From Chloroflexota bacterium (lineage in GTDB: Bacteria; Chloroflexota; Anaerolineae; Aggregatilineales; J027), in contig JABFGB010000003.1 of NCBI GenBank assembly GCA_013112715.1, positions 1 to 64,000 of the forward strand: 64,000 bases of DNA, in the 5' to 3' direction. Positions 1 to 64,000 of the stretch are shown one piece after another. A program made the position numbers and the translations under genes. Under the pieces are notes generated by a model, which did not search any database, was not told where the DNA came from, and saw only the letters and a list, made by a program, of their open reading frames with translations. Positions within the stretch are counted from its first letter, which is position 1. Each line of letters begins with the position of its first letter.

Positions 1-138
1 CGTCATGATTTCGCTCATCTTCAACTGCCCACTCCGTCGTCGCTGGCGCAGTCCACTTGCCACTTGCTGCCCGACCCAGACCGGATCAAAACTCTGCATG
101 AAATCATCGACAGCACAGAATAGCTCGCGTAAACTCAT
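1..138 (-). CDS. IS982-family transposase, N-terminal fragment cut by the window edge
   Basis: Forty-six residues are visible, beginning MSLRELFCAVDDF and ending in the LKMSEIMT stretch that precedes the DDE catalytic domain in IS982-like transposases. An AGGAGG-type ribosome binding site sits just upstream on the minus strand (around 147-153), which fixes the ATG at 136-138. The rest of the gene lies to the left of the window, so nothing can be said about the catalytic triad or whether the copy is active. Confidence 0.65.
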   Translation of the reverse strand, partial: MSLRELFCAVDDFMQSFDPVWVGQQVASGLRQRRRSGQLKMSEIMT

Positions 139-218
139 CGTTGGGATACCTCCTTAGCTTTTGTCAGCTGGAAAGCTTACCTGCTTTCAAGGTATCCCGC
201 CTTATCCAAAACTCAGGT
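1..218 (-). mobile_element. IS982-like insertion sequence, one end only
   Basis: The first ~218 bases hold the start of a transposase gene on the minus strand, its ribosome binding site and about 80 bases of upstream sequence. The outer end is probably near 214-218, where the minus strand reads ACCTGAGTTTTGGATAA, the style of terminus found in IS982-type elements. The other end lies outside the window, so the terminal repeats and target duplication cannot be checked. The element abuts the CRISPR array: only 35 bases separate it from the first intact repeat, which is one spacer length. Confidence 0.6.
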
Positions 219-253
219 TAACTAGGTTTCAGGTCGCGGGTCTGAAGATCGGT

Positions 254-3200
254 GTTTCAATTCCTCGTTCGGAATAGGGCCTCATTAAACATGGAGAACC
301 AGAGATGACGTTACTCAATCTGAAAGTTTCAATTCCTCGTTCGGAATAGGGCCTCATTAAACAATTTGATGCGACTATCATCGGATATGATGTGATGGTT
401 TCAATTCCTCGTTCGGAATAGGGCCTCATTAAACCAGAGCAGATAGCAAAACGTCCCCACCAAAGGCAGGGTTTCAATTCCTCGTTCGGAATAGGGCCTC
501 ATTAAACACGATGCCCCGCCAAACCAAGCGTAGGTCACGATAGTTTCAATTCCTCGTTCGGAATAGGGCCTCATTAAACGTTTTACGTCCACCGAACTCG
601 CCGCGACGTTTTATGTTTCAATTCCTCGTTCGGAATAGGGCCTCATTAAACTTTACGCCGATTCCGCAAGGAACATATCATCCATAGTTTCAATTCCTCG
701 TTCGGAATAGGGCCTCATTAAACGAGAACTTCGGTGGTTATTATGCCAATTATATTGGCGTTTCAATTCCTCGTTCGGAATAGGGCCTCATTAAACACAA
801 TTACCCCACGACAGCGGGCACGATTATTCGTGTTTCAATTCCTCGTTCGGAATAGGGCCTCATTAAACTCTGCCACTTGCACCCACAATCAGGGCAGGTG
901 TGGTTTCAATTCCTCGTTCGGAATAGGGCCTCATTAAACCTGCCACGCCCCGTCAACCGTCCCTACACGTTTCTGTTTCAATTCCTCGTTCGGAATAGGG
1001 CCTCATTAAACGCGCAGCGTCGCTTCATTGCTTGGCACGGTATCCGTTTCAATTCCTCGTTCGGAATAGGGCCTCATTAAACACGTTCGGGCCGCTTGGT
1101 CAGCACTTGGAAGATATGTTTCAATTCCTCGTTCGGAATAGGGCCTCATTAAACATGGTCTGTCCTTCCAGATAGCCCCACATGAGTTGTTTCAATTCCT
1201 CGTTCGGAATAGGGCCTCATTAAACAGTAGTCCACCAGACCGGGGCAGGTCACGAGTACCAGTTTCAATTCCTCGTTCGGAATAGGGCCTCATTAAACGC
1301 TAATCGGCCAACTGATTGAAATTCAGTTAGCCGTTTCAATTCCTCGTTCGGAATAGGGCCTCATTAAACTCGTTTATCGGCGGCGTCTTCGATGGCCTCA
1401 TTATGTTTCAATTCCTCGTTCGGAATAGGGCCTCATTAAACATAGGCGGCGGCGGCAAACGGTTTGACCCCACCCAAGTTTCAATTCCTCGTTCGGAATA
1501 GGGCCTCATTAAACCCATTTGTGCATTCGGGGTCAAGAGGGCCGAAATGTTTCAATTCCTCGTTCGGAATAGGGCCTCATTAAACACGTGGTCTTTAGCA
1601 GTGGTACGGCCAGTTTGAGCGTTTCAATTCCTCGTTCGGAATAGGGCCTCATTAAACTGGCTGCGGATTGGAACGTGATTAAAGCCAATTTTGTTTCAAT
1701 TCCTCGTTCGGAATAGGGCCTCATTAAACCCGACCTTCACTACCCAACAGGTAGCCGAGACGGAGTTTCAATTCCTCGTTCGGAATAGGGCCTCATTAAA
1801 CCAGCACGAACAATTCACATGAACAACCATGCGAGTGTTTCAATTCCTCGTTCGGAATAGGGCCTCATTAAACCGCCTCGAAACCTTCTGTTGTCCAAAC
1901 ATACATCGGTTTCAATTCCTCGTTCGGAATAGGGCCTCATTAAACAATAGCGGCGTGCCTGTTTGCCACGCTCCGGCGGTGTTTCAATTCCTCGTTCGGA
2001 ATAGGGCCTCATTAAACGGGCCAGCATTAGCAGTCAAGCATGGGACTTACAGGTTTCAATTCCTCGTTCGGAATAGGGCCTCATTAAACACAGCGATTTT
2101 CGCACCGTCGGAGATTTCTTCAAAGTTTCAATTCCTCGTTCGGAATAGGGCCTCATTAAACGAATGAGCGCCGCGCCGCCAATAGACTGCGGCTTGTTTC
2201 AATTCCTCGTTCGGAATAGGGCCTCATTAAACGGTGGTCAATGCACTTTTGATGACTCAGGTGGATGTTTCAATTCCTCGTTCGGAATAGGGCCTCATTA
2301 AACGCGAATGAGCGCCGCGCCGCCAATAGACTGCGGCTTGTTTCAATTCCTCGTTCGGAATAGGGCCTCATTAAACTCTACCGCGAAATAGCGGCGGGGC
2401 TTGGCAGGGGTCGTTTCAATTCCTCGTTCGGAATAGGGCCTCATTAAACCTGAATGCTTTTGGTCATGTCTGTCGAGGCACGCACGTTTCAATTCCTCGT
2501 TCGGAATAGGGCCTCATTAAACCGTACTGGGGACGCGCAAATCATTTCTGACATTACGTTTCAATTCCTCGTTCGGAATAGGGCCTCATTAAACGGGTAT
2601 ACTTGAAACAATCGGGCAATTCGGGCGCGTTTCAATTCCTCGTTCGGAATAGGGCCTCATTAAACCGGCGACTCTCAAAGGACAACGGGCCGATGTGATT
2701 GTTTCAATTCCTCGTTCGGAATAGGGCCTCATTAAACGTGAAAAACTTATAGGAGTGAATGAAAATGTACGGGGTTTCAATTCCTCGTTCGGAATAGGGC
2801 CTCATTAAACCGTCGTTTACGATACCGCCACTGCCTCATACACCGTGTTTCAATTCCTCGTTCGGAATAGGGCCTCATTAAACACTTTAACCTAGATGGA
2901 GAACAATTCTAATGGACGTTTCAATTCCTCGTTCGGAATAGGGCCTCATTAAACTTTACTTGACAGCGAATTGCCCGAAGGAGGCGTGTTTCAATTCCTC
3001 GTTCGGAATAGGGCCTCATTAAACGTTATGGCGCGGCACGCTATCATGGCGTCAAAAATGTTTCAATTCCTCGTTCGGAATAGGGCCTCATTAAACACGT
3101 TCGGGCCGCTTGGTCAGCACTTGGAAGATATGTTTCAATTCCTCGTTCGGAATAGGGCCTCATTAAACAATCGGCAGAATCGCTTTGCCAATCTTGTTGA

Positions 3201-6200
3201 GCGTTTCAATTCCTCGTTCGGAATAGGGCCTCATTAAACGGGCAAGTCACCCAAGACCTGATTCATGCCTTTTTTGTTTCAATTCCTCGTTCGGAATAGG
3301 GCCTCATTAAACCATTTGGTTGGCAGGCACAGCCCAGATTACCCTTGTTTCAATTCCTCGTTCGGAATAGGGCCTCATTAAACGGCGTGTGGTATCGGCC
3401 CGTGAAACAGCAAGACGCGTTTCAATTCCTCGTTCGGAATAGGGCCTCATTAAACATTTACGACGCCGGAGAATTGGGGCGTTTAGGACTGTTTCAATTC
3501 CTCGTTCGGAATAGGGCCTCATTAAACCACCACCCCCCAAACCGTCAAGCTACCCGGTATAGTTTCAATTCCTCGTTCGGAATAGGGCCTCATTAAACCT
3601 GTGACCACTTGAGCAATAGCGCCGGGTCACTGGTTTCAATTCCTCGTTCGGAATAGGGCCTCATTAAACTCTGTGACCACTTGAGCAATAGCGCCGGGTC
3701 ACTGGTTTCAATTCCTCGTTCGGAATAGGGCCTCATTAAACCCGGGCGGGGCACACTCGAACTGTATATCTTGACCGTTTCAATTCCTCGTTCGGAATAG
3801 GGCCTCATTAAACCGTCGCTGATGAATCGGTGTGCCGCTGGGTGGTGGTTTCAATTCCTCGTTCGGAATAGGGCCTCATTAAACTACGTCGTTGCCATTG
3901 ACCCGTTCGGCCATGTCAGTTTCAATTCCTCGTTCGGAATAGGGCCTCATTAAACTTGGAACGCAGATAGCGCCGCCCTTTCATGGCCGTGTTTCAATTC
4001 CTCGTTCGGAATAGGGCCTCATTAAACTATCAAAATGGCGAAAAGGTACGGTATGCCGATATTGTTTCAATTCCTCGTTCGGAATAGGGCCTCATTAAAC
4101 GGGTAATCACCCAATCCCGGTTGGGGACAAGTACCGTTTCAATTCCTCGTTCGGAATAGGGCCTCATTAAACGCGATTACCGCCTCCAAATAACGCCCTG
4201 AGTTGCATGTTTCAATTCCTCGTTCGGAATAGGGCCTCATTAAACACCAGTGTTGACCCGCTACCCGCAAAGGGGTCTAGGTTTCAATTCCTCGTTCGGA
4301 ATAGGGCCTCATTAAACGATCGGCTTAATCCGCCTCGAATTGCCCGTGCAAGTTTCAATTCCTCGTTCGGAATAGGGCCTCATTAAACCTTGCAATTTGC
4401 AAGTAATCTCGGTATGCTAATAGTTTCAATTCCTCGTTCGGAATAGGGCCTCATTAAACCATGTGCCGATTCAGCATGGCGGCGAAGGGTGTAGTTTCAA
4501 TTCCTCGTTCGGAATAGGGCCTCATTAAACCTTCATTTGTTCCATTGCCTCGGCTTCGGTGTCATGTTTCAATTCCTCGTTCGGAATAGGGCCTCATTAA
4601 ACCTGGTGTCAGTTGTTTGATTAATTCATCCAACACAGTTTCAATTCCTCGTTCGGAATAGGGCCTCATTAAACTCTACTTCGATGATTGTGCCGTCGAG
4701 TTGCGCTTTGTTTCAATTCCTCGTTCGGAATAGGGCCTCATTAAACGAAATGCAAACCTTCTCGACCACAGGGCAGTTGATGTTTCAATTCCTCGTTCGG
4801 AATAGGGCCTCATTAAACATGTTTTGGCCGAGTAGGGTGGTGAGATCATGACTGTTTCAATTCCTCGTTCGGAATAGGGCCTCATTAAACCTCGATATTC
4901 TGCATCGGGGCATGAATGTTATTGAGGGTTTCAATTCCTCGTTCGGAATAGGGCCTCATTAAACAAAGAGCATCGGCGCGGCGTCAATATCCTTTTGATA
5001 GTTTCAATTCCTCGTTCGGAATAGGGCCTCATTAAACGCGGAAGTGTTGCAGCGGTTGGTAGCCTACGTTCAGGTTTCAATTCCTCGTTCGGAATAGGGC
5101 CTCATTAAACCGCATGACTTGATTCTTTACACGCCCAATGACCTTGTTTCAATTCCTCGTTCGGAATAGGGCCTCATTAAACAAGAGTAACCCAAAACAT
5201 CGTTATGTTTTTATTTTAGTTTCAATTCCTCGTTCGGAATAGGGCCTCATTAAACGGAAGTGGTGGTAGATGACAATACGGAATGGAATGTTTCAATTCC
5301 TCGTTCGGAATAGGGCCTCATTAAACGCGCTCGCCAAAACGCGACATTGCCATGATGTGTTTGTTTCAATTCCTCGTTCGGAATAGGGTCTCATTAAACA
5401 TTAGGTGGCGGCGGTGGTATTGCCCTTGCCAATGTTTCAATTCCTCGTTCGGAATAGGGCCTCATTAAACCCGGAGCGACCACCTTTGAGGCCTACACCC
5501 AATACGTTTCAATTCCTCGTTCGGAATAGGGCCTCATTAAACGGTGGAGGCTTGCCCCTTCTGAGGTCTATGTCATTGTTTCAATTCCTCGTTCGGAATA
5601 GGGCCTCATTAAACACGGGTTGCTGGCATAGTTGCGTTCGAGGTGATAGTTTCAATTCCTCGTTCGGAATAGGGCCTCATTAAACCAAGCTGCCCCATAT
5701 CATCCGACAGATACGGAAAGTTTCAATTCCTCGTTCGGAATAGGGCCTCATTAAACCGGGCGGCGAAGATTGGGCTTGCACGATTGAAAACAAAGTTTCA
5801 ATTCCTCGTTCGGAATAGGGCCTCATTAAACTTTTCATGCGTTCATTGGTCAAGTCTTCCATGACAGTTTCAATTCCTCGTTCGGAATAGGGCCTCATTA
5901 AACAAAGCGCAGTGGCGACATTGAAGGTGGTAGATAAGGTGTTTCAATTCCTCGTTCGGAATAGGGCCTCATTAAACTGTCGTTGCAACCGCCACCCGAT
6001 TTTAGGTTTAATAGGTTTCAATTCCTCGTTCGGAATAGGGCCTCATTAAACGCCAAACATATTGGCGACTGGCCCTGCATTTTGAGTTTCAATTCCTCGT
6101 TCGGAATAGGGCCTCATTAAACCAACTCGCGGCTTGTTGTATGCCAGCGAATTAAAGTTTCAATTCCTCGTTCGGAATAGGGCCTCATTAAACCAGGACT

Positions 6201-7202
6201 ACTTTTACTCGCTGCGGGGATTGTCCCTGAGTTTCAATTCCTCGTTCGGAATAGGGCCTCATTAAACTGCGATAAATCCGACTGCGGCGCTAGAAAACCA
6301 AAGTTTCAATTCCTCGTTCGGAATAGGGCCTCATTAAACCCGATGGGTTTGCGATGATGGATTTAGAACCAGTAGTTTCAATTCCTCGTTCGGAATAGGG
6401 CCTCATTAAACCTCCACTCCGTCATTTTCAGGACCTACTGGTGCAGTTTCAATTCCTCGTTCGGAATAGGGCCTCATTAAACAATCGGCTTGGGTGAACT
6501 TCGCTTCTGGAATGGCTGTTTCAATTCCTCGTTCGGAATAGGGCCTCATTAAACTGTTCAACGTTAATTGTCCCGTCAATATCACTGTAGTTTCAATTCC
6601 TCGTTCGGAATAGGGCCTCATTAAACTCTAGGGGGTTCGGAAATTGGTCTAGGTTGATGCTTGTTTCAATTCCTCGTTCGGAATAGGGCCTCATTAAACT
6701 AGGAGGCGGCATGTTATCGCAACGAGCGTTTGAGTTTCAATTCCTCGTTCGGAATAGGGCCTCATTAAACGCGGCGGGTTGATGACTGCTATTGAAGCCG
6801 TAGGGGTTTCAATTCCTCGTTCGGAATAGGGCCTCATTAAACTATGTATCTTTCCACCACCAAGCGCAATCGCGCTTGGTTTCAATTCCTCGTTCGGAAT
6901 AGGGCCTCATTAAACTGGAAGTCACCATAACCACACGTTCAGGCAGCGCAGTTTCAATTCCTCGTTCGGAATAGGGCCTCATTAAACTCACCCATTTCGG
7001 CGCGGGCCTGTTCCAAAAAGGCGTTTCAATTCCTCGTTCGGAATAGGGCCTCATTAAACGGTGGTCAATGCACTGTTGGTGATTGAGGTGGATGTTTCAA
7101 TTCCTCGTTCGGAATAGGGCCTCATTAAACCCGTTTGGCTTAAAGCAGATTGAGATATGCGAACTGTTTCAATTCCTCGTTCGGAATAGGGCCTCATTAA
7201 AC
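254..7202 (-). CRISPR. Type I-D CRISPR array, 97 repeats and 96 spacers
   Basis: A 37-base repeat recurs 97 times. On the plus strand it begins GTTTCAATTCC and ends CCTCATTAAAC. First copy 254-290, last copy 7166-7202; mean spacing is exactly 72, so spacers average 35 bases (34-36). The only repeat variant noticed is a C-to-T change at 5389. Read on the minus strand the repeat ends in ATTGAAAC, the usual 3' end of repeats supplying an 8-base crRNA handle, and contains a small ATTCC/GGAAT stem. I therefore infer leftward transcription from a leader at 7203-7382, which puts the newest spacers at the right end. Several spacers are duplicated or near-duplicated (see findings). The distal end shows no decayed terminal repeat and is cut off by an insertion sequence, so the original array was probably longer. 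Confidence 0.97.
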
Positions 7203-7382
7203 CCCTCGCTCAACTCTGCCTCAGATAAAACTTTTGTAGAGCCTTTTGCGAGAGGATAGGTAGTGGAGTGGTTTTTAGATGATACTTCAAAGGAATAAAT
7301 CATGTCAAATCCCCTTTATCGAAGCCTACGCGAGCGGTGCCTAGAAAACTAAGCAAAGCTTGGCTGCTCGCAAGCCTATAGG
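7203..7382 (-). promoter_or_regulatory. Putative CRISPR leader between cas2 and the array
   Basis: This 180-base stretch separates the cas2 stop codon from the leader-proximal repeat. It contains no convincing gene. It should hold the array promoter and the integration anchor for Cas1-Cas2, reading leftward, because the repeat orientation and the position of cas1-cas2 both place the leader here. Inverted repeats are visible near cas2: the perfect 12-base palindrome AGCCTATAGGCT at 7373-7384, and a GCGAGC/GCTCGC pair around 7330-7371, which may form a weak terminator for the cas4-cas1-cas2 transcript. Confidence 0.6.
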
Positions 7383-7673
7383 CTAAAAAATATATGTATT
7401 TGGCTCATGGGGCGGTGTTCCTCCAAGTGTTATGGTACGCTCCACATCATCCTTTGAAAGAACATAGATGCGGACATGCCCAGTTTCCTGCTTCAAAAGC
7501 GTTTTGATCTCGTCAATCAACTTTACCGATTGTTTTTTGGTCAAAAAGCACTCAAATAGGCTGAATTGAGTCCATGTTCCATAGCGACCCAAAAGTTTGT
7601 GCAATTTATTGCGGATACGCGGTAATTCTTGCGGAATATCGTAGGCGATAAGATGCAGCATGGTGTCGTTCAT
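7383..7673 (-). CDS. cas2: CRISPR-associated endonuclease Cas2
   Basis: This 96-residue protein has the Cas2 ferredoxin-like pattern: an early LHLIAYDIP strand with the conserved Asp, then the KLLGRYGTWTQFSLFECFL segment typical of Cas2. It forms the central dimer of the Cas1-Cas2 integrase that inserts new spacers at the leader end of the array. Its ATG overlaps the cas1 stop codon (TAATG), so the two are translationally coupled in a cas4-cas1-cas2 operon. A second in-frame ATG four codons in (7661) gives an equally typical start, MLHLIAYD. Confidence 0.95.
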   Translation of the reverse strand: MNDTMLHLIAYDIPQELPRIRNKLHKLLGRYGTWTQFSLFECFLTKKQSVKLIDEIKTLLKQETGHVRIYVLSKDDVERTITLGGTPPHEPNTYIF

Positions 7674-8671
7674 TAGCGAATCCTCACTGGCACATAGCCC
7701 TCAATATCCCCTAGCAAAAAAGCTCCAATTTGGCGAGCTTGTGAGACAATTAAGCGACTATAGGTCGTTTTTTCCTGTGTAATCGGGTGTTGAACCGATT
7801 GATCCATCCGTTGTTGGAAACGCTGCAAAAATGTCTTGCGCGTGTCTTCGGGCATCAAACAAACCCCTAGTTGGATTTGAAAATCGGCAGGCTTGAGCAT
7901 TTGATTGCCAATCAACCCTAACACGGCGGAATCTACAATCACTGGGCGAAATTCCTCTAATAAATCTAAGGCTAATGACTTGCGCCCCGGAAAAAGACTG
8001 TGGACAAAACCCACATAAGGATCAAGACCCACTTGGTGAAGGGCCGAGGTGATGAATGCCTCCAAGACTGTATATCCATAGGAAAGCATCGCATTAATCG
8101 GGTCGCGGGGTGGACGTCGATTGCGTCCTGTAAATCCCCATGCTTCACCAAATATCTGACCGAGGGCCTCAAAATAGAGTTTCGCTACTTGCCCTTCGTA
8201 GCCCATCATCATTGGAATATCGGACACCGTTTCCAAACTCTTGATAAAGCTCGCCATCTGGGAGACATAGACATCAAGCGCCGCATTTTCACGAGCGTAG
8301 CGTTGGATAAGGGTACGTTGATTTTGCATCTTGCCACCCAAAAAATGATAGGCGAGGTAAAGCTGCATTTCAGGGTTTTCTGCCGCCTGATACTGTTGAC
8401 GGCGTAGGAGTTGGTTGCCATTGATGGGAGTATGCAATGCCCCCACAAAGCGTTCATGGTAGTCTACAAACGAAATCGGGACTTGCAGGGATAAGAGTAG
8501 TTGGATTGCACCCGAGGTAATATGGCAGCCTGTGCCAATCACCACTGCACCTACTTTCTCAACCGGAATGCGCTGCTGATGGGATTGATCGTTTTCCCGA
8601 TAGCGCACAATCAATGTACTGTCTTGGCGGGTTAGAGTACAGCCATCGTGCTGCACATAGAGGGTTGTCAT
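7673..8671 (-). CDS. cas1: CRISPR-associated endonuclease/integrase Cas1
   Basis: The 332-residue protein has the normal Cas1 length and architecture: an N-terminal beta domain, then the alpha-helical catalytic domain. Metal-binding residues are visible as Glu159 in GYEGQVAK, His224 in GFVHSLFPGR, and the acidic cluster LDLLEEFRP (Asp236, Glu239/240). It catalyses spacer integration with Cas2. It overlaps cas4 upstream by four bases (ATGA) and cas2 downstream by one, so all three adaptation genes form one transcript running toward the array. Confidence 0.96.
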   Translation of the reverse strand: MTTLYVQHDGCTLTRQDSTLIVRYRENDQSHQQRIPVEKVGAVVIGTGCHITSGAIQLLLSLQVPISFVDYHERFVGALHTPINGNQLLRRQQYQAAENPEMQLYLAYHFLGGKMQNQRTLIQRYARENAALDVYVSQMASFIKSLETVSDIPMMMGYEGQVAKLYFEALGQIFGEAWGFTGRNRRPPRDPINAMLSYGYTVLEAFITSALHQVGLDPYVGFVHSLFPGRKSLALDLLEEFRPVIVDSAVLGLIGNQMLKPADFQIQLGVCLMPEDTRKTFLQRFQQRMDQSVQHPITQEKTTYSRLIVSQARQIGAFLLGDIEGYVPVRIR

Positions 8672-9252
8672 GGTTGGGAAGTTCTCCGGTTAATTTTTTG
8701 GACAAGCGTGGGTTGGCACACGTCGCGCACACTACAATTTTTGCATTTGTGTTTTTCTTGGATGGGCGCGGGTCGCATACCAGTGGTGAGGAGGTCAACC
8801 ATAGATTGAACAACAACTTCAACCTGTTCTCGCAACTCAGGGGTTATAACAAAGTCGTCACGGCGACGACTTCGCCATGAGAAAACACTGCCTTCTAGCA
8901 CTTGGGCACTTGTCGTTTCTTCAAAGGCAATCGCCTGTGCTGTTATTTGCACTTGATCGTTTTCCCACGCTTGGACTGAACCCCGTTTGTGTTCAATGAT
9001 GCGAAACCCGCCAAGAATAGGTTCAGCCACATCAATCAATCCGGTAATTTTTAGCCGATGAGAAACCACCGACAAGTTCGTGCAGCGATTACTGTCGGCT
9101 GAATTTGCATGTACAACTTTATGAGTTACAATTCCTTCCAACACCTGTGTGTCTATCTGCATACTATCTTCTATAAATACTAACCAGAAGCGGCGTGGAC
9201 AGTAGACAAACTGATTGATGCGGGAAATCGGGAGATAATCTTCAGAAATCAT
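8668..9252 (-). CDS. cas4: Cas4 iron-sulfur exonuclease for prespacer processing
   Basis: This 194-residue protein has the Cas4/RecB-nuclease layout. Cys18 lies in FVYCPRRF and three clustered C-terminal cysteines (170, 173, 179) complete a 4Fe-4S ligand set. The nuclease motifs are His44, Asp74 in GLIDV, Glu87-x-Lys89 in EHKRG, and Gln102/105. In type I systems Cas4 trims prespacers and enforces PAM choice and orientation. The ATG is well placed ahead of the LPISRINQF start typical of Cas4, but it overlaps head-to-head with the ATG of the divergent WYL gene, so its promoter and ribosome binding site must lie inside that gene. Confidence 0.94.
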   Translation of the reverse strand: MISEDYLPISRINQFVYCPRRFWLVFIEDSMQIDTQVLEGIVTHKVVHANSADSNRCTNLSVVSHRLKITGLIDVAEPILGGFRIIEHKRGSVQAWENDQVQITAQAIAFEETTSAQVLEGSVFSWRSRRRDDFVITPELREQVEVVVQSMVDLLTTGMRPAPIQEKHKCKNCSVRDVCQPTLVQKINRRTSQP

Positions 9253-10261
9253 GGGTCAACAAAACTCCGATTTGACATGGCGACGGCGGTTAGCTTTGCT
9301 GCAATTGGCTTTTCGCCGACAGATTTTTACGAAGTCGGACTTGTGTGAAGTGGTCTATAATACAGATTACCCTGATGCCATCTGGGATCAAGAACAAATG
9401 AAAACGATGTCCAGAGCGTTTCGGAAAGACAAGGATGCCCTGCGGGAAACATTGGGTGTCACGATTGAGCCAGTGCTGGGTCAACGCAATAGTTATTCGA
9501 TTGTGCAGATCGAAGAGCGCGTCCGGGAGTTGTTTTTGCCAGAAGAATTGCTGCATTTGATCGTTCTCGCACATTTACCACGCCCTTACTTTCCACCAGA
9601 GACATTGAACGAAGTAACTCAAATCGCCCGCACTCGTTCGGGTGCTGAACATCGCCTCGACGAAGCCTTTGAAGCCTCTTGGCACATAGCAGCGACCCGC
9701 GACGATGATGTGATCCATGTGGCGACCCGCGCCGCGCTATTTGAAGCCAAGCAGAAACACCGGATACTTGAATTTGACTACCTGCCTGCCCGTGATGATG
9801 ATGATGAACCACGTCGTCATTGTATTGAACCTTATGACCTATTCTTCCGGGACGGGCATTTTTATCTTTTGGGCTTTTGCCTACATACCACCAGTTATCT
9901 GGGGTGTTTTCCCCAAAATAAGCACCGTGAATATCGAGTTGGTCGAGTTGTCGCCGGGTCAGTCCAGACTACACCCAAGCGGTTTACGATACGCCGCCCA
10001 GAACCCCAATACCAAGTTCACTATATCCTCTCCGCCAAACTTGCCAAATATGGGGCGAGCGTTTCATTTAATGAACAAGAGCGCCGCTTACTACCAGATG
10101 GTCGTATCGAAATTTTGGCAACGACTCCCAATCATTTCCGTGCGGTAAGGCATCTGCTGGGTTATGGCCCCCAATGTGAAGTCCTCGGTGGGCCAGAAGT
10201 TTTGGCGCATTTCTGTACCGAGGTGCAGCAGATGTATTCATTGTATTTTGTTGCCAGCTAA
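9251..10261 (+). CDS. WYL-domain transcriptional regulator of the CRISPR locus
   Basis: The 336-residue protein starts with a helix-turn-helix region (roughly residues 10-60) and has a C-terminal WYL-type ligand-binding domain, visible from about residue 170 as ILEFDYLPARD, then a PYDLFFRDGHFYLLGFC strand pair. WYL proteins commonly sit beside CRISPR-Cas loci; the Synechocystis protein Sll7009 is a reported negative regulator of a type I-D system. Its position between the adaptation and interference operons fits that role. A perfect palindrome just downstream, before cas3, is a possible binding site. The start codon overlaps the divergent cas4 start, and the true start may be further in. Confidence 0.88.
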   Translation: MGQQNSDLTWRRRLALLQLAFRRQIFTKSDLCEVVYNTDYPDAIWDQEQMKTMSRAFRKDKDALRETLGVTIEPVLGQRNSYSIVQIEERVRELFLPEELLHLIVLAHLPRPYFPPETLNEVTQIARTRSGAEHRLDEAFEASWHIAATRDDDVIHVATRAALFEAKQKHRILEFDYLPARDDDDEPRRHCIEPYDLFFRDGHFYLLGFCLHTTSYLGCFPQNKHREYRVGRVVAGSVQTTPKRFTIRRPEPQYQVHYILSAKLAKYGASVSFNEQERRLLPDGRIEILATTPNHFRAVRHLLGYGPQCEVLGGPEVLAHFCTEVQQMYSLYFVAS

Positions 10262-10335
10262 CAAATACCCCTAATTAGGGGCATTTGGGAAAGCTATCCC
10301 CTGTATGATAAAGAGCGTTGGCTTGATGCGGAGGA
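10262..10335 (+). promoter_or_regulatory. Putative promoter/operator for the type I-D effector operon
   Basis: The 74-base gap between the WYL gene and cas3 contains the perfect 14-base palindrome CCCCTAATTAGGGG at 10268-10281, a second short inverted repeat GGGA/TCCC at 10287-10300, and a -10-like TATGAT around 10303-10308. The palindrome lies where a -35 region would be, so a dimeric repressor there could block transcription. The WYL protein is the obvious candidate but that is inference. A GGAGG at 10330-10334 is the cas3 ribosome binding site. Confidence 0.5.
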
Positions 10336-12396
10336 ATGATGAATATACACCTGCTCCCCACTCATAGCGCCTATGCCACCACATCGCCATTTGTATTGCC
10401 GGAGGGATGGCGACTGTATCAACACCAGTTGGAAACGTATGAGACCGTTCAAAGTCGGCGTGCGGATGTCATTGTCCACACCGGGTTAACAGGGGACGGT
10501 AAATCGCTGGCAGGTGAGTTGGCGGCATTAGTCAACCCGCGACATCGAATTATCGGGATGTATCCCACTAATGAACTGGTACGCGATCAAAAACGCCACC
10601 TAAACGATACGTTGCTTCGTTGGAATGCCGATCTTGAATTGCGCGAACTCAATGCCCGGACACTGGATCAGCATAGTGAGCGTGAGGAAACAGACCGATC
10701 CACCTCGCTGCGTGCTTTCTTGGGAAGCGCGGATGTATTGTTAACTAACCCTGATATTGTGCATTACATCATGACCGGGCGCTATGCTCAAGGCAAACGA
10801 CAGCCGTTCTTTAATATTGAGAGGCTGTCAGAGTTTCAACAGTTTACTTATGACGAGTTTCATCTTTTCGATCAACCCCAGACCACCAATATCCTCATTG
10901 AGATGATTTTTTTGCATCAATATGGCGGCAACCATGCTCCACTTTTTGTGCTTCAATCGGCTACCCCTGAAAACGAGGTGCTAGAGGCACTCAATCGGGG
11001 GGGGCTTTCGATTCATACTATCGAGGGCCATTATCTGCACCAAGCAGGTGATGCCCCAAGTGGTTATCGGACGATTTTGCAGGGCGTGGATTTAGAAATT
11101 GTGGCAGGCAGTGTTGAAAATTGGTTGCGTGAAAAGACCGATAGTGTACTATCTCCAACACTTCAACAAGGTCATCAGCGTATCGCGGTATTGTTCAACA
11201 GTGTGTTTGCAGCCCTACGCTCCCACGAATGGCTTTGTGCCACTCTGTCGGATTACCATATTGCCCATAACACGGGACTTACACCTCAATCACATCGAGC
11301 CGATAGCCACCATGCTGACGTTATCATGGGAACACAAACTGTAGATATCGGGGTAGACCTTAAAATTAACCAGTTGGTCTTTGAAGCCCATGATGCTGCT
11401 TCATTTAAACAACGACTGGGGCGTTTGGGTCGGCACAAGACCTATCGGGATCGTGCCAATATGGAACACCCCTTTGAGAACTTCCGAGCAGTGGCCTGTA
11501 TACCACCTTGGATTTTGGCGAAATTAGAGGAACACTGCCAGCCGGAAATGACGCGGGAGGATTTTTTCGCAGCGATTGACGATGCCTATCGCTCACCGGG
11601 CCAAGTATATAACTACAATCGGTTGTGGGGGTGGTATTCCGCCTATGATCTATGCTACCGCTTGGGCGATCCTACCATCCGTGCCCAAAACCAAGATATT
11701 CAACAGACGGTGGCTACCCATTTGGGACAGGCGCTTCAGGTGGGGCTGGGTGGGAAACGAGACGAGTATCACCTAATCAAACAGGATAACCAACGCCTAT
11801 CGGCAATTGAGGCGTTTCGCGGTAGCAGCGAACTAACGGCCGTTCTGGTCAATAATACCTACGAAGGTGTGGATCGTTATCAATTTTATGATGCCCTACG
11901 GGTTGTTCAAGATGTCGAATTTGAGGGGTGCGATCTCGAACAAACTAAAATCGAGGCCCTACATGCCGGAATGCCTCTTAAAGAATGGCAGCGCAGTCAC
12001 CCAATCGTCGCCCTAAAGTGGCGTGGGGTCGTGGAGCAGCGCCGTAAATTGGAACTTTCTATTGAACGTACCGATTGGTTGAATGTGCAAGCACAGGTCG
12101 AAGCTGGGGAGGTCGTTGCTACCACCGGACTACGCCTCAACATCACCCCAACTCCACCACTCGGTGACCTTCCCGTCCACTTACGCCGTCACCGATTGGT
12201 GGCCCGGATAGTGCTGCATCAGCTTCCTGATGAGGTCCGCCAAAATTCGCGTTTAGGCATGTTTTTTCCGCTGTTCAAATTCACAACCTACGATGGCATA
12301 GAACAAGGCACTATCGCATTGGGGCGGGATGCCTTGTTGTTGGACGCAGCCATGACTTCCAGCCTTAAACCTAACGGGGGTTCACTAATCGTTTAA
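10336..12396 (+). CDS. cas3: Type I-D Cas3 helicase (Cas3', no HD nuclease)
   Basis: The 686-residue superfamily 2 helicase has Walker A (residues 49-57, TGLTGDGKS), a DEFH motif II (173-176), SAT motif III (208-210) and the QRLGRLGR motif VI (359-366). There is no HD nuclease domain: in type I-D the HD nuclease is carried by Cas10d instead, which is the case in the next gene. It unwinds target DNA after Cascade binding. Two consecutive ATGs follow the GGAGG; the second (10339) has slightly better spacing. cas10d follows after 15 bases, in the same operon. Confidence 0.93.
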   Translation: MMNIHLLPTHSAYATTSPFVLPEGWRLYQHQLETYETVQSRRADVIVHTGLTGDGKSLAGELAALVNPRHRIIGMYPTNELVRDQKRHLNDTLLRWNADLELRELNARTLDQHSEREETDRSTSLRAFLGSADVLLTNPDIVHYIMTGRYAQGKRQPFFNIERLSEFQQFTYDEFHLFDQPQTTNILIEMIFLHQYGGNHAPLFVLQSATPENEVLEALNRGGLSIHTIEGHYLHQAGDAPSGYRTILQGVDLEIVAGSVENWLREKTDSVLSPTLQQGHQRIAVLFNSVFAALRSHEWLCATLSDYHIAHNTGLTPQSHRADSHHADVIMGTQTVDIGVDLKINQLVFEAHDAASFKQRLGRLGRHKTYRDRANMEHPFENFRAVACIPPWILAKLEEHCQPEMTREDFFAAIDDAYRSPGQVYNYNRLWGWYSAYDLCYRLGDPTIRAQNQDIQQTVATHLGQALQVGLGGKRDEYHLIKQDNQRLSAIEAFRGSSELTAVLVNNTYEGVDRYQFYDALRVVQDVEFEGCDLEQTKIEALHAGMPLKEWQRSHPIVALKWRGVVEQRRKLELSIERTDWLNVQAQVEAGEVVATTGLRLNITPTPPLGDLPVHLRRHRLVARIVLHQLPDEVRQNSRLGMFFPLFKFTTYDGIEQGTIALGRDALLLDAAMTSSLKPNGGSLIV

Positions 12397-12411
12397 TGAA
12401 AATACAAGGGC

Positions 12412-15400
12412 ATGAAATCCATGACTACCGATTTTGAAGCCGATAATTACACATTTGACGACCCATATATTTCCGACGATTCCCCTGATGCTGACCTGCC
12501 AGAGCTAGAAATCCCGGAGGAGGAACCGTTACTCACCGCCCTGCTCAAAAGCGCGATTGCCCGTTATTGGGCGGGCGATGCTGTGATGAATGATTTTGCT
12601 GAACATGTGTTGCCCTTTTTGGTCAATGTTTTGCGTTTAATGTCGGCCAAAGGGGGCGAGTTCGCTGCTGCCAAAGCGGAGGCGGGGCGGGACATCAGCG
12701 GCTATCAGCGTGACCAATCGCTGCGGGCACATTTATTAAATGGACTGTTGGCGACGATGCGTATTCTGCAACTGGCGATTGAGGCTAAAAATCGTCAGGC
12801 GCTTTTGTTGGGGGATTATGAACGTCGTTTATTGGTAGCGGGCTATTTGCTGCACGATTATCTCAAAATGCTCGAAGATGAGGCCCTGCACGCCACGATT
12901 CAAAATCCATCTGCCGCGATGATGCCGACCATCTATCAAACACTTGAGGACTATAGTGACCAACTCAATCTCCATGCTTTTTTTGCCGCAGGCGGCGATA
13001 ATCTCCGCCTTGATGATTTGCTCTACGTCGTGCATAACACACAGGTGCGCTGGGGCACAACACCATCCCGATTGTTAGCCCAAGACGTCAGTGATCCCCG
13101 CAAAATTGGCAAAGTCGCGCACTTTAGCCGAATTGCGGATTTATTAGCCTATGGCACCTTTTTAGAAACCAGCACACTCAAACGCATCAATGACATCTTG
13201 ACTGAGGCACTCGACGAACGTCCCTTTGACCTAACCGCCCACCGTCTCACCCAAATGACAGGCATGTTGAGCGCCTATGTCAACAATGCTGTGATTGAGG
13301 CGATGGAGTATCATGGGCATATCCCCATTTTATTCGCACCCAATGGGGTGATTTATGCCAGCCCCCGTGCCGCGACTTTGCCTGATCTTGAAACGATTGC
13401 TAGTCAGTCAATGAAGGCAATACACCAAGCCACAATGAATGGAATTGAACGCCATGTAAGAACCCCTGAAGCAGTGGGTTTTGAATGGGGCACACAAGGA
13501 TTGAAAGCGGCCCCCTATATCAACGATCTCTTTCAACCTGTTCAAATTCTCCACTTGGCATGGCAGTTGCTTAACCGACGCTTGCTGGACACACGCACGT
13601 TTCGTTTAGAGCAACTCAAAACATACAAACGCTTAGATAAAGGCACTGAATTGGGATGGTTCGACTCGGACTATCTTCCAGCAGTGCAAGACTATATTGA
13701 CCGAAGGGCCGAGGCATTAGGCGATTGGTTAGCTTTTGCATATACGTTGAATTCCCCCATTGGCGAACAAGCAGTGGATACTATTCTGGTCGCGTTGGGC
13801 TTTGATGTCGAAGCGATCCACCCGCTCATGGATATGGCCCAGAAAGGCGGCGTGCAATATTGGTCAGCATGGGTCGCGGCTGAATATATCCGCCATCATC
13901 CTGCCCTATCGCCTGACGAAATAGATGCTCAAATCAGACAGGTGGTTTTTCCCGCATTGGAAGAAATTCTCGCTGGTCACACAGCCCCGCAAGAATTAAT
14001 TGCCAGTGTCTACGATTTTGTGATGGAAACCGTTTATCTGCCCAATCAGCCCCCTAAAACTGCCACTCGTTTCTACGATCAGTTTGAAAAATACCGACTC
14101 AATAAAACTGACCTTCAAGCGGGTCTATATGACACCATCTACAATTGGCCCCGTCAGGTTCAAAAGCAGCAGGAAGCAACCCTCCCCTACATGCCGACGC
14201 CTTATAGCCAACGTATCCCGCTGGGCAAAGGGGATGCACTGTCGGCGTGGCGACGGGGCATCTCAGGGATAGGGGTCATCAATATGCTTCTGATGCAGCT
14301 TGCCTTACGCCAGCCATTCAAATTTGAAGAGCGCAAAGGCAAGATGTTGTTTATCTACCCGGCCTATTATTTCACCGTCGAAACGGGCGAGGTGGTTCTA
14401 AATATCATCAATCGTCTACGCAGTTTCAATATCTATGATTGGTTGTTTCATACCGAACATGGTCTTTCGGTAAATACTGACAGGGTTGCGAATTATCACG
14501 AGCTTCTGGAAAAGCCGAAAATGTGGTCAAGTGTACAAACGATGCGCTATCCAGTAGCCCACGCGCCGAGTTATGTTCAAGTAGCGGTTGACCCGGGGCT
14601 TGACAAAACCGAGGTGGAATCATGGCTCAACACGGTGCTAATCGCGCTTATTTTAACAAGCGTGCTGGATGTCAAGGTGGTTGCCAGTGAAAGCCCGGCC
14701 CCGCTCTTTCAATCGGGGGTTGGATTTGATGAAACCGTTTGGTTGGATGCCCCCCACAGCGCCTATGCTGATTTGATTGGGCGTACCATCAACATTGACG
14801 ATGTGCTGCCAATGCTCCAACGCCTCACCATGATGTTAGCCGTGTGGCATGATTCGTATGGATATGATTTTAAGAAATTGAATGCTCTTGCTGACATTGG
14901 TCGCCGTCTGGCTGCCGATCCCGCCAACGTTTTTATGTATTATCAACGCGAAAGCGACCCTACCCCAGCCTTTGCCCGCCGTTATCTATATTACGCCGAA
15001 CGCTTAGAACAAACTGCCCGTGCTTATCAAAGGAGTGAAACTGTGAACCATGCCCGTGAATTAGTGGCCCGCTATCGGCAGTTCTATCGTTCCAAAAACT
15101 ACACCACGAACGCAATCCTACGCCCAATCCAAGCGGCTGCCGACGCGATTTTGAAGGCCGACAGCGCCCACAGCGACCTAACCATGCTGGCAGACATTGT
15201 ATTAGGACGATTGATTCAGATTGAAACGGCGATGGATGCCGACAAGACGCAAGGTTATTTCCCTCGAGGCATTGCCCGCAATGAACGCCGGGCCGCGATG
15301 CGTGATTTTGCTGAATATTTTGTCTATCGTTACTACCATGAGGCGCTCAAAGATCGCAAATCCCTGCTGCGCGGCACCCAGTTCAATTTGTTGCGCCTTG

Positions 15401-15486
15401 CTTGTGACGCTGTATATCGTGATCTTCAGTCTATTGAAAAAGCCGATAATTCTGTGGAAGCCGAAGAAAGTGAAAGTGAGGAGTAA
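12412..15486 (+). CDS. cas10d: Cas10d (Csc3), large subunit with HD nuclease
   Basis: The 1024-residue protein is the signature subunit of type I-D. An N-terminal HD domain is seen with His107 in LRAHLLNG and the HD pair at 148-149 in GYLLHDYLKM. No GGDD-type palm active site was found, as expected for Cas10d. The rest is a large helical region ending in an acidic tail. It binds PAM DNA and supplies the nuclease activity missing from Cas3'. AAGGG at 12406-12410 suits the second in-frame ATG (12421) better than the first. The 3' end encodes a separately translated small subunit (see next entry). Confidence 0.93.
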   Translation: MKSMTTDFEADNYTFDDPYISDDSPDADLPELEIPEEEPLLTALLKSAIARYWAGDAVMNDFAEHVLPFLVNVLRLMSAKGGEFAAAKAEAGRDISGYQRDQSLRAHLLNGLLATMRILQLAIEAKNRQALLLGDYERRLLVAGYLLHDYLKMLEDEALHATIQNPSAAMMPTIYQTLEDYSDQLNLHAFFAAGGDNLRLDDLLYVVHNTQVRWGTTPSRLLAQDVSDPRKIGKVAHFSRIADLLAYGTFLETSTLKRINDILTEALDERPFDLTAHRLTQMTGMLSAYVNNAVIEAMEYHGHIPILFAPNGVIYASPRAATLPDLETIASQSMKAIHQATMNGIERHVRTPEAVGFEWGTQGLKAAPYINDLFQPVQILHLAWQLLNRRLLDTRTFRLEQLKTYKRLDKGTELGWFDSDYLPAVQDYIDRRAEALGDWLAFAYTLNSPIGEQAVDTILVALGFDVEAIHPLMDMAQKGGVQYWSAWVAAEYIRHHPALSPDEIDAQIRQVVFPALEEILAGHTAPQELIASVYDFVMETVYLPNQPPKTATRFYDQFEKYRLNKTDLQAGLYDTIYNWPRQVQKQQEATLPYMPTPYSQRIPLGKGDALSAWRRGISGIGVINMLLMQLALRQPFKFEERKGKMLFIYPAYYFTVETGEVVLNIINRLRSFNIYDWLFHTEHGLSVNTDRVANYHELLEKPKMWSSVQTMRYPVAHAPSYVQVAVDPGLDKTEVESWLNTVLIALILTSVLDVKVVASESPAPLFQSGVGFDETVWLDAPHSAYADLIGRTINIDDVLPMLQRLTMMLAVWHDSYGYDFKKLNALADIGRRLAADPANVFMYYQRESDPTPAFARRYLYYAERLEQTARAYQRSETVNHARELVARYRQFYRSKNYTTNAILRPIQAAADAILKADSAHSDLTMLADIVLGRLIQIETAMDADKTQGYFPRGIARNERRAAMRDFAEYFVYRYYHEALKDRKSLLRGTQFNLLRLACDAVYRDLQSIEKADNSVEAEESESEE
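15043..15486 (+). CDS. Predicted internal Cas11d small subunit inside cas10d
   Basis: Within cas10d and in frame with it (codon 878), a strong Shine-Dalgarno AAAGGAG at 15029-15035 is followed seven bases later by a GTG start. The product would be 147 residues, all predicted helical and ending in the acidic Cas10d tail. Published work on type I-D shows that the small subunit Cas11d is made by internal translation of the cas10d 3' end; size and position match that model. The start itself is inferred from the sequence. Confidence 0.7.
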   Translation: MNHARELVARYRQFYRSKNYTTNAILRPIQAAADAILKADSAHSDLTMLADIVLGRLIQIETAMDADKTQGYFPRGIARNERRAAMRDFAEYFVYRYYHEALKDRKSLLRGTQFNLLRLACDAVYRDLQSIEKADNSVEAEESESEE

Positions 15487-15492
15487 TTAGTC

Positions 15493-16473
15493 ATGACCGT
15501 CTTTAGTGATTTGCAGAGCTGTTTCCCGAAACAAATTGCCCTGCGCCCAAGCGGCCATTATGCCCATATCATTACGCTGCGAATAGCCGAATCCTATCCC
15601 ATTTTTCAAACGGATGATGGCCTAAACGTGGCCCGTGTGCCGATTGGTCGCGTTAACCCACAGCCCATAGACCGTATCGCCATGTTTTTACGCAAGCAAA
15701 CGACACCCGAACGACTGCGCGGACGTGAACTGCTCCGCAAATATTCTCCCGAAGCAATGGAAGCCTGTCGTTACAATGACAATCCCTGCGGTCAATGCCC
15801 GGATTGTATTGCTTATGGGTATGCCATTGGGGACGAAGGGGCGGAAAAATCCAAAGTTTTCGGCGACATGGCCTATTCCCTTTCGGGTCACGCCATCAGC
15901 CATATCGTGAATACCCTTAATGCTCCAAACGAGGGTGGCATTATGTACGATCCTGCCGAGGGTAAAACCAGCAACCGCATTAATTCACGCGAATATGTGA
16001 TCCCCAGCGTGATTTTCCCAAGTGTGATGACTGCCCGTGACCTCACATTCCCAATGTTCTGTTATGTCCTCAATAACCTTGTGAGCAACAAACGCTATGG
16101 TGCAACCACCACCCGCACTGGACGCATGGACAATGAGGTAGTTGCCATCGTGGTTGCCGATGGTGAAATCATGTCCAATCTGGCACTTACGCAGGCTATT
16201 TATGACGCCCTTTCTGCTGAAAATCGCTGGCCTGACGACGATTTAGTGAGTACCGCCGCTACGCAGGAAGTGACCTCGGCAATTCTGCCTGATCTTATTA
16301 GAGGCAGCGATGTTCAGATACAAATTCGCTTGATGGGCCGCGATCTCGACGACTTTCTGAATGAATTCCGCGAGGCCATTAGCCAAAATTTTGAAGGTCT
16401 GGTAGAGGAGTTATACCGGGATGTGGCCGACTACAGAAATCGCCTCAAGACGAAACCGAAAAAAGGCAAGTAG
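15493..16473 (+). CDS. csc2: Csc2 (Cas7-family backbone subunit, type I-D)
   Basis: This 326-residue protein matches Csc2, the Cas7-like subunit that polymerises along the crRNA spacer. A zinc-binding insert is visible as Cys92, Cys99, Cys102 and Cys105. An RRM-like core follows, with the long GGIMYDP...SREYVIPSV region and the FPMFCYVLNNLVSNKRYGATTTRTGR stretch characteristic of Csc2. It starts six bases after the cas10d stop and is followed by csc1, in the same operon. Confidence 0.93.
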   Translation: MTVFSDLQSCFPKQIALRPSGHYAHIITLRIAESYPIFQTDDGLNVARVPIGRVNPQPIDRIAMFLRKQTTPERLRGRELLRKYSPEAMEACRYNDNPCGQCPDCIAYGYAIGDEGAEKSKVFGDMAYSLSGHAISHIVNTLNAPNEGGIMYDPAEGKTSNRINSREYVIPSVIFPSVMTARDLTFPMFCYVLNNLVSNKRYGATTTRTGRMDNEVVAIVVADGEIMSNLALTQAIYDALSAENRWPDDDLVSTAATQEVTSAILPDLIRGSDVQIQIRLMGRDLDDFLNEFREAISQNFEGLVEELYRDVADYRNRLKTKPKKGK

Positions 16474-16485
16474 GAGACGTTGAGG

Positions 16486-17199
16486 ATGGCAACACTGCAT
16501 ATCCAAGATTGTCGACTGCGGACGGATAGTCCCATTTATTACGCCACCCGTGAAGTAGGTCGTCTGTATGAGACAGGCGACCACTTGCATAATTTTGCGC
16601 TGACGTATGCTCTCGGCTTGGTCTCAGAGCCACCCAGTTATCACGTCTATTGGTCTGAACCTACTTATGAGCGGGATTTTGCACCCCTGACAGAACAAGG
16701 AGTGTACGTTACACCTGCTTCACCACGCCGCGTCAATCACATGATCTCGTCCTTAAAGTTTGGCGGTGAAACATGGCAAGAAACCGTTTTTGATAAACGT
16801 GAAACTGGCAATCGCCCAAATTATGGACGTATCAAAGAAATTGCGCCGGATAGCTGGTTTGCCTTCCGGGTTATCTCGCCAGAGCCATTACGCCTACCTC
16901 GCTGGATTAGACTTGGTATTTGGCTCGGTAAATGCGAGGTAATGGTGCGAGGAATTGGCACACTCAGTGTGAAACACGAAATTCACACGTTCGAAGATGC
17001 CCTTAATCCATTGGATTTGAAGACGATGCCTGACAGCTATGATATTGTACCAATGCCGCCCAACAGTCTTATCAAAAATGCTACTTTGACAGGGGACTGG
17101 TTAACTGGCACCCTATATTTGACCTCCAATCAGGCAACCGAAACCATTCATTTGCCTGCTCACATGGCCTATTTCCAGAAAGTCAGTGCCAATGGATAA
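16486..17199 (+). CDS. csc1: Csc1 (Cas5-family subunit, type I-D)
   Basis: The 237-residue protein resembles Csc1, which caps the crRNA 5' handle in the type I-D Cascade. The N-terminus (LHIQDCRLRTDSPIYYATREVGRLYETGDHLHNFAL) and the central NYGRIKEIAPDSWFAFRV region are typical. The ATG at 16486 is preferred over an upstream TTG (16480) because the GGAG at 16473-16476 is nine bases from the ATG. cas6 overlaps its end by a few bases. Confidence 0.9.
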   Translation: MATLHIQDCRLRTDSPIYYATREVGRLYETGDHLHNFALTYALGLVSEPPSYHVYWSEPTYERDFAPLTEQGVYVTPASPRRVNHMISSLKFGGETWQETVFDKRETGNRPNYGRIKEIAPDSWFAFRVISPEPLRLPRWIRLGIWLGKCEVMVRGIGTLSVKHEIHTFEDALNPLDLKTMPDSYDIVPMPPNSLIKNATLTGDWLTGTLYLTSNQATETIHLPAHMAYFQKVSANG

Positions 17200-18001
17200 G
17201 AGTGTTTATGCTATCGTAGTCAAGCTGGTTGCTGGGGGGGCTATGCCTGCCAATCCTTCATCAGGACGATTGGTTCATGCCGCTTTTTTAGACATTATTC
17301 ACCAGATTAATCCATCACTGGCAAAAGCCTTTCATGACTTGAATGAACGCAAGTTGTTCACGGTTTCACCCCTTTGGGCTGAACGTGGATTCGTGAGATT
17401 GGGCGATGTTGCATTTGTAAGATTTGCCTTCCTTGACCCCGCACTGGCACATCTCTTTGTTGAGCAGTTTTTGCTGGCCCCGCATCATCATACCTTACGT
17501 ATTGGGCCAGCCCCTTTTGCCATCACTGAGGTCTATGCAACCTCTACCAGCCATGAGCGTGCTGGTAAAATGGTATTAGAGTTGCCTTCGGAAAATGAAT
17601 GCTTTGAACAAGCGCGGTTTGAGTTTCTTACCCCCACTGCCTTCAGTCGCAAAAGAGGGGCTAAAGCTGAATATCTTACTGATTTCAGCCCAATCGATGT
17701 GTGGAAACACATTAGACGAGTTTGGGGACGGATCACGAGCGAAGATCCCGGCCCTGTCTTTGATGAATGGTGTGCAGATCATACCCAAGTGATCCACCAG
17801 AGTACCCGTAGAGTCCAGCTTGATTTCGGAGGGTACTTTGTACCGGGCGTAATGGGTAGCTTCACTTATCGGTTGTCTGATTATACGCCCGGAGAAATAC
17901 TGCATCGGTGGTGGTGTGGATTGGCCCAGTTTGCTCCTTATGTGTCGGTAGGCTACAAGGCAACGATGGGTATGGGGCAGTGTGCTGTTCAAGTAAAATA
18001 A
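17192..18001 (+). CDS. cas6: Cas6 pre-crRNA endoribonuclease
   Basis: About 269 residues, with a tandem ferredoxin-like layout and the C-terminal glycine-rich loop GYKATMGMGQ that defines Cas6. It cleaves the repeat in the array transcript and leaves the 8-base 5' handle. The coding region overlaps the csc1 end; an upstream GTG at 17186 is in frame and equally possible. It is the last gene of the interference operon; the next gene is convergent after 38 bases. Confidence 0.92.
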   Translation: MDKSVYAIVVKLVAGGAMPANPSSGRLVHAAFLDIIHQINPSLAKAFHDLNERKLFTVSPLWAERGFVRLGDVAFVRFAFLDPALAHLFVEQFLLAPHHHTLRIGPAPFAITEVYATSTSHERAGKMVLELPSENECFEQARFEFLTPTAFSRKRGAKAEYLTDFSPIDVWKHIRRVWGRITSEDPGPVFDEWCADHTQVIHQSTRRVQLDFGGYFVPGVMGSFTYRLSDYTPGEILHRWWCGLAQFAPYVSVGYKATMGMGQCAVQVK

Positions 18002-18039
18002 CGACTTCGGGCCTTACCGAATGAGTGGCCTACGATCAA

Positions 18040-20106
18040 TCATCCGGCTGCCTGCTCCAAACTATTGTGTGTGATTTCTGATATTGCTTGTGCTTCAGCC
18101 AGTAAGCTCGACGGCACATCCTTACCAGAGATATTCAGAATCAACTTGCTGCGGGTTGCCGCGACATAAAATGCGGCCCGACCCATCGTATCCGTATCCA
18201 GTAAATCCACCCCGACCAAGAACACAATCGGCGCATCATAGCCCTTGGCCCCATGAATGGTAGAGAGGGTCAGATATCCCTCACGGAAGATCAGGCGCTC
18301 CTTGTCAGCCTCATGTCGCCCATATGGCTGCAAAAAGCCCTCAATCGAGGCTTGTTTGAGTTGACGCTCGATGCGATCTGGCAGATCTTCAAACCCATAT
18401 TCACTGGGGAAGAGAATCAGGATATCCTCTGGACGCACCGACTCCTGCTCGACCAAATAGGCGACCTGCTGGGCAACCCAGTGTTTTTCCTGTTCACGGC
18501 TCTGGAAGGGATGAATGGTGGGTGGCTCGTAGCTGCGTTTGGCAAACTTGATCTGGATGTACGCATCGGTCTCTTCAATGAGGTCATTTTGCAGCAGCGA
18601 GGCCATATCCGCATAACCACGTGTTTGTACTCGAACATCCGGTGGGGCAGCCGTACCCAGCAGCACATTAAAGGCGAGTTCCACTACCTCACGGGTGTTG
18701 CGGAAACACTCACGCATGACACGCGAGCGATTTTTCCCCTGTACATCAATCCCAATCTGACTCCAGTTGGGACGAGGGCGTCCGTAGAGGTTCTGGGCAT
18801 CGTCATAGAACACGGCGAGGCTCTTTTGTCCAGTGGCGGGATGGGGTTTGATCAGATCGAGCAGCAGGGCGTAATCCTCGGGCAAAAAGTCTTGGCCTTC
18901 ATCTACTAAGATGGCATCAAAGAGCAGGGAGGTATACCCCTCCGGGTCATGTTCTGCCCATGCTGCAATCTCCTGCTGGTAGTGGTCGGCGCGAGCCAGC
19001 GGGTCACGCTCATCTTGGATGCGTAGATACTGGATATCCGCTCCCCATTCTTTCAGCCGCCAGAACAGCTGGTTGTAGTGCATGACAAACAGCATCCCAT
19101 CGGCTAGTTCTTCCCCGGTCTGCTGATGGTAAGCCCGGCGGATTTTGTCTTCCAACAGGCTCACCAGTGAACGGTTGAAACACAGCACCAAGACCTGCGG
19201 CTGGGTATCCGGGTCTTCAAACATGTTGCGGGTTTCTTTAAACAGGCGGTTGATGCACTTGGCAGCCATACTCGCCAGCACTACCGTCTTACCACTTCCC
19301 GCCACCCCACGCACCAACCGCTGGTAGCCGTTGAGGTTAAAATCGCTGATCTGTTTCTGTTCCTCGGACAGATATTTGTCGAGGGCCTCGACGTCATCAA
19401 TGTAGCTGCCTAAGGTCACTTCATCCACATGAGGTCGGAAAACGCGGTGGGTGTTGTTGATGGTGGCCGAGTCGCCAAAGACCCGCCGGAGATGGGTGAT
19501 CTGGGTCTCGGTCACTAGATGGTGCAGCCGCGAGTCGTCTAGCAGGTGCAGCATAAAGCGGCTGACCTGCTGTTTGAGTAACTTGGGATCGCGCAGATGT
19601 TCGGCGAAGAGCAATTGTTCGGAAGGCAGGCACTGATCCAAGCCACTGGCTTGCCAATCCGCCAGTGAGATGTTGGGAAAAGCCGCCATCTCACCAAAAA
19701 TCGGCTGATTGGCAGAGCCGTTGGTCAGGTGTTCATAGGCATGTTTGATGGTAAACATCGCCCCCCGCGCTTGAGCAAGGGGTGACTTGGGTTTGAGATG
19801 TCCACGCATCCGCACGTAAAGTGTCCCAGCGACAGCACGCTCAATGGCATCAATGGAATAGGCTTTGACCTCGACCACCAGCACGCCGACTTCCGGATGG
19901 CATAAGACCAGATCGGGAGGACGTTTGGTCGAGTTGTAAATCGTGGGTTCAACAAACAGAAATCCAGTGGGTGAGTCGCCATAGGCTTGGAGCAAGGCGA
20001 TCATCGCCGCGCCATGGGCACGGTTGCCGATATCATTGGTCCCAACCAGTTCAATGCGGGTATTTTGTAACACTTTTTGAAAAACAGACTTCATCGATTG
20101 GGACAT
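18040..20106 (-). CDS. NERD-domain nuclease fused to a UvrD-like helicase
   Basis: The 688-residue protein has an N-terminal NERD (nuclease-related) domain, with PPDLVL around Asp65 and VVEVK around Glu79/Lys81, matching a restriction-endonuclease-like active site. A superfamily 1 helicase follows: Walker A GVAGSGKT with Lys273, motif II DEGQ at 402-405, a C-terminal TIHGAKGYDAPIV and the VAATRSK motif VI. Such proteins are linked to DNA processing, and the position next to a CRISPR locus suggests a role in defence, but this is inference. The gene is convergent with cas6 and monocistronic. Confidence 0.85.
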   Translation of the reverse strand: MSQSMKSVFQKVLQNTRIELVGTNDIGNRAHGAAMIALLQAYGDSPTGFLFVEPTIYNSTKRPPDLVLCHPEVGVLVVEVKAYSIDAIERAVAGTLYVRMRGHLKPKSPLAQARGAMFTIKHAYEHLTNGSANQPIFGEMAAFPNISLADWQASGLDQCLPSEQLLFAEHLRDPKLLKQQVSRFMLHLLDDSRLHHLVTETQITHLRRVFGDSATINNTHRVFRPHVDEVTLGSYIDDVEALDKYLSEEQKQISDFNLNGYQRLVRGVAGSGKTVVLASMAAKCINRLFKETRNMFEDPDTQPQVLVLCFNRSLVSLLEDKIRRAYHQQTGEELADGMLFVMHYNQLFWRLKEWGADIQYLRIQDERDPLARADHYQQEIAAWAEHDPEGYTSLLFDAILVDEGQDFLPEDYALLLDLIKPHPATGQKSLAVFYDDAQNLYGRPRPNWSQIGIDVQGKNRSRVMRECFRNTREVVELAFNVLLGTAAPPDVRVQTRGYADMASLLQNDLIEETDAYIQIKFAKRSYEPPTIHPFQSREQEKHWVAQQVAYLVEQESVRPEDILILFPSEYGFEDLPDRIERQLKQASIEGFLQPYGRHEADKERLIFREGYLTLSTIHGAKGYDAPIVFLVGVDLLDTDTMGRAAFYVAATRSKLILNISGKDVPSSLLAEAQAISEITHNSLEQAAG

Positions 20107-20413
20107 AAAACCTCGACCTCAAGTGGCATGTCAAAAATATAAAAGAAGGACTTATTTTTAAGGATAAGTACGCAGTCGAAGATTGTAAACAAACCTTGTG
20201 GGCTTTTGGGGAAAAATTCAGAGGATCACCGCTGAATTCTTAAGCAAGTGGTTACGGAAGCGCACGAGGAAGTCTTATGCAAAACAAAAATTCAGCATGA
20301 TCACTGGCCTTATGCCCGTCACACGCAAATCAACGTAGGGATTTTCATCCCCATGCTTCAATTGTATTTTATCATGAGAGGTGTCAGGTGGTGAATTTCT
20401 GAGGGTGGGTTCA
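20107..20413. other. Intergenic region, no gene seen
   Basis: About 310 AT-rich bases lie between the divergent starts of the NERD-helicase gene and the truncated hydrolase gene. It presumably holds the helicase promoter. No complete hydrolase N-terminus could be found in any plus-strand frame, so the missing part of the downstream gene is really absent. Confidence 0.5.
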
Positions 20414-20431
20414 TGAATCGTTCTTCACCCG

Positions 20432-21226
20432 ATGCCCGTCGGTGAGATTTGGACAAATGGCGCGATCCACAGCACGAGCACGTTTGAGAGTTTCATCGAT
20501 ACCATTGCCGACCAAAAGATCCCCTATCATGAAGCCGAGGTCGGTACAACGATTCGGGTAGGCGATCTTGAACTCAAGACGCTCTATAGTAATCCCAATG
20601 CCGCCGACCTGAATGATACCTCGCTGGTGCTGCACGTGACCGATGGCACGATCTCATTTTTATTCACCGGGGATGCGGAATATGCCGCCGAGATGGAAAT
20701 GCTCCAAACCGTTGCCGACCAACTGCCTGCCCAAATCCTCAAGGTGGGGCATCATGGGTCGTATACCTCATCGTCACCTGCCTTTTTAACGGCGGTACAA
20801 CCTGAGGTGGCGATCTATTCGGCAGGCCGCAACAACGACTATGGGCATCCCCATCAAGAAACCATCACCCACTTGCTGAATGCCGGAGTCACGATTTATG
20901 GGACGGATGTGCATGGCACGGTGATGGTGGAGACCGACGGCAGCCGTTATCTGGTGTATCCTTCCATCAACACCCCAGCGATGGCAGGTGGTAATCCCCA
21001 ACCCGCCGTAACGATTCCAGCGACAGTATTACCACAGCCACCGGTCGTCGGCCTTCCGTCAGCAACCCTCCGCTATTATGATCCCAATGGGCCGGATCGA
21101 GACTGTGGGAACTTCGCCACCCACGCCGAGGCGCAGGCATTTTTCGTGGCGGCGGGTGGGCCAGCGCGTGACCCGCATCGCTTGGATGGGGACAATGACG
21201 GTATCGCTTGCGAGAGTTTGCCCTAA
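20432..21226 (+). CDS. ComEC-like metallo-beta-lactamase, truncated, with C-terminal excalibur domain
   Basis: The 264 residues correspond to the second half of a ComEC/Rec2-type metallo-beta-lactamase domain (LNDTSLVLHV, FLFTGDAE, LKVGHHGS, YGHPHQE), followed by a Pro-rich linker and an excalibur calcium-binding motif (DRDCGNFATHAEAQAFF, then DGDNDGIACESLP). The N-terminal HxHxDH metal-binding strand is missing. Just upstream in frame only IVLHP remains before a TGA stop at 20414, which looks like a residue of the normal VLTHP motif joined by deletion to the later part. It is probably an inactive remnant, or a protein that keeps only the C-terminal functions. DUF3006 follows. Confidence 0.72.
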   Translation: MPVGEIWTNGAIHSTSTFESFIDTIADQKIPYHEAEVGTTIRVGDLELKTLYSNPNAADLNDTSLVLHVTDGTISFLFTGDAEYAAEMEMLQTVADQLPAQILKVGHHGSYTSSSPAFLTAVQPEVAIYSAGRNNDYGHPHQETITHLLNAGVTIYGTDVHGTVMVETDGSRYLVYPSINTPAMAGGNPQPAVTIPATVLPQPPVVGLPSATLRYYDPNGPDRDCGNFATHAEAQAFFVAAGGPARDPHRLDGDNDGIACESLP

Positions 21227-21239
21227 GGAGTGGAAAATC

Positions 21240-21479
21240 ATGAAAGCCATTGGGGATCGTTTTGAAGGGGAGTGGGTTGTGCTGTTCATCGAGGGGCAGC
21301 CTGTTAATGTACGCCCTGAGTTATTGCCGGATGGGGTGGGGGAAGGACACCACCTTGAGGTGACCATAGAAAATGGTGAGATCGTCAACGTGGTCGCGGA
21401 TGATGCCGAAACCCAAGCGGCATGGCGACGCATTCGGGAAAAGATGGCGCGGCTTCGACGGGGTGATCATCTAAAATAA
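21240..21479 (+). CDS. DUF3006 domain protein
   Basis: This 79-residue protein (MKAIGDRFEGEWVVLF, then VNVRPELLPDGVGEGHHLEV) matches the small beta-barrel-like DUF3006 family, which is often encoded directly after ComEC-type metallo-beta-lactamase genes. A GGAG lies about ten bases before the ATG and only 13 bases separate it from the hydrolase stop codon, so the two were an operon. Function is unknown. Confidence 0.82.
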   Translation: MKAIGDRFEGEWVVLFIEGQPVNVRPELLPDGVGEGHHLEVTIENGEIVNVVADDAETQAAWRRIREKMARLRRGDHLK

Positions 21480-21514
21480 ATTAACAGAATGCGAGTGACA
21501 CATAGCTATGTCCG

Positions 21515-24337
21515 TCAAATAGGGGCAGCCACCACCACCCGAACCCCACAGCCGCTGTCACCGAAGTCCGGGTGGCCGTAGCTGCTGACGGCGCAGGCGG
21601 CAACGCCCTGAGGGTGGCGGAACGACCCACCCCGCATCACGCGATACTTACCAGTATCATCTACTTTTGTAAACTCGGAAGGCTCGTGTTTGTTTAGACA
21701 CCATTCCCACAAGTTGCCACTCATATCCAGTGCCCCGCAAATCGCGGCCCGCTTCAGTCGTATTGGCACGCGGGTATTGATCCCATGGCCCCCAAGGATG
21801 CTCATAGGCTTTTTCACCATTTTGAGCGGCCCACTGCCACTCCCATTGGGTCGGTAGGCGGATCACCGCAGACTTACCAATCACCCATGTGCCGTTGTCG
21901 GTTGGATGGGGTAATTCCAGACCATTCATTTGGGCCGTCAGCCAGCGGGTAAAGGCAACGCTCTGATACCATGACACCGTATCGCGTGGCGCATTGGCAT
22001 TACCGTTGGTCACATTGCCAATGGCTTGGGGTTGATACTTTTTTGGAAAATCTTGCCACCACAGAGGGTCATCGTATACCCCGCTGTCCACAAAGGCTTG
22101 GAACTGCACGTAGGTCGTCAGATATTGGGCAATGTAGAAGGGTTTGACCTCAAATGCACCGAACTCGAACTCATATTTCCTATTGCTCCCGTTGACAGGC
22201 AGCCATTCAAAATTGGGTAACCCATTAGGTAATAATCCAATCCCTCGGCGCGTGTCGCCAATATCCGCCAACCGCACCCCGATGGCAAGTCGTCGCTGAT
22301 GGGTCGTGTTGATATCACCTAATTCCCGATACAGGCGTTCCTGTTCGGGTTCGGTAAATTTCAACACCAGCGGGTCGTCGATCTTGACCGCTAGTCGCCC
22401 ACAAGCCTCAGTAAATTGCTTGAGCGTTTCGGCGTTGGGGCGCAGGAAATCAGGCCGTCCGCGTTCATCCCAATACCGCGCATCGCGTTTCGTGCGGCTG
22501 ATGGTGCGGTGGTCGTCTTGGGTGGCCTCGATCCAATTTGCCAAGCGTTCCCATTGGCGCAAAATGGCCTCATGGGCGACTTCAATGGTGGCGGTGCGGG
22601 TGGTTTCATCGGAATCCGTCGTGAGCAACCGGGCTTGGGTGAAGGCCTGTATCAGCTTTAGCACGTCGTCGCCAGCGTCATCAGGGCGGAACTCGGCGCG
22701 GCTGCGGGTGGTGATGCCCCGGTCATCCACTTCAACCAGTGCCTGAAAGACCTGCAATAACACACTTTCATCTACCCCCAAGGCGAGAAATTGGCTCTCG
22801 GCCCGGCTGCCAATCGCGCCCTGCACCCCGCCGAGTTTTTCATATTCGGCATGGGACAGGTGGTGGTCGTCGTCCAGTTTGTATAACTCATCCAGCGCAT
22901 AGGCCATTAATGCCAGATTACCGGGTTCATCACCCGTATCATCCAGAATGCGATCCACGAGTTGCGGCTCAAGGGTGAGTTCGGCGCGTTCGGCGGGGGG
23001 CGTTCAATCATCTCGCGCAGGGCATCGCGTTTGGGGGCAGGCAGATTCAGGGAGGTATTGAGCAGATTGGCTAGTTCAGGGATTTCGATGGCTTTGGGGT
23101 AGAAGTCGTGACGCATGGTGACGACGGCCCGTACGCGCTGGCTCGGGGCGATGGCGGTCAGTAACTTGGCGAAGGGTAGACGCAAATCGTCGTGGGTGAG
23201 CGTCAGCAGTTCTTCAAATTGGTCAACAAACAGCAGCACCTCGGCCCATTCCGGTGACCCCTCAAGCACGGCATGGCAGACGTCGAGTAATGTTTCGGGT
23301 GCTTCCTTCATATCCGCGAGGAAGTTCTCTTTGATCCGGCGGGCTTCCAGCGGGTTGGGTTTGAGCGATGGGAAGCTGCCAATCAGGGCATCATACAAGC
23401 CCACAAACGGGTTGATATCTGGTTTCAGACGCAGGATATGCCACCCTTTGCTGCCTGTGGTGGCATCAGCGATGGCATTGTCGCGCAGGCGAGGAATGAG
23501 GCCTGCACCGACCAGCGAGGACTTGCCGCTACCGGATGCGCCGACCACCGCCACAAACCGATGTTGTTTGACTAGTTGGATGAGGGCATCGGTTTCGCGG
23601 CCCCGCCCAAAGAAGATTGGGGCATCGGCTTCGGTAAAGGCGCGTAAGCCGGGGAAGGGTGATTTGCTTTTATCCCACGCGATGGTTTCCGCCACCCGAA
23701 TGTTGGGTGTTTGGGGCAGGTCGGCGGGGGTGATGGGTTGGAGTACTGGGCCAATGCCGTTGAGAATATCCAGCAGGATAGCTTCAAGATCGAGAGCAAA
23801 GCGTTTTTCGAAGCTGCTAGGGCTGTCATATTCAACCACACTGCGGAGGATTTGCCCGTTTTTGTAAAACAGGTCGCCGTTGAGAAATGCCTGCAACCGT
23901 TTGTACTGAGCGAGGTTTTCCTCAAATTTCGGATCACTGACCCTCCCCAATTCAGGGTCTTGATTGCGGCGATAGATGTACGTCCGCGATGGCGAGTTGA
24001 GGGCATTCAGCAATTCCCAATGGGTGCCGCTTTGGTAGGTCGTCCCATCTTTATCTGTAAAGGGCGTGCCCAAGCGTGACCAGAAAATGGTGATGGTGAT
24101 GTCACATTGGCTCGGTTGTGGCAGCCCATTGTTGATAGCGGCCTGCGGTGATAGGGAGGCCTCCATTGGAGTGCTGCTATCCAAGTCATCCCATGCAATA
24201 GCCGCCAATTTAAGTTTGTCGCGGAAGGCATGGCGATTGGGCAGTTCTTGAATGACCTGTTGGGCAAGACGGCGTTCTTCAGCAACATCGCCGGGGGAGG
24301 AGAGAAAGATGCGAATCAAGGGTATGTTGAGTGGCAT
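21515..24337 (-). pseudogene. DUF4062 + nSTAND NTPase + FGE-sulfatase gene, broken by two frameshifts
   Basis: Three overlapping minus-strand frames make up one ancestral protein of about 930 residues. The first (24337-~22990) has DUF4062 (IRIFLSSPGDVAEERRLAQ), then a STAND NTPase with GASGSGKSS near residue 270 and LLFVDQFEELL near 370. The second (~22990-~21740) holds the STAND C-terminal region and the start of an FGE-sulfatase domain (TQWEWQWAAQNG). The third has the FGE end (GALDMSGNLWEW, then YRVMRGGSF). The first break is at a run of six G on the plus strand (22995-23000): one more base restores a continuous frame. The second, near 21750, is a frame change with about a dozen expected residues missing. 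nSTAND proteins are ATPase switches in bacterial conflict systems; this copy is unlikely to be functional. Confidence 0.8.
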
Positions 24338-24618
24338 GGAGTATCCATATCCAGTATGTGCAGCAAATGGAATCCCCTATAATATTATCCACCCCTACAA
24401 GGAATGCAAAAATCCAAGTATTTTGGCTGTTCCATGCCAGTACCTAATCATTTGTTGCGAGTTTTGTTTAGACACCTGAGCATTTCTTGGAGAGAACTAA
24501 ATCAGAACATGTCACCAGACGAGCTTGTGCAAATTGATGTTTGAAACTCTCTTTCTGTGTTAAAGCGCCTATCTTGCTATAATCAAAATCAAATCAGCTA
24601 ATCGCTATCGGAAACTTC
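24338..24618 (+). promoter_or_regulatory. Divergent regulatory region with an extended -10 promoter for the TIR operon
   Basis: This 281-base gap lies between the divergent STAND and TIR genes. A clear extended -10 (TGCTATAAT) is seen at 24575-24583, 36 bases before the TIR start codon. No good -35 is visible, as is usual for extended -10 promoters. On the other strand an AT-rich patch near 24380-24390 may serve the STAND gene. No other gene was found. Confidence 0.55.
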
Positions 24619-25107
24619 ATGGCACAGATATTTATAAGCTACTCACGCCACGATCAAGACATCGTGTATGCCGTCGCTGACGCATTACGTGCAAAGGGTT
24701 ATGATGTATGGACGGATGTTACGGGAATCCGAGGGGGCGCTACGTGGCTCTTTGAAATCCAAAAAGCTATCGTTCAAAGCCAAACGGTCTTGGTTGTCTG
24801 GTCAAAGGCTGCACATGAGTCGCAATGGGTTGAGCGCGAAGTCATTTATGCTCTCGACCACCAAAAAACGATCATTCCCATTTTAATAGATGACGCGAAG
24901 TTAAACCTTGCCCTGATTAACTTGCAGCCCATTCGCGGTCAAGGGTCAATGGATGATATTTTGGCACAGCTAGTTGACATACTGCCGTCTAGTCTACCTG
25001 TTTCATTGCCTTCGCTGGAACATCCGTTACCATTACCAACTCAGGCCAAAGGGAAAAGCCTTGTCGCCTTGCGCCAGCATCTTATTACACAAATTGATGG
25101 AGAATAA
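24619..25107 (+). CDS. TIR-domain protein
   Basis: The 162-residue protein is a nearly pure TIR domain: MAQIFISYSRHDQD (box 1), GYDVWTD, GGATWLFEI, then SQWVEREV with the catalytic-type Glu74, followed by PILID and a short tail. Bacterial TIR domains with this SxWxxxE pattern are commonly NAD+-cleaving enzymes in immunity. It has no sensor of its own. It is the first gene of an operon with two receiver proteins and a giant signalling fusion, suggesting that its activity is set by a phosphorelay (inference). Confidence 0.9.
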   Translation: MAQIFISYSRHDQDIVYAVADALRAKGYDVWTDVTGIRGGATWLFEIQKAIVQSQTVLVVWSKAAHESQWVEREVIYALDHQKTIIPILIDDAKLNLALINLQPIRGQGSMDDILAQLVDILPSSLPVSLPSLEHPLPLPTQAKGKSLVALRQHLITQIDGE

Positions 25108-25111
25108 CTAC

Positions 25112-25528
25112 ATGCCAACATGGATGGTTATTGAAGATGAACCCGATATGTACGAAGTGCTTCTAGCGATGTTCGAGATGTGGGGCATTGAAGGGGTTGC
25201 TTTTGTAGATGGTGAGGAGGCCATTGCGTGGATTGAAGCTGTAGATGCTGGGCACATTCATGGGGAGCTGCCAGATCTGGTCCTTTCGGACATTCGTTTA
25301 CCGGGCCTGAGCGGTCCGGAGGTGATAAAGCGGCTTCATACGTCTCCCCGTCTCAAAGGCATTGCTAAAATCATGATAACGGCATATCGTTTATCCCCGT
25401 GGGAAGAAGAACCCATAAAGGCAATTTGCGATAAGCTAATGTACAAACCATTGCCCAAATTCGAGGAACTTAGGCGCATTCTTGAGGAAATATTGGCGGA
25501 ACACCAGTGGCGCAAAGAGGAAGACTAG
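25112..25528 (+). CDS. Stand-alone response-regulator receiver protein
   Basis: The 138-residue protein is a CheY-like receiver without output domain. The acidic pocket is IEDEPD (Glu8, Asp9), the phospho-acceptor Asp60 is in VLSDIRLPG, the switch Thr90 is in MITAY, and Lys112 is in YKPLP. It starts four bases after the TIR stop codon and ends two bases before the next gene. It is probably a phosphoryl shuttle between the large kinase and the TIR protein or the second receiver protein. Confidence 0.9.
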   Translation: MPTWMVIEDEPDMYEVLLAMFEMWGIEGVAFVDGEEAIAWIEAVDAGHIHGELPDLVLSDIRLPGLSGPEVIKRLHTSPRLKGIAKIMITAYRLSPWEEEPIKAICDKLMYKPLPKFEELRRILEEILAEHQWRKEED

Positions 25529-25530
25529 CG

Positions 25531-26373
25531 ATGGCAAATTGGCTTATTGCAGAAGGTAATCCTGTTTCGAGATTAGAACTTGAGGCTATCTGCAAGGAAC
25601 TCGGTCATACGCCTATAATCATTAGTGATGGAGATGCTCTAGACAGTTATATTCTTAATGAACTAAAACCTTTTGATAATGAGAATCCGTTCGAAACGGA
25701 TATGCCAACAATTGCTTTTCTAAGTACCAATCTTCCCCCCAATCACAACGCAACAGTATCGTGCGATTTAATGCGGCACAGACTTCATTTACGGCATATA
25801 CCAATCGTACTCTTACAACATGAGCCAATTCCGTCTATTGGCGATTTTGATTACGTTTTGGAATCCCCTTTCAGTAGGGAACAGAATTTTCGATCTCTAC
25901 TAGAAGAGATTATGACTCGGCGTCAGGCTCGTAACGCCGAGTTACTATGGCTGAAACGTTTTTTGTTGGTTGAAGACGAGATGGATATTCGGAATGTAGT
26001 TCAGGTTATTTTTCGTAATTGGGGTTACGATGCGGCAGTATTCTCCAATGGAATTACTGCCTGTGCATATCTAGAGAATGTTGATTCTGGTTATGTAAGC
26101 GACCAAGAGCTTCCTTCATTTGCTCTAATGGATATCCGAATGCCGGGCCCGAATGGCAATGAAATTGCCTACAAAATTCGACAAAGCAAGAAACTCAAAA
26201 ATATCCCGATAATCCTTATGACAGCATTCCAGTTAGACGATTTTCATCAAAGTGAAATGCGGAGTCGTGACGGCGTTGATCATATCGTCTTCAAACCCCT
26301 TCCGGATTGGGTGAACTTTTATCGAAAAATCGAAGCGACCATAGCCGAACGTCAATGGTTAAACGAACGATAA
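25531..26373 (+). CDS. Tandem receiver protein, first domain degenerate
   Basis: The 280-residue protein has two receiver domains. The first (1-130) keeps the fold but lacks the phospho-Asp: the strand reads IAFLSTNLPP where D would be expected. The second (143-280) is complete, with VEDE (148-150), Asp201 in LMDIRMPG, LMTAF and FKPLP. The ATG at 25531 follows GAGGAA at the right distance; an upstream GTG (25507) is less likely. The degenerate first domain may bind a partner in a phosphorylation-independent way. Third gene of the TIR operon. Confidence 0.87.
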   Translation: MANWLIAEGNPVSRLELEAICKELGHTPIIISDGDALDSYILNELKPFDNENPFETDMPTIAFLSTNLPPNHNATVSCDLMRHRLHLRHIPIVLLQHEPIPSIGDFDYVLESPFSREQNFRSLLEEIMTRRQARNAELLWLKRFLLVEDEMDIRNVVQVIFRNWGYDAAVFSNGITACAYLENVDSGYVSDQELPSFALMDIRMPGPNGNEIAYKIRQSKKLKNIPIILMTAFQLDDFHQSEMRSRDGVDHIVFKPLPDWVNFYRKIEATIAERQWLNER

Positions 26374-26446
26374 ATAGTCACATCCGACTGATTTCTCTCA
26401 ATGGACAGTCATCCATCGCTGGAAAATAAAACTCTGGAGTCGGTCT

Positions 26447-29400
26447 ATGAATCTTGAGTCTCAAAAACGTATCTTAGAAAAAACAGGGTGGAATCGAGGC
26501 AAGTCTTTAGCCAATATTCCCCCGATTGTATTAAACAAGGCGCTAAAGGAAATAACAGCAGATTATTACGTACGCCATGCAGCTCTATCTTTTATCGTGC
26601 GCATTCGCAAGGAGGCCCCATTCCTTGCCGCCATGATGCATGAGGTAACGTTGATGAACAGCGGGGCGATTCATGATTTACGTAATGCCCTTGCCGCCAT
26701 GCTGACACTGACCAATACACTCCAAGAATCTAGCGGAAATGATCTGAGCACCCCTATCGCTGCGATTGAATACGCCACCTTTCTATTTGAGACGATGGCT
26801 GAATTGCGCCTCAAGGATGGCTGGAATTCGTTTTTATACCCTGTGTGGGGCGAAGGCGATGGTCACATCTTTGCCATGATCGAAAAAGCCCTTTATTTGG
26901 GTCAATTCGGTTCTCCCAAGAATAGTTTTTCGATAGAGCCTTTCGACCAGCAGACTCGTAATCACATGCGAGATTATGGTGTTATAGCAGATAAACGTCA
27001 GCTGATTCACGCTATCGCCGCTCTCCTGTGGTCGAGTACTCAGATTGGTACAGGGTCGCCTGTCGCGGTTCAATGCATTCATGAGAGCACAAGCCTGCAG
27101 GTAATCATTCAATCGCCGGATTGGTCGTCGCGTGCTCTCAAACGGCTCTTCTATCTTAAGCAAGCTGAAGAAGGGGTTCCAGCGAATCTGTTTTTGCTGG
27201 TGGCTCAGCGCATGATCAATCGACATGGCGGTTCAATACATGTGGACGAGAATGCTTTAGTGGTTGATTTGCCCTATTTTGAACCGGATCAAGTGGAATC
27301 CATTGTAGAAGAATTGATTGCCCAAAATGCCATTTTACAAACCGAGCAAGAGACTTTAGAACCCATTCAGACAGGCGTCTCCGTGACACCCCTCATTAGT
27401 CTACTGCTGTTGGAGTTAACACGGGCCTTAGAACAGATTGAAAGACTCGTAAGGAGTGATGACCTAGAGCGCGTATGGATTAAAACACGCTACTCACAAC
27501 TGATTGCTCGTAACATGCTGATGGCGAGTGCAGGTATTCAACCCCAAAAAGGGGCTTTTGCACTTGCTCCACTGGTCGACGATCTCACGAATGTCCTATC
27601 GGACTTTTTGGAAGAGTGTGAGGTTAGGGTTAATGTACCCCTGCACTTGCCAGAACTTTATGGTGACAAGACAGCAGTGATGCAGATTTTGGTCAATCTT
27701 GTGACCAATGCAGTCGAGGCGATGGACGGTGAGGGTCACCTTAGCATTGCTGCGGAATCGCATCCAGAAGGTGTTGTCATACAAGTTGCGGACACAGGCC
27801 GTGGGATTCCATCAGCCGATTTGGATCGTGTCTTTGACTTGTTCCATACGACCAAACAGGGCCAAGAGCGAGGAGTTGGCTTGCATGTGGTCAAGAGTTT
27901 GGTGAAACAATTAAATGGGCAGGTGCAAGTTGAATCGCAAGTGGGGCGGGGGACTGTTTTTACAATCGTGCTGCCGTCGGTCCCGCAGTCCGCGATTGAA
28001 AAACCAAATGTATTGATTGTCGAGGATGAGGTGATCTTCTTAGAAGAATATGAGCGCCATTTAGCAGAAGATCAGCATCTCTACACGCTTCATACAGCAA
28101 AGTCAGTGAAAACGGCGCGGGAAAAATATGAACAACAGCGATTCGATTTGGTGATCGCAGATCTCAAGCTCCGCACACGGGAACGTGGAGGACTCGAAAT
28201 CTTGGAAGAGGTCAAGCGATTGTATCCCGACACGCAAGTTTTTATCTTAACGGGACAAGGTGAGACCGAAGATGCCCGCGAGGCTGAACGCTTAGGGGTA
28301 GAGCGTTATTTGACCAAGCCGTTAGAAGTCTCTTTACTACGGCAAATAATACAGTCCGCATTACGAACCCAAGTCGATCCGGAAGTTCCTTATTTAGAGA
28401 GTTTGCCGCGTTCACCACTCCCTACACCGATTGTAATGCGCTACAACTGCCAAATGATGGTCGAACTGGTCAATCAGGCTGCTATTGTCGCGCAAGAGGC
28501 GCACCATATTTTGATACTCGGCGAAACGGGAACAGGCAAGGGCCTGCTGGCCGAAGGCATCCATACCGCCAGTGGTCGCGCCACATTGGAGCTCATCAAC
28601 TGCGCGAGCCTTTCGGAAATCACGCTAGAGAATATTCTGTTTGGTGTCGAGACTGAAAGAACCGGATTACTGGATCGCTTGGCAGGGGGGACTCTTGCGC
28701 TAGATCGAATTAGTGGCCTCAGCATCCGTTTACAGCAGCGGCTTCTTGAAACCTTGACCTCGCAGAATGAACACCAAGTTGATAGTCATGGCGTTCGAAT
28801 CATTGCGATGGATCAGCATGATTTGGAGGTCGCGGTACGTCAAGGGCTATTTTTGTCGTCCCTCTATCAGCTGCTGCAACAGGCAGTTCTCTATGTTCCC
28901 CCTCTACGAGAACGAGTGGATACTAAATATAAGGATGTTTTGATCCTCGCTGATCATTTTCTTGAAAAGTATACGAGGCCCGAAGATTCCCGCCCTCGGC
29001 TCTCTCCTCAAGTCGAAAACATCTTTACGATCTATCCGTTTCCCGGTAATGTTGCCGAATTAGAGCAGGTTATCCGATTGGCTTTGGCGAATTTGGATGA
29101 AGATATTATCAAGGTAGCGCATTTGCCGCCTAGACTCCGGCGGTATGGTACTCGTGCCACCTTAGGAGTTGGTGAATCTGAAAATCCCGTTTTATGTCCG
29201 CATAAGCCTGTATTGTGTAACCAAACAGACGTAATCACCAATGCTTTTCATCAGGGAATCGGACTCTATCTCCATTTAGCCGAGCGTATTGGCCCCAAGA
29301 CGGCGTTCACAATTGAAGAAAAAATTAAACGTCTAGGGCTAAATCCTTTTCCGCCCGAAATGATCCCAGACGCCTTAACCCCAATCTGTAGTATTTGTGT

Positions 29401-29620
29401 GCCAATTCAGTCGAGCCGTTATGCGATTTTGGACATCAGCGAACCATCTCCGCAGCATTTCTATGAGATTGGCTTGCTACATGCACTTGGAATCCCAACC
29501 ATGCTCATTTGTCATACTACTTCCCCGAAGGTCTTTGAAAGTGATACGACGACATACCGAGATGATGCTGACTTGCCTGACTTGATTCATTCATGGCTTG
29601 TTCAACAGGTTGAACTATAA
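26447..29620 (+). CDS. Giant hybrid protein: kinase, receiver, AAA+ and deoxyribosyltransferase-like domains
   Basis: The 1057 residues read in order as follows. A HisKA-like helix pair carries the candidate phospho-His76 in GAIHDLRNAL. A degenerate ATPase-like stretch (~140-275) follows. A second helical region leads to a good HATPase domain (~370-510), with N-box LVNLVTNAVEAM, DTGRG at 449-453 and GVGL at 476-479. The receiver (521-635) has Asp572, Thr602 and Lys624. An AAA+ domain (~660-895) has GETGTGKG (692-699), Asp753 and the PGNVAELEQVI segment. It lacks the GAFTGA loop and any Fis-type DNA-binding helix, so it is not a sigma-54 activator. The C-terminus (~905-1057) has CSICVPIQ, ILDISEP and FYEIGLLHALG, resembling nucleoside 2-deoxyribosyltransferase/TIR-like effectors. 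CTGGAG precedes the ATG. Last gene of the TIR operon. Confidence 0.82.
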   Translation: MNLESQKRILEKTGWNRGKSLANIPPIVLNKALKEITADYYVRHAALSFIVRIRKEAPFLAAMMHEVTLMNSGAIHDLRNALAAMLTLTNTLQESSGNDLSTPIAAIEYATFLFETMAELRLKDGWNSFLYPVWGEGDGHIFAMIEKALYLGQFGSPKNSFSIEPFDQQTRNHMRDYGVIADKRQLIHAIAALLWSSTQIGTGSPVAVQCIHESTSLQVIIQSPDWSSRALKRLFYLKQAEEGVPANLFLLVAQRMINRHGGSIHVDENALVVDLPYFEPDQVESIVEELIAQNAILQTEQETLEPIQTGVSVTPLISLLLLELTRALEQIERLVRSDDLERVWIKTRYSQLIARNMLMASAGIQPQKGAFALAPLVDDLTNVLSDFLEECEVRVNVPLHLPELYGDKTAVMQILVNLVTNAVEAMDGEGHLSIAAESHPEGVVIQVADTGRGIPSADLDRVFDLFHTTKQGQERGVGLHVVKSLVKQLNGQVQVESQVGRGTVFTIVLPSVPQSAIEKPNVLIVEDEVIFLEEYERHLAEDQHLYTLHTAKSVKTAREKYEQQRFDLVIADLKLRTRERGGLEILEEVKRLYPDTQVFILTGQGETEDAREAERLGVERYLTKPLEVSLLRQIIQSALRTQVDPEVPYLESLPRSPLPTPIVMRYNCQMMVELVNQAAIVAQEAHHILILGETGTGKGLLAEGIHTASGRATLELINCASLSEITLENILFGVETERTGLLDRLAGGTLALDRISGLSIRLQQRLLETLTSQNEHQVDSHGVRIIAMDQHDLEVAVRQGLFLSSLYQLLQQAVLYVPPLRERVDTKYKDVLILADHFLEKYTRPEDSRPRLSPQVENIFTIYPFPGNVAELEQVIRLALANLDEDIIKVAHLPPRLRRYGTRATLGVGESENPVLCPHKPVLCNQTDVITNAFHQGIGLYLHLAERIGPKTAFTIEEKIKRLGLNPFPPEMIPDALTPICSICVPIQSSRYAILDISEPSPQHFYEIGLLHALGIPTMLICHTTSPKVFESDTTTYRDDADLPDLIHSWLVQQVEL

Positions 29621-29670
29621 ATTCAGTATAAGGCTATAACTGCGCCCGAAGGAGATGACAAAACCATCCA

Positions 29671-31218
29671 GCTTGTTGAAAAAGTCGGAGCTAGATTTTT
29701 AACCACTGGCAAAAAGTTTCGGTCAGGCCAAGGTCAGTCGAGAAAAACGGACAGAAAAGAGGGCATTTGCAAGATTACACCCCCGGCAGGGCTGGTTTGC
29801 TTGGAGCCTCGTCTTGCTTTCAGTAATCGCTTGATGTTCTGTCCACTCGCTTTGAGTAACCCTTCAATGTTGACTTTCTCAAGTCCCCTCAGTCGGAAAC
29901 GCCTACCTTGATGCCATCGTTTAGCCTCTCCAAAGAGTGGCTCTACCCAAACTTGACGCTTGCGGAGGGCCTTTTTGTAGGCTTCGGTTTCGCGGTAGCT
30001 GGCAGCGCGGTCAAGATATTCCTGAAAAAAGGAACGGAAAATATGGCGACCACTCTGGCTATCGGTGCATTCGCTTTTGACCGGGCAAGCATTACAGGTG
30101 GTTGCTTCCGCTCGATAGACCAACATCCATTCGCTCTGGCGGCGTGAACAGAGGGGGAGTTCAACGTCTTTCGGACAAAGGTAGCGGTCATATACAGCAT
30201 CGTAACGAAACGCGGTGGTAGGATAAACCCCTCGGCGCTGGCTGAAATCCGGGGTAGGCATATAGCCATGAAGCCCGTCCTGCTCTAAACCTGCGATGTT
30301 GGGGGTTGTGCCATATTTGGCATCACCCACCGCTATGGTAGGCAATAAATGCCAACGAAAACGTACCCAACAAGTGAGATCAAGCATGGGCGTATTGTCC
30401 ATAATAGAAGCTGGTGTGACCAATGCTGCTAGAATAACCCGTGCCTTGCCGCCATCGACCGCATAATGGGTGTGGTAGCCCAATTTGGCAATATTGTCGC
30501 TGCCTTGTTTCATGGGGCTGGCATCCGGGTCAGTCGGACTGACCAGTTTATCGGACTTGCGTTTGTACCAGTGCGTCCGGCGTGTGGTCATCCGAGCCCC
30601 ATAGTATTTGTCCATCAAGCGGCGGGGCAGACTGGCAGGGGATGCAGGTTGCATAGGTTCAGGCTGTAGTTCTGTCATTGGTTGCTGAGGAAAAAGCGCC
30701 TCAAGGTGCTGGGTGACGAGTTCCAAACGAGGCTGTAGGCTGTCAACATCAGCATTGGCTTGAATCCGTGTGCCATCAAAGTAAAGTTCTTGCCCCCAAA
30801 CAAGACCAGCTTGAATACAATATTCCACAATGGTCTCGAAAAATTGCTGAAAGACCTCAACCCCATACCGATCACGAATTTTACTCAAGCTGCTATGGTC
30901 AGGCACAGGCTCATCCAAATCGTAGCCGATGTACCAGCGGTGGGCTAAGTTGAGGTGAACGGTCTCCATCAACTGACGTTCTGAGCGGATGCCCTCGAAA
31001 AACATAATCAGGTGGAGCTTAAAAAATACTACTGGATCAATCGAAGGGCGTCCCATAGTGCCGGAATAGTGCGTCCGTACAAGGTCACGCACGAAACTCA
31101 AATCAAGGGTGGCTTCGACGTTGCGATAGAAGTTGTCCAGCGGCACAAGGTTTTCCACTGAAATGATTGGGTGTTCTTTGAAATCACGCTTTTTCTCACA
31201 CAGCATTGGGTAAGCAGC
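29671..31218 (-). mobile_element. IS1182-family insertion sequence
   Basis: The left end near 29671 reads CAGCTTGTTGAAAAAGTC, a typical terminus, 63 bases beyond the transposase stop codon. The right end lies between the transposase start and the resolvase 3' end (31207-31218 or just inside the resolvase); no matching inverted terminus was found there, so that boundary is uncertain. A degenerate copy of the left end with the last codons of a related transposase occurs at about 32452-32616 in the opposite orientation. Confidence 0.7.
29734..31206 (-). CDS. IS1182-family transposase
   Basis: The 490-residue protein has the IS1182 layout: the N-terminal VENLVPLDNFYRNV region, GRPSIDPVVFFKLHLIMFFEGIRSERQL, then VPDHSSLSKIRDRYG. 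The DDE catalytic region includes LYFDGTRIQANAD, the strand with HYAVDGGKARVILAALVTPAS, and a C-terminal cysteine cluster CNACPVKSEC, followed by VEPLFGEAKRWHQGRRFRLRG. It appears intact and full length. The element lies between the TIR operon and a resolvase gene. Confidence 0.9.
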   Translation of the reverse strand: MLCEKKRDFKEHPIISVENLVPLDNFYRNVEATLDLSFVRDLVRTHYSGTMGRPSIDPVVFFKLHLIMFFEGIRSERQLMETVHLNLAHRWYIGYDLDEPVPDHSSLSKIRDRYGVEVFQQFFETIVEYCIQAGLVWGQELYFDGTRIQANADVDSLQPRLELVTQHLEALFPQQPMTELQPEPMQPASPASLPRRLMDKYYGARMTTRRTHWYKRKSDKLVSPTDPDASPMKQGSDNIAKLGYHTHYAVDGGKARVILAALVTPASIMDNTPMLDLTCWVRFRWHLLPTIAVGDAKYGTTPNIAGLEQDGLHGYMPTPDFSQRRGVYPTTAFRYDAVYDRYLCPKDVELPLCSRRQSEWMLVYRAEATTCNACPVKSECTDSQSGRHIFRSFFQEYLDRAASYRETEAYKKALRKRQVWVEPLFGEAKRWHQGRRFRLRGLEKVNIEGLLKASGQNIKRLLKARRGSKQTSPAGGVILQMPSFLSVFLD

Positions 31219-31878
31219 TCACTCCGTCTGGCTAGAGGTCGTTTTAGTCACTTGAGAGAGTTCATCATCACTGCTCACATACAACCAGTAGGTGTTGTAG
31301 GCCAGTGGTTTCGAAAGTCGTGGATTGATGATCTTGCGGATAGTGGCAAGTGGGATGCCTAATCGTAGATACTTTAGAATTTCCTCACGGAATGGGTCGA
31401 GTGTTCTGCCATCGCGGTTACGGCTGCCTTTCGGTCGCCCCAACTGCGCTCCGTTAGCTTTGGCAGCGGCCAGTCCTTGCTTGGTTCTTAAGGAAATGTA
31501 GTCCCGTTCCGCTTCGGCAAAATAGCTGTAAATTGCCAACAGTAACTTGGCATGAGAACCACTCGTGGAAAGTTCGGGCTGGCGAACGAACGTGAGTCGA
31601 ATGTCGCGTTCGCTCAAGGTATTGATGATATTGAGCGTTTCCAACATATTCCGCCCTAAACGCGAGAGTTCAGCCACTAACAAGTAGTCACCGGAACTGA
31701 GACGCTCAAGCAGTTTATCAATGCGGCGCTCATGGGGTGTCTTACGGGATGACATCTAGATTTCGATGAACTCATCAATCAACAGTCGGTTTTGCTGAGC
31801 GTGTTGAAGTAACAGATGGCGTTGCTTGTCCAAGTCTTGGGTGTCCATGCTGACATTGATATAGCCGATGGTTTTCAT
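31219..31878 (-). pseudogene. Serine recombinase (resolvase) interrupted by one amber codon
   Basis: Reading from the ATG at 31876-31878, the first 40 codons give MKTIGYINVSMDTQDLDKQ, with catalytic Ser10 and the standard resolvase N-terminus. A single TAG at 31756-31758 (on the minus strand) then interrupts the frame between FIEI and MSSRKTPHERR. The downstream part (178 residues) carries the rest of the domain (LLVAELSRLGRN, LLLAIYSYFAEAERDYISLRTKQGL) and a LGRPKGSRNRDG tail with the DNA-binding end. One base change would restore a complete 219-residue resolvase. An internal restart at the ATG after the TAG would lack the catalytic serine. Confidence 0.85.
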
Positions 31879-31989
31879 TAGTTTTTATGTGTTACCAGCA
31901 AAAAGGTGACTTATGCCGTATTTATAAAGGATTTCATCAGCATAAGTCAACCCAATCAGTTGGTTAAATCTTGGGGAAAATAACAACCC
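31879..31989. other. Short intergenic stretch
   Basis: AT-rich sequence upstream of the resolvase, presumably holding its promoter. The inverted pair CTTATGC/GCATAAG around 31910-31945 could be a recombinase binding site, by analogy to res sites, but no repeat structure strong enough to claim was seen. Confidence 0.3.
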
Positions 31990-32136
31990 TTTTCGCTGGT
32001 GCCTCGATCTACTCTACCAGAGGCCAAACGCCCGTCTGAATTATTTATGAATATCCATTGATCAGCAGTGTTTTTAATGTATTTTTAATTCGGCTTTGTC
32101 TAAACTCATAATAAGGCAAAAACAGTTCTACAGGAG
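31990..32136 (+). repeat. Duplicated leader, copy A
   Basis: About 147 bases ahead of the two-CW gene are clearly homologous to 32621-32766 ahead of the next gene. Shared blocks are CTGAAT, TATGAATAT / CATGAATAT, TTTTTAATTCG, TCTAAACTCATA, TAAGGCAAA and CAGTTCTACAGGAG, the last being the ribosome binding site. The conservation runs through the untranslated region right up to the start codon, pointing to shared expression control. Confidence 0.75.
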
Positions 32137-32143
32137 TTATGAT

Positions 32144-32449
32144 ATGTCGAATCCAAAGCAGAATTGTTGGGAAGTCTTGGGGTGTGGTCGGGAACCGGGT
32201 GGTATCAACACTGATTCATTAGGAGTCTGTCCAGTACCCACAACCTACAATTGTGATGGCGTGAATGGTGGCACGAATGCTGGCCGCTTCTGTTGGGCCA
32301 TTGCTGGGACGTTGTGTGGTGGGGTGGTTCAAGGCATATACGCACAGAAAGCCACTAATTGTATGCGGTGCCCTTTCTACTTGCAAGTCGTTCAAGAAAC
32401 ATACGAAAGTCGAGAGACTCTAATACTATCGCCTAAGCAACTGAAGTAA
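32144..32449 (+). CDS. Two-CW-type small cysteine protein
   Basis: The 101-residue protein (MSNPKQNCWEVLGCGREPGG) has the cysteine pattern of two-CW proteins: NCWEVLGCG, an internal VCPVPT, GRFCWAIAGTLCGG, and NCMRCPFY. Such domains are found alone or in sensor proteins and probably bind metal or form redox-active disulfides. AGGAG at 32132-32136 sets the ATG at 32144; an earlier in-frame start is not needed. The leader is duplicated in front of the gene at 32776, so both are likely co-regulated. Confidence 0.75.
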   Translation: MSNPKQNCWEVLGCGREPGGINTDSLGVCPVPTTYNCDGVNGGTNAGRFCWAIAGTLCGGVVQGIYAQKATNCMRCPFYLQVVQETYESRETLILSPKQLK

Positions 32450-32451
32450 CT

Positions 32452-32616
32452 CGGTAGCCAGTGGAGTGGCAATGCCTCGTCAAAACGAACCAACCCAGCT
32501 GGGAGTGTAATCCTTCAACTGCCCCTCTTTTTGTCCGTTTTTCTCGGCTGACCGTGACTTGACCAACGCTGAGAAAAATACTCGCTTTGCCGAGCTGTAG
32601 CTTTTTGAACAAAGTG
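32452..32616 (+). mobile_element. Remnant of an IS1182 element (transposase 3' end and terminus)
   Basis: The plus strand reads PAGSVILQLPLFLSVFLG followed by TGA, matching the last residues (PAGGVILQMPSFLSVFLD) of the intact transposase at 29734. The downstream TGACCGTGACTTGACC and CTTTTTGAACAAAG correspond to the terminus at 29671. The rest of the element is gone. It lies in the opposite orientation to the intact copy, directly between the two-CW gene and leader copy B. Confidence 0.8.
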
Positions 32617-32620
32617 GGTC

Positions 32621-32766
32621 GTTTTTCCTAAGGCCTCAATCCACTCTAGCGAATCAGGCCGCTCATCTGAATCATTCATGAATATCTATCACTCAGCCTT
32701 GATTTTAATGCTTTTTTAATTCGATTTTATCTAAACTCATAGTAAGGCAAAGACAGTTCTACAGGA
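32621..32766 (+). repeat. Duplicated leader, copy B
   Basis: Second copy of the leader described for 31990-32136, ending in CAGTTCTACAGGAG ahead of the gene at 32776. It begins immediately after the IS1182 remnant, so the duplication and the insertion may have arisen together. Spacing between the A and B blocks is about 630 bases. Confidence 0.75.
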
Positions 32767-32775
32767 GGTTACCCC

Positions 32776-33312
32776 ATGGCAGAATATATAGCCTTTGATG
32801 ATCAAGTTGAGGTGGTGGGTCGTTCAGCCCTGTTTTTTTTTAGTGCCATAGGCAATGGCATTCAACCCTTCATCGAAAAACATCATCTGACCAATATTGA
32901 CCCGCAAGGCTGGTATCCGCTCCAGGCTTTCCTAGATATTTACCGCGAAATTGCCCAGATCCCGGGTGGCATGTTTGATCTGGTCTCCATTGGGATGCGT
33001 ATTCCCGAAGAGGCGATTTTTCCTCCTGATATTGATTCAATTGAATCCGCGCTGATGTCGATTGATACGGCCTACCATATGAATCACCGCGGGGGGGATA
33101 TTGGGTATTATCAGGCCACCCTCGTCCAGCCACGTCATTTCGTGATCGAGTGCCGCAATCCCTATCCCAGCGATCTTGATTATGGACTCATTTATGGCTT
33201 AGTCCGTCGCTTCCGCCCCCCTAAAACAAATTTCACGGTCTGGCGTGATGAAAACCTGCCTTCCCGCAAAAATGGCGCGGAATCCTGTACCTTTCATGTC
33301 ACTTGGGAATGA
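32776..33312 (+). CDS. 4-vinyl-reductase/heme-NO-binding-like sensor protein
   Basis: The 178-residue protein begins MAEYIAFDDQVEVVGRSALFF and contains QGWYPLQAFLDIYREIAQIPGG and AYHMNHRGGDIGYYQ. It ends with NPYPSDLDYGLIYGLVRRFRPP and a final G-A-E-S-C-T-F-H-V-T-W-E. The alternating helix-strand pattern and the C-terminal Cys motif recall V4R/heme-NO-binding folds, which are small-molecule sensor domains. The family call is tentative. No output domain is present, so it would act by protein contact. The AGGAGG at 32763-32768 precedes the ATG. Leader copy B suggests joint regulation with the two-CW gene. Confidence 0.55.
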   Translation: MAEYIAFDDQVEVVGRSALFFFSAIGNGIQPFIEKHHLTNIDPQGWYPLQAFLDIYREIAQIPGGMFDLVSIGMRIPEEAIFPPDIDSIESALMSIDTAYHMNHRGGDIGYYQATLVQPRHFVIECRNPYPSDLDYGLIYGLVRRFRPPKTNFTVWRDENLPSRKNGAESCTFHVTWE

Positions 33313-33453
33313 ACCCCACTGGGGCCGCTTTGAAAAATACGGCATTCGGTAATTGATCAGCAACAAGACGGAAAGACCCGAGTCTCGCCTTTTAGCCGAT
33401 TTAAGGTTCCAGACAATTACCCAAGCTTCTCATCAATCCAGTTGCCAACCCCG

Positions 33454-33486
33454 CGATAGACTCTCAGAAACAAGTCTATCGCTTTT
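33454..33486 (+). terminator. Rho-independent terminator
   Basis: A 9-base perfect stem CGATAGACT / AGTCTATCG (33454-33462 and 33473-33481) with a 10-base loop is followed by CTTTT. It lies about 140 bases downstream of the gene at 32776 and reads in the same direction. Confidence 0.6.
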
Positions 33487-33498
33487 GGCCTGAACCAA

Positions 33499-33520
33499 GG
33501 GCTTTTTCAACAGGCTGCAT
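33499..33520. repeat. Isolated IS-end-like sequence
   Basis: The stretch CTTTTTCAACAGGCTG is nearly the reverse complement of the IS1182 terminus at 29671. No transposase is attached; it may be another relic of the same element type. The surrounding 33313-33633 contains no gene that I can support. Confidence 0.35.
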
Positions 33521-33633
33521 CGCTTTGCGACTTCAAAACTTGTGTTTTCTCCACAAGAGGCCTAAAAATGATTAGAAATCGATAGGGACCGATATGCAGA
33601 TGTTTGTCCCGTGCTGTATAGGTAAGTTAGGTC

Positions 33634-33945
33634 TCATAGAGTCTCCAACTGAAAACCGATTTCATGTCGGTAGTAGTCAGGCAATGGGAATTGGCTTTCA
33701 CGATGATAGGTATAAGCCTTTTCGACCGGGCGAAGCCATCTCCCGTCTCGAATAATGCGTGATTCCTTAAAGTTCTGCGGCATGAGCGCTTCTCTTGATC
33801 CATCGGGACTATAGAGTAGCGGTAGTTCGATTGATAGAATTCAGTTCCAAACTTGGCCCACCATATCTTGGCACCCATAGAAACTTTCGCTACCCGCGAT
33901 ATCATAGTCCCTTGTCGTGGATCTTGGCCTGCTCGGAGCGAGGTT
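33634..33945 (-). pseudogene. FGE-sulfatase domain remnant
   Basis: One minus-strand frame reads FYGCQDMVGQVWN, then a TGA (33841-33843) where Trp is expected, then LLYSPDGSREALMPQNF and ESRIIRDGRWLRP ending in YYRHEIGFQLETL. This is the normal succession of the formylglycine-generating-enzyme/SUMF1 domain end (YGAYDMAGNVWEW, RVIRGGSW, IGFR). The N-terminal part is missing and a nonsense codon interrupts the rest. It resembles the C-terminal domain of the broken STAND gene at 21515, so it may come from a related gene. Confidence 0.6.
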
Positions 33946-34016
33946 CAACCAATGCCTTAATCATGGGTTAACGACATGATTTGAAAATCAACACTTGACC
34001 TTTCGGCGCCTCCGGG

Positions 34017-34922
34017 TTATTCCGCTTGGATCAACCTCGCTGCCATTTCCTTCAACAAGTCTAACGTCGCCCGTGCATCCCCGAGCGCCGAGTGGTCACC
34101 ACCCGGTAGCGGCTGCCAGCGATAGGATCCCCAATAATCACTCCAATCCCCACAAAACTGGGCATACATCTCCATCACGCACGACGACTCTTTAGATTTA
34201 AAAGGCGCACAACCCCATTCCTTGCGGGTGACCCGGAGGAGGGGAAGATCAAAAGCCTTGTGGTAGATCACCACATGTTTGCCATGCAGCGCCTCATAGA
34301 GGGCCGGGTAAATCTCACCGAAGGTCGGCGCATTTTCCAAATCCTCAGGCCGGATACCGTGAATATCGACTGCCGCGACGCCTGTGTCAGGGTCAGGCTC
34401 GACCATGCGCCCCAGTCGCAGCGGCTTCACCCGTGAGTTGAATAGCACCGCCCCGGTGTAGTCTAGGACGGCAATCTCGACTGGCTCGGCGTCGTACAAC
34501 CCAGTGGTTTCCATGTCCAAGATGACACAGCCTTCCGCCAGCACTTGCTTGGCCCACTCTGCTGCCTCATGGCGGTCATCCGCTGTCTTGACCTCCAACC
34601 AGCAACATTCACACAATCCACCTCTCAGGTCGCGCTTGAAATACTGGACGGCTCCGCAGCGGGTACAGGTACGCGCATTAAGTTCGCCTGCCTTGCGTTT
34701 GGCCTGTGCCGCGAGTTGTTTCTCGGTGGGTGGCTTCCGACGAATCCCCTCATCCGGGGAGAACAGGTGTAGGAAGCCGTCACCCGTTGAACTTTTCGAG
34801 TACCGGACAACGGCACGCAGTGGGCCGGGTTGGTATCCGGCTTTCGAGAGTTGACTCTTGGTCACCAAAGGTTCGGGCCAAGGATCCCACTGGTAGATCG
34901 GCACGCCGTTGAATTCAACCAT
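34017..34922 (-). CDS. DnaQ-family 3'-5' exonuclease with zinc ribbon
   Basis: The 301-residue protein has a small N-terminal region, a four-Cys zinc ribbon (CTRC then LCECC, ~residues 86-107), and a C-terminal DEDDh exonuclease domain. Exo motifs are VILDMETTG (Asp/Glu ~136/138), YHKAFDLPLL and HSALGDARATLDLL. It probably trims or proofreads DNA ends. The gene lies at the left edge of the plasmid-like element. The ATG at 34922 follows a GGGAG/AAGG ribosome binding site; an in-frame GTG precedes it. The zinc ribbon suggests DNA or protein binding linked to the element. Confidence 0.85.
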   Translation of the reverse strand: MVEFNGVPIYQWDPWPEPLVTKSQLSKAGYQPGPLRAVVRYSKSSTGDGFLHLFSPDEGIRRKPPTEKQLAAQAKRKAGELNARTCTRCGAVQYFKRDLRGGLCECCWLEVKTADDRHEAAEWAKQVLAEGCVILDMETTGLYDAEPVEIAVLDYTGAVLFNSRVKPLRLGRMVEPDPDTGVAAVDIHGIRPEDLENAPTFGEIYPALYEALHGKHVVIYHKAFDLPLLRVTRKEWGCAPFKSKESSCVMEMYAQFCGDWSDYWGSYRWQPLPGGDHSALGDARATLDLLKEMAARLIQAE

Positions 34923-34937
34923 CACGCCTTCTCCCGC

Positions 34938-36221
34938 CTAAACGGCAACTCCACTCAACGCTCGCGCCTTGACCAGATACCAATCCGTCCCGATGGCAGT
35001 GTAAGCCGCCTGACGAAAGGTAATACGCTCCGGCACTTGCTCCAAGTCGTGTAACGCCCAGCCCATCACCCGGCCCGGCGTGTTTGGCTCTTTCTGCTTG
35101 GCCCACAGCGCCGTCGCCACCACGTCCACAATTTCCTCGGCTGTCAGGAGGGCTTGGCGGAAAAGGGCGAAGTCAGCCCATCGCTTGGTATTGAACCCGG
35201 TTTCTTTGGCGAGGTAATCCAGCAGCCACTTCACGGCTTCGCTTGGGGCCGTGCCTTCGCCATACGTACTTACAGTGGAAACAGGAGGATTGTTTGGAGT
35301 AGTACGTAGTAAGTATATAGGGGGGCGATTTGTCCCAAATTTCGGGACATTTTGAGCCACTTCATCAGAATTTGTCACGAAATTCGGGACGGCATTTTCC
35401 ATTTGTCCCAAATTCTGTGACATAGCTGTCACCATCGAGGGAGTGACGGAGGGTGGATTTGTCCCAATTTCTGTGACATTTTGGATTTTCGGCAGATCGT
35501 CTGTCACCAAAACCGGGACAAAAATATGTTTTAGGGTGACCCGTCGGGTATGTCCGATCTGCTCCCCAACCGCGATCTTGCCGTTATCCAAGTCCTTCAT
35601 AAAATCCGACCACTGACGACGTTTCTCCCCATAGCCCAACAGCCGCCCCATGTCGCCCGCTGTCATTTCAAACTGCCCGGTGTGTTGGTCGGCCAGTGCC
35701 AGTGTCGCCAAGAGTGCCAACGCCTGATTGTTTTCTCGAAGCATCGGCAAGGCAGCCTGCAATTCATCTTGGTCAATCAACAACTGGCGACGGGTTGCGT
35801 GGACGGCTTGCACGGGTGTGGGCCAGCGGCGGGCATGGTCAGCCTCGGTTTCGATCTGCTGCTCCAATTGCGCTACCCGCTGCTCGGCTTCCAACGCCCG
35901 CTGCCGCCAATAGTCGACGCTATCCATCGCAGGTGGGGTTTCCTCGCCAACGACTTCCCCAACATCTACTTGATGGCAGACAAAACAGATCTTGACTGCC
36001 TCATCGTGCGCCGTCTTGGACAAACCCTCCCGGACAGCCCGGTAGAGTTTTTGCTCCAGCCAGTCCTTGGCATAGGTGTTGCGCACCCGGATGGTGTAGG
36101 TGTGAGCCGCCTCATCATAGGTCACAAACTTGCTATCACGCAGCCACGTATCATAGGTACTGTGGTGTAACTGCAACTGAAGCTGGCTGAGTGTCGCCAG
36201 CCAAATGTCTTGCGGGGTCAT
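34938..36221 (-). CDS. Replication initiator with DnaA N-terminal domain
   Basis: The 427-residue protein starts with a DnaA domain-I-like region (DIWLATLSQLQLQLHHSTYDTWLRDSKFV, then RNTYAKDWLEQKLYRAV). A coiled coil (~95-135) and a winged-helix-like region (~150-240) follow, then a low-complexity linker and a C-terminal domain (~325-427). No AAA+ Walker motifs are present, so it is not DnaA. It is the probable initiator of the element. The linker region of the gene carries five iteron-like DNA sites. The ATG overlaps the upstream stop (TGATG), suggesting coupling; an in-frame GTG is one codon earlier. Confidence 0.75.
   Translation of the reverse strand: MTPQDIWLATLSQLQLQLHHSTYDTWLRDSKFVTYDEAAHTYTIRVRNTYAKDWLEQKLYRAVREGLSKTAHDEAVKICFVCHQVDVGEVVGEETPPAMDSVDYWRQRALEAEQRVAQLEQQIETEADHARRWPTPVQAVHATRRQLLIDQDELQAALPMLRENNQALALLATLALADQHTGQFEMTAGDMGRLLGYGEKRRQWSDFMKDLDNGKIAVGEQIGHTRRVTLKHIFVPVLVTDDLPKIQNVTEIGTNPPSVTPSMVTAMSQNLGQMENAVPNFVTNSDEVAQNVPKFGTNRPPIYLLRTTPNNPPVSTVSTYGEGTAPSEAVKWLLDYLAKETGFNTKRWADFALFRQALLTAEEIVDVVATALWAKQKEPNTPGRVMGWALHDLEQVPERITFRQAAYTAIGTDWYLVKARALSGVAV
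35331..35520 (-). repeat. Five 19-base iteron-like inverted repeats in the rep gene
   Basis: Sites start at 35331, 35373, 35404, 35460 and 35502, each 19 bases of the form TGTCMC-N7-GKGACR (for example TGTCCCAAATTTCGGGACA). Gaps between starts are 42, 31, 56 and 42 bases, so the third site is in a different reading frame from the others. The repetition is therefore imposed at DNA level and not through the protein. GTGACA-TAGC-TGTCAC at 35417-35432 adds a related dyad overlapping site three. Iterons inside or beside an initiator gene are usual for plasmid origins, so this is a likely replication origin or autoregulatory site. Confidence 0.75.
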
Positions 36222-36694
36222 CACGCGCCGTCCTTTAACATCGGCAATACCTGAGATTGTAAAAAAGCCTCATTCACGGTCTGCCCACCAGCCCCAATCA
36301 GATACGGCAGCAGGGGGATCACCCCCGGCTCATAAGCAGCGGCATAGTATTGCGCCTCTAAGCGATTGCGCAGCAGATACAGGGCTTGGGCTAAGGCGCG
36401 GTCTTTGTTGGTGTCGCTGCGAATCGGCAGCGCGGCGACGTCAATCCGGGCTGGGATGGTTTGCACGGTGAAGTTGACCGTGAAGCCGTACCGTCGTGGT
36501 TCCCCTTCAAAAGTACCGTCCAAAAAATAGATCCCCACCGCACCGAGTTTGCCCAAGACCTCAACGATCTCGCCTTGCAGCGTGGCGAGTTTTTTCTCGG
36601 TATACCGACCCGGTACATCCGACGCCTTAATATCTTCAAAAAACGGCGGTTTTTCAAAAAGCGGTTTGGGGGCATTCGGTATGAATTTGCCCAT
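36221..36694 (-). CDS. Hypothetical protein of the plasmid-like element
   Basis: The 157-residue protein (MGKFIPNAPKPLFEKPPFFEDIKASDVPGRYTEKKL) is not recognised. It has a predicted alpha/beta middle with RRYGFTVNFTVQTIPARIDV and a helical C-terminal half. AAGGAGG nine bases before the ATG decides the start. The stop overlaps the rep start, so it probably belongs to the replication module. Confidence 0.6.
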   Translation of the reverse strand: MGKFIPNAPKPLFEKPPFFEDIKASDVPGRYTEKKLATLQGEIVEVLGKLGAVGIYFLDGTFEGEPRRYGFTVNFTVQTIPARIDVAALPIRSDTNKDRALAQALYLLRNRLEAQYYAAAYEPGVIPLLPYLIGAGGQTVNEAFLQSQVLPMLKDGA

Positions 36695-36737
36695 GTTGTT
36701 ATAATCCTCCTTGACGGCCCACAAGCCGTCTGTCTGA

Positions 36738-36803
36738 AGCCCCGACTGTATCCGCAGTGGGGCTTTTCCATGCCCGTCTGTCTGAGGCACATCCTACCTC
36801 AGA
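36738..36803. terminator. Two hairpins after parB
   Basis: AGCCCC/GGGGCT arms (36738-36743 and 36759-36764) enclose an inner ACTG/CAGT stem, and TCTGAGG/CCTCAGA arms (36781-36787, 36797-36803) form a second stem. The T-run after the first lies on the plus strand. They sit in the gap between parB and the next gene on the minus strand and are likely transcription stops or RNA-end structures. Confidence 0.45.
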
Positions 36804-36859
36804 AGCCCTTGATTGCAAGGCGTTCATTCAAGGCCAACCGAGTGGGCTGGCCCACCCGA

Positions 36860-38809
36860 TCAAAGGCGCTGCATACCTTTTTTCACGACTTCATCCGCCA
36901 CCACTGGGTCATAGGGCAGCCCGGTGGACACCATGTAGGTCAAGCGCTGATACAACTTGTCCGCCACAACATTGGCATTGGCATTCATCGCTGCGACGCT
37001 GTCCCACAGACCCTGCAACGTATCCCGTTCTTGCAGGTATTGGAGATTGCAGTCATATTCCTCCAGTTCCATGAGCGCGGCATTGACGTTCTGCACAAGG
37101 CGCAGCAGCCCCATGTAGTTCTCGACCATCCGGACCTGCGTATCGCCATTCGGTTTGTACTCGCCACTGGGCTTGGCCTGTGGTGGCGTGGCGCGGGTGT
37201 CGTATTTCTCAAAGTGGGTCACCGAGCCGTCGTATTGATATGGTTGGTCAAGCTCGTCGTCGCCCTCGACGGTGATGCTGCCGTCCGAGGCGAATCCCAC
37301 GACCTCCACGAGCTGCCCCGTTTGGAGGTCACGCACCATATCGCCCATGCGGAAAGGATGGATGGTTTGGTTTTTGGGAGTCGTCGGGGCGACCGCGAAT
37401 TGGGCAGCATATTCCTTAAAATCATGCTGGCTTTCGTCCATGACCTGTAGCCACCAGAATTGGCCGTCCCACTTGATAGATAACACTTGGCAGTGTTTCC
37501 CAGACGGCTTATAGACCACCCTGTCATCCCTTTTGAACGGACAGGGTGCGGGATTGGTGTCTACCTCTGGCTCGTCGTCCACAGTCGGGGCTGTGGATTC
37601 GGATGCTTCACTCTCCGGGGTTGTCACTTCCGTCAAGCGATGACGGCCTGTTGCGGCAGGGAGTTGATACTCGGCGTCGGGATGTTTGGGTTGGGCCATG
37701 CCCGTTTGCTGGAAAGTTGAAACATTGGGTTGACGCGGTGGGCGGCGACCCATCTCCCGCACCCAGTCTTCTAACTGGATGTCCGTCCAGCCGTCCATGT
37801 CAGCGCGGGTAAACACCTCCCGATCAGCCAACCGCAAAAACTCTCGATAGACATGGATGGGTTTCGCGCCGTACTCATGCAGGAATTGACGTTCCCAGTC
37901 AATATCCACCACAAACGAGGCGGGGTTGCTGACTTGGTAGCACCATTCAAAGCCACACTTGGGGTCATCCATGAGCGGGTTCTTTTTCTTGGCGTAATCG
38001 TCCCGGTATTTCGCAATCAGGTATTGCGTGACAATCCGGATTTTTTCGACGGCAGGCAGGTTACGTTTGCGTTCGGTCTCTTCGGCGGCCCGGCGTTCGG
38101 CAAGCTCGGCGGCACGTTGTTGATTGGCTTCACGGATCGCCTCCACATTGATGGGGTTGCCGTCCCGCCCATACACCACCGAGCGATCACATTCGACTTT
38201 AATTAAGATTTCTTGGTTAGAGGGAGTGACAAATGTCACACCCTCTAAATAAAGCTCATTAAACCACCGGGAAATCGTTTTGTCGCTAACTCCCAACTCG
38301 GCGGCAATGGCTTTATCACTGAGTTTTCGCCATGAAATGCCATTGGTCTGATACCCGCGCTGCACCCGACGAGCAAAGATGTACTTTTTGCTCTCGTCAC
38401 CGAGGGCCTTCTTAAATTGAAGATTGGCGTTCTCAGCCGCTTCTTCGGCATCCTGATAGGTGCCGTCGCGCACAATCGCCGGGATGGTCGAGCGTCCACT
38501 ACGGCGATAGGCTTCATGGCGATGAAACCCGTCCACCATCAGGATCAAAGCATCCACCCGGTACACAATCACCGGTTCGGTATCTGCACCGTCGGCGATG
38601 ACATGCATCAAATCCAAGACATGCTTTTCATCAATGCCGCCGGTCCCTTTGACATCCAAGCGGAATTGCAGACCTAAATCCAACGTAATGTCCTTGAGTA
38701 GAACATCACGCGGACGCTCATTCATCTTGGATAAGGACCCGGTGGCCGTCATGGGGGTATGGGAACTCGCCCCAGCTTTGGCGCGGCGTGCTGCTAAACT
38801 GCTGCCCAT
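36860..38809 (-). CDS. parB: ParB-family partition protein, unusually long
   Basis: The 649-residue protein has an N-terminal ParB/Sulfiredoxin-type domain (around GFHRHEAYRRSGRSTIP), then a helix-turn-helix at about 180-215 (DKAIAAELGVSDKTISRWFNEL). A long charged region follows, then two KOW/SH3-like beta segments (KRDDRVVYKPSGKHCQVLSIKWDG and FRMGDMVRDLQTGQLVEVVGF) and a helical tail. Typical ParB is 280-350 residues. The start is set by overlap with the parA stop (TAATG). It binds a centromere-like site; a 32-base palindrome within its own gene (38217-38248) is a candidate. Confidence 0.85.
   Translation of the reverse strand: MGSSLAARRAKAGASSHTPMTATGSLSKMNERPRDVLLKDITLDLGLQFRLDVKGTGGIDEKHVLDLMHVIADGADTEPVIVYRVDALILMVDGFHRHEAYRRSGRSTIPAIVRDGTYQDAEEAAENANLQFKKALGDESKKYIFARRVQRGYQTNGISWRKLSDKAIAAELGVSDKTISRWFNELYLEGVTFVTPSNQEILIKVECDRSVVYGRDGNPINVEAIREANQQRAAELAERRAAEETERKRNLPAVEKIRIVTQYLIAKYRDDYAKKKNPLMDDPKCGFEWCYQVSNPASFVVDIDWERQFLHEYGAKPIHVYREFLRLADREVFTRADMDGWTDIQLEDWVREMGRRPPRQPNVSTFQQTGMAQPKHPDAEYQLPAATGRHRLTEVTTPESEASESTAPTVDDEPEVDTNPAPCPFKRDDRVVYKPSGKHCQVLSIKWDGQFWWLQVMDESQHDFKEYAAQFAVAPTTPKNQTIHPFRMGDMVRDLQTGQLVEVVGFASDGSITVEGDDELDQPYQYDGSVTHFEKYDTRATPPQAKPSGEYKPNGDTQVRMVENYMGLLRLVQNVNAALMELEEYDCNLQYLQERDTLQGLWDSVAAMNANANVVADKLYQRLTYMVSTGLPYDPVVADEVVKKGMQRL
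38217..38248. repeat. 32-base near-perfect palindrome inside parB
   Basis: The left arm TTAGAGGGAGTGACA (38217-38231) and the right arm TGTCACACCCTCTAA (38234-38248) are complementary over 14 of 15 positions around a central AA. The core GTGACA/TGTCAC is the same hexamer as in the iteron-like sites of the rep gene. It falls directly after the helix-turn-helix codons. Candidate parS/centromere or autoregulatory operator. Confidence 0.75.
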
Positions 38810-39675
38810 TATGCTTTCACTCCTACTGATTCGATCACCTTTTGAACAATGCGCCACGCTTGATAGGCGGCTTTGTGGCCCGGTGCATATTGCATCACCG
38901 ACATGCCAACGGCGGAGGCCTCGCCCCAAATGATGGAGAGGCTGGTAAATGCTTCATTCCAAACGGTCTCACCAAAGGCCTCGGTGAGTTCGTCGAGACT
39001 TTCTTCATGCAGCAAGACCCCATCCCGCACCATCGTCGGGAGGATGCCGAGCAGCCGCATGTCGCCATACTTCGACAGGTTGGCGATGCTTTCCAATGTG
39101 TCACTGGTTTGGCGCACACTGAGTGCTTCCGGCAGGGTCGGGATCAGGGCATAGTCGCTGGCCGCGATAATCGCTGGGGTCATTTCCGATTTGGTGGGTG
39201 GGGTGTCAATGATGATGAAGTCATGCGTTTGGTGCAGGGGCGCGATCACCTCACGCAGTGCTTCCCAATGATTGTTATGTGCCCGAATCCAACCGGGAAT
39301 CAGGGTGGTATCCAGATAACCCGACAGGATGTCCAGCCGTCCGGGTGGGCCAGCCGGGGTCAGGTCACTAGGGATCTCCAGTGCGATCTTTGCCTGCGGG
39401 ATGTGGGTCAGGGCTTCATGTACCGGACGGCGACGACTGACCACATCAAACAGCAGATCAGGTGGATACCCGGCACTGGTGAATACCTGAAAATTCGTGA
39501 TGAAATGCCCCTGCATATCGGTATCAATGCCCGCCACGTCATAACCCAGTGCGGCGAGACCTGCGGATACGGTCGCGGCAGTGGTGGTTTTGCCCACTCC
39601 ACCTTTTTCCTGCACGACGGCAATCGTGACGGCTTTATTCTGTTTGGGTGATGCCAAGTTTTGCATGTGTTTCAT
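38809..39675 (-). CDS. parA: ParA-family partition ATPase
   Basis: The 288-residue protein has the deviant Walker A (QEKGGVGKTTTA), the GIDTDMQGH switch region and FIIIDTPP Walker B. ParA uses DNA-bound ATPase cycles to segregate the ParB-bound element. The ATG at 39675 follows an AGGTGG ribosome binding site; an in-frame GTG lies three codons earlier. The stop overlaps the parB start. Together with the initiator and iterons this marks a former or current self-replicating plasmid. Confidence 0.92.
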   Translation of the reverse strand: MKHMQNLASPKQNKAVTIAVVQEKGGVGKTTTAATVSAGLAALGYDVAGIDTDMQGHFITNFQVFTSAGYPPDLLFDVVSRRRPVHEALTHIPQAKIALEIPSDLTPAGPPGRLDILSGYLDTTLIPGWIRAHNNHWEALREVIAPLHQTHDFIIIDTPPTKSEMTPAIIAASDYALIPTLPEALSVRQTSDTLESIANLSKYGDMRLLGILPTMVRDGVLLHEESLDELTEAFGETVWNEAFTSLSIIWGEASAVGMSVMQYAPGHKAAYQAWRIVQKVIESVGVKA

Positions 39676-39768
39676 ATAACCCACCTATTCTCCCAACCCC
39701 CACCACTTATTTTTCGATTGATTTTGTGTTACTCTTGCGGGTGTCTGGCTCCCTGCTAGATGCGGATG

Positions 39769-39790
39769 AACACGGGGTTTCCCGTGTTTT
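39769..39790. terminator. Perfect hairpin upstream of parA
   Basis: AACACGGG/CCCGTGTT arms (39769-39776, 39781-39788) with loop GTTT are followed by TT on the plus strand. The hairpin lies between parA and the gene at 39809, and may terminate the upstream minus-strand transcript or act as an operator. Confidence 0.45.
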
Positions 39791-39808
39791 CCGTTTATAG
39801 ACACTGTG

Positions 39809-40129
39809 TTAAACGGCCAGACCCAATTCAATGGCCCAGTCCTCACGCAGCCGCACCCGCACTTCACTCTGGCGATTGAGATAACCCAGTACCAACTCCT
39901 CAACGGCCTCCATATCCCAACACTCGCCATTCACGGGCATGGCAAACAACGCAGCGAGTTCCGGGTACTCCGCCAGATGCAGCACTTCGTGATTGACCCG
40001 CCGCTTGACGATGGGGTCTGAAGTCGGCACGATTTCAGCCAATACCAACTGATCTTTGAGGGCGTCATACCGCAGTTCCACCACGGCCACCTCACCATTG
40101 CCCACACACCGCACAACTAAACGTTTCAT
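39809..40129 (-). CDS. Hypothetical protein of the element
   Basis: The 106-residue protein (MKRLVVRCVGNGEVAVVELRYDAL) is unrecognised. It has a short beta-hairpin start, then a helix with HEVLHLAEYPELAALF and a charged C-terminal end. It follows its upstream neighbour by one base, so they form an operon with the genes at 40131-41436. Confidence 0.5.
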   Translation of the reverse strand: MKRLVVRCVGNGEVAVVELRYDALKDQLVLAEIVPTSDPIVKRRVNHEVLHLAEYPELAALFAMPVNGECWDMEAVEELVLGYLNRQSEVRVRLREDWAIELGLAV

Positions 40130-40130
40130 T

Positions 40131-40421
40131 TCATGACTCCTGTATTTGGCGTTCTTTTTGGACTTTCAATAGGTACTTTTCGGCCCGGCTGTACCCGGCC
40201 TGCTGCATGACCAGCAGCACTTTGTTCATCAACACCAGTCGTGGACGCGGCTGCTGAATGCGCCCGGCCACCTGCTCGGCTTCCAGTAACGTCTCATGCA
40301 GCCGCCGAATCACCGGGCTGTAGAGGCGCACGACATCCAAGAGGGCTGTCACCCGCTCCTCATCCGGCAGCTCCCACGCCGCCGCGACCAACCGGTCGAG
40401 GTGTTCAACTGGCTTCGGCAT
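40131..40421 (-). CDS. Small helical protein, paralogue of the gene at 41610
   Basis: The 96-residue protein (starting MPKPVEHLDRLVAAAWELP) shares a pattern with the gene at 41610: LP-E-R-LL-VVR-Y-P then HETL, and VMQQ-GYSR. It is entirely helical. The ATG at 40421 overlaps the upstream gene; a GTG at 40433 is also in frame. Function unknown. Confidence 0.55.
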   Translation of the reverse strand: MPKPVEHLDRLVAAAWELPDEERVTALLDVVRLYSPVIRRLHETLLEAEQVAGRIQQPRPRLVLMNKVLLVMQQAGYSRAEKYLLKVQKERQIQES

Positions 40422-41001
40422 CGTCCACCACACTCTTTTCCAGATGGGCCACGACCTGCTGGAGCAGTTCCAGCGTCCGAGTATTCACTGGGCCTTCGAA
40501 TTCATCGTTGATGAGTGCGGCGACCTGCATCGCTTCGATGCCAGAACAGCCAGTGATGGTTCGCACGGCATTGGTGAGGTTGTCACTGGTGACTTCAAAG
40601 GCGTACTCCAGCGCGTAGACTTCGGCCTCTTCGGTGGTCTGTTCGCTGATTTCTTCGACCAGATCCCGCACGCGCTCATCAGTGGTGAGATACCAGTGTT
40701 CCAGTGCTTCGGTGAGGGTGGTGAGGTTAACACTGACGTCGGATAACTCGTCTTCAAGTTCGGCTTGACGATCCAGCGCGGCGGTGGCGGTGGCGACGGC
40801 TTCATTGCGCTGCTCAACCACCGCAAGAATGATGTCCTTGGCATCGTCCAGTGCTTGGAAGATGCGGGTTTGTAGTTCCTCCAGCGCCGCGATGCCTGTG
40901 TTATAGGCCGCGTCGTCAGGCGTGGTCTGCAGGGCAGTGACGAGTTGACCAAACACGTCGTCCACCGTGATAGCTAACTGATGGTCATCTAACGTTTTCA
41001 T
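40405..41001 (-). CDS. Coiled-coil hypothetical protein
   Basis: The 198-residue acidic protein (MKTLDDHQLAITVDDVFGQLV) is almost all helix, with a long predicted coiled coil (~40-130). No family was recognised. It overlaps the genes on both sides by a few bases and belongs to the small-gene operon of the element. Confidence 0.5.
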   Translation of the reverse strand: MKTLDDHQLAITVDDVFGQLVTALQTTPDDAAYNTGIAALEELQTRIFQALDDAKDIILAVVEQRNEAVATATAALDRQAELEDELSDVSVNLTTLTEALEHWYLTTDERVRDLVEEISEQTTEEAEVYALEYAFEVTSDNLTNAVRTITGCSGIEAMQVAALINDEFEGPVNTRTLELLQQVVAHLEKSVVDDAEAS

Positions 41002-41354
41002 TGGGAGGCAGCTCTCCTTGCTTGGCGGCGGGCTTGCACCCGCTCAAAAAGGTCTTGATCGAGTGGGTCAACAAACTGCTCGGTAAATAGGGTGGCGATA
41101 CGCCGTTCCTGCACCTTTTCAAACGACTCCGGACTGCCGGGCCGAATCAAGGTGACGTTCGACGGCAGGGGCTTCGGTGATGGGAATTCCCGGACTGTCG
41201 TGTGATAAACAAATGGCTTCGACGGATGGACGAGGCGATTTAAGACGGCCTTCGTCTGCTCCAACATGGCGGCTTCTTGCTGGGCGGCATACCACTGGTG
41301 GCTGGCGTGCAGCATCGCCGGGGTCATGGGCACGAGCGCATTAGCAAGAGTCAT
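40998..41354 (-). CDS. Hypothetical protein of the element
   Basis: The 118-residue protein (MTLANALVPMTPAMLHASHQW) has a central SKPFVYHTTVREFPSPKPLPSNVTLI stretch and a basic, helical C-terminus. Unrecognised. It overlaps the following gene by four bases and a Cys-rich short open frame upstream by 14. Confidence 0.5.
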   Translation of the reverse strand: MTLANALVPMTPAMLHASHQWYAAQQEAAMLEQTKAVLNRLVHPSKPFVYHTTVREFPSPKPLPSNVTLIRPGSPESFEKVQERRIATLFTEQFVDPLDQDLFERVQARRQARRAASQ

Positions 41355-41436
41355 CTGTCTCTCCTTCCTTTGGACACGGCCCAGTCCCCGGCACTGGATT
41401 GGGTGGGGAGCTAGGACATTTGGGTTCGCACATCAT
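41341..41436 (-). CDS. Possible 31-residue Cys/Pro-rich peptide
   Basis: A short frame reads MMCEPKCPSSPPNPVPGTGP and ends in CPKEGETDDSC, with four cysteines and a proline-rich middle. An AGGCAGG is placed a few bases before the first ATG, and its stop overlaps the start of the gene at 40998. It may be a coupling leader peptide or a genuine small zinc-binding protein. Evidence is only the ribosome binding site and overlap. Confidence 0.35.
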   Translation of the reverse strand: MMCEPKCPSSPPNPVPGTGPCPKEGETDDSC

Positions 41437-41609
41437 GACCTGCCTTTCTTTATCGAAAATTAAACGGTAGACCTTTTTTTAAAGCGCCAATGGCTAATCC
41501 CTCGGAACAAAATGAAGTGCAGGCTTATAATTTCAAGAACTGATTTTTTTGATTCAACCTTGTGAATCGTTGGTGTTGCCGACCTAACGAACAATGCGAT
41601 TTAGGGCAT
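41437..41609. other. Intergenic region
   Basis: AT-rich DNA with T-runs, upstream of the small-gene operon. A TTGAAA and a TATAAG are present around 41528-41542 on the minus strand but not at usual spacing. No gene seen. Confidence 0.3.
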
Positions 41610-41900
41610 TCACTCCTCATCTAAAGCGCGGCGAACAAAAGTGATCTTGTCGAGATAAGGCGCAATGCGACTGTAGCCACACTGCTGCATGACCACTTCC
41701 AGCTGACGCATGTACTCAAGTCGTGTCTGGAGTGGGTGGAGTTGATCAATGGCACGTTCCAACTCATACAGGGTTTCATGCATCAGCATCAGGATCGGAC
41801 GATAGGCCCGCACCACTTCCAGTAGGACATTGATGCGTGTTTCCAGCGGCAAGTCTTGGGCTGCCGCGAGCCGTTGATTGAAATCCTCCATCGGTTTCAT
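41610..41900 (-). CDS. Small helical protein, paralogue of the gene at 40131
   Basis: The 96-residue protein (MKPMEDFNQRLAAAQDLPLETRINVLLEVV) shares with the product at 40131 the order LP-ETR-LLEVVR-Y-P, MHETL, and VMQQCGYSR. It may form a heterodimer with it. Function unknown. It is separated from the operon by 173 bases. Confidence 0.55.
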   Translation of the reverse strand: MKPMEDFNQRLAAAQDLPLETRINVLLEVVRAYRPILMLMHETLYELERAIDQLHPLQTRLEYMRQLEVVMQQCGYSRIAPYLDKITFVRRALDEE

Positions 41901-42261
41901 CAGGATTCATGCCTCGCTCGATGGGGTGGGGCGGTCTCGGCTACCGCACCCATTAATAGAAGATTGAACTTGGCTTCGCCAGCGTTGAGTAGTCGTAGTG
42001 GAATTAGTTTTTTGTTCGTGTTATTCATAGAGCCTTCTTTAATGTTTAAACTCTGTACCTATCAACATTGCAGGGAGCCAAAACTGTGAATGTCTGTATC
42101 GGTTCGCTCGCGCTTAGGCGCGTTTATTTCGCTTGCCTGTGGCAAGTGCATCTCAGAAAGGAAGTGCTGACTCAACATCTCTTTCGAACTTGCTCGGTTT
42201 TCTTGTATAATCCGCCGCATAGCACCCAACTGCTTTTGACCAATTTAGACGGGAGTTTCCT
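41901..42261 (+). promoter_or_regulatory. Intergenic region with integrase promoter
   Basis: No gene was found in these 361 bases. A TATAAT (42206-42211) with a weak -35 (TTCGAA) 17 bases upstream lies 50 bases before the integrase start. A CTTGCC/GGCAAG hairpin (~42134-42148) may be regulatory. Confidence 0.45.
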
Positions 42262-43284
42262 ATGGAACGCATCAAACTGATTGATGCTTATTTGCGTTTC
42301 ATGCGGACTGATCGTTCGCCTAATAGTCAGAAATCGTATGAGTCCTTTTTGGGGCGTAAATTTGTGCCTGCCATCGGCCCAGAGAATTTCGTTGACACCA
42401 TCACGCAAGCTCAAATTGAGGATTTCATCTATGTCATGCGTACCACCCAAGTGAAATACCAAGGGCACCCCAATCATCCGGAGGTTGAAGAGCCTCTTTC
42501 ACCTGCTACCATCACGCGGAACTTCAAGATGATTCGGGCCTTATTCAATTACTGTGTACGACAGGGGTGGATCGTGAAGTCGCCAGTCGACAATGTTTAT
42601 GTTCGGCACTATCGCCGCCCTCCGGCCTCATCCAAAGCTATTTCGGCAGAAGATCTACAAAAGCTGATAGATATAGCCCTCTTAAACACCTCTGAATTCT
42701 TGCGCTATCGAGACAAAGCCTTGATGCTGTTTTTGGCGGATACGGGATGTCGGGCGGGTGGTGCGGCTTCGTTGCGAATGGATACCGTTAACCTTGAGAA
42801 ACGTGAGGCCCTGATTCATGAAAAAGGGGATCATTATATGAAGGTTATGTTCGGCAGCGAAACCGCTGAGGCCATACAAGACTATCTTGAAGTGCGCCCG
42901 GAGACCTCCCATCCCTACCTATTTGTGGTGCGTGGCGAACACGGGCCGTTCAATGCGGAAACAGTGGGCGAGGTGATCAAACGCCTATGTGAGCGGGCCG
43001 GGATTCGTCGTTGGGGGCCTCACGCCATTCGCCATCGGGTGGGTCAGGCTTGGGCTGATGCTGGCATGTCGCCTACGTTAGTGCAAAGTAAGTTGGGCCA
43101 TTCGAGTGTTCTCATCACCTTGGAAAACTACTTTAATCAAGATGAGACCCGCTTGCGTGAAGCAACCGATCGGTTGGCACTAGCCTCGGCTCGATCCGAC
43201 GCGGGTACAACAACCCCTAGTGATCCACCTGCTGAGGAGAAAATTGTTTCCTTCGCCGAAGAGCGCAAGCGCTTCAAGAAGTAG
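42262..43284 (+). CDS. Tyrosine recombinase / site-specific integrase
   Basis: The 340-residue protein has an N-terminal SAM-like core-binding domain (~1-115) and a catalytic domain with Arg164 in TGCRAGGAASL, Lys188, the HAIRHR box (His254, Arg257), His280 in LGHSS and nucleophile Tyr290 in LENYF. A 50-residue tail ends in basic residues. It is presumably the integrase of the plasmid-like element, because it lies at its edge, about 190 bases from a tRNA 3' fragment. Confidence 0.92.
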   Translation: MERIKLIDAYLRFMRTDRSPNSQKSYESFLGRKFVPAIGPENFVDTITQAQIEDFIYVMRTTQVKYQGHPNHPEVEEPLSPATITRNFKMIRALFNYCVRQGWIVKSPVDNVYVRHYRRPPASSKAISAEDLQKLIDIALLNTSEFLRYRDKALMLFLADTGCRAGGAASLRMDTVNLEKREALIHEKGDHYMKVMFGSETAEAIQDYLEVRPETSHPYLFVVRGEHGPFNAETVGEVIKRLCERAGIRRWGPHAIRHRVGQAWADAGMSPTLVQSKLGHSSVLITLENYFNQDETRLREATDRLALASARSDAGTTTPSDPPAEEKIVSFAEERKRFKK

Positions 43285-43291
43285 AAAACAA

Positions 43292-43340
43292 AAATCCAGA
43301 GCGGCGAAACTTCCTAAGGAGGTTTCAAAGCTCTGGATTT
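43292..43340 (+). terminator. Terminator downstream of the integrase
   Basis: Perfect 11-base arms AAATCCAGAGC (43292-43302) and GCTCTGGATTT (43330-43340) enclose a second inner stem GAAAC/GTTTC. The stem is followed by CTTAATTTT. It starts seven bases beyond the integrase stop. Confidence 0.7.
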
Positions 43341-43474
43341 CTTAATTTTGCCAATTCGAAGAGAATAGCTATACTAAAACTAATCTCTCATTTGAAATAA
43401 GTTTATGAAGCCTTCGCCGGATGTTTGACCGTGACGTAGAGGGCTTCAAGTGGGGTAAACGGACGGAAGTAACA

Positions 43475-43508
43475 AGAGGCCCTGGGTTCAAATCCCAGCA
43501 CCCCGACT
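43475..43508 (+). other. tRNA 3' fragment, probable attachment site
   Basis: A perfect T-arm (CTGGG, loop TTCAAAT, CCCAG; 43482-43498) is followed by CACCCCG and discriminator A, as at the 3' end of a proline-type tRNA (acceptor CGGGGTG). The upstream half of the tRNA is absent: the preceding bases do not fold into D- and anticodon-arms. Such a remnant is the usual attR left by an element that integrates into a tRNA gene, and the adjacent integrase supports this. Confidence 0.65.
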
Positions 43509-43798
43509 GGTTTTCCAGCCATCTGCCCAAAAAATAACTACCTAAAATTCTTTTTTGTTAAGGTGTTCCACTGTTCATTGACTACACATCAAGAACAGTT
43601 TTTAGGTTTGTAACCCGCTCTACCTGCTAATGCTATGCTGCGTTGGGAGTGGAGCGGGTTTTACTTTCAGGGTCGCCAGAACGCTCTTCTGTAAAGGCTC
43701 AAAGCGTTCTTCTATCCCTTTGGTACAGCTTGGCCGACTCTCGTTGGTACAATCCGGCTGCTTATCCTTGGTATATTGTCACTCGTTTAATGACATCT
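43509..43798. other. Intergenic region
   Basis: Beyond the att site nothing coding was found. An inverted pair AACCCGCTC (43612-43620) / GAGCGGGTT (43652-43660) with a following TTT may be an old terminator or another insertion scar. Confidence 0.35.
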
Positions 43799-45481
43799 TT
43801 ATGCCATAACAGGTTTCATGGTTGCCAGAGGAACTTGGATGTAGATTTTTGTGCCCTGTTCCTTCTGGCTTTGGATTTGAAGATTCGCTCCGATTAACTG
43901 TGTTCTTTCCCGTATCCCTACTAAGCCATAGTGCCCCGAAATCGGGAGGGTGTGAAGTGATGGTAGGTCAAACCCACAGCCATTATCTTGAATACTTAAT
44001 CTAACTTCTTCTGGCAAAAACGTGAGTTCAATCATTGCTTGGGTGGCTTGGCTATGTTTTCGGATATTGCTGAGAGCCTCTTGGGTGATGCGATAGAGGG
44101 CAAGTTCAATTTTGTCCGAAAGCCGTTGTTCATTTCCCTGCATTTGGAAAGTAACAACAACTGAGTTTTCTTGTTCTGCCAGCATTTCCAAAGCTGAGGC
44201 AAGGCCCAATTCCGCTAGATAGGAAGGGCGTAGGCCATGAATCATCCAGCGAATGTCTTCAATTGCCTGCTGCGAGATATGCCGTACCTCTGTGAGACGG
44301 GCCGATGCTGCCGAAGGGTCACGCTCTAAATTACGTTGGGCCATCTGGACTTGCTGATTGAGGGAAATGAGTGTCTGAACAGTGTCGTCATGTAGGTCAC
44401 GCGCCAGCCGAGTACGCTCATCTTCTTGGGCGGTTGTGATTGCACCGATATAGCCATGCAAACGCGATTGGGCTTGTTGAACCGCGCGTGCCATTTCAAT
44501 CAAGGCTGCTTGCAAGTCCTCTATTTCTTGGATACCCCCGACTGGCCCTGCGATTGCCGAAAAATCGCCTTTGACCAATTGCCCTGCTTTGACCTTGAGT
44601 CGCTGTAATGGGCGAATAACCCCAAACATACTAAACACAAAAACCAATAATCCCAGCAAGGTAATCAGTACCAATACCAAAACCACCGAATGGGTTACTT
44701 GTAACTGCGAACTTGTGACGGCGTGCCACGGCTCCTCCACTACCAAACTCCACTGCAGACGTGGAATGGGACTGTAGCCTATCACCATATCGTCTCCCTC
44801 GTGATTTTGAATGATGCTCGGCCCTTGTTGATAGCCAGCTTGCGTATTTCTGACAATCTTTAAAGTAGACGTTGAAGCCAAATTACCGGTTATCATGTGG
44901 TCGGAATCAAAGAGGATATGCCCATCTTCATCCAACAGATAGGCCCGCGCATCTTCGTGCAATACAAGACTATTCAAAATTTCATGGATACCCAGTGATT
45001 CAAGGGAGGCGATGCCATAAAGATATTGGTCATTGGAGACTGGGGCTGAGAAAACCACCAAGACCTGATGTTCAAAATGACCAATATAGGTTGGCATATC
45101 TCCCCCAACACTGCGCCAATCCCACTCCCCAGCAGGGAGTCTTGCTGCTAAATTGTCTGCATAATCCACAAACAATCCGTAATCAAAGAGTTCGGTGATT
45201 GTTTGCTCCTGAGACAAGGGCTGATTTTCGGTGGCAATAATGGTTAATAAGACCTCGCGTTGATGCAACCGTTCGGCAAGATTATCCGCCGCTGCTTGGG
45301 TCGCACGGGCGTCGCGTTGACCGACCAGTTCCTGCATAGCTTCTTGATGAAGGATAGCGCTGCCCACCGTTACCACCATGAGGATAATGGCTGTTGGCAC
45401 GACGAATACCAATATCAGCTGAATATGTAGCCCCTTGACCAAGCGATAATAAACGCGCCGCAAAATGTTCTGACGTTTCAT
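43799..45481 (-). CDS. NarL-type sensor histidine kinase
   Basis: The 560-residue membrane kinase has TM1 (~19-42), an extracytoplasmic Cache-like domain (~45-270), TM2 followed by a HAMP segment (IRPLQRLKVKAGQLVKGDFS), then a HisKA_3 domain with His364 in RLARDLHDD and an HATPase_c domain (IELALYRITQEALSNIRKHS, then DNGCGFDL and GLVGIRER). HisKA_3 kinases pair with LuxR-type regulators, and one follows 197 bases upstream in the same direction. Confidence 0.9.
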   Translation of the reverse strand: MKRQNILRRVYYRLVKGLHIQLILVFVVPTAIILMVVTVGSAILHQEAMQELVGQRDARATQAAADNLAERLHQREVLLTIIATENQPLSQEQTITELFDYGLFVDYADNLAARLPAGEWDWRSVGGDMPTYIGHFEHQVLVVFSAPVSNDQYLYGIASLESLGIHEILNSLVLHEDARAYLLDEDGHILFDSDHMITGNLASTSTLKIVRNTQAGYQQGPSIIQNHEGDDMVIGYSPIPRLQWSLVVEEPWHAVTSSQLQVTHSVVLVLVLITLLGLLVFVFSMFGVIRPLQRLKVKAGQLVKGDFSAIAGPVGGIQEIEDLQAALIEMARAVQQAQSRLHGYIGAITTAQEDERTRLARDLHDDTVQTLISLNQQVQMAQRNLERDPSAASARLTEVRHISQQAIEDIRWMIHGLRPSYLAELGLASALEMLAEQENSVVVTFQMQGNEQRLSDKIELALYRITQEALSNIRKHSQATQAMIELTFLPEEVRLSIQDNGCGFDLPSLHTLPISGHYGLVGIRERTQLIGANLQIQSQKEQGTKIYIQVPLATMKPVMA

Positions 45482-45678
45482 GACCCACCTATGTACCCAT
45501 CACCAAATCAATCGTTTTGTACCATACAACGGGTTTAGTAACCATAGGCTAAATTGCGGGATTTATATCGCATACTCCCCAAAAATGGGCCGATTGGCGC
45601 ATAGGAAATTGCAATCATGTTGAGGAATAAGCGTATGGCACTGAGGGTAGGGTTCTGAAGATGGCCTACCCTTTTGAT
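45482..45678. other. Gap between kinase and regulator genes, with hairpin
   Basis: An inverted repeat GGGTAGG/CCTACCC (45645-45651, 45665-45671) lies directly after the response-regulator stop codon and may terminate or attenuate the transcript before the kinase gene. No gene found. Confidence 0.4.
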
Positions 45679-46329
45679 TTACCCCTCTGGGTTAGGGATT
45701 TTTATCATATTGAGACTGATAGCTTTTAGCGTCGCTTCTGTCCTCCCTGTCACATCTAATTTGTTATAGATGCTGGCGAGATGGCCTTGCACAGTACGGT
45801 CACTAATGGAAAGCTCGAAACCGATGGCCTTATTGGTTAGCCCGCGTGCTGCTAGTTGAAGAATTTCTAGTTCACGTTCCGTTAATCCCGTGGAGGAGTC
45901 TGAAATCGGTTGCGCGGTGGCCCTAGTGAGCAAACTGGCTGTTACTATATACCGTCCCTCATAGGTGTCATGCACGGCTGCAATCAAATCATCCGCGTCA
46001 GCAGATTTCATAATATAACCATTTGCTCCTGCCGAGAGGGCCGCCCGGATATAGGGCGGATCGTTATAGGCGGTGAGAATCAGGATGCCAATAGTTTCGC
46101 CATAGCGTTTTCGCAGTTGCCGCGCAACATCTAGGCCGTTGGGGTTGGGCATTTGAATATCCAAGATTGCCACATCGGGGTGATAAAGTTCCACACATTC
46201 AAGTGCCTGTGTCCCGTTTTCGGCTTCCGCAATCACATTGATTGAACCCGACTCGTGCAAGAATTCGCGTATACCTCGCCTAACGAAGCCATGATCGTCC
46301 GCCAGCATCACTTGAATGATGTCCGCCAT
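45679..46329 (-). CDS. NarL/LuxR-family response regulator
   Basis: The 216-residue protein has a receiver (Asp10-Asp11 pocket, phospho-Asp57 in ILDIQMP, Lys in IMKSAD) and a LuxR-type helix-turn-helix (TERELEILQLAARGLTNKAIGFELSISDRTVQGHLASIYNKL). ATG at 46329 is chosen because MADIIQVMLADDH is the normal start; an upstream in-frame extension to 46380 is less likely. Partner of the kinase at 43799, probably controlling the divergent respiratory cluster. Confidence 0.9.
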   Translation of the reverse strand: MADIIQVMLADDHGFVRRGIREFLHESGSINVIAEAENGTQALECVELYHPDVAILDIQMPNPNGLDVARQLRKRYGETIGILILTAYNDPPYIRAALSAGANGYIMKSADADDLIAAVHDTYEGRYIVTASLLTRATAQPISDSSTGLTERELEILQLAARGLTNKAIGFELSISDRTVQGHLASIYNKLDVTGRTEATLKAISLNMIKIPNPEG

Positions 46330-46510
46330 GATGGTCTGCCTTATCTGAATATTACTATCCACTACTTGAGATTTTAGCACCCTGCGGGAACTGCCTCTAT
46401 AGGCTGTTTGGCGTGGATTTTGGAGAAATCAGGCTAAATGGCGTATTGGAAAGGGGCGAGTGACGTTTTATGCTACGTTCTAAAAACACCCATCACAAGG
46501 ATAAACCACA
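46330..46510. promoter_or_regulatory. Divergent promoter region of regulator and respiratory cluster
   Basis: About 180 bases separate the two divergent operons. No perfect -10/-35 pair stands out. AAGGAT at 46497-46502 is the ribosome binding site of the TTG-started cytochrome gene. Confidence 0.4.
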
Positions 46511-47062
46511 TTGAACAAGCTATACGATAGACGGTGCGGTTATGTTTTTTTCGCGTTTGGCCTAATGCTATTGGTCACTACTTTATCGGCTTGTAAAAAC
46601 AAGACAGCAGATACTTTGGAAGCCGATCAACTCGAGAGGCCCAATTTGTTGACCATACCGACACTTAATCCTGTGAGTATGCCGACACCACAGATTTCTG
46701 CCAAAGATGCCCGTTTTCCTGTTTTACCCGCTAAGGGAAGAGATTTTGACAACGGGAAGCTCTTATATGAAGCCCACTGCGCTACCTGTCACGGCATCAA
46801 TGGTGAGGGGCAGTTGCCAGACCCGCTTGGCCCCAATATGGCCCCACCACACAACAATGACGGACATACATGGCATCATCCCGACCAAATTAATTTTGAG
46901 ACTGTCTGGTATGGACGGAATATTGCAGGCACGATGCCAGCCTTTTATGACCGATTGACCGAAGCTGAAATCTTACAAGTCCTCGCTTATATCAAGACTT
47001 GGTGGAACGACGAAAGCCTTGCCGTCCAATTGGAACGCACACAGGCAGCCATGAATGAATAA
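46511..47062 (+). CDS. Lipoprotein cytochrome c
   Basis: The 183-residue protein has a signal peptide with the lipobox LLVTTLSAC and a class I heme site CATCH at about residues 94-98, with Met ligand candidates downstream (GTMPAFY). It starts at a TTG; no in-frame ATG precedes the signal sequence. It is expected to transfer electrons outside the membrane. First gene of a seven-gene respiratory-type cluster. Confidence 0.85.
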   Translation: MNKLYDRRCGYVFFAFGLMLLVTTLSACKNKTADTLEADQLERPNLLTIPTLNPVSMPTPQISAKDARFPVLPAKGRDFDNGKLLYEAHCATCHGINGEGQLPDPLGPNMAPPHNNDGHTWHHPDQINFETVWYGRNIAGTMPAFYDRLTEAEILQVLAYIKTWWNDESLAVQLERTQAAMNE

Positions 47063-47078
47063 AGTAAAGGTACAGCCG

Positions 47079-47807
47079 ATGGCGAATATAAAGTTCTATT
47101 CTGTTCCCAAACATGAGCGTGTGGCAAGATCGGCCTTGAAACATTGGTTGCTCATTTTTCTAGTGGTTTTCGGCATTTTTAATGCCCTCCCATTCCTTGC
47201 ACCTGTGTTGATGCACGTCGGCTGGCGAACAGGCGGGACAGCGATTTATACCTTGTATTCATTTCTGTGTCATCAGATGGCCCAGCGTTCCTTTTTCCTC
47301 TTTGGCCCTCACACGATGCTCAATACTGATCAACTCCCGATTCAACTGACAGGGGATCAAGGCGTGGACACCCGACTGTTGCGGCAATTTCGGGGCAATG
47401 ACCAACTGGGCTGGAAAGTCGCATGGTCAGACCGGATGGTGTATATGTACGGCGGCGTGTGGTTAGCGGCCCTGCTCTATGGCATCCGCGCTCGTTTTCA
47501 GAAAGTTCGACCCATCTCTATTCCTTTGTTCCTTCTCCTGCTGCTCCCGATGGTGATTGACGGCGCGACCCACTTTATCAGCGACCTTGATGGACTTACC
47601 AGCGGCTTTCGTTATACCAACGACTGGCTGGCAACCCTGACCGGGCATTTGTTGCCAGATGGTTTTTATCATGGGGATATGCTGGGATCGTTTAATTCGT
47701 GGATGCGACTGCTGTCGGGAATCACTTTCGGGATAGCGATTATCTGGCTGACTTTTCCATATCTGGCGCAGACTTGGACTTATCGCGCTGGAAACGAACC
47801 ATCATAA
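47079..47807 (+). CDS. DUF2085 membrane protein
   Basis: The 242-residue protein has about five transmembrane segments and the DUF2085 signature SFLCHQMAQRSFFLFG. The ATG at 47079 has AAAGG ten bases upstream; the ATG at 47055 overlaps the cytochrome gene and is the alternative. DUF2085 proteins accompany respiratory and copper-related genes; their role is unknown. Confidence 0.85.
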   Translation: MANIKFYSVPKHERVARSALKHWLLIFLVVFGIFNALPFLAPVLMHVGWRTGGTAIYTLYSFLCHQMAQRSFFLFGPHTMLNTDQLPIQLTGDQGVDTRLLRQFRGNDQLGWKVAWSDRMVYMYGGVWLAALLYGIRARFQKVRPISIPLFLLLLLPMVIDGATHFISDLDGLTSGFRYTNDWLATLTGHLLPDGFYHGDMLGSFNSWMRLLSGITFGIAIIWLTFPYLAQTWTYRAGNEPS

Positions 47808-47826
47808 ATTAGAGATTTCATCCACT

Positions 47827-47964
47827 TTGGCGGGGTTAGTTCCGTGTGACAAAAGTCATGAAAAACGGGTTATACGCCAAATGGCGGTGATGGCAGATGC
47901 AGGCTTTCATTACACTCAGGGCTATGAATTGAATTTTGAAGAAATAATGGAAACCATGCCATGA
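47827..47964 (+). CDS. Small unrecognised open frame coupled to the next gene
   Basis: A 45-codon frame (from a TTG; or 27 codons from the ATG at 47881) encodes MAVMADAGFHYTQGYELNF and ends in ETMP; its stop overlaps the ATG of the following lipoprotein. It has an acidic helical end but no recognised family. It may be a degraded or truncated gene. Confidence 0.3.
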   Translation: MAGLVPCDKSHEKRVIRQMAVMADAGFHYTQGYELNFEEIMETMP

Positions 47965-48404
47965 ACATACATCGCTTAATCATTAGATTGCTCGCCCTCA
48001 GTGTCGTACTGGCCTTTGGATTATTTATATCGGGCTGTAGTAGCGACAAGGGCAAAACCCAAATGAGCGATGGGTCGGATATGCCCGATTTTGTGAAAGA
48101 TGCCCCTGTCCGAGTTAAAGAAGCCTACCAATATGCAATGGATCACCCGGACGAACTTGCCAAATATCCGTGCTACTGTGGCTGCGGCAATATGGGACAC
48201 CAGAGTAATCTCAGTTGTTTTATCAAGCCGGAAAATTTTGGTTATGAAAGTCACGCGGCGGGATGTGGCATCTGTGTGGATATTGCCCAAGATGTCATGC
48301 GCCTCAAGGGTGAAGGCCAATCCTCCCCGCAAATCCGACACTATATTGACGCCAAATATAGCGCCTTTGGCCCTTCCACCGATACGCCCTTCCCAACGGA
48401 ATAG
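47961..48404 (+). CDS. PCYCGC-motif lipoprotein
   Basis: The 147-residue lipoprotein has the signal LLALSVVLAFGLFISGC and the family motif PCYCGCG, followed by SCFIKPEN and GCGICVDIAQDVM. The clustered Cys residues suggest metal (copper) or thiol chemistry outside the cell. It belongs to the same respiratory cluster. Confidence 0.82.
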   Translation: MNIHRLIIRLLALSVVLAFGLFISGCSSDKGKTQMSDGSDMPDFVKDAPVRVKEAYQYAMDHPDELAKYPCYCGCGNMGHQSNLSCFIKPENFGYESHAAGCGICVDIAQDVMRLKGEGQSSPQIRHYIDAKYSAFGPSTDTPFPTE

Positions 48405-48410
48405 GTAGCC

Positions 48411-48923
48411 ATGAATCGTTTCCAGCAGCTAGTCAGGTGGACATATCCGCGTTGGGTGATCCTCATGGGGATCATCCTCGCCATCGGGGTGATGACCTTT
48501 CCAATTCCACAAATAACCGATCCACAAACCCGATATATCACACTCGATGCACGACAATTTGAATTCGCCCCCCATCGTATTCACATCAATAAAGGGGATC
48601 GTGTCATCATCAATTTTACTGCTTCGGATGTGGTACACGGCTTTTATTTGGATGGTTATGGCATTCAGGCGCGTGTCGAACCGGGTGTGACCAAACAAAT
48701 CGAATTTTCGGCGGAGCGTACCGGCAAATTCCGCTATCGTTGTTCGGTGAGTTGTGGCTCGCTCCATCCCTTCATGATTGGGGAACTGGTCGTCGGCCCA
48801 AACGAACCCTTTTGGCGAGCCATTGCCCTTGTCATTATCGGCCTTTTCACGTTATTGACCTATCGATTTTTGACCAAAGGAACTTCCTATGAGTACCCAA
48901 CACTCGGAGCATCACCAGCGTAG
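48411..48923 (+). CDS. Membrane-anchored CuA-type cupredoxin protein
   Basis: The 170-residue protein has an N-terminal TM (18-36), a cupredoxin domain (RYITLDARQFEFAPHRIHINKGD) and the complete CuA ligand pattern CSVSCGSLHPFM after VVHGFYLD, then a second TM. This is like cytochrome oxidase subunit II but without the oxidase catalytic subunit nearby. It probably receives electrons from the cytochromes c. Confidence 0.85.
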   Translation: MNRFQQLVRWTYPRWVILMGIILAIGVMTFPIPQITDPQTRYITLDARQFEFAPHRIHINKGDRVIINFTASDVVHGFYLDGYGIQARVEPGVTKQIEFSAERTGKFRYRCSVSCGSLHPFMIGELVVGPNEPFWRAIALVIIGLFTLLTYRFLTKGTSYEYPTLGASPA

Positions 48924-49464
48924 CCGCGCTGCCCGTCGGCGGAAAAACGCTTGGACACAGAATAGCCTTGTCTGGATCGTCGGGACGGTGGTCGCCCTAC
49001 TGGGCGTCATCATTCTGTTCTCGTCTGGAAATTCCAAGACAGGGAATCGAAAACTACCTGCTAATCAACCGGCTGCGGATTTCAGCAATCGTCCCATCCC
49101 GGATTTTACACCCGTCGCTGGCGAGGGGCCGCGTATTCAAGTGAGTCCAGATACACTGGATTATGGGGATGTGGAATATAACGTCCCCGTCAACGCCGTT
49201 TTCTATGTGCGGAACGTGGGCAATGAAACCCTGATTATCCAAGAAACCCCACAGATTGAAGTGGTCAAAGGCTGCTGTCCGCCCCAAGTCTTGGTTTCTT
49301 CCAAGACCATTCCATCGGGAACAGAATCCACCATTAGCATGACCTTCTCGATGCACGAGGGTATGGATGGTTTCCACGAATTCAGGCTGTACGTGCGGAC
49401 GAATGACCCGGTTCAGCCTGTTAAAGAACTCAAGGTGCTCTCTAACTGGATACCACCAGCATGA
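48889..49464 (+). CDS. DUF1573-domain membrane-anchored protein
   Basis: The 191-residue protein has one TM (~24-46) and a DUF1573 Ig-like domain (DYGDVEYNVPVNAVFYVRNVGNETLII, then GCCPPQV). It overlaps the preceding gene. DUF1573 proteins often accompany electron-transfer or surface-assembly genes; here the GCC pair may bind copper. Confidence 0.75.
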   Translation: MSTQHSEHHQRSRAARRRKNAWTQNSLVWIVGTVVALLGVIILFSSGNSKTGNRKLPANQPAADFSNRPIPDFTPVAGEGPRIQVSPDTLDYGDVEYNVPVNAVFYVRNVGNETLIIQETPQIEVVKGCCPPQVLVSSKTIPSGTESTISMTFSMHEGMDGFHEFRLYVRTNDPVQPVKELKVLSNWIPPA

Positions 49465-50843
49465 TCAAGTCACAACGCATCAACGTTTTTCAGTATGTGC
49501 CCTTTTTGCGGGGGGTACTAAGGTCGCGCCTGTTTCAACCCGTGCTGACCATCTCGACCCTGTTTTTCTTCACCCTAGCCATCGTAACGGGGTTGTTCGG
49601 GACACCCGTAGGCAATCGCAACTTTGGCATCGTGTTTGTTTGGATTGTCTGGTGGGGACTGCTGATTATTCTGCTCGTACCATTTTTGGGGCGGCTGTGG
49701 TGTGCCGCTTGCCCGATTCCGGTGCCGGGGGAGTGGCTGCAACGACGGGGCATTATCAATCGCCGCAAAGGACGCCTATCTACCCTGCGCTGGAAGTTTC
49801 CCAAACGTCTGCGGAATATGTGGCTGCAAAACTTCGGCTTTTTGGGCGTTGCCATCTTTAGCGCGATTATTTTGACCCGTCCCGAAGTCAGCGCATGGCT
49901 ATTGCTAGGATTTTCGCTGATTGGGATTATCTTGAGCATCCTCTACGAAAATCGTGTGTTTTGTCGCTATGTCTGTCCGGTGGGTGGGTTCATTGGCCTC
50001 TATTCCTTGATGTCACCTGTCGAAGTGCGTGTGCAAGATCCCCAAGTGTGTGCCACTCACACCCCCAAAGATTGCATCATCGGCAATGAATATGCCTATG
50101 GCTGCCCTTGGATGGTCTTTCCGGGTACGCTAGAACGCAATACCTATTGTGGCATGTGTATGGAATGTATCAAAGCCTGCCCCAAGAACAATGTCGTCAT
50201 TAATCTTCGTCCGGTGGGTAGCGATCTGATGGTTGCCAAAGAACGACGGCTGGATGAAGCCTATAAAGCGTTTATCATGCTGGCCTGTGCCCTGCTCTAT
50301 TCGGTGGTGCTGCTTGGCCCGTGGGGCTGGCTCAAGCAGTGGGCCAATATGGACACCCTGCCGCATTGGTTGGCCTATGCTGGGGTCTTTTTGCTGGCGA
50401 ATCTCTTGCTCTTGCCCGGTCTGTTCACCCTCACGGCTTTACTCAGCCAACGATTAGGCCGTATCCAATTGCCACTGCGCCAACTCGTAACGGATTATGC
50501 GTATACCCTTGTCCCATTGGGGCTGACGGCATGGATTGCATTCAGTTTCAGCCTCGTGTTCACCAATGGAAGTTATGCGCTTGGCGTACTCTCCGACCCG
50601 TTTGGGTGGGGTTGGAATCTTTTTGGGACTACCGAAAGCACATGGATGCCTTTCGGGTCAGCTCTCATTCCATTTTTGCAAACGGGCATTTTGACCACCG
50701 GGATGTTGTTTGCCGTGAATACCGCCTATAAGATTGCGGGTCAGCACACCCCCAATCCTCGACAAGCCCTGCGTGGAATGCTGCCTGTCACAGGGTTCAT
50801 CATGTCTATCACTTTTGCTTTCTTGTGGCTCTATTTGGGATAA
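49461..50843 (+). CDS. NosR/NapH-like membrane polyferredoxin
   Basis: The 460-residue protein has several TMs with RLWCAACPIPVPGEW in a loop, then FCRYVCPVGGFIGLY, and a 4Fe-4S segment TYCGMCMECIKACP. The membrane core with these motifs is that of NosR/NapH/CcoG-type ferredoxins that pass electrons from quinol to periplasmic carriers. It overlaps the DUF1573 gene by four bases. Confidence 0.85.
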   Translation: MIKSQRINVFQYVPFLRGVLRSRLFQPVLTISTLFFFTLAIVTGLFGTPVGNRNFGIVFVWIVWWGLLIILLVPFLGRLWCAACPIPVPGEWLQRRGIINRRKGRLSTLRWKFPKRLRNMWLQNFGFLGVAIFSAIILTRPEVSAWLLLGFSLIGIILSILYENRVFCRYVCPVGGFIGLYSLMSPVEVRVQDPQVCATHTPKDCIIGNEYAYGCPWMVFPGTLERNTYCGMCMECIKACPKNNVVINLRPVGSDLMVAKERRLDEAYKAFIMLACALLYSVVLLGPWGWLKQWANMDTLPHWLAYAGVFLLANLLLLPGLFTLTALLSQRLGRIQLPLRQLVTDYAYTLVPLGLTAWIAFSFSLVFTNGSYALGVLSDPFGWGWNLFGTTESTWMPFGSALIPFLQTGILTTGMLFAVNTAYKIAGQHTPNPRQALRGMLPVTGFIMSITFAFLWLYLG

Positions 50844-50845
50844 TC

Positions 50846-51859
50846 ATGAAACGTGAATTGGTGACAATTTTCATCGTTGTTTTCATTCTCGTTGGCCTTC
50901 CAGTGGGAGTGTTTCTCTATCAACGCCAACAATCCAATCCCGACTCCGCCGAGCGTGCCATTCATATCCAAGCGGCGGTGCCGGAATCGGGCGGTTTTCA
51001 ACCCGCTGCCATTCAAGTGAACGCTGGCGAAACCGTCACCTTGCGTTTTAGTTCCGTAGATGTGACACATGGCATCGCCATCGGGCCGAGTTTGGGGATA
51101 GATTTGGGCCATGTTGACCCCGGTCATGTCAAAGAAGTCACCGTGACGTTTGATAAAGCGGGCACCTATACCTTTTATTGCAATACATGGTGCAGCCCTG
51201 ACCATTGGCGGATGCGTGGTATAGTGGAAGTAACCGACCCCAACAATCCCGATGCCATCCCGACGGCGTATCGTGACCCGATTATCGAGCGATTGGTAGC
51301 AGAGGGGGTCAATATTGACGCGAACGTCAATATGGGTATGGCAGATCACCCTCAAGGCGATACGCTGACCTTTGAGCAACCGCCTTCCATTGAGAAGGGA
51401 CAAATCTTGGCGGCGACCTTGAGTATTCCGGTTGAACTAGAGGATGCGGAGTGGCGACTTTCCCACACCCCGATGGAAGGCTTGGAGTTATTGACAGACC
51501 AGAATCCGTCTACTCCAATGAACGACCTTATCCATGTCATTGCCTATCTGTGGGTCTTAGATACCCCGTCCGAAGATATTCAGTGGGCTGAGAATTATTA
51601 CAATAAAAACTGTGCCGCCTGTCATGGGCAGACTGGCGATGGAAACGGCCCAGCGGCGGACCAAACAGCCGAATCTCCGGTGGCCTTTGGTGATGCTGCC
51701 TATATGTTTGGAATGCGGAGTGATGTCTTATATGCCAAGATTCGGCGCGGTGGCATGGGCACGGATATGCCTAATTTCGGGACGCTGCTAACTCCTGAAG
51801 AAACGTTGAAACTTGTAGGGTATCTATGGCAGTTGGCTTGGCAAAGTAGAGCTGGCTAG
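50846..51859 (+). CDS. CuA cupredoxin-cytochrome c fusion
   Basis: The 337-residue protein has a TM (8-28), a cupredoxin domain with CuA ligands CNTWCSPDHWRM, a linker, and a C-terminal cytochrome c with CAACH. The layout resembles subunit II of cytochrome oxidases with a fused cytochrome c, or the electron-entry domain of nitrous oxide reductase. It is the last gene of the cluster; its stop overlaps the stop of the convergent regulator relic. Confidence 0.85.
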   Translation: MKRELVTIFIVVFILVGLPVGVFLYQRQQSNPDSAERAIHIQAAVPESGGFQPAAIQVNAGETVTLRFSSVDVTHGIAIGPSLGIDLGHVDPGHVKEVTVTFDKAGTYTFYCNTWCSPDHWRMRGIVEVTDPNNPDAIPTAYRDPIIERLVAEGVNIDANVNMGMADHPQGDTLTFEQPPSIEKGQILAATLSIPVELEDAEWRLSHTPMEGLELLTDQNPSTPMNDLIHVIAYLWVLDTPSEDIQWAENYYNKNCAACHGQTGDGNGPAADQTAESPVAFGDAAYMFGMRSDVLYAKIRRGGMGTDMPNFGTLLTPEETLKLVGYLWQLAWQSRAG

Positions 51860-52519
51860 ATGTCGTAATTCTCTGGCACCGTCTGGCGTTTGGAGTGGCG
51901 ATAATTGGCAATATCATGGCGGATAGCATAGGTAGCGGCTTCAACCCGATTGGTCACATTCAGCTTATCTAAAATCCCGCCCATGTGATTCCGCACCGTC
52001 TTATCACTCAACACCAATGCGGCGGCAATTTCGGCGTTGTTGTGCCCAAATGCAGCACGTCCAATTCGCGCTCGGTCAAGGCCGCAAAGGGATCAGGTGT
52101 ATTCTCACCCTTCGGCGCATCATGGCGAGTACCCGGCGGGTGATGCTAGGATCAAGCAAAGCCGCCCCCTGTCGAACCTCGTCAAATACCTGTACCAATT
52201 CACCCGTTCCTGCCTGTTTCAATACATAGCCCACTGCCCCAGCACAGATGGCATCGGCAAATGAGGTCAGCATCACGACTTGGATATGATTCCAGCGTTC
52301 GGTGATGGTTCGACAGGCGTCAATCCCACTACTGCCGGGGGGCATCCGAATATCCATAATCACCACATGCGGCTGATGGGTTTCGCATAACCGGATGGCC
52401 TCATCTGCCGACCCGACCTCAGCCACAATCTGGGTATCGGGCACTTGTTCCAACACCATCCGCAGTCCCATCCGCACCACTTCATGATCGTCTGCCAGCA
52501 TCACTTTTAGTATGCTCAT
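51856..52519 (-). pseudogene. LuxR-family response regulator, decayed
   Basis: The first 120 codons give a receiver (LADDHEVVRMG, IMDIRMPPG) with a small in-frame deletion in LTSFADAICAGAVGYVLK. The frame then shifts near 52115, where the sequence should continue GENTPDPFAALTERELDVLHL, and again near 52050, after which HNNAEIAAALVLSDKTVRNHMGGILDKLNV completes the helix-turn-helix. At least two frameshifts, so not functional. Its stop is convergent with the previous gene. Confidence 0.8.
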
Positions 52520-52634
52520 GAGGATTTCTCTTCTCGCAGCGTTAGGATGATATTAGTGCCACGTCCCGGCGCACTATCCACCACCAAATCCCCCCCTAAC
52601 AGCCGCGCCCGATCCCGCCTAAATCGCAGGCCAT
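52516..52634 (-). pseudogene. Sensor kinase 3' end only
   Basis: The minus strand reads GYGLRFRRDRARLLGGDLVV, then DSAPGRGTNIILTLREEKSS, the C-terminal end of a HATPase_c domain; its TGA overlaps the ATG of the regulator relic. The rest of the kinase is missing beyond about 52634. Confidence 0.75.
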
Positions 52635-52872
52635 ACCCCACACTTGATGTTTGGGGAACGAACCCACGCCGCTAACTGGGGTTGGGTGTAGCGCTTGGGA
52701 CTATTGCGATGGCCTAGCGTGGCAATTGCTGACTCGCTAGGTTGAGCGTTAAACGCGCCATGCTCACCTAATGACTTTCGCGTGCCCACTTTCCCTCCCA
52801 TTCGCTCACCTCTCATTTCCGCCTTGTGCTACTCTTTTTTACGCCATTTTCGAGCTTTGCAACTGAGCAGCA
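52635..52872. other. Deletion scar with possible transposase relic
   Basis: Between the truncated kinase and the truncated transporter, one minus-strand frame reads SAIATLGHRNSPKRYTQPQL, which resembles the N-terminal region of a transposase. It is too short to classify. The join of two truncated genes at this segment suggests an insertion followed by deletion. Confidence 0.4.
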
Positions 52873-53190
52873 GTACCCGGCTTTATCGGAGTGACCTTTG
52901 TTACTTCATCCCTTTTGCTCCTAGTATCTGGTTTTGGATTGGGGTTCTTTTTGGTCAGCACCAGCTCTAGCGGAATGCAGTACGCCGCCGAAATTACCCA
53001 CCCTACACCTGAAGGCGCATCCAACGGCCTGATTCAGCTTTTTGGACAGGGGTCGGCGATTTTTGTCTATATTATGGACGCCCTAAAAACCGAGGGCTGT
53101 TCATTTACGCCAAGTCTTCTGCTGGCGACGGGCTTATTGATTGCAGGCGGCGTTATCATCACTCAACTCAAAGACCGACCCGCAGCATGA
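52873..53190 (+). pseudogene. MFS transporter, C-terminal fragment
   Basis: The frame, open from a TGA at 52864, gives VPGFIGVTFVTSSLLLLVSG and three hydrophobic segments, then GLLIAGGVIITQLKDRP. It is the last three or so transmembrane helices of a major-facilitator transporter. There is no start with a ribosome binding site and the N-terminal nine helices are missing. Confidence 0.65.
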
Positions 53191-53218
53191 AATTAACCGA
53201 CTTGTTCATGCTGGCCTC

Positions 53219-53554
53219 TTAATCATGGGTAGGCGAGGACGCGGCTGGCAGTGGAAAGAACATCACCTCCCACTGTAGACTGTTGGGATGCCGTAGCCAG
53301 ACAGTTGCCCCAAAAGATTGCAGGTTGATTGTGACTTGATACCCCTGTCGCTGTATCTGTGCTGCCCACTCTAATACCGCCTCACTACTCAGATGGGCCG
53401 AATCCGGCACGACTATCAGCGGTGTTGAAGGTTGATTAGTGTCGTCTAACCGTGCAGCCATCGCTTGTTGAATCAAGGCCCAAGCCAGCACCGCGACGCC
53501 CAAAAATAGGACTGGTGTAAAGCGCTCAAATAATTGGCTTTTAGATCGGTTCAT
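53219..53554 (-). CDS. Small membrane-anchored hypothetical protein
   Basis: The 111-residue protein (MNRSKSQLFERFTPVLFLGVAVLAWALIQQAMA) has one N-terminal transmembrane segment and an outside region with LIVVPDSAHLSSEAVLEWAAQIQRQGYQV. A GGAGGG lies nine bases before the ATG at 53552-53554. Unrecognised. It follows the BlaR1-like gene after a terminator, so it may be expressed separately. Confidence 0.5.
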   Translation of the reverse strand: MNRSKSQLFERFTPVLFLGVAVLAWALIQQAMAARLDDTNQPSTPLIVVPDSAHLSSEAVLEWAAQIQRQGYQVTINLQSFGATVWLRHPNSLQWEVMFFPLPAASSPTHD

Positions 53555-53574
53555 GGGGTACGACCCTCCCTTCC

Positions 53575-53622
53575 AAAAAACTACCCCCAACTACTGATCA
53601 ATCAAGTCATGCAGTTGGGGGT
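53575..53622 (-). terminator. Rho-independent terminator of the BlaR1-like gene
   Basis: Ten-base perfect arms ACCCCCAACT (53583-53592) and AGTTGGGGGT (53613-53622) are followed on the minus strand by AGTTTTTT. It starts eight bases beyond the stop codon of the gene at 53630. Confidence 0.8.
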
Positions 53623-53629
53623 GGTGTTC

Positions 53630-56600
53630 CTAATTTGAACCATACATATAGTTGAATGGCTCTTTACTCATGATGTCTGGGTCAGCCCCTACCGCACAAT
53701 CGAGCATGGCGTCAAAGTAGGCTTGCCAATCGCCCTCGGCACTGCTCTCGGTCAATTCCGGGATACCCGCGATACATGCCATATAGCTGTTAATGCGGTC
53801 TTGGGCTTGGGTCATGACCGTCACTAGATCAGCATTCTCATTGAGATAGGCGGTAAACGCCTCATTGATCCAGACTCCCGCCGCCGTTTCAACTTGGGCA
53901 TTGCTGGCCCAATAGATAGGGATGATGAGGGTATTTGGTGATTCGAGGCGGGTATAAAAATCACGCCACGTTTGGGCAACCGTAGCCCCATAAAACGCTT
54001 CGGTACTAGGACTATCGAGTACCGACTTTTGGGCAGGCACACCGATGACCAGACCCGGCTGTTGCGCTACAAAACGCAGCCAACGATAACAGGCTTCAGC
54101 GTTTTGCGTAGTGGTCGAAACGTAGCCCGATGTAACGCGATAAGCTATCGGGGTGAAGTCCTGACCTGTGGGGTAAAGCATAGGGCGATACGGCACGCCT
54201 GTCGCGTCAGTGACGGGTTCAAGGAGTAGATAGTCTAGGCCATAGGGATTTTGCACTCGGATGGGGGCATCCCCAGAGGATGGGACTCCGTCCGTGTCGT
54301 CCTCAATGTAGCCTTGTTTGACCAAATCCAACACATGCTGCATAGCGTCGAGGTTCTGTTGATTGGTCAGGTCAATCGTGGCAGGGGTCTTGCGATAGTC
54401 AATCGGTAGGCCTCCATGTGCGGCGATTAACATCATCAAATAGAGTCGCTCGTTGAAGCTCGTCGTCATACCAGAATCAGCTAGCCCTTGATCTTTGACA
54501 GCCCGAATGGCCTCTTCAAAAGTGGTAATGTCCCAATCCCCTGTGGGCAAATTGACCCCGGCCTGCTGCATGAAGAAGGTATCCACCCACATCAGTTCGG
54601 GCTGAATGGCTAAGGGATAGGCGGCGGTTTGGTCGTTAAAACGTGTAGCATCCCATATCCCCGGTGCAAAGTTATCGGCATCAAAAGCTGGGTCAGCCGC
54701 CATCAAAGGCGCAAGATCAAGTGGCGGAAGATCAAAAAGTGCTGCATCGGAGACATAACAATCCACTTGCTGTCCCTCTTGGACGTTATAACCCGTTAAC
54801 AGGTCAACGCTAAATACATCCGGCTCGGCCTCGGCAAATTCTACGGCGGCCCGTTCCCATTGCTCCATATTTCGGACGCTGTCGGCGTTATTGAGTAGAT
54901 GAAATTGCAGGGCAACTTGGCCGGGCGGGACTTCAACGGGCGGCGCTTCTGGCGGAATGGAGAGGACAAGGTTGGGCCGCAGATTTTCAGCCAAGACGAG
55001 GGCTTCTGTCGCTCGACTGCTCATCTCGCCGAGTGCAGTGACGAGATCGCCCCCATTTTGGGTACTGGTGAATAGTGCCTGCACCAAGAAACCACTCATG
55101 GTGCGGTTTGCCAGCGGCATTGCATTCTCCGCAGCCATCAAATCCGCAGCTTTTTGTGCTTCAGGCTTGCCAAAATAAAAGGATGGATTGCCCCCTTTGT
55201 CCAAGACTGCCGACATCGCTGCGATGGGGGTGTTGTCGAGATAGGTGTTAATTAAGCTGAGATGCTTGGCTAATTCATAGGCCAATTCGGGTGCAGTCGT
55301 GCCAGCACTGACCGCGAAGCCGGGAACATTGACCAGACCTCCTACTCCATTAGGCAGCAAGGCCGCCGACCAATCTCCATCATCATTGGCATTTCGGTAA
55401 TCCCCCTGTAGCGCCCATGATCCGCCAATTTGCAGGGGGCTGACCATCTCGTAGCTTGGGACAATGCTCGCTGCGCCTTCCATTGCTAATGCCACCCATG
55501 CTTCGGCGAGTGCCAAAAGGTCAGTGTCCCACGCAAAACTGGTGGAATCGCCGAGGGTCAGCATATTGTCCAAAGGTCGGCCCAACAGTGCCTGAAACAA
55601 AAATGTCGGATCGCCGGACAAACCCGGTGTGGTAACGCCATTGTCACTTGTAGTAGTCAAGGTATGGGCCGCTGTTACATATTGGTCCATCGTCCAATTT
55701 TCGTCAGGATACGTGAGTCCCGCTGCGTCAAAGGCAGGCCGATTGTAGCTGACAAACACAGGATCAAGCATTGTCGGTAGTGCCCATGTGCCACCATCCC
55801 ACTGATAGGATGCCCACGCTGCCGGGAAATAGCGATCACTGTAATCATCGGGATCAGCGGCGATAGCTGGGGCAAGATCAAGAAACATACCAGCCCGTGT
55901 CGCAATTGGGTTTAGATATTCATTTGTCCAGATGAACACCACATCGGCAGTATCCGCAAAATCGGTCATGTCGTTTAGATATGCTTCAGGGTCGGAAGGG
56001 ACTGCATTTTCGAGCCAACCCGAATCGTCACGACGCAGTACGACCTTCACGCCCGGATGCGCCGCTTCGAATTCGTCGAGACTTAATCCAGTGCGGTTGA
56101 AGGAATTCAGAAAGTCTTCCGGCAGGCCGACGGTTAAAGTAATGGCATCATCCGCATAGGCTCGGTTGGGTTGGGTCATCGGTGTATTTTGCCCCCCGGC
56201 AATCGTAGCGACGGGGGTAATTAGACTTAATACCAATAGGAGCCCCAACGCTTTTTGCCAGCGCGAAGCACTTCGTCGTCGCTGCTTGTCCAAAATGGCA
56301 TGGACGCGGCTAGGTAGATTACCAATTTGTGTCATTTGTGCTAGACCGGGAGTAACCAGTGATTTGTGACGCAGACTACCCAGAAAGTTTTGGGCAATTG
56401 CCACCAGATGCGCGGCATAATCTGGCCCTGTCGTCCCCAATTGCAGTACGCGGTCATCACAGGCGTTTTCACTTTCGATTGCCAGACGGCGGGTAGCGAT
56501 CCATGCCAATGGATTAAACCAATGCAGGGCCACTACAAACAGTGATAGCCAGCCCAACAGCGCATCCCACCGCGCTATATGGATGCTTTCATGCAACAGT

Positions 56601-57331
56601 ACGACTCTACGGCGCTTGGCATCCCAAGTAACGGCGTCCGCAGGCAGCAAAATAATCGGGCGTACCACTCCAATGGTCATAGGAATACTGATTGCTGGTG
56701 TCATCATCAACCGGACAGGCCGACGAATAGCGAGAGTTTGACGAATTTCAGCGGCGAGTTCGGTAATGTCATGTGGCACTTCTAGGGCATAGGTATGGGT
56801 CGTTACCCGTCGAAATTTTCCATAGTGGCGAATCCCCATCCACAGAATACCGAAAGCCCCGATTGCCCATACTGTCAGCAGCAGCGTTGCAAAGTTCGGC
56901 CACACGATTCGAGTATCCGGCTGCTTATCGGTATTTGATTGGGCTGCAAGCGTCGGCGTTATGGTTGCACCAGACGAATGGCTGATCGTCGTCACCTGTG
57001 GATCGGCATCAGTTTGATTGTTGGTAGCCAGAAGTAAAGGATTGACCGTTGGACGCATAAAAGGATTAACCGAAGTACCCTTACTGGTACCCCGATAAGG
57101 GGCGTCTGTTGTTGATGGTTTAGTTGGCAGTTCCACGTTCCAGCGTGGCGCGATCATCACAAAAGCAGGCATCAACAACGCTGCACACATCGCCAATACC
57201 CATACCCAATGACGCAGCGCCGCCGAAGAACGACGCAGCAGCAGCGAGACAACCCCAGCGAGCATTAAGACCAACGTGACGCGCAGGGCGATCATACCCG
57301 TAAATTCCAAGAGTTCGGTGTTGGTATTCAT
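53630..57331 (-). CDS. BlaR1-type M56 protease fused to two solute-binding domains
   Basis: The 1233-residue protein is about twice the length of BlaR1 (~590). Residues 1-380 give the BlaR1/MecR1 membrane core: TMs at ~11-33, 42-62, 146-168 and 361-379, and the gluzincin motif HESIH (247-251) with ESENACDD. After the last TM, in place of the penicillin-binding sensor, come two regions like ABC-type extracellular solute-binding proteins: ~397-790 (ITLTVGLPEDFLNSF, DDSGWLEN, GGTWALPTMLDPVFVSYNR, YPDENWTMDQYVTAA) and ~800-1233 (LQFHLLNNADS, AAYPLAIQPELMWVDTFF, WDITTFEEAI, VTSGYVSTTTQNAEACYRWLRF). It is paired with a BlaI-type repressor, whose stop precedes it by two bases. I infer that ligand binding outside the cell activates the protease and relieves repression. 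Confidence 0.88.
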   Translation of the reverse strand: MNTNTELLEFTGMIALRVTLVLMLAGVVSLLLRRSSAALRHWVWVLAMCAALLMPAFVMIAPRWNVELPTKPSTTDAPYRGTSKGTSVNPFMRPTVNPLLLATNNQTDADPQVTTISHSSGATITPTLAAQSNTDKQPDTRIVWPNFATLLLTVWAIGAFGILWMGIRHYGKFRRVTTHTYALEVPHDITELAAEIRQTLAIRRPVRLMMTPAISIPMTIGVVRPIILLPADAVTWDAKRRRVVLLHESIHIARWDALLGWLSLFVVALHWFNPLAWIATRRLAIESENACDDRVLQLGTTGPDYAAHLVAIAQNFLGSLRHKSLVTPGLAQMTQIGNLPSRVHAILDKQRRRSASRWQKALGLLLVLSLITPVATIAGGQNTPMTQPNRAYADDAITLTVGLPEDFLNSFNRTGLSLDEFEAAHPGVKVVLRRDDSGWLENAVPSDPEAYLNDMTDFADTADVVFIWTNEYLNPIATRAGMFLDLAPAIAADPDDYSDRYFPAAWASYQWDGGTWALPTMLDPVFVSYNRPAFDAAGLTYPDENWTMDQYVTAAHTLTTTSDNGVTTPGLSGDPTFLFQALLGRPLDNMLTLGDSTSFAWDTDLLALAEAWVALAMEGAASIVPSYEMVSPLQIGGSWALQGDYRNANDDGDWSAALLPNGVGGLVNVPGFAVSAGTTAPELAYELAKHLSLINTYLDNTPIAAMSAVLDKGGNPSFYFGKPEAQKAADLMAAENAMPLANRTMSGFLVQALFTSTQNGGDLVTALGEMSSRATEALVLAENLRPNLVLSIPPEAPPVEVPPGQVALQFHLLNNADSVRNMEQWERAAVEFAEAEPDVFSVDLLTGYNVQEGQQVDCYVSDAALFDLPPLDLAPLMAADPAFDADNFAPGIWDATRFNDQTAAYPLAIQPELMWVDTFFMQQAGVNLPTGDWDITTFEEAIRAVKDQGLADSGMTTSFNERLYLMMLIAAHGGLPIDYRKTPATIDLTNQQNLDAMQHVLDLVKQGYIEDDTDGVPSSGDAPIRVQNPYGLDYLLLEPVTDATGVPYRPMLYPTGQDFTPIAYRVTSGYVSTTTQNAEACYRWLRFVAQQPGLVIGVPAQKSVLDSPSTEAFYGATVAQTWRDFYTRLESPNTLIIPIYWASNAQVETAAGVWINEAFTAYLNENADLVTVMTQAQDRINSYMACIAGIPELTESSAEGDWQAYFDAMLDCAVGADPDIMSKEPFNYMYGSN

Positions 57332-57333
57332 GG

Positions 57334-57741
57334 TTATGCCTCATCATTTTCTTGATTTTCTTGGTTTTCTTGACGGGCTGCCTCAATCAATTGGGCCAGT
57401 GCATCCAATTCATCTTTGGAGAGGTCTTCGGTAGAAAGCAGTGCTGACACCGCATTTGGAACCGAGCCACCGAAAAACGTTTTGATAAGATGACGCAGCG
57501 CAAAACGGCGCACCTTTTCCGGCTCGACAGTGGGTGCATAGAGATAGCGACCCCCTTCCTCACGGTGCGTCAAATGTCCCTTTTCTTCCAAGATTCGCAG
57601 CATCACCCGGATACTGGAATTACCCGGGGGATCAGGTAGTCGCTGTTGAATATCAGCAGCAGTGGCCTCTCCGATCTCAAGGATGATGTCCATAATTTGG
57701 CGTTCGCGCCGAGAAAGCTGGTCATACATATTGTCAGCCAT
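57334..57741 (-). CDS. BlaI/MecI/CopY-family transcriptional repressor
   Basis: The 135-residue winged-helix protein (YDQLSRRERQIMDIILEIGE, then ATAADIQQRLP, SSIRVMLRILEEKGHLTHREEGGRYLY) is a BlaI/MecI-type repressor with a C-terminal dimerisation helix and an acidic tail. It is normally inactivated by its partner BlaR1-type protease, which follows two bases later. Palindromic sites upstream are its likely operators. Confidence 0.92.
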   Translation of the reverse strand: MADNMYDQLSRRERQIMDIILEIGEATAADIQQRLPDPPGNSSIRVMLRILEEKGHLTHREEGGRYLYAPTVEPEKVRRFALRHLIKTFFGGSVPNAVSALLSTEDLSKDELDALAQLIEAARQENQENQENDEA

Positions 57742-57816
57742 GCGATTTTCCTCACAATGGGAGCGGGCAGGGTGATTTATGTACAGTCATCCTGCCCACC
57801 CGATTTGGAAACGTTC

Positions 57817-57905
57817 TGCGAAATTCTTCGCGCGAATTTTTTCGCATCAACAGCGTAACCTATAATTATACTGCCTGTCAAGAGGTGTGTGCGAAATTTT
57901 TCGCA
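57817..57905. promoter_or_regulatory. Three palindromic operators and promoter for the BlaI-BlaR1-like pair
   Basis: The perfect dyad TGCGAAATTTTTCGCA (57890-57905) has arms TGCGAAA/TTTCGCA. Two related, overlapping dyads lie at 57817-57832 (TGCGAAATTCTTCGCG) and 57831-57846 (CGCGAATTTTTTCGCA). Between them, TATAATTATA (57861-57870) can serve as a -10 on either strand. This is the arrangement expected for a self-repressing BlaI promoter, and it may also affect the divergent gene. Confidence 0.7.
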
Positions 57906-57971
57906 TATGTCAGGAAATCGTATACTAAAGCCTTTTTGCCCGAGGAGGTGATGTCTCGTTCAAATATTACG

Positions 57972-57989
57972 TTGTGAAAATTGTCACAA
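57972..57989 (+). promoter_or_regulatory. Rex-like operator upstream of ndh
   Basis: TTGTGAAAATTGTCACAA is an 18-base dyad with one mismatch against the Rex consensus TTGTGAA-N4-TTCACAA. Rex is a NADH/NAD+-sensing repressor, and type II NADH dehydrogenase is a classic Rex target. The site lies 83 bases before the ndh start codon. Confidence 0.65.
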
Positions 57990-58072
57990 TATACAACGCC
58001 GACACTTTGTTTCAGACCTGAGTCCTCCTATACTTAAGAAGTATCTATGGCTATCCAAAGGGGGATATTGTC

Positions 58073-59410
58073 ATGAGTATGCAGATGCAGCATCGCGTTG
58101 TCATTATTGGTGGAGGATTTGGAGGACTCAGTGCCGCCAAAAAGCTGAAAAAAACACCCACCCATATTACCCTGATTGACCGCCGCAATTTCCACCTCTT
58201 CCAGCCGCTCCTCTATCAAGTCGCTACTGGGGCACTCTCACCCGCCGATATTTCCTCACCTCTGCGTGGGATTTTGAAGAAGGCCGAAAACGTCCAAGTC
58301 CTCATGGCCGAGGTTACGGATATTGACCCACAGACTCGTGAAGTCGTGATGGGTGAAAAACGGGTCACTTACGATTCCCTGATTATCGCTGCCGGGGTGC
58401 GCCATCATTATTTTGGCAACGACGAGTGGGAAGCCCATGCGCCGGGACTAAAAACGATTGAAGATGCCACCCACATTCGCAGCCGCATTCTTTCTGCCTT
58501 CGAGCGTGCCGAACTGGAATCCGATGCGCGGAAACGCCAAGCATTGCTAACCTTTGTTGTTGTGGGGGCTGGCCCCACTGGGGTGGAAATGGCCGGGGCG
58601 ATTAGCGAAATTGCCCATCTAACCCTCAAAGACAATTTCCGCAACATCAACCCCGCCGACACACGTATCTTGTTGGTCGAAGGGGTCGAAAATGTTCTGC
58701 CGAGCTTTCCCATGCCTTTATCCAATAAGGCGCTTAATACTCTGCAAAACCATCATATTGAAGTGCGAACCCAGACCTTTGTCACTGATATTCAGCCGGG
58801 GCGCGTCACACTGAAGCATGAAGATCAGGTCGAAACCCTAGAAGCTGAGACGGTACTATGGGCGGCGGGGGTATTGGCCTCGCCATTGGGCAAGCTCATA
58901 GCCGAAAAAACCGGAGCGCCCCTTGACCGATTTGGACGAGTGATGGTGCAGCCAGACCTAACTATACTGGGGCATCCCGAAATTTTTGTGATTGGCGACC
59001 TTGCCCATTTGGAAATGGATGGCAAACTGCTACCGGGGGTAGCGCAAGTCGCCATTCAGGGTGGGGCGTATGCCGCAAAGGTCATCCAAAAACGCCTGCA
59101 GGGTGCGCCGATGGATAAGCCATTTCGCTACACCAATTTCGGTAACTTGGCGACCATCGGGTGGTCATCGGCGGTAGCGGATTTACCTTTTAGAATACGC
59201 CTATGGGGGTTTATAGGGTGGCTGTTCTGGGTGTTTGTCCATCTCATGAAAATGGTCGAATTCGAAAACCGGGTGGTCATTTTTGTGCAGTGGGTCTTTA
59301 ACTACTTCACGCGCAACCGCTCGGCTCGCCTGATTACGAATGAATGGGCTGTTGACTTAGCAGCTACGGAAGGGCAAAGTCCTGCCGAATGGGTTGCCGA
59401 GCCAGACTAA
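58073..59410 (+). CDS. ndh: Type II NADH dehydrogenase (NDH-2)
   Basis: The 445-residue protein has an FAD-binding GGGFGGLSAAKKL motif at residues 13-25, the second nucleotide fold VVVGAGPTGVEMAGAISE for NADH, and the FVIGDLAH segment binding FAD. A C-terminal amphipathic region (RLWGFIGWLFWVFVHLMKMVEF) anchors it to the membrane. It oxidises NADH and reduces quinone without pumping protons. GGGGG lies eight bases before the ATG. It is monocistronic, with a terminator at 59570. Confidence 0.94.
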   Translation: MSMQMQHRVVIIGGGFGGLSAAKKLKKTPTHITLIDRRNFHLFQPLLYQVATGALSPADISSPLRGILKKAENVQVLMAEVTDIDPQTREVVMGEKRVTYDSLIIAAGVRHHYFGNDEWEAHAPGLKTIEDATHIRSRILSAFERAELESDARKRQALLTFVVVGAGPTGVEMAGAISEIAHLTLKDNFRNINPADTRILLVEGVENVLPSFPMPLSNKALNTLQNHHIEVRTQTFVTDIQPGRVTLKHEDQVETLEAETVLWAAGVLASPLGKLIAEKTGAPLDRFGRVMVQPDLTILGHPEIFVIGDLAHLEMDGKLLPGVAQVAIQGGAYAAKVIQKRLQGAPMDKPFRYTNFGNLATIGWSSAVADLPFRIRLWGFIGWLFWVFVHLMKMVEFENRVVIFVQWVFNYFTRNRSARLITNEWAVDLAATEGQSPAEWVAEPD

Positions 59411-59569
59411 CCAGTGATACTACCAATAGGATTGGAATTGACGGCATCCGTAGAATTCTCAAAGAGATAAATTAGAGTTCTATTGGATGTGGGAATCAGG
59501 CTTGATTCCAATAATAACCCATGCTAAAATCCTAAATGAGCTAGGCTCAATTCTCATATCGAACGTTTC

Positions 59570-59604
59570 CTAGAAGTGGGCAGCCCCCACTTCTAGTTGT
59601 TTAA
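59570..59604 (+). terminator. Rho-independent terminator after ndh
   Basis: Perfect 11-base arms CTAGAAGTGGG (59570-59580) and CCCACTTCTAG (59586-59596), loop of five, followed by TTGTTT. It is 160 bases downstream of the ndh stop. The remainder of 59411-59707 contains no gene and probably includes the nusA promoter. Confidence 0.85.
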
Positions 59605-59707
59605 GGTCAGAATATTAAGTGTCCGCAGGAAGAATCTATCGCCGGAAAGTTGCCAGAAAATCACCCATTATCAGTGCTAGTCAATTTGTTGGAGTAAAGA
59701 AAGTGCC

Positions 59708-61672
59708 ATGAAGAGCGATTTTACGCTGGCATTCAATGAAATTTTAGAAACCCGTGCCCTGTCCAAAGAAGTTGTCCTAGAGGCATTGGAACAGGCACTT
59801 GTTTCGGCTTATCGGCGAGATGCCAACATCGGGTCGAACCAGCAGCGGATTCAAGCACATATTGACCCGACTGGTCGCCCTCAGATTTTTGTCGAAAAAG
59901 AAGTCGTGACCAGTATTGTAGACAGCCGTACCGAAGTGCTGCTCGATGAAGCCCAAAAACAAGACCCCGATTGTAAGGTTGGGGATATGGTGATGGCTCC
60001 GGTCACCCCCACCAGCGCCAGTTTTGGTCGTATCGCCGCCCAAACCGCCAAGCAGGTCATTTTGCAGCGCATTCGAGAAGCGGAACGCGATTCCCTCTAT
60101 GACGAATTTATTGACCGTCAGGGTGATTTGGTAACGGGCACAGTCCAAAGTACGGCGCATGGCGTGGTGACACTCAGCTTGGGTCGTGCTGAGGCGATTA
60201 TGCCCAAACAGCACCAAATGCCCAATGAACGCTATAAGGCTCATGACAAGATTCGGGCCTATGTCGCCGAAGTGAACAAGAGCACACGCGGCCCACAGAT
60301 CATCGTTTCCCGTGCCCACAAGGATATGCTGCGTCGCTTATTAGAATATGAAGTGCCAGAAATCTATAACGGGCAGGTCGAAATCAAAAACATTGCTCGT
60401 GAAGCGGGTTATCGCAGCAAAGTGGCGGTGGCGGCGTTGCAGGAAGGCATTGACCCGGTTGGGGCGTGTGTTGGAATGCGTGGGATGCGTATCCAAAACA
60501 TCATCAAAGAACTGCATGACGAAAAGATTGACGTCATTGAGTGGGACCCCGATCCCGCCCGATTTATCTCGAAGGCCCTCTCGCCTGCCCGTGTGAGTGG
60601 GGTGTATCTGCACGAAGATATTGACCAAGTGCGGACGGCTCTCGTTGTAGTGCCGGAAGATAATTTGTCACTCGCCATTGGGCGTGAAGGTCAAAATGCA
60701 CGTTTGGCCGCCAAACTGACGGGTTGGCGTATTGACATCAAGAGTGTGACCGAGGCCGCGATTGAAAATGTGGCTGCCATCGGTACCGCGCCTTTAAGCA
60801 TTATGAAGATCAAGAACCGCGAATTGGTGACCGAAGTCGAGCGTATCCTTGAAAAGAAACGCACCAACCGCCCGGTGAACCCCGAAGAATATACCACCCT
60901 GACCAATTTTGTGAATGTCGCGCAACGCTTGATTTTGGATCAGCGGGATGCCGTCAAGCGTGAACGACAATCGCTGTTGGACTCGGTGCGACCACTCGTG
61001 CCCGTCGAAGCCTTCAACATGCCGATTGCGGTTTTGGAACTGGCCGAAGATATCGTGAAGGCCCTCGGCAAAATCGAGACGGTTGGCGAATTGATGGTGC
61101 GCGTCTTAGCCGATGAAGAAGGTTTGGCGCGGATGTTGGCGGCGAATAAAGCTGGCGACGATGCGATGGAAGCGATTCAGTATGCACTCGACGACTTGGT
61201 GATTCCTGAGATTTTGCAGGCCCAAGAAGCCCCAGCCGAAGAACCTGTTGCTGCTGCACCAGAAGTTGCTAAGTCTACCCCAGTGGTCGAGACCGTAGCC
61301 GATGGGGTACTACCAGTAGTTGAAGAAGAGGAAGATGTGGTTCGTCCCGCCTTCCCCGATATACCTGCGCTGGTGGCCGAAGAAAGGCCGCCGCGTGAAA
61401 AACGCCGTACCGATAAGATTCTTGTGCCAGAAGTCGCAGAAATTCCCGTTGTTCCTGTTGTCGAGTGGGAAGAATTTGACGAAGAAGGCGATGAACGCCT
61501 AAGTGATAAGCGGTCTGGCCGCAAAAAGAAGTCAAAGGCCAAGAAGCCCAAGCAAAGCCGTGTCCAATTGGTTTTTGATGAAGATATGGGCGAAGTCGTT
61601 GCCAAGCGCCGCCGCAAGGGTAACCGCGACCGGGGCGAATTTGATGAATTCGATACAGATGACGATTTTTAG
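59708..61672 (+). CDS. nusA: Transcription termination/antitermination factor NusA
   Basis: The 654-residue protein has the NusA N-terminal RNA-polymerase-binding domain, an S1 domain (GDLVTGTVQSTAHGVVTLSLG), KH1 and KH2 (VGMRGMRIQNIIKEL, IGREGQNARLAAKLTGWRIDI), and then a long Chloroflexota-type extension with acidic stretches and a very basic, then acidic tail (KKKSKAKKPKQSRVQLVFDED). Its extension is longer than usual. It has no rimP upstream. ylxR and infB follow. Confidence 0.93.
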   Translation: MKSDFTLAFNEILETRALSKEVVLEALEQALVSAYRRDANIGSNQQRIQAHIDPTGRPQIFVEKEVVTSIVDSRTEVLLDEAQKQDPDCKVGDMVMAPVTPTSASFGRIAAQTAKQVILQRIREAERDSLYDEFIDRQGDLVTGTVQSTAHGVVTLSLGRAEAIMPKQHQMPNERYKAHDKIRAYVAEVNKSTRGPQIIVSRAHKDMLRRLLEYEVPEIYNGQVEIKNIAREAGYRSKVAVAALQEGIDPVGACVGMRGMRIQNIIKELHDEKIDVIEWDPDPARFISKALSPARVSGVYLHEDIDQVRTALVVVPEDNLSLAIGREGQNARLAAKLTGWRIDIKSVTEAAIENVAAIGTAPLSIMKIKNRELVTEVERILEKKRTNRPVNPEEYTTLTNFVNVAQRLILDQRDAVKRERQSLLDSVRPLVPVEAFNMPIAVLELAEDIVKALGKIETVGELMVRVLADEEGLARMLAANKAGDDAMEAIQYALDDLVIPEILQAQEAPAEEPVAAAPEVAKSTPVVETVADGVLPVVEEEEDVVRPAFPDIPALVAEERPPREKRRTDKILVPEVAEIPVVPVVEWEEFDEEGDERLSDKRSGRKKKSKAKKPKQSRVQLVFDEDMGEVVAKRRRKGNRDRGEFDEFDTDDDF

Positions 61673-61697
61673 TAGTCAGTGTATTAAGTAGGGAAGG

Positions 61698-62030
61698 ATG
61701 AGCAAGCAGCAGCAGCCTCCACGCAAAAAAACTCCCCAGCGCACGTGTGTCGTTTGCCGCAAGGTAGATAACAAACGAGCGTTGGTGCGCCTTGTTCGCA
61801 CGCCGGAAGATGGCGTACAAATTGACCCTACGGGCAAGAAAAATGGGCGCGGGGCCTATATGTGCAGTGATGTGGCTTGTTGGCAAGAACATCTGCACAC
61901 CGACGACTCTGAGAAAGCCTTTCAATTGGCCTTGAATGCGTTGGAGAAAGCACTCAAAACGACCTTGACACCTGAAGACCGGAACCGGATAAGAGCAGCA
62001 ATGTTCCCGATGCACGACGACCAGAGTTAA
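61698..62030 (+). CDS. rnpM: YlxR/RnpM-family RNA-binding protein
   Basis: The 110-residue protein has the YlxR signature: RTCVVCRKVDNKRALVRLVR, then GRGAYMCSD. The family binds RNase P RNA or acts as a nucleoid-linked regulator, and the gene usually lies between nusA and infB, as here. GGAAGG lies a few bases before the ATG. Confidence 0.9.
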   Translation: MSKQQQPPRKKTPQRTCVVCRKVDNKRALVRLVRTPEDGVQIDPTGKKNGRGAYMCSDVACWQEHLHTDDSEKAFQLALNALEKALKTTLTPEDRNRIRAAMFPMHDDQS

Positions 62031-62208
62031 GGGCGACCCCATTGACCATCTCCTTCAGAAAGAGGGGGGTGCAAAATTCTGAGGAAGTACCCAGCACACG
62101 TCGCAGGGTCTCCGGGGAGTCGCCATCGCAAGTCTCGCGCAGCGAAATTTCTTTCCGGAGCAGCTATTGACCTGCGGCGTGTGTTGTTGTTTAGGATCAG
62201 GAGGATAT

Positions 62209-64000
62209 ATGACGCAACAAGAGCGACAAATTTTAAATGTACCGGATTTTGTGACGGTGCGTGAATTGGCTGAATTAATGCAAGTCAGCCCGATTGAAGT
62301 CATGAAGAAGTTGATTGCCAACGGTATCATGGCTTCGATCAATCAGCAGTTGGATTATGACACGGCTGCCATCATCATTGAAGAAATGAACTTCCAGCCG
62401 CGCCCCCTGCGTGAAGTGCAGGAAGAGGAAAAACGCGCCGAGATGGAAGCGCAAAAACCCCAGTGGCGTCGTGAGTTGTATGGGACTGAAGAAGTTGCCC
62501 AGTTACAACGCCGCCCCCCGGTGGTTACGATTCTAGGCCATGTAGATCATGGTAAGACCTCACTGCTCGATGCCATCCGCAAGACCAACGTCGCCGATGG
62601 TGAGGCGGGTGGGATTACGCAGGCCATTGGTGCCTATCAGACCGAATATAAAGGTCAGAAAATCACCTTTATTGATACCCCCGGCCATGAGGCCTTTACC
62701 GCGATGCGGGCACGTGGCGCACAAGGTGCGGACGTAGCGGTTTTGGTGGTAGCTGCTGACGACGGTGTGATGCCAACCACCCGCGAAGCCCTCAACCATG
62801 CCAAAGCTGCCGGGGTGCCGATTGTGGTGGCCCTCAATAAAGTGGATAAACCCAACGCCAATCCGGATTTAGTCAAACAAGAACTATCCGACGTCGGTCT
62901 GACTCCCGATGAGTGGGGTGGCGACACACTCGTCGTTCCGGTGTCAGCACGCAACAAAATGGGCCTAGAAAACCTGCTCGAAGCGATTTTACTAGTCGCG
63001 GAAGAAGCCGAGATTGTGGCGAACCCCAAGAGCAAGGGCGGTGGAGTTGTTTTGGAAAGCCGCACTGAAAAAGGGCGTGGCCCATTGGCAACCCTGCTGG
63101 TGCAAAATGGTACCTTGCATACAGGCGATGTCGTAGTTGCTGGACTCTCCTATGGTCGTGTGAAATCCTTATTTGATGAACGTGGCCGCAAAGTAGATGA
63201 AGCCCCGCCATCCTTCCCTGTATCCGTCATGGGCTTAGATATTGCGCCACAGGTGGGGGATCGTTTTGAGGTCGTACCAAATATCAAAGTCGCTGCCAGC
63301 ATTGCGGATGAGCGCCGTCAGGTGGCCCAACAGGAGGCCAATGCACAGTCAGCCCCTGCGATGACATTGGAAGATTTCTTCAATCGGTTTAGTCATGGTG
63401 AGAACAAAGAACTGCTGCTCATTGTAAAAACCGATGTCCATGGAAGTCTTGAACCCGTCGTCAACTCGCTGGAAGATTTGGCGTCGGATGAGGTCAAAGT
63501 ACGGATTTTACATGCCGATGTGGGTGACATCACCGAAAACGATGTGAACCTCGCCAGCGCTTCTCATGCCGTCATCATCGGCTTCAATACGACTGCCGAT
63601 ACCGCCGCTGAACGTGTGGCTTCCTCTACCGGAGTAGATATTCGCACCTATGACATCATCTATAAGATGGTGGAAGATGTTGAAAAAGCGCTCAAAGGGA
63701 TGCTCGACCCGGTGTACGAAGACAAAGTTGTCGGCATGGCCGAAGTCCGCCAGATTTTCAACATCTCGCGGGTGGGTCAGATTGCCGGATGTTATGTGCG
63801 TAGCGGCACCATTCGACGCAAGGCCAAAGCGCGGGTGGTGCGGCGTGGCAAGATTGTCGCCGATGGCCTAACCATTGGTAGTCTCAAACATCTCAAAGAC
63901 GATGTGCCAGAAGTACGTCAGGGCTTCGAATGTGGCGTGTCCCTTGATAAATTCAATGATTTCCAAGAAGGTGATCAGATTGAATTTTTGGTCAAGGAGC
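62209..64000 (+). CDS. infB: Translation initiation factor IF-2, cut by the window end
   Basis: 597 codons are visible. The N-terminal region is short (~100 residues), with an IF2_N-like helix bundle (VPDFVTVRELAELMQVSPIEVMKKL). The G domain has GHVDHGKT (110-117), DTPGHEAF, and NKVD, followed by domains II and III (TEKGRGPLATLLVQNGTL and KTDVHGSLEPVVNSL). GGAGG precedes the ATG at 62209 by five bases. The C-terminal domain is cut off by the end of the window. Confidence 0.96.
   Translation, partial: MTQQERQILNVPDFVTVRELAELMQVSPIEVMKKLIANGIMASINQQLDYDTAAIIIEEMNFQPRPLREVQEEEKRAEMEAQKPQWRRELYGTEEVAQLQRRPPVVTILGHVDHGKTSLLDAIRKTNVADGEAGGITQAIGAYQTEYKGQKITFIDTPGHEAFTAMRARGAQGADVAVLVVAADDGVMPTTREALNHAKAAGVPIVVALNKVDKPNANPDLVKQELSDVGLTPDEWGGDTLVVPVSARNKMGLENLLEAILLVAEEAEIVANPKSKGGGVVLESRTEKGRGPLATLLVQNGTLHTGDVVVAGLSYGRVKSLFDERGRKVDEAPPSFPVSVMGLDIAPQVGDRFEVVPNIKVAASIADERRQVAQQEANAQSAPAMTLEDFFNRFSHGENKELLLIVKTDVHGSLEPVVNSLEDLASDEVKVRILHADVGDITENDVNLASASHAVIIGFNTTADTAAERVASSTGVDIRTYDIIYKMVEDVEKALKGMLDPVYEDKVVGMAEVRQIFNISRVGQIAGCYVRSGTIRRKAKARVVRRGKIVADGLTIGSLKHLKDDVPEVRQGFECGVSLDKFNDFQEGDQIEFLVKE

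Follow-up and report, generated by a model that had tools for sequence, protein, structure and literature searches.

What might a BlaR1-type regulatory protease sense when it ends in two solute-binding domains? This question is raised by a gene on the minus strand of the window, the 64,000-nucleotide stretch analyzed here, taken from the draft genome (5.55 Mb, contig C3) of a Chloroflexota bacterium. The gene (53630-57331) is a single frame of 1233 residues with an ATG start and no internal stop, in which a BlaR1-type M56 protease (residues 1-385, 56177-57331) precedes a homologous pair of family-1 solute-binding domains, SBP1 (residues 391-800, 54932-56161) and SBP2 (residues 801-1233, 53633-54931). 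The original prediction had read an uninterrupted frame joining a BlaR1 core to two solute-binding regions at this place, and the frame, the Pfam matches, the fold and the profile homology all bear this reading out. On the same strand, a third gene of the presumed operon, orf111 (53219-53554, 111 aa), encodes one N-terminal transmembrane helix and an extracellular tail; it belongs to no known family, gave no match in a Pfam scan, and adjoins the fusion within the genus only (four congeners).

The protease half is well defined. Pfam recognizes Peptidase_M56 at residues 15-310 (E 3e-34), and the zinc site consists of H247ESIH251 and E288, with a histidine-to-glutamate spacing of 41 residues equal to that of BlaR1; H247, E248, H251, and E288 are invariant in all 31 aligned sequences. 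Hydropathy and the positive-inside rule predict TM1, TM2, an extracellular loop (approximately residues 65-141), TM3, a cytosolic gluzincin domain, and TM4 (approximately 357-381), and the predicted structure places helices at residues 3-31, 37-60, 147-178, and 357-376. Compared with Staphylococcus aureus BlaR1 (8exs), the model of this half aligns over 252 residues with a Z score of 20.4 and an rmsd of 5.2. Its fold and zinc site, its BlaR1 topology and the adjacent BlaI-type gene place the fusion among the M56 regulatory proteases, and its blaR1_generic score is 90.6 bits, below the cut-off of 400. A penicillin-binding (class D-like) sensor is absent: residues 391-1233 match SBP_bac_1 and sugar-binding SBPs only.

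Both sensor domains can be assigned to the family-1 solute-binding proteins, with their two-lobed fold, by several routes. SBP1 matches SBP_bac_1 at residues 419-691 (E 1.3e-12) and the sugar-binding protein 4qrz by phmmer (E 1.6e-7). No Pfam match above threshold was obtained for SBP2; its sequence matches MalE-type and other sugar-binding proteins, and its profile is homologous to that of SBP1 (hhalign E 7e-51 over 356 columns). The original prediction had called for a structural comparison with substrate-binding families, and the model of SBP2 (residues ~799-1196) indeed folds like sugar-binding proteins (VIA Z ~20-22), its neighbors including MalE3, UgpB, YesO, and other binding proteins (top Z 21.7). 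Since both structure models are only modest in confidence (mean pLDDT 62.6 and 55.4), with a good M56 part and a poor SBP1 in the model of residues 1-805, and with SBP1 also modeling poorly on its own, we make no claim about pocket details.

The fusion is conserved. Full-length counterparts occur in three congeners, which are 89-92% identical, and in two distant families of the order, at 34 and 32% identity, so that the listing of fusions in other genomes suggested by the original prediction yields five further genomes. In total, six genomes from three families carry the fusion, always with blaI immediately upstream (6/6), and the named records include Anaerolineae bacterium DTUCFX7, Chloroflexi bacterium CFX5, and Anaerolineae bacterium MGR_bin408. 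Among the 154 genomes of the order that were searched, M56 is rare, with 15 matches in 13 genomes, and the seven strong BlaR1-type matches correspond to the six fusions and one sensor-less copy adjoining the fusion of genome G001. In this genome, the second, sensor-less M56 protein (L054:10786-11796) is encoded after the fusion, and blaI has a divergent neighbor, an OmpR-type response regulator gene (L054:5817-6524), the dyads lying between the two in a shared operator region. No fusion beyond those known from the order was detected in 396 genomes of the class, some of the order included, and no other M56 frame longer than 641 aa in 400 genomes of the phylum. Furthermore, dN/dS ratios among congeners indicate that every part is under purifying selection, with values of about 0.07-0.15 for the protease core, 0.075-0.091 for SBP1, about 0.10-0.15 for SBP2, and 0.24-0.49 for orf111; the repressor is the most conserved part (0.015-0.078).

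In a careful M56 tree, the protease halves of every fusion form one group (support 91/92); this tree supersedes a quick M56 tree that had split them. In the tree of the sensor modules, the G038 sensor falls among standalone proteins, and a single fusion clade is not rejected (p-AU 0.105). The trees are thus compatible with one fusion event and with two.

A BlaI-type repressor had been predicted directly before the fusion, and the 135-aa blaI-like gene (57334-57741, minus strand), which ends 2 bp upstream of the fusion gene, matches Penicillinase_R (E 9e-27) as well as the MecI and BlaI structures 1okr and 1sd4. The Phe at P1' is described as almost invariant (PMC9834060). The scissile Asn-Phe of S. 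aureus BlaI and MecI aligns with Ala100-Leu101 in the window's BlaI, and the cleavage site must therefore differ. Upstream of blaI, consensus reading predicts a minus-strand promoter (57852-57881) with TTGACA at 57876-57881, an 18-bp spacer and TACGCT at 57852-57857, the two hexamers being invariant across four species and the spacer varying. The three TGCGAAA-type dyads claimed upstream are also there. These 16-bp dyads lie in the stretch that separates blaI from the divergent ndh gene: predicted operator dyad 1, TGCGAAATTTTTCGCA (57890-57905), lies upstream of the -35 hexamer and is a perfect TGCGAAA-N2-TTTCGCA kept in congeners, and predicted dyads 2 and 3 (57817-57832 and 57831-57846, two mismatches each) overlap just past TACGCT, at the predicted transcription start, within 30 bp (57817-57846) invariant in four species. 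The chance expectation for dyads within the window is 0.45. Across the four species, the dyads are constant except for one base of the upstream dyad in congener G027, and TGCGAAA dyads are present at these promoter positions also in G001, a member of another family. In G038, TGCTAAA-N2-TTTAGCA occupies both promoter positions, and the aligned BlaI recognition helix has Thr there and Arg in both the window and G001, a single instance of what may be a matched change of repressor and operator.

A wider BlaI-controlled regulon, as originally proposed, did not emerge from genome-wide scans for the dyad. Across the six fusion-bearing genomes, an exact or one-mismatch dyad is reproducible only at the system's own promoter; elsewhere, only single one-mismatch sites occur, differing between congeners, and we rejected the operator scan as a route to a regulon. 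The visible regulon is therefore the operon itself, that is, autoregulation. The congener G024, which has neither an M56 gene nor the system, contains zero sites at up to one mismatch. One of the isolated sites, the one-mismatch operator TGAGAAAAATTTCGCA (L008:345-360, contig C45 of G000), lies about 80 bp ahead of a frame for a secreted protein and has no counterpart in congeners at one mismatch.

Sequence comparison identifies the sensor as a pre-existing tandem module (dSBP) that also exists alone. Matches to it were found in 45 of the 154 genomes of the order, most of which encode secreted ~900-aa proteins that correspond to residues ~391-1220, and both the window's own genome and G024 have such a standalone protein. 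The one in the own genome (C5:241586-244180) is 37% identical over residues 391-1220 and shares the length and the four cysteines, which in SBP2 are residues 858, 1081, 1186, and 1212 and are common to standalone relatives, but it is secreted by a signal peptide and lacks an M56 part. The standalone genes also differ from the fusion in that they often have a MacB-like exporter or a two-component system next to them. In 26 standalone neighborhoods, chosen from top hits and not randomly, 13 had a ~920-aa MacB/FtsX-like permease with an HlyD-type adaptor and an ABC ATPase, seven had a histidine kinase with an OmpR-type regulator, and two had the exporter and the kinase pair together. The permease exceeded the Pfam cut-offs for MacB_PCD and FtsX only in L091, with a weak match in the other three scanned. 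Operons that combine the ~920-aa permease, HlyD-type adaptor, and ABC ATPase with a single tandem-SBP protein or a pair of them were seen at L056, L058, L060, L061, L176, and L178, the last two additionally with a histidine kinase and regulator; such dSBP-MacB-like operons look like an undescribed export or sensing system of the order. No importer genes adjoin the fusions in the neighborhoods inspected; in two congeners, the standalone relative comes after a BmpA-like importer (named by eye) that has a binding protein of its own. A crude motif pattern for MalF/MalG-like permeases gave zero matches near standalone dSBPs and is not used as evidence. L003, considered as a pseudogene with stops inside the match, proved to be an intact ordinary SBP gene beside a LacI-type regulator. 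Tentatively, and with considerable doubt, the tandem SBP may be a shared, non-import recognition module tied to MacB-like export, to kinase-regulator pairs and to BlaR1-BlaI proteolysis, the fusion then doing in one protein the work of a two-component system and sensing the exporters' class of compound.

We consider it fairly likely that the locus encodes a BlaR1-BlaI pair whose sensor was swapped for a tandem Venus-flytrap module, with ligand-driven BlaI cleavage derepressing blaI-blaR1-orf111. More broadly, binding of a small molecule other than a beta-lactam probably makes the fusion turn on a gene set of its own; as the original prediction proposed, that molecule may be a sugar or peptide, and the two SBP copies may bind different ligands. 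In this model, the blaI-blaR1-orf111 promoter would be held repressed by BlaI dimers. Closure of one or both SBP domains, brought about by a small ligand outside the cell or by a ligand-loaded partner, would be relayed to the cytosolic protease via TM4 and the long loop between TM2 and TM3, relieving M56 inhibition so that BlaI is cleaved and the operon derepressed. The proposed output follows BlaR1 of S. aureus, a protease that signals from a sensor outside the cell and itself cuts BlaI (PMC9834060), and the input step resembles BvgS, which is controlled by tandem Venus-flytrap domains (PMC4352136). No effector gene turned up, which counts against the model together with the changed scissile residues of BlaI and the modest confidence of the structure models; as effector, a product of the operon, a gene whose operator is weaker or a protein that partners with the SBP module could serve. 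The claim is firm at the level of sequence and plausible at that of function, where we infer every step.

That assembly or gene calling joined two genes is practically inconceivable: nothing favors it beyond all genomes being draft or metagenome assemblies, and we reject an assembly join because the six genomes agree. A frame break at the junction, named in advance as what would overturn the fusion, is not borne out; the identical junction recurs in all six genomes, in one case within a 2.9-Mb contig, and dN/dS is low on both sides of it. BceS reads BceAB flux, and the fusion might likewise read transporter activity if its tandem SBP, instead of sensing a free ligand, docks on an envelope machine such as a MacB-like ABC transporter. 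The permease, adaptor, and ATPase found beside dSBP in 13 of 26 neighborhoods, some of which also encode a histidine kinase along with an OmpR-type regulator, point in this direction, as does the MacB-like dSBP operon that the window's genome carries on a contig other than that of the fusion. However, that operon lacks an operator-like dyad, the fusion genes themselves are not adjacent to such a transporter and the SBP folds look complete. We regard this reading as unlikely.

It also appears quite improbable that the main target of the protease is a different substrate, or that it releases its own ectodomain, with BlaI merely keeping the fusion level constant. Such a role would agree with operators reproducible only at the system's own promoter and with the unconserved scissile residues of BlaI, but blaI is the most conserved part and lies directly upstream in 6/6 genomes, and S. 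aureus BlaR1 does cleave BlaI (PMC9834060).

The system can be compared with known ones. It shares with BlaR1/MecR1-BlaI/MecI of S. aureus and Bacillus licheniformis the M56 gluzincin HEXXH...E with 41-residue spacing, four TM helices, the extracellular TM2-TM3 loop, a C-terminal extracellular sensor, a neighboring BlaI-type repressor and promoter dyads. It differs in having two SBP domains instead of the penicillin-binding domain, a TM2-TM3 loop of ~77 residues versus 41, a TGCGAAA-N2-TTTCGCA operator and a BlaI without the scissile Asn-Phe, and no beta-lactamase or mecA-like target was seen here. M56 proteins of Planctomycetota, Verrucomicrobiota, and Acidobacteriota likewise fuse the protease core to HEAT, WD40, PDZ, or carboxypeptidase-regulatory domains, but none of 406 ORFs at the loci L093-L164 matched the SBP module. 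Two tandem Venus-flytrap or periplasmic-binding domains also form the extracytoplasmic sensor of BvgS/EvgS and CdgH (PMC4352136, PMC5431781), whose output is a kinase or a diguanylate cyclase rather than a protease; here the domains are of the SBP_bac_1 (sugar) type and C-terminal to the membrane part. No published description of a BlaR1-SBP fusion was found in the open-access literature; the BlaR1 chassis is known, and the sensor and the phyletic setting are new. If the proposal is true, the protease-repressor pair of BlaR1, known as an antibiotic sensor, would be a general transmembrane relay with exchangeable input, and BlaR1 signaling would become testable with a reversible, non-covalent ligand. 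The results also point to an undescribed tandem SBP family linked to export and signaling in uncultured Chloroflexota.

Two further features were noted around the operon. The palindrome TTGTGAAAATTGTCACAA (57972-57989), upstream of the type II NADH dehydrogenase gene (58073-59410), is kept in four congeners and resembles Rex or CRP/FNR sites, and a 147-aa response-regulator frame, apparently without a DNA-binding part, occupies positions 52076-52519 of the window.
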